Shown piece after piece: positions 1 through 25,320 of a stretch of DNA of 25,320 bases. The first letter of the stretch is position 1. Each line of letters starts with the position of its first letter. Source of the stretch: a virus; the IMG/VR virus record IMGVR_UViG_3300031673_000440, positions 1 to 25,320 of that record; one strand, written 5' to 3'. Position numbers and translations under genes: made by a program. A model generated the notes under the pieces. That model searched no databases, had not been told where the DNA came from, and was given only the letters and a program-made list of their open reading frames with translations.

Positions 1-1
1 T

Positions 2-145
2 GCAGCGTCACAAGTAAAAACGACTCAAACAGGAACTGGATTAGGAATTTTACAAATAGCTCCATCAGCAACTACTGCAACAATTACTGTAGCAAATTTA
101 GATGCTGGATATACTATCAAAATAAGAAGCGCCTACAGTGCATAA
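2..145 (+). CDS. C-terminal fragment of a small structural protein
   Basis: An open frame enters from the left edge and ends at the TAA at 143-145, giving about 47 residues rich in Thr, Ala, Val and Ile in alternating beta-like segments, ending IKIRSAYSA. It lies 8 bases upstream of the baseplate-hub-like gene in the same direction, so it is probably a virion or tail protein. I recognise no family. The start lies outside the window. Confidence 0.5.
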   Translation, partial: AASQVKTTQTGTGLGILQIAPSATTATITVANLDAGYTIKIRSAYSA

Positions 146-153
146 AATGAAAA

Positions 154-2025
154 ATGAGCAATTATATAATAAAAATAAAAAACACTTCTGGTGAGGAAGG
201 AACCATTATCCCAGATGTTGGTTTTTCTTATTCTGACAATTTAAACTCAATCAATCAAGCAATTATAAAAATTTCTGGATCTTCCTCAGCTAAAAGAAGT
301 TTAATTGAGATGGGTTCTATTGTAAATATTTATAGAGGAGGAACTCTAGAATTTAAAGGATTAATTGATGCAGTGGATTATTTGGCTGCAGGAGGCATGT
401 CTATTAAAGCTTCTGGTTGGGAGATCTGGTTAGCAAAAGAGAATGGAGATTACGCTAGTTCACCTTGGTCTGCAACAGCAAGTGCAACAATTTTTAGTGC
501 TATTTTAGCAGAATGTTCACAACCAACTGGAGATCCTTTTACTGCAGGAACAGTGAATGCTGGGACAAGTATAGATTTTAGATCAGAATTAACTGAAAGT
601 TTGTGGAACTCTATTTCAAATTTAATATCTAAAACTAGCCAAGATATTGGAATTGATTACATCAACCAAGAAATAGATATTTTAGATCATAAAGGGAGTT
701 CAACAAGTGTTTTAACTTTTAATGCTGGACTTCAAATGGATAATATTAGAATTACTCATTCTTATCCTATTGGAAATGATGTGAGAGTTTATGGTGAAGG
801 AGAAGGAACAACCAGAATTATTTCAAATACTGCAACAGCAGGACAAGATGCAACAAGCAAAAGCAATTATGGAACTATAAGAAAAATTGTGAGAGATCCT
901 AGCATAACAACCCAAGCAGAGGCAAATTTACTGGCAGATGCCTTAGTGGCCATTTATAAGGATCCTGTTAAGATTTATGATTTTGATGTTTTGAATCCTA
1001 GTCAGAGTGTTGTAGCTGGAGATGTAATTACTTTAAATGCCACTGCACAAGGCCTTTCTAATGAGGAAGTTCGAGTAGTTGGGATTACAAAAGGAGTTCA
1101 AGGAGATAGAGAGATACTTACTTATCAAGTTACAAACAAAGCTTATTCTCAGTCAGTAAAAAAAAGAGATGAAATCTTGGCACAAATAGAAAAAAATAAC
1201 AGAGACAATCAAACTTATAATCAGTATCAATCTGAATATTCAAATCAAAATTGTGCAACTTGCATAGGAGGATGTGCTTGTTTTACAGATGCTTTGGCTT
1301 GTTTATTTGGAAGTTGTTTTACTGGATCGGTTGCTAATCTTTTAAATTTAGGATTAATAGGAAATGGAGTTTGTGGATGTTCAGGAGATTGGATGTATCT
1401 TAATTCTAATTTAAGTTTACCAGGGCATGTTCTTCAAGCTTGTGTTTTGAATATTAATGCATCTAGTGCAGATAATTATATTGCGGGGGAATTAATTGTT
1501 ACTCAAAATGTTTTAGCCAATACAGCCCCCACATTAGGATGCCACTTAACAAATAAAACATATGTAGACACTTGTGTAGGGGGAGGAGCATCTAATATGT
1601 GGGCAGATGGGGATAATCCTTATATAATTCCTTGTAATTCTTGCGGACTATGCATGAGTGATGATATAATAGACGGAGCTAGTGCAAATTGTCTTGGAAT
1701 TGCTTCAAGTCCTGGAGCCTGGAAAGAAGTGCACGCGCTTTGTATTTCTGGGGCAACTAGTGTTTGTTCTCCAATAGTTCATGGATCTACCTTAGTTTGT
1801 GGAGGTGATGTCTGCGCAGTGGATGATGTTATTGCAGGAGATGATATTTGTGCAGGTGATTTATTGTTAGGATCTAGATTAAATATTAATGCTTCTTCTG
1901 CCTGTACTTTTTATGTTTCTGGGAATGGAATTTATTTAGGGACCTTAGAAATTACTTATGCAGATACAACTTGTACATGCGCAAGCAGAAGAATGGTTTT
2001 ACCAGTTGGAGTTAATTGTTACTAA
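154..2025 (+). CDS. Baseplate hub-like tail protein with Cys-rich C-terminal half
   Basis: This 623-residue protein has two parts. Residues 1 to about 365 look like a tail hub protein (phage gp27/late-control-D type or Prophage-tail type): beta-rich, with segments about a local frame (GTLEFKGLIDAV), and containing only one cysteine. Residues about 366-623 are a fibre-like Gly/Ala/Asn/Asp-rich region with about 24 cysteines and a repeated LNINASS motif, resembling the repetitive beta structure of tail fibres. In siphoviruses and myoviruses hub proteins follow the tape measure, consistent with this being the end of the tail module. The start ATG lies just after the upstream stop and has no clear Shine-Dalgarno site, which suggests coupling. 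The hub assignment comes from fold-level resemblance and position, not a diagnostic motif. Confidence 0.62.
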   Translation: MSNYIIKIKNTSGEEGTIIPDVGFSYSDNLNSINQAIIKISGSSSAKRSLIEMGSIVNIYRGGTLEFKGLIDAVDYLAAGGMSIKASGWEIWLAKENGDYASSPWSATASATIFSAILAECSQPTGDPFTAGTVNAGTSIDFRSELTESLWNSISNLISKTSQDIGIDYINQEIDILDHKGSSTSVLTFNAGLQMDNIRITHSYPIGNDVRVYGEGEGTTRIISNTATAGQDATSKSNYGTIRKIVRDPSITTQAEANLLADALVAIYKDPVKIYDFDVLNPSQSVVAGDVITLNATAQGLSNEEVRVVGITKGVQGDREILTYQVTNKAYSQSVKKRDEILAQIEKNNRDNQTYNQYQSEYSNQNCATCIGGCACFTDALACLFGSCFTGSVANLLNLGLIGNGVCGCSGDWMYLNSNLSLPGHVLQACVLNINASSADNYIAGELIVTQNVLANTAPTLGCHLTNKTYVDTCVGGGASNMWADGDNPYIIPCNSCGLCMSDDIIDGASANCLGIASSPGAWKEVHALCISGATSVCSPIVHGSTLVCGGDVCAVDDVIAGDDICAGDLLLGSRLNINASSACTFYVSGNGIYLGTLEITYADTTCTCASRRMVLPVGVNCY

Positions 2026-2026
2026 A

Positions 2027-2950
2027 ATGACAATAGCAAAATTTAATTGTGCATGGGTAGGTGAAGGAGTAAAAGGAACTAGTGGGTGCATTATGACCCA
2101 ATGGAAAACAAATGCAAATATGCCCTCCCCTAATCTTTGTGGAGGAGATTGTTATGAATATGGAATGATGTGCCAAAGACCTTATGGAGAAGCAGCATCT
2201 TATAATACAGCGTTAAATTGCAGGGGATTCGAAACTTTCCAAGGGGCAGGCCATATAAGATACTGTGTGTGTGGAACAAGTTGTTTAAATGGAACTTATT
2301 GTCGATGTTTACAATGGATACATTGTGATGGTTCTGTTATGTGGACAAGTAATTCACAAGAATGTATAAATTTGCCTGCGCCAGGAGTGGGAGATTGGAC
2401 TTATCATTATCATTTTTATTTTTTACAAATGGGCACAAATTGTTGGGAGATTGATGCAGATGGAGATTATTGTTTAAGGAGTTGTGTTACAAATGTTTCA
2501 GGAGATGATTTGAGTATAGCTACAAATTGTTGTTGTGTTACTATTGAAAATGCGCCAGCTGCTCCTTCTACAGGGGCTATTAAAGGAGTAATTTGGGTTG
2601 AAGGAGATGATTTACATTTTAGACCAGAACAATCTACAGAAGCATGGGAACATGCAATGCAAGGAACTTGTGAAGGAACTGGAGCTACTGCAGGAGCAAT
2701 TTGGATAGACACAAACCATTACTTACATTGGGCTAATGCAGGAGGATGTCATTTTATTGCAGATTGGAGGATTTGTCAATTTTGTTCTTGGTTTGGAGGT
2801 TCCTCTGGTGCAAACCCAGCACCAGGATCAAGTTATGCAGGATCAATTTGGGCAGATGGAGAGTTTGGTTATTCTCACTTAGCATACATAGGATGCGATG
2901 GAAATAAATATATTACAGGGGCAGGGGAATGCCCTTATGTAGCAACATGA
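2027..2950 (+). CDS. Cys-rich tail fibre or adhesin-like protein
   Basis: I place the start at the ATG one base after the upstream stop; an in-frame ATG at 1958 would overlap the hub gene by 68 bases. The 307-residue product has about 25 cysteines, including a CCC run, spread over the whole length. Gly-, Trp- and Asn-rich segments such as GAIWIDTNHYLHWANAG and GSIWADGEFGYSHLAYIG resemble the C-terminal beta modules of phage tail fibres that end in short receptor-binding tips. With the previous gene it probably forms the distal tail. The cysteines do not fall in CxxC zinc-ribbon spacing, so disulfide bonds on the virion surface are the simplest reading (inference). Confidence 0.6.
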   Translation: MTIAKFNCAWVGEGVKGTSGCIMTQWKTNANMPSPNLCGGDCYEYGMMCQRPYGEAASYNTALNCRGFETFQGAGHIRYCVCGTSCLNGTYCRCLQWIHCDGSVMWTSNSQECINLPAPGVGDWTYHYHFYFLQMGTNCWEIDADGDYCLRSCVTNVSGDDLSIATNCCCVTIENAPAAPSTGAIKGVIWVEGDDLHFRPEQSTEAWEHAMQGTCEGTGATAGAIWIDTNHYLHWANAGGCHFIADWRICQFCSWFGGSSGANPAPGSSYAGSIWADGEFGYSHLAYIGCDGNKYITGAGECPYVAT

Positions 2951-3255
2951 AAGCAAAAATTTTAACAAGAGCCCAAGCAATTAAGTTGGGACTTGCAAAA
3001 GAGGGCAAACAAGGGAGATCAGGCGGTGGTGGAGGAGGAGGTGGAGCCATTGTTAAAGTTAATTCTGCTGGAAAGGAAACAGTATTAGAATCTTTTAGAG
3101 ATAATCTAGATGGAACAAAAGAGATCACTTTCATGTCAAAAGAAAGAAGGAAATATTTAAAAGACACAAATGACTATGTAAATTATATAAAAACCTTTGA
3201 TAAAATAGAAGGTAAAGATATTAAAGAAGAACTAAAATTACTAGAAAAAAAATGA
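2947..3255 (+). CDS. Small protein with oligoglycine linker
   Basis: The start is the ATG overlapping the upstream TGA (ATGA); an in-frame ATG at 2929 lies inside the fibre gene. The 102-residue product has a basic N-terminal segment (about residues 1-27), an uninterrupted run of eight glycines, and a charged Lys/Glu-rich C-terminal half likely to be helical (KERRKYLKD, KEELKLLEKK). Such a layout suits two short domains joined by a flexible hinge, perhaps a tail accessory or fibre chaperone, but I recognise no family. It overlaps the glycosyltransferase start by ATGA, so the genes are translationally coupled. Confidence 0.6.
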   Translation: MKAKILTRAQAIKLGLAKEGKQGRSGGGGGGGGAIVKVNSAGKETVLESFRDNLDGTKEITFMSKERRKYLKDTNDYVNYIKTFDKIEGKDIKEELKLLEKK

Positions 3256-4205
3256 ATTATTCCATAGAAATCACTGGGGGAATAGGAAAACATATCATGG
3301 CTACAAGTTTTATTAAGTGGCTTAATGAGAAATTTCCTAAATCTAAATTAATTGTTTTTAGTGCTTATCCTGAAATGTTTGAGTACAATCCAAGGATCTG
3401 GAGAAATTTGCGATTAGGACAATCTTATTCTTTTGAGGATTATATTAAAGGAACAGATTTTAGGAAGGGGGAACCATACGCACTTTATGATTATTATAAA
3501 GAAAAAGATAAAATGCATTTGATGAGGCTTTGGCCTAAGGCTTATGGATTTGGAAAAGAAGATGAGAATCCAGTTGCAGAGATCTATTTAACAAAAGGGG
3601 AAGAAATGGATGGCCAGATGTTTTGTAAACAGCATTTTCCTCTTGTGACTTTTCAAGGGTTTGGGGGGTTGCCTCCTGGGATGGCTCCTGGAAAAAACAA
3701 AGTTGATTCTTCACAAAGAGATTTGAACTTTCAGATCTCCCAAAAAATAGTAAATATTTTAGTAAGTAATGGATTAAAGGTTTTGCAGATTAGAGGACAA
3801 TCAGAACCAATAATGCAAAATACAATTCAGTTGAATCTTCCTTTTAGAAATATCTTGCCTATTATGAAACATAGTATTGCCCATGTAGGAATAGATAGTG
3901 TAGGAATGCATGGAGCTGCAGTTTTTAAGAAACCAATGCTTATTTTTTGGGGACAAACGCACGTTGACAATTTAGGATATACTTACGAAGGAGTAACAAA
4001 TTTATGGAGAAAGGGAGGAATGCACTGCAGACCACATATACAATTGGTTGACAATCAAGGAGCATTTCCTTACAAAGATAAATTTGAAGGATTTGAGTTT
4101 GATTATTCAGATGGAGAATTACAACAACATTTAAATAAGTTCTTAGGTTCTTTAAAGAAGGAGAAACCAAATGCAAAACAAAATAATTCTAAAAAGGAGA
4201 AATAA
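3252..4205 (+). CDS. Glycosyltransferase family 9-like protein (heptosyltransferase fold)
   Basis: The 317-residue product has a GT-B-like pattern. GGIGKHIM at residues 9-16 resembles the N-terminal glycine loop of ADP-heptose:LPS heptosyltransferases, and the C-terminal donor-site motif IDSVGMHGAAVFKKPMLIFWG (about 214-234) matches their DSGPMHLAAALGKP signature. The family transfers a sugar from a nucleotide donor to a polysaccharide or protein acceptor. It sits directly after the fibre genes and overlaps the upstream gene by ATGA, so modification of a virion protein or of the host surface is plausible (inference). The third motif residue is Val where Gly is usual, so activity is uncertain. 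Confidence 0.7.
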   Translation: MNYSIEITGGIGKHIMATSFIKWLNEKFPKSKLIVFSAYPEMFEYNPRIWRNLRLGQSYSFEDYIKGTDFRKGEPYALYDYYKEKDKMHLMRLWPKAYGFGKEDENPVAEIYLTKGEEMDGQMFCKQHFPLVTFQGFGGLPPGMAPGKNKVDSSQRDLNFQISQKIVNILVSNGLKVLQIRGQSEPIMQNTIQLNLPFRNILPIMKHSIAHVGIDSVGMHGAAVFKKPMLIFWGQTHVDNLGYTYEGVTNLWRKGGMHCRPHIQLVDNQGAFPYKDKFEGFEFDYSDGELQQHLNKFLGSLKKEKPNAKQNNSKKEK

Positions 4206-4208
4206 AAA

Positions 4209-4391
4209 ATGAGTTTTTGGAGTAACTTCCTTGACTGTTTGTTGAAAGCAAAACTGCCTTTATGGGCATATGGATTAGAGTGTGAGATCTGCGGAATGAC
4301 TTTAATTAGTGAAGAAGCACACTACAAACATGTAAAGAGAAATAGAACTATAAGACAGCATCAAGGAAAAATACCTATTATTAAAAAATAA
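4209..4391 (+). CDS. Small C2H2-like zinc-finger protein
   Basis: The 60-residue product contains CEIC followed by HYKH (C-x2-C-x9-H-x2-H), close to a classical C2H2 zinc finger, then a basic tail (VKRNRTIRQHQGK). The N-terminal 25 residues are hydrophobic and aromatic. GGAG at 4196-4199 serves as ribosome binding site for the ATG at 4209. It is cotranscribed with the glycosyltransferase. Nucleic-acid binding is likely from the finger and basic tail, but the target is unknown. Confidence 0.65.
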   Translation: MSFWSNFLDCLLKAKLPLWAYGLECEICGMTLISEEAHYKHVKRNRTIRQHQGKIPIIKK

Positions 4392-4404
4392 TCAGGAGGT
4401 TAAA

Positions 4405-4617
4405 ATGGGAAAAACAAAAAGTCCAAGCATGAAAATAGACTTTACAGGATTGATAAAGGTTGGAAAAGGCGCATTGATTGCTGGTGGAGCAGTGATTTTG
4501 ACATATCTAGCAGAGAATATTGGATCTGTTGATTTTGGAAAATATACTGCTTTGGTTGTAGGAATAGCTTCTATTGGAATTAATTTCTTACGGAAGTTGC
4601 TTGTAAATTATGAGTAG
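4405..4617 (+). CDS. Holin-like two-pass membrane protein
   Basis: The 70-residue product has a charged N-terminus (about residues 1-18), a hydrophobic segment around 22-38 (GALIAGGAVILTYLA), a short polar turn (ENIGSVDFGK), a second hydrophobic segment around 48-60 (ALVVGIASIGINF) and a basic end. Size and topology fit class II holins or related phage membrane proteins. AGGAGG lies a few bases upstream of the ATG. The position just downstream of the tail genes is where lysis genes often lie, but no lysin is adjacent. It could equally be a non-lytic membrane accessory protein. Confidence 0.5.
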   Translation: MGKTKSPSMKIDFTGLIKVGKGALIAGGAVILTYLAENIGSVDFGKYTALVVGIASIGINFLRKLLVNYE

Positions 4618-4801
4618 GAGATCTTTAGAAAAGAGACTTGTATATCCACAACCACATAGTATCAAATGTCCACATCCATTTTTTTTATTAAATCCTGCAT
4701 TAGAGTATCATTTAATTATGAAAGAGCACAGAAGATTAAAATATAGAGCCAAATATCAAAGAAGCAAGAGATCTAGAAGAAATTATAATCACAAAAAGTA
4801 G
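4610..4801 (+). CDS. Small strongly basic protein, hypothetical
   Basis: A 63-residue frame overlaps the end of the holin-like gene by 8 bases. It is dominated by Arg, Lys, His and Tyr (YRAKYQRSKRSRRNYNHKK at the end) and has no hydrophobic segment. The sequence suggests nucleic-acid binding, but no family is recognised and the ribosome binding site is weak. Supporting it are the tight overlap and lack of a competing frame. Confidence 0.45.
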   Translation: MSRRSLEKRLVYPQPHSIKCPHPFFLLNPALEYHLIMKEHRRLKYRAKYQRSKRSRRNYNHKK

Positions 4802-5018
4802 AGTTGGGCCGGGTTTCCTGGGTTTAAAGAATTGGATCCGTCCACTCTCTTACGCAATGTTGTAACTCTCCAATAGTTTAAAAAGATTGTTGCCAAGAAG
4901 AAAAGTATTGTTCTACATATCTATTCACAAAACCCCTATATATTTCTATTGATTTTAATCACGCAACAATGTTTAAAAAGGAAGATGAACTCTTTAGATT
5001 AAGTAAATGGAGGGTAAC
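4802..5018 (+). promoter_or_regulatory. Intergenic region with archaeal promoter
   Basis: The gap holds a clear archaeal promoter: BRE-like GCAACAAT at 4963-4970 followed directly by the TATA box GTTTAAAAAG at 4971-4980. This predicts a start near 5000-5005 and a short leader containing GGAGGG at 5009-5014, ahead of the ATG at 5019. A second TTTAAAAAG lies at 4877-4885, followed by ATTGTTGC at 4886-4893, the exact inverse of GCAACAAT. The first 50 bases can pair AGAGT (4799-4803) with ACTCT (4844-4848), an unassigned hairpin after the upstream stop. Confidence 0.65.
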
Positions 5019-5636
5019 ATGGATAAAAATTTAGCATGGTTAGTTGCTTTGGTTGTTATATTTGGAGTTATTAACATAATTGGTTTTATGGCAGTATCAC
5101 CAGATAAAATAGATCAAGAAGCTCTAGCCAATAAAGTTACCGCCCAAGTAATTCAGCAAATACCAGTGCCTGAGAAGCCTCAGGTAATTGATGTTGATGC
5201 TCTTGCAGCAACTGTTGCAGGGAAGATCAACATTCCTGAATATGTCCAACCAGAATTTGATTCTAAGTTTGTGGATATATGGGAAAAAGAATACGCTGAT
5301 GAAATCGAAGAACTCGAAACTGAGGCCTACAACGTTGCAGAAATCGAGCTCGAGAAGAAAGACTATAAAGCTTTGGAGAGATATCTTGAAAGCACTATAG
5401 AAAACTTTGATGAGTTAGAGGATGTGGATGTAAAAGACTACAATATTACAATTGTAGACTTAGGTCTTGATGAAGATGAGGATAAGGTTGCTACCATAGA
5501 ATTTGAATTGAAGGTTAGATACACTCTAGAAGAGGGTGTTGATGATGACTTCAAGAAATATGTGTATGCTACAGCAACAGTAGTTTTCGATGAGGGCGAC
5601 TATACAGATGAAGATGTAGAGCTAGTCTTTGCGTAA
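5019..5636 (+). CDS. Acidic membrane-anchored protein, atypical codon use
   Basis: I start at the ATG 4 bases after GGAGGG; an in-frame ATG at 5007 precedes that site. The 205-residue product has one N-terminal hydrophobic helix (about residues 5-26, LAWLVALVVIFGVINIIGFM), a Pro/Val/Asp spacer, then a highly acidic Glu/Asp-rich domain with predicted helices and ending in beta-like segments (TIEFELKVRYTLEEGV). It was probably once a host cell-surface protein. Codons such as ATC, CTC and GAG around 5300-5360 are commoner than in neighbours. It has its own promoter and a T-rich terminator after it, so it behaves as an independent unit. No enzyme motif is visible. Confidence 0.7.
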   Translation: MDKNLAWLVALVVIFGVINIIGFMAVSPDKIDQEALANKVTAQVIQQIPVPEKPQVIDVDALAATVAGKINIPEYVQPEFDSKFVDIWEKEYADEIEELETEAYNVAEIELEKKDYKALERYLESTIENFDELEDVDVKDYNITIVDLGLDEDEDKVATIEFELKVRYTLEEGVDDDFKKYVYATATVVFDEGDYTDEDVELVFA

Positions 5637-5640
5637 TTCA

Positions 5641-5672
5641 TCAAAATTCTTTTTTATTTTTTTATTTTATTT
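5641..5672 (+). terminator. T-rich terminator
   Basis: After the acidic protein gene there are runs of five to eight Ts broken by single As (TTCTTTTTTATTTTTTTATTT). Archaeal RNA polymerase stops at such T-runs without needing a hairpin. Confidence 0.6.
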
Positions 5673-5677
5673 AGAAA

Positions 5678-5857
5678 ATGGATCCTCTTAAAGAATACCT
5701 AAGAGATTTGGCAGGCCGAGAAGAGGCTTGGAAAAAATTCAGAGAGAAAGCTTGTGATCTCCAAGAAATGATGACAACTTATTGTAAAGATTATGATTCT
5801 GAGAGATGCCCTGGAACTTGTGATTATGCTCAGAAGAGAAAAGACATGTGTGCATAA
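5678..5857 (+). CDS. Small Cys-motif protein, hypothetical
   Basis: A 59-residue frame from ATG 5678 to TAA 5855-5857. The product has an amphipathic charged N-terminal helix (LKEYLRDLAGREEAWKKF) and five cysteines, four of them in its second half (YCKDYDSERCPGTC and a final C). The C-x7-C-x3-C spacing could bind a metal or form disulfides. It follows the T-run directly and has no strong ribosome site, so it may use readthrough or a weak leader. No family is recognised. Confidence 0.55.
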   Translation: MDPLKEYLRDLAGREEAWKKFREKACDLQEMMTTYCKDYDSERCPGTCDYAQKRKDMCA

Positions 5858-5886
5858 TTTTATAAAGAATTAATGGCTTTAAATAA

Positions 5887-5939
5887 AGAGGGAAATTTCT
5901 TTTACTGGCGTGAAAGTATTCCATTCCCTCTCTTTTTTT
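5887..5939 (+). terminator. Hairpin followed by T7
   Basis: AGAGGGAA at 5887-5894 pairs perfectly with TTCCCTCT at 5924-5931, and a run of seven Ts follows at 5933-5939. This fits a terminator for the upstream small Cys gene. The loop is about 29 bases. Confidence 0.6.
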
Positions 5940-5975
5940 ATAACTTTTTAGTGGCAATGCAATATTTCTAAAATA

Positions 5976-5990
5976 GGCAACTTTTAAAAA
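5976..5990 (+). promoter_or_regulatory. Archaeal promoter ahead of a gene-free region
   Basis: GGCAA (BRE-like) at 5976-5980 precedes CTTTTAAAAA at 5981-5990. The predicted start is near 6008-6012. No protein frame begins for about 370 bases, so the expected product is an RNA or a long leader. Confidence 0.6.
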
Positions 5991-6007
5991 GAGAGGTTGA
6001 GTAGTCA

Positions 6008-6360
6008 TGTTCTATGGAAAATATTCACGCCTCTAACCGAAGAAGCATTGAGCAGAAGGTTATGCGATAAAAAATACAGTAGGTGAAACTGTCGGTGAAC
6101 AACTAATGCCTCACAAGGGCTAATATAGGTCTGATTGCCTGGGTCTAACAGACTAAGCAAGGGGCCTGTAGTTAGGTTTATCGTTAGTAGATGGCTAGGC
6201 ATATCGGTTGCCAGGTTGAAAATTCCCCTCCAAAAAGGAGAAATAATAAATACTGCCTTGATTTTTTTGCTGGCTTAAAGTGCAACCAGAGGAACCTACG
6301 GTTCAGTACCAAATGCGTTGCACAAACAACACACAACACAATTCACCCAATACAAGCCAT
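6008..6360 (+). ncRNA. Candidate structured non-coding RNA or long 5' leader
   Basis: This stretch has no credible frame on either strand but many local helices: TAACC with GGTTA around 6036-6061; ACAGT with ACTGT around loop AGGTGAA near 6076-6092; TTGC/GCAA enclosing GTCT-AAC-AGAC near 6136-6161; GGCA with TGCC near 6198-6213; CTCC with GGAG across A5 near 6226-6239; and GAACC-TAC-GGTTC near 6291-6303. It lies between a promoter and the AGGAGG of the next gene. I tried RNase P RNA, SRP RNA, group I intron and C/D box signatures and found no convincing match. Confidence 0.4.
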
Positions 6361-6384
6361 TAATTAAATGTCAGGAGGGGAAAA

Positions 6385-6570
6385 ATGACCGGGATAATAC
6401 AAAAAGAGATAATAAGAATAGGCAAAGAAAAAGGTTTTGTAGAAATAGATGATCTTAAAAGATTTTACTCAAAGAATATTGCAATAGAGATGAACAAATT
6501 AGTAATTAGAGGATTTTTTGAGCAAGGAATTGATGATGGAGTTAAGATCAAATGGAAATACAAAGCATAA
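6385..6570 (+). CDS. Small winged-helix-like protein
   Basis: The 61-residue product looks like a minimal helix-turn-helix: a first helix IIQKEIIRIGKEKG, a second around VEIDDLKRFYS, a recognition-like helix KNIAIEMNKLVIRGFFEQ, and a C-terminal strand KIKWKYKA. AGGAGGGG just upstream is a strong ribosome site. It is the first gene after the putative RNA region and could regulate the small-gene cluster. The family is not recognised, and the fold is inferred from the helix pattern. Confidence 0.6.
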   Translation: MTGIIQKEIIRIGKEKGFVEIDDLKRFYSKNIAIEMNKLVIRGFFEQGIDDGVKIKWKYKA

Positions 6571-6600
6571 ATTAATAAGAAAGAGGGCCTTTTAATAAAG

Positions 6601-6909
6601 ATGGTATGGAAAAACATAAAGAATCCAACAGAGGAAGAAGCAGAATATATTTCTAAAAGGGCTGTTAAAAAAAAGTTTATTCCAATGTTTTCTAGGGCCC
6701 ACACCAGAAAAGGCAAAGAATTAAACCAATCTAAAAATTGTAAAATTACAGTGGAGAAACCATTAACAACATCACAAAGTAAGGGATATAATCAAATTCT
6801 AGACGAGCAAAGGTTTGAAGATGATCCAAAATCCAAATCTTATAAAAGTAGGTACTGCTGTAACTTATTAATGGTGTTGTGGCTCTTGTGGAAAAGACAA
6901 GATTTATAA
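6601..6909 (+). CDS. Hypothetical basic protein
   Basis: A 102-residue frame with a charged, Lys-rich first 75 residues. Its last 20 residues abruptly become CCNLLMVLWLLWKRQDL. Another frame at about 6871-6908 reads WCCGSCGKDKIYK, a better-looking zinc-ribbon end, so a frameshift or an unusual C-terminus is possible. No strong ribosome site precedes ATG 6601. The gene stops at the TATA box of the next operon. No family is recognised. Confidence 0.45.
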   Translation: MVWKNIKNPTEEEAEYISKRAVKKKFIPMFSRAHTRKGKELNQSKNCKITVEKPLTTSQSKGYNQILDEQRFEDDPKSKSYKSRYCCNLLMVLWLLWKRQDL

Positions 6910-6941
6910 AGCGATTATACGTGTATATTTTAGGAGGATTC
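6902..6941 (+). promoter_or_regulatory. Duplicated promoter/operator, copy 1
   Basis: A 40-base unit runs from the TATA box (ATTTATAAA) to the ribosome site (AGGAGG). It contains the inverted repeat TATAC-GT-GTATA at 6916-6927, between the TATA box and the predicted start. The same 40 bases with one substitution occur at 9078-9117 ahead of another gene. A repressor bound here would block transcription initiation at both. Confidence 0.75.
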
Positions 6942-6946
6942 AAAAA

Positions 6947-7237
6947 ATGAAACAAGAAATAACAAACGAAATTAAGGAAGCACTTAAAGAGTTTTTCTGG
7001 ACTGACGAAAACGGAAAAACTAAAGTGAGCCTTGGAAACTGCCGATTGGATTTTAAGAAGGATTATTACTTTGAGAGATTCACAAAAAAAGGAGTTAGAC
7101 TTTACTGGATCAACGGAACAGACAAGATTCCAGTGATAGGACATGTAGAGAAAAGCGAAACCTATAGAGATTTTGCCTTTTATACAGAAGGTTGGTCTTA
7201 CATAGAGCATTTTAAATTACAAGGAGGTAAAAATTAA
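6947..7237 (+). CDS. Hypothetical 96-residue protein under the duplicated operator
   Basis: A soluble mixed charged protein starting with a helix (EITNEIKEALKEFFW), then alternating strands rich in Lys, Tyr and Phe (YYFERFTKKGVRLYWING). It has one cysteine, no membrane segment and no known motif. The AGGAGG 7 bases upstream and the promoter copy give strong support for the start. It shares its regulatory unit with the zinc-ribbon gene at 9119, so both are probably expressed at the same stage. Confidence 0.65.
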   Translation: MKQEITNEIKEALKEFFWTDENGKTKVSLGNCRLDFKKDYYFERFTKKGVRLYWINGTDKIPVIGHVEKSETYRDFAFYTEGWSYIEHFKLQGGKN

Positions 7238-7238
7238 A

Positions 7239-7442
7239 ATGGAAATTGAAAAAGCAGAAGAAATTACTGAGGAATTTTTTAAAAGAAGATTCCCGGAAAA
7301 GGACATTGGGTTTGAAAAGAAATGTGGTTATTTCTATGAATGGATGACAAGATTTAAATCAGGAAACCCAGAAAACCACATGGACTCAGAATCTCTGAGA
7401 GTGTGGGAAGAGATGAAAGGAGGTTTAAAAAATGAAAATTAG
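7239..7442 (+). CDS. Small acidic hypothetical protein
   Basis: A 67-residue mostly helical protein (KAEEITEEFFKRRFPEKD, SESLRVWEEMKGGLK) one base after the upstream stop. GGAGG lies within the end of the upstream gene. No motif is recognised. It overlaps the next tiny gene by 11 bases, so the three genes from 6947 look like one translationally coupled operon. Confidence 0.6.
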   Translation: MEIEKAEEITEEFFKRRFPEKDIGFEKKCGYFYEWMTRFKSGNPENHMDSESLRVWEEMKGGLKNEN

Positions 7443-7533
7443 AAACTTTTTAAGAAGGATCTTCGGAAGAAGATACATCGACATAAGTCGATACAACAAA
7501 TTAAAAAAGAGAGGCATAATTTGCCTCTTTTAA
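7432..7533 (+). CDS. 33-residue basic peptide ending in a terminator hairpin
   Basis: ATG 7432 has a near-ideal ribosome site (AGGAGG, spacing 8). The peptide is highly basic and aromatic (RNFLRRIFGRRYIDISRYNKLKKRG), suggesting nucleic-acid or membrane binding. The last eight codons lie inside the terminator stem-loop. It belongs to the operon starting at 6947. Too short for family assignment. Confidence 0.5.
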   Translation: MKIRNFLRRIFGRRYIDISRYNKLKKRGIICLF

Positions 7534-7540
7534 TTTTTTT
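7507..7540 (+). terminator. Stem-loop terminator overlapping a small gene end
   Basis: AGAGGCA at 7510-7516 pairs perfectly with TGCCTCT at 7522-7528 around TAATT; the stem can extend by a G-T and A-T pairs. T7 follows at 7534-7540. It closes the operon that begins at 6947. Confidence 0.7.
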
Positions 7541-7543
7541 ACA

Positions 7544-7666
7544 ATGGAAGAACTCAAAACGTTAAAGGATATTAGGGTTGTAGCTAATTCAATTAGAACA
7601 GAAGTTTATAATAGAGTTCCAGAGATTGGAGAGATTCCAATTACAAAGGAGGAATTAAATGGCTAA
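7544..7666 (+). CDS. Small hypothetical 40-residue protein
   Basis: The frame from ATG 7544 encodes a charged peptide (EELKTLKDIRVVANSIRTEV) with a likely helix, then a Pro/Ile/Glu segment. It overlaps the next gene by 8 bases, and the AGGAGG of that gene lies within its last codons. Its own ribosome site is poor and it follows a terminator directly. It is short, so confidence is modest. Confidence 0.42.
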   Translation: MEELKTLKDIRVVANSIRTEVYNRVPEIGEIPITKEELNG

Positions 7667-8198
7667 GAAATTTGAATATTGTGAGTATTGCGATCAGAAA
7701 ATAATGGTTTATAGGAGAGGCCTAAGGAAAGGTCTTATTCTAGGATTAATACAATTATGGAAAGTGGGTCCCAGTAAAATAGCAGATCTAGATTTAACTT
7801 TTGGAATTACTGCTGATCTCCCTAAGCTTAGATTCTGGGGGTTAATTCATAGGTATGGAGAAGAAAAGAGATCCAATGTTATATGGCAAATCACTGAAAA
7901 AGGAAAAGACTTCTTGACAGGTTTAATTGAAATCCCTAAATATGCTTTTATTTACAATAATCAATTACAGAAATTTAGTGAGGAAAAAATCAAATTAATA
8001 GATGTTCATCATGAAAAAATAAATTTTGAGACTGTGCTTGAAGATGCAGAGATGTACAGTGATTTTATAAGACGTAAAAGGAGGTTAGAAAATGTGGGGA
8101 AAATGCAAGAAATGCAAGAAGATCAGACTACTGACCAAGCACTCGGAGATAGGGGGACACAGACCACCATTCAAAAGGATGTGCCGGGAGTGTCATGA
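7659..8198 (+). CDS. Zinc-knuckle winged-helix protein, putative regulator
   Basis: The 179-residue product begins with a CEYC knuckle (residues 8-11), followed by a winged-helix-like domain (about 25-90): LILGLIQLWKVGPSKIADL, a recognition-helix region ending KLRFWGLIHRYG, and a wing SNVIWQITEKGKDFL. Domains of this shape occur in phage and archaeal transcription factors. AGGAGG precedes the ATG with good spacing. The last 36 residues are read in a different frame over the start of the next zinc-ribbon gene and look low in information (MQEMQEDQTTDQALGD), so an ancestral stop may have been lost by frameshift. Confidence 0.68.
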   Translation: MAKKFEYCEYCDQKIMVYRRGLRKGLILGLIQLWKVGPSKIADLDLTFGITADLPKLRFWGLIHRYGEEKRSNVIWQITEKGKDFLTGLIEIPKYAFIYNNQLQKFSEEKIKLIDVHHEKINFETVLEDAEMYSDFIRRKRRLENVGKMQEMQEDQTTDQALGDRGTQTTIQKDVPGVS

Positions 8199-8298
8199 TA
8201 AAGAACATGATATCAGACCAAATAAAACAAGGAGACAATTAAGAAAATGTCAAAAATACCAACCAGGAACAAAAAGAATGCACAAAAAAAACCATTGA
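8092..8298 (+). CDS. Zinc-ribbon protein in a long out-of-frame overlap
   Basis: ATG 8092 has AGGAGG at 8079-8084. The 68-residue product has CKKC (residues 5-8) and CREC (about 34-37), giving a four-cysteine zinc ribbon, followed by a basic tail (RPNKTRRQLRKCQKYQPGTK). Its first 107 bases are shared out of frame with the upstream regulator. The zinc motif and ribosome site make this the more credible frame in the shared stretch. Probably nucleic-acid binding. Confidence 0.68.
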   Translation: MWGKCKKCKKIRLLTKHSEIGGHRPPFKRMCRECHDKEHDIRPNKTRRQLRKCQKYQPGTKRMHKKNH

Positions 8299-8690
8299 TG
8301 GAACCATGTCATAGCAAATTAGGACAATTAATTGAAATGGAGAAAGCAAAAATAAATTCTGTGCAAAGGATCAAACCAATAATAATTGATCCTAAGATAT
8401 TAAAATTAGCAAGAGCAAAAGTAGATGTTGTCTATGATCATATTAATGATGCAATAAGGCATTGTGGATGGGAAAGGGCACGTAAATCTGAAATAGTAAT
8501 TAAGGCTTTAATGGATGTTGGAATAGATCCAGAGAAATGTTTTTTTGATCAAAAAGATAACTTGATAATCCCATTTACTCAAATAGATACTACAAAAGAA
8601 AATCTCAAATATTTTAGGAAATGTTATATGAAGGTGGCATTTACTAAATGGGAAAGAATTAAATTGTTTTTTAAGAGAAATGTATTATGA
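8298..8690 (+). CDS. Hypothetical 130-residue protein
   Basis: I prefer the ATG that overlaps the upstream TGA (TGATG); an earlier in-frame ATG at 8247 would overlap by 52 bases. The product is soluble and mostly helical, with a repeated Ile/Lys/Ala-rich pattern (IIIDPKILKLARAKVDVVYD), a middle segment RARKSEIVIKALMDVGIDPEKCFFD, and a basic end. No known motif. It ends in ATGA with the next membrane peptide. Confidence 0.6.
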   Translation: MEPCHSKLGQLIEMEKAKINSVQRIKPIIIDPKILKLARAKVDVVYDHINDAIRHCGWERARKSEIVIKALMDVGIDPEKCFFDQKDNLIIPFTQIDTTKENLKYFRKCYMKVAFTKWERIKLFFKRNVL

Positions 8691-8773
8691 AAATAAACTT
8701 TTATGTATTGTATACATTAGCGGCTTTACTTGTAGTCCTTGTTTTGTTTGTGATATTGAAGGTGTTTTTTTAA
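8687..8773 (+). CDS. 28-residue single-pass membrane peptide
   Basis: ATG 8687 overlaps the upstream stop. The peptide is almost entirely a membrane helix (LYTLAALLVVLVLFVILKVFF) after a four-residue polar start. It stops one base before the glycyl-radical module. It is one of three hydrophobic tiny genes in the cluster and may be a small regulator of a host membrane protein. Confidence 0.48.
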   Translation: MKINFYVLYTLAALLVVLVLFVILKVFF

Positions 8774-8774
8774 A

Positions 8775-8918
8775 ATGGTAAAAACTAAATGTGAAGTGTA
8801 CAGCAGAATTGTAGGATATCTAAGGCCCATTGAAAATTGGAATGAGGGAAAAAAAGCAGAGTGGAAGGATCGTGTGATGTTTGATGTTAAAGATAAAAAA
8901 ACAGGAGGTGAAAAATGA
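8775..8918 (+). CDS. Stand-alone glycyl-radical module like the NrdD C-terminus
   Basis: The 47-residue product begins KCEVYSRIVGYLRPIENWNEG and continues KKAEWKDR. This matches the C-terminal glycyl-radical segment of class III (anaerobic) ribonucleoside-triphosphate reductase of the Thermotoga/archaeal type, where the radical glycine is in R-x-x-G-Y; here Gly14 in RIVGY. The full enzyme is over 600 residues and its N-terminal barrel is absent. The closest functional analogue is GrcA (YfiD), a spare radical domain that restores oxygen-cleaved pyruvate formate-lyase. A role in restoring or replacing the radical domain of host NrdD is inference. Start at ATG 8775, one base after the upstream stop. 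Confidence 0.75.
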   Translation: MVKTKCEVYSRIVGYLRPIENWNEGKKAEWKDRVMFDVKDKKTGGEK

Positions 8919-9070
8919 TACATTGGATTTTAGCTGGTTTGAACTTGATCTTGATCTATTTGATCATTAGGTATTTTATTGAAGAAGAAGATCACATGAT
9001 TGAGACTATGGAACCTTTAGATAGAAGATGGGGCCACAGAAATTACTGGTTTAGGAAGTTTAGAGAATGA
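8915..9070 (+). CDS. 51-residue single-pass membrane protein
   Basis: ATG 8915 overlaps the preceding TGA and has a near-ideal AGGAGG site. An N-terminal membrane helix (WILAGLNLILIYLIIRYF, residues 4-21) is followed by an acidic stretch (EEED) and a basic aromatic tail (RRWGHRNYWFRKFRE). Its tail probably lies in the cytoplasm or associates with membrane. The function is unknown. It ends just before the second copy of the duplicated promoter. Confidence 0.6.
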   Translation: MIHWILAGLNLILIYLIIRYFIEEEDHMIETMEPLDRRWGHRNYWFRKFRE

Positions 9071-9072
9071 AA

Positions 9073-9117
9073 GCAACATTTAAAAAGCGATTATACGTGT
9101 ATATTTTAGGAGGATTC
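9073..9117 (+). promoter_or_regulatory. Duplicated promoter/operator, copy 2
   Basis: GCAAC at 9073-9077 (BRE-like) leads into a 40-base unit at 9078-9117 that matches 6902-6941 at 39 of 40 positions. It includes TATA box ATTTAAAAA, inverted repeat TATAC-GT-GTATA at 9092-9103, and AGGAGG. Confidence 0.75.
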
Positions 9118-9118
9118 G

Positions 9119-9499
9119 ATGAAAAGAAAAAAATTTAAAGAAAGATATGATTTCATTTGTGCAAAATGTGGAGAAGAGATGTGGATTGCACCTTCTATGA
9201 TGATGACACAGTTCGGATTAAATCAAGGTCACGGATCATGTTTAAAATGTAAAACCTTTCTACACTTAGAAATTACTCCAGATATTTACGGAGAAGAGAT
9301 GATCTCCCAGATATGGGATGAGTGGTTAAAAGATCATAATCAGCAGGAAAGCAAAAAACGAAGTGAGGGTTCTAGACCTGAACGGATGCAACCTGCTGCA
9401 ATTAATAATCCTTGTACAAGGACCTGCAGGGGAGGGGTGGATTCTAAATTGAATCCTCCTAACCCCTCTAAATTAAATCAAAATGGAGGTAAAAAATAA
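9119..9499 (+). CDS. Zinc-ribbon protein under the duplicated operator
   Basis: The 126-residue product has CAKC (residues 14-17) and CLKC (about 41-44) in the pattern of a phage zinc ribbon, embedded in beta-like segments (EEMWIAPSMMM, TFLHLEITPD), then a Trp-rich helix (ISQIWDEWLKDH). The C-terminal 50 residues are low-complexity Asn, Pro, Lys and Arg and may be disordered. The start is supported by AGGAGG in the promoter unit. It sits upstream of the annealing-like protein and could act with it in DNA transactions (inference). Confidence 0.65.
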   Translation: MKRKKFKERYDFICAKCGEEMWIAPSMMMTQFGLNQGHGSCLKCKTFLHLEITPDIYGEEMISQIWDEWLKDHNQQESKKRSEGSRPERMQPAAINNPCTRTCRGGVDSKLNPPNPSKLNQNGGKK

Positions 9500-9500
9500 A

Positions 9501-10025
9501 ATGGAAACAACAATAGTCAAGATTGAAGGAAACAAGATCGAGGTAGTTGAGAACAATGAGATCAAAGGATATGAACTCGAAGAGTGGGTTAAGCCAGAAT
9601 TTGTTAAGGTTGGAGCTGCAGAACTTACAATAAAAGATGGAAAGGTTGCTTTTTGCTCAATGAAAAAAGCAGAGAAACCAGCAGAAAAGAAAACAGAAAC
9701 AAAAAAACAAAGTGGAAAGTGGGAAGATGATATGGTGACTTTTGAAGATCTATTAACAAAAGCACATGAATTGAAAAAGAATTTTTCAATAAGCACCGAG
9801 ATGCTAGCAGTAGATCTAGAGAAAAAGTATGCTTTGTTTAAAGCAGTAGTATCAGTTCATGCAGATGGATATAGTGAACATTTTGAAGGACACGGCGATG
9901 CAACAATTGAGAATGTTACTGGAGAATTTATTAAGCCACACTTTATAAGAATGGCTGAGACTCGAGCAATAGTTAGAGCCCTTAGATGGTACACAAACAA
10001 CAGTTGTGCTGAAGAGGAAAAGTAA
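9501..10025 (+). CDS. Putative phage ssDNA-annealing-like protein
   Basis: I start at ATG 9501, served by GGAGG at 9484-9488; the in-frame ATG at 9483 overlaps that site. The 174-residue product has an N-terminal charged region with a Lys/Glu linker (residues about 50-75) and a C-terminal domain whose pattern FKAVVSVHADGYSEHFEGHGDA ... PHFIRMAETRAIVRALRW recalls phage recombination and annealing proteins of the Rad52/ERF-like groups, which share an R-x-A-E-T-R-A-x-x-R-A-L helix. A role in strand annealing during replication or recombination is likely but not certain. No partner exonuclease is adjacent; the PD-(D/E)XK nuclease is 5 kb downstream. Confidence 0.5.
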   Translation: METTIVKIEGNKIEVVENNEIKGYELEEWVKPEFVKVGAAELTIKDGKVAFCSMKKAEKPAEKKTETKKQSGKWEDDMVTFEDLLTKAHELKKNFSISTEMLAVDLEKKYALFKAVVSVHADGYSEHFEGHGDATIENVTGEFIKPHFIRMAETRAIVRALRWYTNNSCAEEEK

Positions 10026-10044
10026 TTTATTTTTTATTTTTAGA
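10024..10044 (+). terminator. T-rich terminator
   Basis: A T-rich run (TTTATTTTTTATTTTTAG) follows the stop of the annealing-like gene directly, as in archaeal intrinsic terminators. Confidence 0.5.
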
Positions 10045-10098
10045 TTTTAGTGAGGGCCTAGCCCAAGAGCAAGAAAATAAATACAATGGAGAAAAAAA

Positions 10099-10302
10099 AT
10101 GGAAGAATTAAAACTTGAAGATGAAGAAGGAATGAGCATAAGCTTAGAAATTCAAAAAGATGATTCCTTCAAAGGAAAATCTATAAAAATAAGTATTATC
10201 CCAAGTTATGCATCTTATTTTATGTTTGAGTTAGCAGAGAAAGATGCGATTAAATTTTTTGAGTTAGTTAAAGAACTTGAAAAAGGGTTCAAGGGGATAT
10301 AA
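10099..10302 (+). CDS. Small acidic hypothetical protein
   Basis: A 67-residue protein with an acidic N-terminus (EELKLEDEEG), beta-like middle (ISLEIQ, SIKISIIPSYASYFMFEL) and helical end (DAIKFFELVKELEKGF). GGAG lies 8 bases upstream of the ATG. No cysteines or motifs. It overlaps the next tiny frame by one base. Confidence 0.6.
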   Translation: MEELKLEDEEGMSISLEIQKDDSFKGKSIKISIIPSYASYFMFELAEKDAIKFFELVKELEKGFKGI

Positions 10303-10406
10303 TGGAAAACAAAACAGTGGAACAATTGAAAAAAGAAATCAGAGAAGCAGAGGTTGTTAATAAAGCAAAAGAGCAAGAGAAAAAGATACAAAATGAACGG
10401 AAATGA
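10302..10406 (+). CDS. 34-residue charged helical peptide
   Basis: ATG 10302 shares its A with the upstream TAA. The peptide is almost all Lys, Glu, Gln and Arg (VEQLKKEIREAEVVNKAKEQ) and should form one charged helix. It overlaps the next gene by 14 bases. Too short to assign. Confidence 0.45.
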   Translation: MENKTVEQLKKEIREAEVVNKAKEQEKKIQNERK

Positions 10407-10569
10407 TTTGATTGAGTTTGAAGAAAAGTATCCAGAACTTCAAATGAAGTTTTTAGAGAGTATTGGGTTACTCAATGCTCCAGAAGTTTTACAAGTAAAA
10501 AAATTAGAATCCCAAGAATACTGGGATTTTGTCGAGGAGGAATACAATGATAATGATAGAAGAACCTAA
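10393..10569 (+). CDS. 58-residue acidic hypothetical protein
   Basis: I start at ATG 10393; a TTG at 10354 lies inside the upstream peptide. The product (GNDLIEFEEKYPELQMKFLE...) is acidic and mainly helical, with no cysteines. It overlaps the next gene by 23 bases, and that gene's ribosome site lies within its last codons. Function unknown. Confidence 0.55.
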   Translation: MNGNDLIEFEEKYPELQMKFLESIGLLNAPEVLQVKKLESQEYWDFVEEEYNDNDRRT

Positions 10570-10714
10570 GAAAGGAATAGTATTTTGTGGATTATGGCTA
10601 ACAAAAAAAGAGTTTCAAATGATGGTAACTGCACTTAGAGAACAACCTGCTGTGGCCTTGATAGGAACAATATTAAAAAAAGCATATAAAAGGGGGGATT
10701 TTAAAAGAAGATGA
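10547..10714 (+). CDS. 55-residue hypothetical protein
   Basis: ATG 10547 is served by AGGAGG at 10535-10540, so I reject the TTG at 10529. The protein has a short beta-like start (GIVFCGLWL), a helix (TKKEFQMMVTALREQ) and a moderately hydrophobic segment (AVALIGTILKKAY) with a basic end. It overlaps the next gene by ATGA. No known family. Confidence 0.55.
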   Translation: MIMIEEPKKGIVFCGLWLTKKEFQMMVTALREQPAVALIGTILKKAYKRGDFKRR

Positions 10715-11154
10715 AATTAGAAATATGCTTGATAGTGATTTTGTTATTACTGTGTTCCAGTATAACTCTTTTAATTAAAGATCAGCAATTAGCAAAAGAA
10801 GATATTGAGGCAGAACAAATAGAATTTAAATTTAATGAGAGATGGGAACACAAAAAAGCTTTTTATGACCTAGTTGAAGGGATTGGAACTCAGGTTGCTA
10901 ATGAGACAGAATGGGAGTTGCATGTTTATGATTGCACAGATTTTAGTAGAGAATTAGCAAAGAGATTGAGAGCAGAAGGTTTGGATGCTTACTGTGTCTT
11001 TGGAAGATGGGAGATCCCAGATTATAAAAAACATACTTGGGTTGAGATTGATATGGGGGATTTCTTTGTTGAGGTTGAAGCCACAAGTGGTTATATAATT
11101 TCAGATTATTATTTTAAGAATTATACAATTAAATCCAAAGGGAGATGTTTATGA
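10711..11154 (+). CDS. Membrane-anchored transglutaminase-like cysteine protease
   Basis: The 147-residue product has an N-terminal hydrophobic helix (residues 3-22) that would export or anchor it. A compact transglutaminase-like core follows: YDCTDFSRELAKRLRAEG (Cys75 as nucleophile), HTWVEID (His108) and FVEVEATSG (Glu123, where Asp is usual in VDAT). The Cys-His-Asp/Glu order and the spacing fit papain-like transglutaminase-fold hydrolases, which cleave amide or isopeptide bonds. Methanogen-phage pseudomurein endoisopeptidases belong to this fold, so a lysis or cell-envelope role is possible (inference). It overlaps the next zinc ribbon by ATGA and may alternatively process virion or host surface proteins. 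Confidence 0.68.
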   Translation: MKLEICLIVILLLLCSSITLLIKDQQLAKEDIEAEQIEFKFNERWEHKKAFYDLVEGIGTQVANETEWELHVYDCTDFSRELAKRLRAEGLDAYCVFGRWEIPDYKKHTWVEIDMGDFFVEVEATSGYIISDYYFKNYTIKSKGRCL

Positions 11155-11279
11155 AACAGTGTCCTAATTGCAAACACAAATTATATCCTAAAGAAGGCGG
11201 AGGGTTTTATTGTAAGCATTGCACTTATGTAAATAATCCAAATTATTTAAAAAATGGTACAAATAGGAAAGGATTGTAA
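11151..11279 (+). CDS. 42-residue zinc ribbon
   Basis: CPNC (residues 4-7) and CKHC (21-24), separated by a Gly-rich turn, form a clear rubredoxin-like zinc ribbon, followed by an Asn/Lys tail. The ATG overlaps the upstream TGA. Such mini-ribbons commonly bind nucleic acid or act as adaptors. The target is unknown. Confidence 0.65.
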   Translation: MKQCPNCKHKLYPKEGGGFYCKHCTYVNNPNYLKNGTNRKGL

Positions 11280-11370
11280 AAGAAGGAATTTAAGTCTTTC
11301 GTGGGGAGAGCAACAAAAAGAAAAAAAAGAACAGAAAACATTAGATAATTGGGATGAGGAAGAGGAATGA
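11254..11370 (+). CDS. 38-residue charged peptide, tentative
   Basis: A frame from ATG 11254 overlaps the zinc ribbon by 26 bases and the ATPase start by ATGA. It is rich in Lys, Gln and Glu (WGEQQKEKKEQKTLDNWDEE). The coupling to the ATPase supports it, but there is no strong ribosome site. Confidence 0.4.
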   Translation: MVQIGKDCKRRNLSLSWGEQQKEKKEQKTLDNWDEEEE

Positions 11371-13064
11371 TAATCGGAAAAAACAAAGAAACAAAACAAG
11401 ATGTAAATATTAATCTTTCTAAACTTGTTTCTACAAGATTGTTAATTCAGGCTAATTCTGGTGGGGGAAAGTCTTGGTTAATAAGAAGATTATTAGAACA
11501 ATCACATGGGAGGATTCAGCAAATAGTTTTAGATTTAGAAGGAGAATTTGCAACTCTTAGAGAAAAGTTTGATTATCTCCTAGTAGGAAAAGGTGGAGAG
11601 ATCCCTGCAAAGATTCAGACAGCAGAACTCCTAGCTAGAAAGTTATTAAAATTAAATGTTTCAACAATTATTGATTTATCAGAATTACAAAAACATGAAA
11701 GAATTTTATTTGTAAAGAGGTTTTTAGATAGTTTAGTTAATGCTCCTAGGGAATTATGGCATACGTGTTTGATTATAGTTGATGAGGCCCACCAATTTTG
11801 TCCAGAGAAATCAAAATCAGAATCATCTAGTTCTGTTATTGATTTACAAACAAGGGGAAGAAAAAGAGGGTTCTGTGGAGTCCTAGCAACCCAAAGGATC
11901 TCTAAATTACATAAAGATGCTGCAGCAGAATGCAATAATGTTTTAGTAGGAAGAACCGTTTTAGATATTGATAGAAAAAGGGCTAGTGATGATCTACAAT
12001 TTACTACTAAAGAACAATCAAATAATTTAAAGAAATTAGATGATGGAGAGTTTTTTGCTTATGGGCCTGCAATTTCTAAAGATGATGTCCTAAGGTTAAA
12101 AGTTGGAGATGTAAAAACAACCCATCCAGAACCAGGGAAAAATATTCTAAAGGCTTCTGAAACCCCAGATAATATTAAGAAGCTTTTGAAGGATGTTATT
12201 GATCTCCCTAAAGAAGCAGAAGAAGAATTAAAGACTAAAAAGGATTTTCAAAATAAAATCTTAGAATTAAAGAGAGAATTAAGAATGGCTAAGTCTGTAC
12301 AACCTAAGCCTGTTATTGATGAGAGGACCCTACAGAGAGCCAAGGATCAAGGATATAAAGAAGCTGAGAGAGAATATGTTAATAGCCTAAAAAAGGATAA
12401 ATTAGCCTTAGATAGGTTTAAGAAAGGAGTACAGCAAATAGCAGTAAATTGTAGTAAATTACTACAAGTGGAAGGCCCTACTTTTCCTGTTAAAAGTAAT
12501 GTACCTGACAAAGTAAAAGCACCTTACATTCCACAGATGCCTTTAAATAGAGATAAAGAAAGAGCAATTTTACATAAAAAAGTCATGGAAGAGGACAACG
12601 TGGACAATGAGATGGACTTAGGAATTTGTGCAAAGAAGATTTACTCATTTCTTTATAATAATCCAGACAGAGAATTTACAAAATCTCAACTAGGAGCTGT
12701 TACAGGTTATTCTCAAAAGTCAGGGGGATTCAATAACTCTTTATATAAATTAAATTCATTAGGGCTAATTCATAGAAAAGGAAATTTAATCAAAGTAAAT
12801 CAGATTAATCCAGAGTTGATTGTAGAGTATGACTTTTCAAAAGAGCAAATGATTCACAAATTGCCTGTATGTCCTAGAAAGATTTATGAGCTTTTATTAC
12901 AAAATCCTTATGAAGAATATTCTAAAGAAGAAATAGCAGAGCAAACAGGATATTCCTCAGGCAGTGGAGGATTCAATAATGCTCTTTACAAGCTCAATAC
13001 ATTAGGACTAATTGAAAGAGTAAATAATACAATTAAATTAAATCCAGAGTTATTAGAATTATGA
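11367..13064 (+). CDS. HerA/FtsK-family ATPase with two C-terminal winged helices
   Basis: The 565-residue product has a RecA-like ATPase core: Walker A ANSGGGKS (residues 29-36), Walker B LIIVDEAH (135-142), and GVLATQR (171-177) as a sensor or motif-III-like stretch, in the order of HerA/VirB4-type DNA-pumping ATPases (DUF87-like). Then come a charged coiled-coil region (about 280-360) and two tandem copies of a winged-helix module (about 419-484 and 499-563), both with GYSxxSGGFNNxLYKLNxLGLI. The cell equivalents act in DNA end resection or translocation; the virus may use it in genome segregation or replication. The terminase is separate, so it is not the packaging motor. Confidence 0.8.
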   Translation: MIIGKNKETKQDVNINLSKLVSTRLLIQANSGGGKSWLIRRLLEQSHGRIQQIVLDLEGEFATLREKFDYLLVGKGGEIPAKIQTAELLARKLLKLNVSTIIDLSELQKHERILFVKRFLDSLVNAPRELWHTCLIIVDEAHQFCPEKSKSESSSSVIDLQTRGRKRGFCGVLATQRISKLHKDAAAECNNVLVGRTVLDIDRKRASDDLQFTTKEQSNNLKKLDDGEFFAYGPAISKDDVLRLKVGDVKTTHPEPGKNILKASETPDNIKKLLKDVIDLPKEAEEELKTKKDFQNKILELKRELRMAKSVQPKPVIDERTLQRAKDQGYKEAEREYVNSLKKDKLALDRFKKGVQQIAVNCSKLLQVEGPTFPVKSNVPDKVKAPYIPQMPLNRDKERAILHKKVMEEDNVDNEMDLGICAKKIYSFLYNNPDREFTKSQLGAVTGYSQKSGGFNNSLYKLNSLGLIHRKGNLIKVNQINPELIVEYDFSKEQMIHKLPVCPRKIYELLLQNPYEEYSKEEIAEQTGYSSGSGGFNNALYKLNTLGLIERVNNTIKLNPELLEL

Positions 13065-13354
13065 GAATTTTTAAAGAGGCATTTAAATTAATTAAAGAAA
13101 AGAAAGTAAAAACAGAAATTAATACTAGAGATAGTTTTAATTATGAAATAACTGGAAAAACAGATAAATATATTTTTAGAATTTATAAGAAAGTTGCAGC
13201 TTGGTTTTCTCAATGCGGATGCCATGTTGGAGTTTCAAACACACCAACAGGATTATGCAAGCATACTATAGCAGGGATAGTAACAAAGTTCTTAGAAGTT
13301 AATAATCTAAATTTAAAATCAGGAGGTAAAAATGATAACAAGAAAAGAATTTGA
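13061..13354 (+). CDS. SWIM-type zinc-finger protein
   Basis: The 97-residue product has CGC followed by LCKH (C-x-C-xn-C-x-H; WFSQCGC then GLCKHTIAGIV), the SWIM zinc-finger pattern, after a beta-rich N-terminal half. SWIM fingers bind DNA or proteins and occur with recombination factors. It overlaps the ATPase stop by ATGA and the next gene by 23 bases. The short length means it is little more than the finger plus a small N-terminal domain. Confidence 0.7.
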   Translation: MRIFKEAFKLIKEKKVKTEINTRDSFNYEITGKTDKYIFRIYKKVAAWFSQCGCHVGVSNTPTGLCKHTIAGIVTKFLEVNNLNLKSGGKNDNKKRI

Positions 13355-13568
13355 ATCTGGAACTTTTAAGAAAAGAGTGTTTTCAAGAAGAGAAGAACAT
13401 CCAATTGCTAAGTTTTTGAGAACCAAAAAAGGCAAAGCCATGAAAGTAAAAGAGATCTCTAGAGGTGTTAGGATGAATCAGAATACAGTCAGAAGCATGC
13501 TGGCTAGACTCATTAAAGACGGCTTAGTGATCCACAAAGTTCCTTATTTCATGTGGAAAAAGAAATAG
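13332..13568 (+). CDS. Winged-helix transcription factor-like protein
   Basis: The 78-residue product has a typical winged-helix pattern: HPIAKFLRTKKGKAMKVKEIS, recognition helix MNQNTVRSMLARLIKDGL and wing VIHKVPYFMW. AGGAGG a few bases before the ATG is strong. It is the last gene of the operon starting with the ATPase and may regulate it. The exact family is not determined. Confidence 0.68.
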   Translation: MITRKEFESGTFKKRVFSRREEHPIAKFLRTKKGKAMKVKEISRGVRMNQNTVRSMLARLIKDGLVIHKVPYFMWKKK

Positions 13569-13570
13569 AA

Positions 13571-13600
13571 ACATTTTTACTTTTTGTTTTTTTATTTTAT
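13571..13600 (+). terminator. T-rich terminator
   Basis: Several T-runs (TTTTTAC, TTTTTG, TTTTTTTTA) lie between the winged-helix stop and the HNH promoter, so they should end the ATPase operon. Confidence 0.55.
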
Positions 13601-13615
13601 GGAGTGAGATAGCTA

Positions 13616-13644
13616 GCAACTTTTAAAAGGGAGGATAACTTAAA
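13616..13644 (+). promoter_or_regulatory. Promoter of the HNH gene, probably leaderless
   Basis: GCAAC at 13616-13620 precedes TATA box TTTTAAAAG (13621-13629). The predicted start falls about 26 bases downstream, at or next to the ATG at 13651. AGGATAACTTAAA at 13632-13644 recurs at 20486-20498 at exactly the same distance from a TATA box. Confidence 0.65.
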
Positions 13645-13650
13645 GAATAT

Positions 13651-14205
13651 ATGACCTTTTATGCTAAATTTTGTATTGATTGTGGAAAAGAAAAAGAGAG
13701 AAAAGAAGGAGTTTGTTGTAATGGATGTTTAAAAAAACGAAAAAAAGAGACAATGAAAAGATACAAAAAAAACAATCCAGAGAGAATTAAAGCAATTAGA
13801 AAAAATTATGTCAAAAGGCATCCTAAAAAATGTATTGATTGTGGAATAGAGATTAATATGGAATCAACTAGATGCCGTAATTGTTCTGGGAAAAATAGAT
13901 TTAAGAAAAGAATTATAAAAGATAAAAGTGGATATCTTAAAATTTTTACACCAAAACATCCTTTCGCAGATGAGAAAGGATATGTGTGGGAGCATAGATT
14001 AGTTGTTGAAAAAAAGATTGGGAGAATTTTAACAAAAGATGAGGTAGTCCATCACATCGATACAAAAAAAGGGAATAACAATATAAAAAATCTTATGCTT
14101 TTTCCAACACATAAAGAGCATATGAAATTCCATACAAAAATAGTCCAATTTGGATATACTGGGCCTGTTTTAAAGCAGATAGAAAATAGATGGAGGAAAT
14201 GTTAA
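13651..14205 (+). CDS. HNH homing-type endonuclease
   Basis: The 184-residue product has paired N-terminal zinc ribbons (CIDC 8-11 with CCNGC 22-26; CIDC 61-64 with CRNC 75-78), a basic linker, and a C-terminal HNH core: EHRLVVEKKIG, then VVHHIDTKKGNNNIKNL (His134/His135) and HKEH (154-157). This is the layout of phage HNH_3 homing enzymes that nick DNA at conserved genes. It has its own promoter and lacks a Shine-Dalgarno site. It interrupts the flow between two operons and is followed by a tiny zinc-motif fragment, consistent with a mobile free-standing nuclease. Confidence 0.85.
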   Translation: MTFYAKFCIDCGKEKERKEGVCCNGCLKKRKKETMKRYKKNNPERIKAIRKNYVKRHPKKCIDCGIEINMESTRCRNCSGKNRFKKRIIKDKSGYLKIFTPKHPFADEKGYVWEHRLVVEKKIGRILTKDEVVHHIDTKKGNNNIKNLMLFPTHKEHMKFHTKIVQFGYTGPVLKQIENRWRKC

Positions 14206-14206
14206 G

Positions 14207-14251
14207 ATGCTTTGTAAAGAGTGTCACAAAAATTATGCAGAAGAATGGTAA
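14207..14251 (+). pseudogene. 14-codon zinc-motif fragment, possible remnant
   Basis: ATG 14207 opens a 14-codon frame reading LCKECHKNYAEEW. CKEC is half a zinc ribbon with no second half. It lies directly after the HNH gene and overlaps the YkgJ-type gene. It may be the broken 5' end of a zinc-ribbon gene left after the HNH insertion. A chance frame is also possible. Confidence 0.3.
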
Positions 14252-14613
14252 AATTTAAATGTAAAGAAAATTGTGGGGAATGTTGTGGGATTGTTCCAAT
14301 ACCTACAAAAATATGGAATAAAAATAAGGATAAGATTTATAGGTTTGTGGAACACATACATGGATCGGAAGTTTTTATCCTTCCAGTAACAGAGGATTTA
14401 AAATGTTGTTTTTTAAATATGGAAAACAAGTGTACGATTTACAACGATCGGCCAGAGGTTTGTAGGAGGTATGGGCAATGTGACGAAATTCCATGCCCTT
14501 ATTTAAAGAAAAATGGAAATCCCTGGAGTGAAGCTAAAGCTAAACAGATAAGGAAAAAAATAAATAAAGACGTTGATATGGCTATAAAAATTACAGGACA
14601 GAATAGAATATGA
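14245..14613 (+). CDS. YkgJ-type cysteine-cluster protein
   Basis: I start at ATG 14245; a GTG at 14221 extends into the fragment above. The 122-residue product has CKENCGECC, then LKCCFLNMENKCTIYNDRPEVCRRYGQC and CPYL, the CxxCxxCC pattern of the YkgJ family (zinc- or iron-binding). Members are small soluble metal-binding proteins of uncertain function. It overlaps the methyltransferase start by ATGA. The Cys-rich character here is a family trait and differs from the irregular cysteines of the tail proteins. Confidence 0.8.
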   Translation: MVKFKCKENCGECCGIVPIPTKIWNKNKDKIYRFVEHIHGSEVFILPVTEDLKCCFLNMENKCTIYNDRPEVCRRYGQCDEIPCPYLKKNGNPWSEAKAKQIRKKINKDVDMAIKITGQNRI

Positions 14614-15125
14614 AAGATAAATTTATTTTAGATGCATGTTGTGGGGGGAGAATGTTTTGGTTTGATAAGAATCATAAAAACACTCTTTATGTAGATCATA
14701 GAGAATTAAAGAAAGGATCTCTTAAAAAAACTCCTAACTTTGAAGTAAAGCCAGATAAAATAATGGATTTTAGAAAATTAGATCTTCCAGATAACTCTTT
14801 TAAATTGGTTGTTTTCGATCCTCCACATTTAAAATCACTAGAACAAAATTCTTGGATAGCTGCAAAATATGGCACGCTAAATCCAGAAACATGGAGAGAA
14901 GATATTTTGAAAGGATTTAATGAATGTTACAGAGTCTTAGAAGATTATGGAGTTTTAATTTTTAAGTGGAGCAAATCAAATGATAATAGAAAAAAGAGAG
15001 ATGTCTCAATAGCGGGGATCTTGAAGCTTTTACCTGTCAGGCCTTTATTCGGCCATCCATCAGGAAGCAAAATAAATACTATTTGGATGTGTTTTATGAA
15101 AATTCCAGGAGGCAAAAATGGATAA
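14610..15125 (+). CDS. Phage-type SAM-dependent methyltransferase
   Basis: The 171-residue product has an AdoMet-binding start LDACCGGRMFWF (residues 7-18) and the catalytic-type motif FDPPH (69-73), which resembles the (D/N)PP(Y/F) tetrad of amino-methyltransferases but has His in the last position. GFNECYRVLEDYGVLIFKW follows as in class I methyltransferases. The substrate may be DNA adenine or another base. It overlaps both neighbours. The unusual His makes DNA N6 specificity uncertain. Confidence 0.72.
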   Translation: MKDKFILDACCGGRMFWFDKNHKNTLYVDHRELKKGSLKKTPNFEVKPDKIMDFRKLDLPDNSFKLVVFDPPHLKSLEQNSWIAAKYGTLNPETWREDILKGFNECYRVLEDYGVLIFKWSKSNDNRKKRDVSIAGILKLLPVRPLFGHPSGSKINTIWMCFMKIPGGKNG

Positions 15126-15582
15126 AAAAACAATGGGAAAAAAGTCTAGGCAAGCAGGAGCTCGTTTTGAATTGAAAGTTAGAGAAGATCTTGAAAAGCA
15201 AGGATTTATAGTTGCAAAGTGGTCAAATAATGTTGAGTTTCATAATGATGAAGGGCCACATGATCTTCCATTTACAAAAGGCAAGCTAGTGAAAGTCAAG
15301 AATAAGTTTTTAGGCCCAGGTAGACCAATGATGTTAGGTGCAGGATTTCCAGATTTTATTGCATTTTTTAAAATTTATGCAGAGGATGATGATGGAAAAT
15401 GTTTAGCATATATGCCTTGTTATGAAATTATGGGGGTAGAATCAAAGATGCGAGGAATTTTAGATAAGGCTGAGAAACAGAAATGTAAGTGGTTGCTTGA
15501 TAATAATATCTTTAGTAAAATTGTGATTGCGCATAAGGGAGAAAAGCGTGGAGAGATAAGTTATAAAGAATTTAATACTTAA
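15118..15582 (+). CDS. PD-(D/E)XK nuclease, VRR-NUC or Hjc-like
   Basis: The 154-residue product begins GKKSRQAGARFELKVREDLE, the helix with a metal-ligand Glu (Glu18) typical of Hjc/VRR-NUC folds, then GFPDFIAFF (Asp79) and YEIMGVESK (Glu108, Lys110), the E-x-K of the active site. It probably cuts branched or structured DNA during viral recombination and packaging. AGGAGG precedes the ATG. It overlaps the methyltransferase by 8 bases. Confidence 0.75.
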   Translation: MDKKTMGKKSRQAGARFELKVREDLEKQGFIVAKWSNNVEFHNDEGPHDLPFTKGKLVKVKNKFLGPGRPMMLGAGFPDFIAFFKIYAEDDDGKCLAYMPCYEIMGVESKMRGILDKAEKQKCKWLLDNNIFSKIVIAHKGEKRGEISYKEFNT

Positions 15583-15604
15583 TTAAATAATGGAGGTTGA
15601 ACAA

Positions 15605-15676
15605 ATGACAGATGAAGATCCAAAACCAGAAGAGCCTGAAAAACCTGAAGAACCTGAAAAAGAAAAACAAGAATAA
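15605..15676 (+). CDS. Tiny Pro/Glu/Lys peptide, related to the scaffold linker
   Basis: ATG 15605 is served by GGAGG at 15592-15596; an in-frame ATG at 15590 precedes that site. The 23-residue peptide MTDEDPKPEEPEKPEEPEKE matches the PEKPEEPAKPAEP linker of the prohead protease-scaffold protein at the DNA level too: a 30-base segment shares about 28 bases with 23567-23596. It is probably a duplicated fragment of that gene that may or may not be translated. Confidence 0.45.
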   Translation: MTDEDPKPEEPEKPEEPEKEKQE

Positions 15677-15693
15677 TAATGGAAGAAGATCTT

Positions 15694-15841
15694 GCTTGTG
15701 TGGTTTTAATGGCAAAATGACTGCCTTGTAATCAGCCAGGGGAGATTTCGGATTTACCTGGTGGCTAGCCAACTCACAAAAGTGAGATCTTGCTATCCGA
15801 CGAGAGAGCAGTGGATCCAGGTTCGAATCCTGGCACAAGCT
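15694..15841 (+). tRNA. tRNA-Thr(UGU) with a 76-base intron
   Basis: A full cloverleaf: acceptor GCTTGTG/CACAAGC (15694-15700, 15834-15840), a D arm with TGG in the loop, anticodon stem ACTGC/GCAGT (15720-15724, 15808-15812), anticodon TGT at 15727-15729, and T arm CCAGG-TTCGAAT-CCTGG (15817-15833). The anticodon loop is interrupted after position 37 by 15731-15806. The junctions form a bulge-helix-bulge: CTTG pairs with CGAG, flanked by three-base bulges TAA and AGA, with cuts after the second base of each. The intron contains a CCAGG/CCTGG helix and CTCAC/GTGAG hairpin. Splicing needs the host endonuclease. Confidence 0.93.
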
Positions 15842-15955
15842 TCGCCTAACATTGCAGGGCAGAAGTGTCCGAGTTCGTATTTCAAGAGCGAACAAAAAGA
15901 GAAAGAGATTGGCGAGAGGTTGAAATGCCTTTAAAAAGTCTCTTCTCTTAACTAA
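15842..15955 (+). other. Structured spacer with promoter of the downstream tRNA
   Basis: TTCGCC at 15841-15846 can pair with GGCGAG at 15911-15916, enclosing GTTCG/CGAAC (hairpin near 15873-15893) and GGGC/GTCC. AAGAGAAAGAGA and TCTCTTCTCTT form an alternative long helix. TATA box TTTAAAAAG at 15930-15938 lies 26 bases upstream of the second tRNA, so it should drive that tRNA. Confidence 0.45.
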
Positions 15956-16059
15956 AGCAATGTAGAATAATGGTAGTTCGGGAGCCTCATGAGAATTAGC
16001 TTTTGCCGAGTTTTATTCTGAAAAAGCTTCAAGCCATGGTTCGATTCCATGCATTGCTA
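15956..16059 (+). tRNA. tRNA with CAU anticodon (Met or Ile2), 33-base intron
   Basis: Cloverleaf: acceptor AGCAATG/CATTGCT, D stem GAAT/GTTC, anticodon stem GGAGC/GCTTC (15981-15985, 16026-16030), anticodon CAT at 15988-15990 and T arm CATGG-TTCGATT-CCATG. Intron 15992-16024 interrupts after position 37. Its junctions form bulge TGA, helix TCA/TGA plus a C-A mismatch, bulge AAA, and intron helix GAAT/ATTC. It lacks the three G-C pairs that mark archaeal initiators at 29-31, so it should be elongator Met or the AUA-reading Ile2 with modified C34. A1-U72 is unusual for either. Confidence 0.9.
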
Positions 16060-16075
16060 TTTTTCTAAAAACCCA

Positions 16076-16105
16076 AAGATTTAAATATAATCTTATAATT
16101 ATAAT
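16076..16105 (+). promoter_or_regulatory. AT-rich promoter region of the regulator pair
   Basis: AAGATTTAAATATAA at 16076-16090 provides a TATA-like box. The following ATTATAATCATATATT is so AT-rich that the exact box is uncertain. A start about 20 bases upstream of the GTG at 16126 is expected. Confidence 0.4.
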
Positions 16106-16125
16106 CATATATTGGGGTAAAAAAG

Positions 16126-16335
16126 GTGAGTTCAAAAAAAGAGTTAAAACGTAAAAATGTTTACTTTGAGACATTTCAACGTGTAGAGAAATTTTTGAAG
16201 GAGCAAAAAGAGCCTTTATTTAAAGCTGATCTAGTAAGAAAACTTGGAGTTGATTTAAATTCATTAAAATTGATTCTTGAAAAGCTTCCAGTTAAAATAG
16301 ATAAAGAAGGGAGGATCAAACTATGCTCGAAATAA
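16126..16335 (+). CDS. Small winged-helix-like protein, GTG start
   Basis: The 69-residue product begins with GTG and has a winged-helix pattern: VEKFLKEQKEPLFKADLVRKLG, recognition-like helix VDLNSLKLILEKLP, and end VKIDKEGRIKL. It is rich in Lys, as typical of archaeal DNA-binding proteins. Its last codons carry GGGAGG for the next gene (overlap 13 bases). The start is a GTG, with only a weak ribosome site. Confidence 0.6.
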   Translation: MSSKKELKRKNVYFETFQRVEKFLKEQKEPLFKADLVRKLGVDLNSLKLILEKLPVKIDKEGRIKLCSK

Positions 16336-16649
16336 TAAACCAAAAGTATATGCAGTTTCTTTTTGAAATTTCAAAGAAGCCAAAAAATATTTCTGAATTA
16401 GCAAAAAAAGGAGATCTAACTTTAAGTGTAGCATCTACCTTAATTTCTAGATGGGCCAGAGAAGGAGTTGTTTTAAAAGAGAAATCAGAGGGAGGACGTG
16501 GAAAAGAAATAATCATATTTTTAACAGAGTATGGGGAAGCCCAAGTAAAATTATTAAAACAGTTAAATAAGAATTATCAAAAAAAATGTCAAGGGGAGTT
16601 TATCTCTTCCAAAGATAAAGCAGAAAAGGAGGGAGAAAATGGCAAGTGA
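16323..16649 (+). CDS. MarR/ArsR-like winged-helix regulator
   Basis: The 108-residue product has a classic winged-helix layout: QKYMQFLFEISKKPKNISEL, turn, SVASTLISRWAREGVVLKEK (recognition helix), a basic wing with GGRGK and IIIFLTEYGEAQVKLLKQL. This resembles archaeal MarR/ArsR-type repressors. It probably acts with the preceding small winged helix. The C-terminal 25 residues are charged and disordered-looking. GGGAGG precedes the ATG. Confidence 0.7.
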   Translation: MLEIINQKYMQFLFEISKKPKNISELAKKGDLTLSVASTLISRWAREGVVLKEKSEGGRGKEIIIFLTEYGEAQVKLLKQLNKNYQKKCQGEFISSKDKAEKEGENGK

Positions 16650-17091
16650 ACAAAAAGAAGAAGCATCAAAATTAACTTATGATGATCGTAGAAAAGAATT
16701 GATTCAGGAGAAATCTCAGATCACAGAAAATAAGACAGATCCAGTTCCAGATATAGAAGGTAAAGTTGATGAACCAAAAGTCCTTTCAGTTGCAGAGCAT
16801 AAATTAAAGGTTGTTTATTCAGAGGAAGGAATTAGATTGGCTCATAAGAATCTTTCAAAGCAGAGAACAGGAATGGAGAAGCGTATAGCAGATCTAAAAG
16901 AGAAAGTTGAAGCGATTAAAGAACTTTCACCTGAATTGAAAGAATTAAAAGAGAATCTAGAGAAGATTGGAAAATATGCTCAGACAGAAAAGTTAAAACT
17001 TGAATATGAAGATTTACAAGAAGAGCTTAAAAAAGTGAAGAAAGAGCATGAAGAATTAAAGAATACGATTGGAAGTAGGTTAAAGCTTTAA
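16639..17091 (+). CDS. Coiled-coil protein, hypothetical
   Basis: The 150-residue product has a disordered charged N-terminus (to about 50) with Glu, Lys and Pro, then long heptad-like helices: SKQRTGMEKRIADLKEKVEA, LKELKENLEKIGKYAQTEKL and LEYEDLQEELKKVKKEHEEL. No cysteines or enzyme motif. AGGAGGG upstream gives a strong start. It sits upstream of the packaging module and could be a structural or scaffolding coiled coil, but no family is recognised. Confidence 0.62.
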   Translation: MASEQKEEASKLTYDDRRKELIQEKSQITENKTDPVPDIEGKVDEPKVLSVAEHKLKVVYSEEGIRLAHKNLSKQRTGMEKRIADLKEKVEAIKELSPELKELKENLEKIGKYAQTEKLKLEYEDLQEELKKVKKEHEELKNTIGSRLKL

Positions 17092-17120
17092 AATTAATTT
17101 ATTTTTTTATTTTATTATTT
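17092..17120 (+). terminator. T-rich terminator
   Basis: T-rich runs (TTTATTTTTTTATTTTATTATTT) follow the coiled-coil stop and probably end its transcript. Confidence 0.5.
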
Positions 17121-17142
17121 GTTTGAAATCGAGGAAAAAACT

Positions 17143-17271
17143 ATGGAAATAAAAGTAGAAAAAAAAGGACCTGATCTCTTCAATCTGTATTTAGATGGAG
17201 ATTACATAAGAACTTGTATTGACAGAGAAGGAGTCCTAGACGAATTAACTAAAAGGGTGAAAGAATTATGA
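17143..17271 (+). CDS. 42-residue hypothetical protein
   Basis: A small protein with two beta-like segments (EIKVEKKGPDLFNLYLDGDYI) and a helix (REGVLDELTKRVKEL). GAGG upstream is a fair ribosome site. It overlaps the next gene by ATGA. Function unknown. Confidence 0.55.
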   Translation: MEIKVEKKGPDLFNLYLDGDYIRTCIDREGVLDELTKRVKEL

Positions 17272-17372
17272 GTAAAAATTATTTTAAAAAAGTTAGAGAA
17301 GAAAAAGAAAGGTTAGATGTCCAGGACATGGATGATTTTATTGAAGATATGGAGGAAGATGATGAAGATTGA
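17268..17372 (+). CDS. 34-residue acidic peptide
   Basis: A highly acidic peptide (KKVREEKERLDVQDMDDFIE then EEDDED) overlapping both neighbours. Overlap with the methyltransferase start suggests translational coupling. Too short to assign. Confidence 0.5.
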   Translation: MSKNYFKKVREEKERLDVQDMDDFIEDMEEDDED

Positions 17373-18561
17373 ACAAATACCCATAGAAGAGATAAAACCC
17401 TATAAGAATAATCCTCGGCAAAATAGGAGAGCAGTTGAGATTGTTGCAAAATCGATTAAAGAGTTTGGATTCAAAAACCCAATAATTTTAGATAAAAATA
17501 ACGAAATAATCGCAGGCCACACAAGATTAAAGGCAGCAGAAAAATTAGAAATGAAAGAGGTCCCGGTAATTAGAGTGGATGATTTAACCCCGGACCAAGT
17601 AAAAGCTTTTAGGATAGCAGATAATAAAACCTCTGAGTATGCTACATGGGACGATCCTTTATTGAAAGAAGAGCTAATTGCCCTCCAAAACGCTGATTTT
17701 AAACTAGATTTAACCGGATTTAGCTTTAAAGAGTTAGGAAATATCCTTGAAAAAGAAATTGTTGAGGACACAATAGAAGTAAATGCTTATGAAAGGGCAA
17801 AATCCAAAACAAAGATAAAAAAGGGAGAATTATATGAATTGGGAGATCATCGACTAATGTGTGGGGATAGTACAATAAAAGAGGACGTTGCCCGTTTAAT
17901 GGGGCAAAATAAGGCAGATATGGTGTTTACTGATCCTCCTTATAATGTGGATTTTCAAGGTTCAGTAGATTCAGATGGAAGAAAAAGTGCAAATAGTTCT
18001 TTTGAAGATATTAAAAACGATAAAATGTCTGAAGAAGAATGGAATGAATTTTTAAAGGCTTTTCTATCTAATCAGATGGAATATTGCAATGGGGTTCAAT
18101 ATATCTGCATGTCTTGTAAAGAATTGCATAATTTAACAAAAATGTTCATCCAAATGGGGGGACATTGGTCTAATTATATAATCTGGTTAAAAAATAATTT
18201 TACCTTATCTCGTAAGGATTACAATAGCAAATATGAGCCATTAATGTATGGGTGGAGAAAAGATATTAAACATTATTATTGTGGGGATAATTCTCAAACA
18301 GATGTATGGGATATTGATAGAACCAATAAAAACAATTTGCACCCCACAATGAAGCCCATAGAATTATGCGCAAAGGCAATAAATAATAGTTCACAAAAGG
18401 AAATGATTGTAATGGATCTTTTTGGAGGATCCGGAAGCACACTCATTGCATGCGAACAATTAAACAGAAAATGCTTTATGATGGAGTTAGATCCAGTTTA
18501 TTGCCAAGTAATTATCAATAGATGGGAAAAATTCACTGGAAAAACAGCAAAAAAACTCTAA
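17362..18561 (+). CDS. ParB-domain plus beta-class DNA methyltransferase
   Basis: I start at ATG 17362, 6 bases after GGAGG; in-frame ATGs at 17317 and 17359 also exist. The 399-residue product has an N-terminal ParB/Srx-like domain (NNPRQN, then AGHTRLKAAEKL with AGHTR at 51-55) and a C-terminal methyltransferase with DPPY (191-194) before FGGSGST (354-360), the order of beta-class N4/N6 enzymes. This fusion is common just upstream of terminase genes in phages. It probably methylates viral DNA, protecting it from host restriction or marking packaging sites (inference). The target sequence cannot be read from this window. Confidence 0.85.
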   Translation: MKIEQIPIEEIKPYKNNPRQNRRAVEIVAKSIKEFGFKNPIILDKNNEIIAGHTRLKAAEKLEMKEVPVIRVDDLTPDQVKAFRIADNKTSEYATWDDPLLKEELIALQNADFKLDLTGFSFKELGNILEKEIVEDTIEVNAYERAKSKTKIKKGELYELGDHRLMCGDSTIKEDVARLMGQNKADMVFTDPPYNVDFQGSVDSDGRKSANSSFEDIKNDKMSEEEWNEFLKAFLSNQMEYCNGVQYICMSCKELHNLTKMFIQMGGHWSNYIIWLKNNFTLSRKDYNSKYEPLMYGWRKDIKHYYCGDNSQTDVWDIDRTNKNNLHPTMKPIELCAKAINNSSQKEMIVMDLFGGSGSTLIACEQLNRKCFMMELDPVYCQVIINRWEKFTGKTAKKL

Positions 18562-18562
18562 A

Positions 18563-18943
18563 ATGGAACAAAATACAACAAAATTAACAATAACGCAGAA
18601 ATATACAAACTTTATTGAATCTTACATAGACAACGGAGGAAATATTTCTAGGGCCTGTGAAGAAGTAGGAATTAATAGAACAACTTTTTACAGATGGTTA
18701 AAACGTCCAAAGTTTAAAATTATGTTTGATGATGCCTTAGAGAAGCATAACGATCTTATTTTCCAGAGGATACTTAAAATGGCTTTGGACTCCGATAAAG
18801 ATATGCTTAAATTCTGGGCAAGGACTCAAATGAAACACAGGGGTTTTTCTGAAAAGCAAGAGATTGAATTATCTGGAAAAGTAGATATTCCTGTATGGAC
18901 TAAAGAAGAAAAAGAGGCGGAGTTGAAAAGACTCTTTGGATAA
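18563..18943 (+). CDS. Putative terminase small subunit
   Basis: The 126-residue product has an N-terminal helix-turn-helix (GGNISRACEEVGINRTTFYRWLKRPKFK), a helical middle (ALEKHNDLIFQRILKMALDSDKDMLKFWART) and a charged tail. The position immediately upstream of the large subunit and the HTH-then-helix layout suit small terminases that recognise the packaging site. It shares its last base region with the next start. Alternative: a phage HTH regulator. Confidence 0.75.
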   Translation: MEQNTTKLTITQKYTNFIESYIDNGGNISRACEEVGINRTTFYRWLKRPKFKIMFDDALEKHNDLIFQRILKMALDSDKDMLKFWARTQMKHRGFSEKQEIELSGKVDIPVWTKEEKEAELKRLFG

Positions 18944-20457
18944 TGAAAGTAACTAAGGCCCAAGTAGAAGAAATCTTTAATAAAGTTAAGGATGAAACCA
19001 AACAAAAAGAATATTTGAAGATGGTTTTTTCTTTCAAGGAGAATATTGAGGTGTTTAGCCAGATCGTTTTCCCGGAAACCATAACCAATAAGATCCCAGA
19101 CTTTCACCAAGAGATTTATGAGTTACTTTTTAGAGATGGAAATGACGCCCTTGCAGCGCCCAGAGGGCATGCAAAGACATCTCTTACAGGAATAGTTTTC
19201 TTGATCTTTTGTATTGTAAATAATTTAGAGAAGTATATTGTTTATATTTCTCAAAATCATTCTAAGACTGTGCAGTTTATTGAGCCTATTCGATATGAAT
19301 TTAAGAATAATAAAATGTTGAGGTTTATTTATGGAGATCTAACACCACGTCCAGGAAGAGATGATGATGGAAGAGACAGAGAAGATTGTTTTGATGTTGG
19401 AGAATGTAGGGTTGAAGCAGCATCTTTTGAAAAAAATATTAGAGGTTTTAAATATAGAAACATTAGGCCTACTTTAATAATTGGAGATGATATAGAATCT
19501 GATGAGAGAGTTTTAAATCCTGAATTAAGAGAGAAAGATCGAATGAAGCTAAACAAAGTAATTATTCCTTCTTTAGATATTAAAGGAAGATTCAAGATGA
19601 TTGGAACTCTTTTACATTTAGATTCTCTTTTATATAACAAAGTAAAGCTCTACAAAGGACAAATATTCAAAGCATGTGATGCAGACTTAAAGAATATCTT
19701 GTGGCCTGATAGATTTACTAAAGAGATCCTAAAAAAGATTAAATATGATATAGGCTCTGTAGCCTTTCAACAGGAGTATCTAAATGATCCAGTAGACAGT
19801 GCAAGTTCAATAATTAAAAGAGAATGGATAGAACAATGTTTTAGGGCAGATTTATCCTCTGAGGAGATTTATGAAATAGAGTTTAGTATGAAAACTATGG
19901 GAGCGGACTTTGCCTTTTCAGATAGGATCTCTGCAGATGAATCAGCTTACGCTGGCTTAGGATTAAAAGATAATTTTTATTATTTATTGCATTGTCAAAA
20001 AGACAAAGGGCTGTCTGTAAATGAGCAAATGATGATCTTAAAGAATGAGTTATTTCCAAGGTATAAATATGATAGAATGGGCTTGGAAGAAAACTCAATT
20101 AAAGCAATTAGTAAAGATATTCAACAATGGAATTTGCCTATAACCTTATTTTGGACTGCTGCATCAGACCCTGCAACACAAAAGAGGGTTCGTGACTGGA
20201 CAGATAAGCGTCATACCGTTGGTAAAATTAATTTAATTATGAGGTTGGGAACTGCATTTGAAAATAAGAGATTTATAATTCCTTATAAAACAGAGAGGGA
20301 TAAACAAACTGCACAGAAAATTTTAGCAGAGTGCATGTCTTATGCCTTATCTGATGGAAAATTAGTGGAGGCAGGAGTGCATCCAGACATCCCAATTGCC
20401 TTAGGATATGCTTTAGAATTGATGAGTATAAACGAATCCGCTTGGGCTTTTGCTTGA
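18943..20457 (+). CDS. terL: Terminase large subunit
   Basis: The 504-residue product has an ATPase with Walker A-like APRGHAKTS (residues 72-80), Walker B LIIGDDIE (178-185), coupling motif MIGT (219-222), and FQQEYLNDP (275-283), often seen at the end of terminase ATPase domains. The nuclease half has GADFAFSD (Asp322), a Glu pair in GLEENS (382-383) and a late HPDIPIAL, giving an RNase H-like acidic triad. It pumps viral DNA into the procapsid through the portal and cuts concatemers. Length is normal for the family. Confidence 0.88.
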   Translation: MKVTKAQVEEIFNKVKDETKQKEYLKMVFSFKENIEVFSQIVFPETITNKIPDFHQEIYELLFRDGNDALAAPRGHAKTSLTGIVFLIFCIVNNLEKYIVYISQNHSKTVQFIEPIRYEFKNNKMLRFIYGDLTPRPGRDDDGRDREDCFDVGECRVEAASFEKNIRGFKYRNIRPTLIIGDDIESDERVLNPELREKDRMKLNKVIIPSLDIKGRFKMIGTLLHLDSLLYNKVKLYKGQIFKACDADLKNILWPDRFTKEILKKIKYDIGSVAFQQEYLNDPVDSASSIIKREWIEQCFRADLSSEEIYEIEFSMKTMGADFAFSDRISADESAYAGLGLKDNFYYLLHCQKDKGLSVNEQMMILKNELFPRYKYDRMGLEENSIKAISKDIQQWNLPITLFWTAASDPATQKRVRDWTDKRHTVGKINLIMRLGTAFENKRFIIPYKTERDKQTAQKILAECMSYALSDGKLVEAGVHPDIPIALGYALELMSINESAWAFA

Positions 20458-20470
20458 TAAATTAGACAAA

Positions 20471-20498
20471 AACATTTATAAAATTAGGATAACTTAAA
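20471..20498 (+). promoter_or_regulatory. Promoter of the portal gene with shared element
   Basis: TATA box ATTTATAAAA at 20474-20483 predicts a start near 20500-20505. AGGATAACTTAAA at 20486-20498 is identical to the element in the HNH promoter. No Shine-Dalgarno site precedes the portal ATG. Confidence 0.6.
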
Positions 20499-20522
20499 TA
20501 AACATCATCATACCTCGCTTTC

Positions 20523-22790
20523 ATGTTCATGGCAAGAACTTTTAAGAATTTTTTCGGACTCTTAGGAGAAACTAAAGCAGAGGGAACTTCGCCAGTAACG
20601 GCGTTTGAAGAGACTAGAGAGGGCCAACCCAAAGCTTATATTCCTAATTTTTTCTATAAGCCTCCTTTTGGTTATCCAAGATATAAAGATCTAAGTTATT
20701 TTAGGCAACTTGCTGCATCTATTTATGTTGATATGTGTGAGACTGCAATTATTGATGAAGTGTGTGCTGTTGATTGGGGGATCGTTGCAGAAGATGAAGA
20801 TGGAAATGAGCTAGTAGGGAAAGAAAAAGAGATTGAGATTGTTAGAAGTTTTTTTAATAATCCAAATACAAATCCTGAGAGTTGGGAAATGATCGTACGA
20901 ATGATGTTGCCTGATTTGTTAGAAATTAATTCTGGAATAATGGTTAAAGTTTTTAATATGTTTGGCCAGATGGTTGAGATTGTTTCTAGAGATGGAATGG
21001 CCTTTACAAAGAATCCAGATGTTTATGGGATGTACACTAATAGAGCAGAATTAATTATGATTAAAGATATTGCGGAAGAAGGTTCAGAAGGGATGCAAAG
21101 TGTTTATCCAGCTATTCAAGGATATTTAACAGAGGGCCAAGCAAGAGATGATGGGGCTTATTTTCAATATGGATTTAATACAGGAGCTCGTCCTGTTCCT
21201 TTTGGAAAGAGAGAAATAGTTTGGTTTGAAAAGAAATTAAGAACAGATGATCTTTATGGGAGATCTGCTATGGAAGTTTTAGCAAAGACAGTTCAGACAT
21301 TAGTTTATGCAGTAGAACACAATCTAGAATATTTTTCTGATAATTCAATTCCTCCAGGGGTTTTAGGATTAGAAGGAATGAGCACACCTGATATGAAAGC
21401 ATTTGCTCAGCAATGGATAGAATCACAAAAGAAATCAGATGATCTTGGCAATTGGAAAAAGGTCTTTCATAAATTGGCTATGGTTAATAAGATGCCTAAA
21501 TTTGAGAGAATGGGTTTTACTAATGCAGAACTTGAATTAATAGAATCTCAAAAGTGGTGGAGTAAAATGGTTTGGGCTGCATTTGGTATAACGGCAACAG
21601 AGCTTGGTTTTGTTGAGGATGCCAAAGGATCTGCAAATCAAATTGTTCAAAGTTCAATTGCTAAAAAAAGAATTATTTATCCCATTTTAAGATTAATTGA
21701 ATATTATGTAAACACACAAATTATTCCTGAGTTTGGTTTTGAGGGAATCAAATATAAATATAAGATCTTCGATGTTGATGAGGAAACAAAGAAGTGGGGA
21801 TTATATAAATTACAAACAGAAGCAGGATTAAGATCAGTTAATGAAGTTAGAAGCACAGAAGGTCTAGACGATGTTGAGTGGGGAGATGAGGCCCCTAATA
21901 AGTGGAATGCAAATCAAGGGATGAATGTTAATATGAATGATCCAAGGGCCCAAGAGTATGATAGAATGAATAATCAGAATCAGCAAGAGAGAGATAGGCA
22001 ATTAAACAAACCAAAGAAACCTGTTGTTAGTGATGGAAAGCCAAAGAAAGAAGAAAAAGCTTTAGACACAAATACTCCTTTAACCTTACGACCTGGGGAA
22101 GAGATGGGTGATAAAAAATTAAAAAAAGAGATCATAGATCTTCTTAATAAAAACAAGAAGAAAATAATTGAGGTCCTAGAAACCCAAAAAGCAGATGACC
22201 AATTAATAAAAATAAAAGGCATTGATGATATCCCAAAAATGATTAAAAAAATATTTGAGTTATTTTCTTTAAAGGAAATAAGTGATAAAATAATTCGATC
22301 TCAATTTAGTAGTGGATGGGATGAATCAGAGAAAAGGATTGATCAAAACGTTCCTTTTAATGAAAAGGCCTTACAATTCTTGCAGGATCATACTTTTGAT
22401 AATATAAAAGGTATGACAGAAGAGATCTCTAATGATTTAAAAGCAGAGTTAGAAAGAGGAATTATAAATGGAGAGGGAATTACAAAGCTTAAAGAGAGAG
22501 TTAGTAATGTTTTTAATGTTGGAGAGAATCGTGCAGAAATGATTGCCAGGACAGAGACAAATCGGGCAGAAAACAATGGGAAATTACTGGCTATGAAAGG
22601 ATCTGGTTTAGATTATGATAAGAAATGGGTGTCAACTGAGGATGATAGAACATCAGATTTATGTAAACATTTAGATGGGCAAATAGTTGGACTTGATGAA
22701 AATTTTCATTATGGAAAATGGTCTGGACAGGCCCCTCCTGCGCATGTTGATTGTAGAAGCACTATTGTTTTTATCAAAAAAGAGGAATAA
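20523..22790 (+). CDS. Portal protein fused to a MuF-like head domain
   Basis: This 755-residue protein (in-frame ATG also at 20529) joins a portal domain, residues about 35-470, to a Mu gpF-like head morphogenesis domain, about 610-750. Portal signs include FYKPPFGYPRYKDLSYFRQL, the conserved GRSAMEVLAKTVQTL region, QKWWSKMVWAAFGIT and the late loop ending in VNEVRSTEGLDDVEWGDEA. A charged linker at about 490-560 lies between. The MuF part has ENRAEMIARTETNRAENNG, the STEDDRTSDLCKHLDG stretch and PAHVDCRSTIVF, the Mu_F signature. The portal forms the DNA entry ring, and MuF is an internal head protein. No toxin domain is appended. Confidence 0.85.
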   Translation: MFMARTFKNFFGLLGETKAEGTSPVTAFEETREGQPKAYIPNFFYKPPFGYPRYKDLSYFRQLAASIYVDMCETAIIDEVCAVDWGIVAEDEDGNELVGKEKEIEIVRSFFNNPNTNPESWEMIVRMMLPDLLEINSGIMVKVFNMFGQMVEIVSRDGMAFTKNPDVYGMYTNRAELIMIKDIAEEGSEGMQSVYPAIQGYLTEGQARDDGAYFQYGFNTGARPVPFGKREIVWFEKKLRTDDLYGRSAMEVLAKTVQTLVYAVEHNLEYFSDNSIPPGVLGLEGMSTPDMKAFAQQWIESQKKSDDLGNWKKVFHKLAMVNKMPKFERMGFTNAELELIESQKWWSKMVWAAFGITATELGFVEDAKGSANQIVQSSIAKKRIIYPILRLIEYYVNTQIIPEFGFEGIKYKYKIFDVDEETKKWGLYKLQTEAGLRSVNEVRSTEGLDDVEWGDEAPNKWNANQGMNVNMNDPRAQEYDRMNNQNQQERDRQLNKPKKPVVSDGKPKKEEKALDTNTPLTLRPGEEMGDKKLKKEIIDLLNKNKKKIIEVLETQKADDQLIKIKGIDDIPKMIKKIFELFSLKEISDKIIRSQFSSGWDESEKRIDQNVPFNEKALQFLQDHTFDNIKGMTEEISNDLKAELERGIINGEGITKLKERVSNVFNVGENRAEMIARTETNRAENNGKLLAMKGSGLDYDKKWVSTEDDRTSDLCKHLDGQIVGLDENFHYGKWSGQAPPAHVDCRSTIVFIKKEE

Positions 22791-22823
22791 TTATAAGCGT
22801 ATATTTCTGTATTTTTGAAAGTA

Positions 22824-22854
22824 GATTTATAACTATTTTTGAGTTAGAACTTAT
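22824..22854 (+). promoter_or_regulatory. Leaderless-type promoter of the protease gene
   Basis: GATTTATAACTA at 22824-22835 is a TATA box about 26 bases from the ATG at 22855, and no ribosome site is present, so the transcript probably starts at the ATG. TTATAAGCGTATAT at 22791-22804, which partly resembles the other operator, lies upstream. Confidence 0.5.
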
Positions 22855-23883
22855 ATGAATCAAGAAGCTAGTTTTACATTTACAACTCCTTTGAATGTTA
22901 ATATAGTTGAAATCAAAGGGGAAGAGCACCTTTTTGTTGAAGGAGATATTTCTACAAACGATATTGATCTAGTAAATGATATCATGACTAAGCATTGTCA
23001 GGAATCTATGCAAAGACAAATTCTTGAAAGAAACATGAAATTAGATTTAGAACATGAAGCTTTTAAGGGAGATACTCATGAAGAAAAAGAAATTAATAAA
23101 ACAAAGATTCCTGCGGGAAAATTAGTTGATGCAGTTGTAAAAGACCTAGGGAAAGAGAGGTATTCTACAAGGGTAAAAGGGGAGATTAACAGACACAATC
23201 CTAATTATGCAAGGATTAAAGGAAATCTTTTGGAGAGATATTTAGATGCTTTTTCTGTTGCATTCTTGCCAGTGGATATTACTTATGAAAAGAAAGAGGG
23301 AAAGAACCTTAGGCTTTTGAATGATGTTATTTTATTGAATATTGCTTTGACAGGAAATCCATGTAATACAAAAGCACAGATGGTTGAAATTTTTACAAAG
23401 TCGATGGATGCTGTTGAGCAGTATAAAAAAATGAAAGAATTAGATCCTGAAATAGAAAAAACATTAATTGTAAAAAACAAATCACACTCAACCGACATAG
23501 TCGGGAAAAATCAATTAAATAAAACAAAAAACAAAAAGATGACAGATAACGAGACAGAACCAGAAAAACCAGAAGAGCCTGCAAAACCTGCAGAACCTAC
23601 TGGTGAAGAAGGCAATGAATCTACTGATGCTGAACAAAAAGCTATGTTTAAGTCTATATCAGAAGAGATGAAAACCTTGTCAGAGAAATATGCTATTGTT
23701 GAAAAAGATAATGTTGCTTTAAAAGAAGCCGTGGGAGAAATCTCAAAGAATCTTGCAAAGATAACTGAGGCTTTAAGTCAACCTGTACATAAATCTCCAG
23801 GGATTCAACTTGGTGATGCAGCAAAAAAAGCAAAAGCTGATGCAGAAGGAAAATCTGTTGATCCTTTAAACGCTTGCAATTAA
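22855..23883 (+). CDS. HK97-type prohead protease (S78-like) with scaffold tail
   Basis: The 342-residue product starts with a protease domain (about 1-190): EHLFVEGDIST, LDLEHEAF with catalytic His67, DAFSVAFLP with Ser134, and ALTGNP (164-169), all in the positions seen in S78/U35-type prohead proteases. Residues about 210-250 are a Pro/Glu-rich linker, followed by a coiled-coil scaffold (MFKSISEEMKTLSEKYAIVE, VALKEAVGEISKNLAKITEA). The protease cleaves the scaffold and capsid delta segments during maturation. An internal ATG at 23539 (Met229) could start a separate scaffold. It precedes the capsid gene by one base. Confidence 0.85.
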   Translation: MNQEASFTFTTPLNVNIVEIKGEEHLFVEGDISTNDIDLVNDIMTKHCQESMQRQILERNMKLDLEHEAFKGDTHEEKEINKTKIPAGKLVDAVVKDLGKERYSTRVKGEINRHNPNYARIKGNLLERYLDAFSVAFLPVDITYEKKEGKNLRLLNDVILLNIALTGNPCNTKAQMVEIFTKSMDAVEQYKKMKELDPEIEKTLIVKNKSHSTDIVGKNQLNKTKNKKMTDNETEPEKPEEPAKPAEPTGEEGNESTDAEQKAMFKSISEEMKTLSEKYAIVEKDNVALKEAVGEISKNLAKITEALSQPVHKSPGIQLGDAAKKAKADAEGKSVDPLNACN

Positions 23884-23884
23884 G

Positions 23885-24988
23885 ATGGAAAGAGCTTTTA
23901 CAGGCATTGTAGATGAAGGAATGGATGCACAAGATGCATACGCAAAATCATTTGCAGGTCTGAAAAACAAGACAAAGTATTGGGACCCAGTTAGTGGAAT
24001 AGATTTGAGACCTGAGGCAGGTTTCAAAGCTACAACTACAACTCAGGGTGGAGCAGGAACAGCTGGATATGCAATGATTCCTGTTTATCTTTCTCCAATG
24101 ATCGTAGATCAATCAAGAAAGAGAACTCCATTAGTTGAGTTAATTCCTAGAGTAACAAACTTAGGAATGTACGCTGACTACAACAACATTACTACAAAAG
24201 GGGCTGCTGCTGTTGCGACAGAAGATGGAGCCTTACCAGAAACTGATGACACTATGGATAGAACCTCAGTGCCTATCAAATTTCTTTACAGTGTTGGAAG
24301 AGTAACAGGACCTGCTCAGGCAGGACAACCTGCATTCGTTTTAGAAGGTTTCCAGGGAACTGGAAGCGGACTTGGCGGAAGTGCTTTTTCAAGTGTTGGT
24401 GCACCTAATGCAATGCAATTAAGAGTCTTAACTGCTGCAAGAGCGATAAAGGAATTGGAAGAGAGTTTGATTGTTAATGGTGATGCAAGTACAACTGCAA
24501 CAGAGTTTTCTGGAATTGTAAAATTACAGGGCACAACAAATGTTGTAGATTTGAATGGTGCAGCATTGACATACGATGATATCGAAACAGCTTGCCAATA
24601 TTCTTTCGATGACGGAGGAATAATTAAGTTAGCTGTTGGATCAAGCGCTGCTGTTAGAGATGTTAGAAAGATTATATTAGATACTTTCCGATATAGTCCA
24701 AGTGATATCCCTGGCGGAGTCTTGCCTTTCGGTGTCCCATCAGCTGTTTTACTTCAAACTATGGTTGGGCCAGTACCACTGATCCCTTCAATGTATTTGA
24801 GTAACACATCAGGTGCAAAACAAATATTCTTCCTTGATACAGATTTCATCGAGATGAGAGTTCTACAAGATATGACTTATGAGAGATTAGGTAAAACTAA
24901 TGATTCAGACAAGTTTTTCTTGAAAATATATGAATGTCTTATCATGAGAAATCCTGCGTTCAATGCATTTATAGATGACATATTGTAA
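23885..24988 (+). CDS. HK97-fold major capsid protein
   Basis: The 367-residue product follows the protease, as usual. It has a charged N-terminal segment, a Gly/Thr-rich stretch (TTTTQGGAGTAGYAMIPVYLSP), the TPLVELIPRV motif, the RAIKELEESLIVNGDAST helix seen in HK97-fold capsid proteins, and a beta-rich C-terminus ending MRNPAFNAFIDDIL. More C/G-ending codons than in neighbouring genes suggest high expression. Cleavage of the N-terminal segment by the upstream protease is likely but not visible. Confidence 0.85.
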   Translation: MERAFTGIVDEGMDAQDAYAKSFAGLKNKTKYWDPVSGIDLRPEAGFKATTTTQGGAGTAGYAMIPVYLSPMIVDQSRKRTPLVELIPRVTNLGMYADYNNITTKGAAAVATEDGALPETDDTMDRTSVPIKFLYSVGRVTGPAQAGQPAFVLEGFQGTGSGLGGSAFSSVGAPNAMQLRVLTAARAIKELEESLIVNGDASTTATEFSGIVKLQGTTNVVDLNGAALTYDDIETACQYSFDDGGIIKLAVGSSAAVRDVRKIILDTFRYSPSDIPGGVLPFGVPSAVLLQTMVGPVPLIPSMYLSNTSGAKQIFFLDTDFIEMRVLQDMTYERLGKTNDSDKFFLKIYECLIMRNPAFNAFIDDIL

Positions 24989-25030
24989 ATCCTTTTTGTT
25001 ATTTTTTAGATTAAATTTTATTTTTTAATT
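24989..25030 (+). terminator. T-rich terminator after the capsid gene
   Basis: Several T-runs of four to six bases (TTTTTGTTATTTTTTAG, TTTTATTTTTTAA) follow the capsid stop. They should reduce readthrough to the next gene, which fits high capsid expression. Confidence 0.55.
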
Positions 25031-25052
25031 TAAACAGAAAAAATAACACCAG

Positions 25053-25075
25053 ACCACGACGGTTCAGATTGTGGT
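25053..25075 (+). promoter_or_regulatory. Hairpin in the leader of the next structural gene
   Basis: ACCAC at 25053-25057 pairs with GTGGT at 25071-25075. The AGGAGG site at 25081-25086 is 5 bases downstream of the stem, so it is not sequestered. The hairpin may cap an mRNA end or aid processing; its function is not evident. Confidence 0.4.
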
Positions 25076-25094
25076 AATTAAGGAGGAAAAAAAT

Positions 25095-25320
25095 ATGACA
25101 GCATTAGGAGAAGTAGGAACAGTAACAGAAGTCGCGCCAAACTTAGGTATGAAGGTACTTAGTGTATCATTTCCAGTAACAGCGATTGGTGGAACTGACA
25201 CAGTTCAAGTTGACTTGAATGATTACGGATGTACAACACTACATGGGATTGAGGTTTATGATGAGACTACAGCAGGAAGCGTAGTTGTCGCAGCAACCCC
25301 AACGACAGTAGTAACATCTG
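25095..25320 (+). CDS. N-terminal part of a small structural protein
   Basis: ATG 25095 is preceded by AGGAGG with good spacing, and the frame stays open to the right edge (75 full codons). The product is a beta-rich Val/Thr/Gly protein (VLSVSFPVTAIGGTDTVQVD, GCTTLHGIEVYDETTAGSV). Directly after the capsid gene this is typical of a head decoration or head-associated protein, but no motif settles it. Confidence 0.6.
   Translation, partial: MTALGEVGTVTEVAPNLGMKVLSVSFPVTAIGGTDTVQVDLNDYGCTTLHGIEVYDETTAGSVVVAATPTTVVTS

Follow-up and report, generated by a model that had tools for sequence, protein, structure and literature searches.

The window analyzed here is the IMG/VR virus record IMGVR_UViG_3300031673_000440 over its whole length of 25,320 bases, and represents an incomplete genome. 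The window was regarded as belonging to the genome of a tailed virus on the basis of three encoded proteins: a terminase (18943-20457), a portal protein joined to a Mu-F-like domain (20523-22790), and a major capsid protein of the SU10/HK97 type (23885-24988). Syntenic relatives in IMG/VR also back this placement. Two tRNA genes are located on its plus strand, at 15694-15841 and 15956-16059. Both matched the Rfam family RF00005 along the entire model (positions 1-71 of 71), with scores of 45.7 and 51.1 bits, respectively, above the cut-off of 29 bits, and both alignments contained long inserts in the anticodon loop. When ARAGORN was run without introns the first gene was missed and the second was misread as a tRNA-Lys at 15966-16059, a call that was discarded as an artefact of the unspliced CAU gene. 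Once introns were permitted, the program reported the two genes as tRNA-Thr(tgt), interrupted by an intron of 76 nt, and tRNA-Met(cat), interrupted by one of 33 nt, and it read both in-silico spliced sequences as ordinary cloverleaves. The original prediction of two tRNAs that fold as cloverleaves only once an intron at position 37/38 is taken out was therefore confirmed by Rfam and ARAGORN.

The tRNA-Thr gene consists of a 5' exon at 15694-15730 carrying the anticodon UGU at 15727-15729 (delimited by Rfam, ARAGORN with introns and the splice register), the intron at 15731-15806 (ARAGORN, shuffles and splice register), and a 3' exon at 15807-15841 that ends in U73 and has no encoded CCA (Rfam and ARAGORN). 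The second gene, based on the same lines of evidence, comprises a 5' exon at 15956-15991 with the CAU anticodon at 15988-15990, the intron at 15992-16024, and a 3' exon at 16025-16059, followed by TTTTT and likewise lacking an encoded CCA. Every arm of both tRNAs was fully paired, counting G-U pairs, and intron removal at the canonical 37/38 position restored anticodon loops of 7 nt (CTTGTA|A in the tRNA-Thr and CTCATG|A in the CAU tRNA, the bar marking the junction). No box C/D guide, of the type that sits in archaeal tRNA-Trp introns, was seen when the Thr intron was inspected by eye.

In the bulge-helix-bulge (BHB) motif, a 3-nt bulge lies on either side of a 4-bp helix, which takes in the first two bases of the anticodon (PMC4090602). 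Splice sites were slid by -2 to +1 around each junction and the BHB pairs were scored; among these registers, only 37/38 yielded a BHB, in both genes. At the Thr junction the central helix CUUG/CGAG (15725-15728/15801-15804) had 4/4 pairs and was flanked by the bulges UAA (15729-15731) and AGA (15805-15807), while the intron-side helix was weak (UC/GA with 2 pairs, a mismatch and 1 pair). The CAU junction had a central helix CUCA/UGAA with 3/4 pairs (15986-15989/16019-16022; C32-A mismatch), bulges UGA (15990-15992) and AAA (16023-16025), and an intron-side helix GAAU/AUUC with 4/4 pairs (15993-15996/16015-16018). Of the trials with dinucleotide-shuffled introns, 0.68% for Thr and 0.44% for CAU equalled the observed BHB level, and an annotated intron used as positive control, that of the tRNA-Ala of Halogranum tailed virus 1 (HGTV-1), scored 4/4 and 4/4 by the same test. 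Given these shuffle rates and the single defect at each junction, the motif is above chance, though slightly relaxed in each copy. With the cloverleaf as the only constraint, the minimum-energy structure of the Thr precursor recovered the BHB central helix; for the CAU precursor, enforcing the BHB helix cost 3.1 kcal/mol relative to the best cloverleaf fold. Judged from their predicted pairing, both introns are thus BHB-like in a slightly relaxed form: the BHB-type junction at 37/38 that had been proposed for both held, but the description as clean was too strong, with one defect in each.

On the 5' side, the tRNA genes are neighboured by a plus-strand gene at 15118-15582 with no Pfam match, which marks the tRNA slot in related viruses, and 3' of both tRNAs, upstream of a gene starting at 16126, there is a TTTAAATA box on the plus strand (16080-16087). 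The spacer between the tRNA genes (15842-15955, plus strand) contains several hairpins and folded better than its shuffles (z -3.2), with no convincing family match in Rfam. It was considered as a third tRNA and rejected, as no tRNA match was obtained even at E 10; its predicted folding suggests that it may be a further small RNA. Elsewhere in the window, a region of about 750 bases (5637-6384) showed little coding signal on the plus strand, and positions 6005-6345 had the look of an RNA gene by eye, yet folded no better than shuffles (z -0.1).

A nucleotide search of annotated phages with the tRNA region gave no match, and an exact search for the tRNA pieces across IMG/VR retrieved only a second assembly of the same virus (L003), which is 99.8% identical across 11 kb and also carries both tRNA genes. 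In the related virus L118, a CAU tRNA immediately follows a homologue of the gene at 15118 (77% identical) and is in turn followed by a TTTAAATA box and then by a gene that, on visual comparison, resembles the window gene at 16126. The L118 tRNA is intronless, and its loop, CTCATGA, is exactly the predicted spliced loop of the window CAU tRNA. The exons of the two share only 58% identity, which does not exceed that with other viral tRNAs, so that the argument from L118 is carried by synteny and the loop rather than by overall sequence. The locus had been proposed to be viral rather than captured from a host chromosome, and the presence in a related virus of a tRNA between the same genes supports this reading. 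Intronless tRNAs were also found elsewhere in the same virus group (Ala and CAU in L004, Gly and Thr in L031, CAU in L025). Together with that of L118, they differ from the window tRNAs in the lack of introns, in their acceptor stems and, in part, in isotype. Among 41 related records searched, clear BHB introns were present only in L003. The presence and absence of introns in one slot of related viruses constitutes a small natural series for the study of tRNA-intron gain and loss on mobile DNA.

Several unusual elements were noticed in the related records. A tRNA gene above the Rfam cut-off in L011 (12531-12609) has roughly 15 nt in its anticodon loop, too few for a BHB intron to fit, and is probably not a normal tRNA. 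Two tRNA-like elements, L026:2370-2475 and L106:17360-17443, share a GCGAGAG acceptor stem and a T arm with no normal middle, and are possibly degenerate or unusual tRNA-like RNAs. In L085, a near-threshold match to the skipping-rope RNA RF02924 (L085:1181-1266, equivalent to G028:27148-27233; 35.0 bits, cut-off 36.7) adjoins two tRNA genes, and its acceptor stem and T arm resemble those of a tRNA.

As regards the host domain, bacteria are, to our knowledge, devoid of a tRNA splicing endonuclease, and for this reason the introns are the strongest sign of an archaeal host; among the control genomes, the splicing endonuclease family was found only in the four archaea. TATA-like TTTAWA boxes were present 21-60 bases upstream of 9 of the 12 promoter-capable starts, compared with 1.9 in shuffles; the motif is nearly palindromic, and 7 of the 12 regions have it on the other strand too. 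Sigma-70-like sites were below shuffle expectation (39 vs. 56). The Thr tRNA has G1-C72, C2-G71 and U73, as in the archaeal determinants, and the tRNA-Gly of the relative L031 has A73, the base found in archaea and eukaryotes, as opposed to U73 in bacteria (PMC9976931). The Thr tRNA of HGTV-1 likewise has U73. A terminase-profile scan of GTDB genomes recovered one 3.6-kb contig binned with an alphaproteobacterium, which was set aside as too distant (55%) and too short. As read from the genome alone, promoters, tRNA determinants and introns point to an archaeal host; the archaeal character of the system had been anticipated, and is backed by the BHB-type introns, the TATA-like boxes and the Thr identity bases. 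Intron-bearing tRNAs can flag archaeal viruses in metagenomes even when no host genome is at hand.

Neither the window nor 17 related records yielded a match to the EndA splicing endonuclease family, and the same set contained no RtcB ligase, in a search that did recover the RtcB of HGTV-1. The window being incomplete, this absence is no proof, but with no viral EndA or RtcB found, maturation of the tRNAs most likely relies on host enzymes. The heavy use of ACA, AUA and AUG codons put forward originally was borne out by the counts in the genes of the window, where ACA accounted for 51% of Thr codons (25 per 1000), AUA for 34% of Ile codons (26 per 1000), and AUG for 29 per 1000. This codon use is consistent with supplementation, and equally with the replacement of tRNAs lost to host nucleases. 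Overall, the window very probably derives from an archaeal tailed virus with functional-looking Thr(UGU) and CAU tRNA genes, interrupted at 37/38 by BHB-type introns and matured by the host. The intron-bearing form was probably acquired from a cell or from another virus. Once transcribed, each precursor would be cut at both bulges by the host splicing endonuclease, its exons would be joined by the host RtcB ligase, and CCA would be added by host enzymes; the mature, charged tRNAs would then supplement the reading of ACA and AUG (or AUA), or replace host tRNAs lost during infection. Under such a scheme the introns would tie the virus to host tRNA splicing.

The CAU tRNA is the most unusual part of the locus. 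A1-U72 occurs in all archaeal initiator tRNAs, which also have G-C pairs at 29-41, 30-40 and 31-39 (PMC6412873). The window tRNA has A1-U72 and A73, and A1-U72 is found in the CAU tRNAs of L025 and L043 too, as would be expected if it were a diverged initiator that boosts or restores initiation on viral messages, and neither an elongator Met nor an Ile2 tRNA. However, its anticodon stem, GGAGC/GCUUC, has A-U, G-C and C-G at positions 29-31 instead of the set G29-C41, G30-C40 and G31-C39, and the CAU tRNAs of L004 and L118 have G1-C72 and U1-A72, respectively, so that an initiator role is considered unlikely. Following the predicted splicing, a G comes directly after the anticodon in the window tRNA, and the same base is found in L118, L025 and L043 (4 of the 5 CAU tRNAs of the group), L004 having A. 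G37 is unusual in tRNAs reading codons that start with A, and it therefore counts against the preferred reading of host-spliced tRNAs that supplement translation. This recurrent G37 would fit a role in counter-defence, in which the viral tRNAs, spliced in the manner described above, stand in for those host tRNAs that VapC or other anticodon nucleases have destroyed, the altered loop or the intron-bearing precursor making them harder to cut. Evasion of tRNA nucleases has been proposed for phage tRNAs with an altered anticodon loop (PMC10264068), but that pattern was shown for bacteriophages only, and the anticodon stem of L043 has two mismatches and is possibly non-functional. Counter-defence is accordingly regarded as a tentative possibility. 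A combination of the two ideas, by which an initiator-derived CAU tRNA with a G37 loop and an intron-masked precursor was kept by this virus group in order to survive host nucleases that cleave initiator or Met tRNA, appears quite improbable. We know of no earlier archaeal case of tRNA-based counter-defence, and this would, if true, be the first.

Two further alternatives were considered. Degenerate-looking tRNA-like elements do occur in viruses of the group (L011, L026 and L106), and the two genes could in principle be decaying pseudogenes with insertions that are merely intron-like; against this, both tRNAs are fully paired in every arm, counting G-U, and a BHB fits each junction at the canonical register, which makes decay a very improbable explanation. 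tRNA genes serve as attachment sites in many archaeal viruses (PMC4090602, PMC3293823), and the original prediction included a role of these loci in integration or recombination. No Phage_integrase domain (PF00589) was found in the window, a partial genome, or in 17 related records, and the tRNA genes are complete rather than 3' fragments, for which reasons that role is unsupported; the tRNA set, in addition, varies among relatives. Integration through these genes is thus held to be extremely improbable, and the reading of functional-looking, probably host-matured tRNAs is retained.

Compared with cellular archaeal introns at 37/38, those of the window are alike in position, in BHB layout and in length, which falls within the range of 11-129 nt (PMC4090602), and differ in their viral location and in that the 76-nt intron is longer than the median lengths of 12-25 nt given for most isoacceptors. 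The closest viral counterpart is HGTV-1, an archaeal tailed virus that also has intron-bearing tRNAs. The genome of this haloarchaeal virus measures 144 kb and encodes 36 tRNAs, RtcB and two ligases of the Rnl2 family (PMC8651126). Its record (KC292026) annotates "tRNA Ala (tgc) + Intron" and "tRNA Asp (gtc) + Intron", and the Ala intron, of 31 nt and located at 37/38, forms a perfect BHB. The same genome has an annotated tRNA-Met(cat) at 50108-50193 (L116:1109-1194) of 86 nt whose variable arm appears to be long, which is unusual in a Met tRNA. Acidianus virus AFV1 was dismissed as a precedent, since its record annotates no tRNA and ARAGORN listed no intron-bearing tRNA there. Based on the HGTV-1 annotations and the perfect Ala BHB, intron-bearing tRNAs in archaeal tailed viruses were already on record, and the novelty originally implied was too strong. 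The window virus differs from HGTV-1 in its isotypes, in its relaxed BHBs, in that no RtcB was found, and in having two tRNAs in the assembled part. The pair is an unusual but well-supported new example with precedent in one cultured archaeal virus, and adds a case from another, uncultured group of viruses, in which both tRNAs of the assembled part are interrupted.
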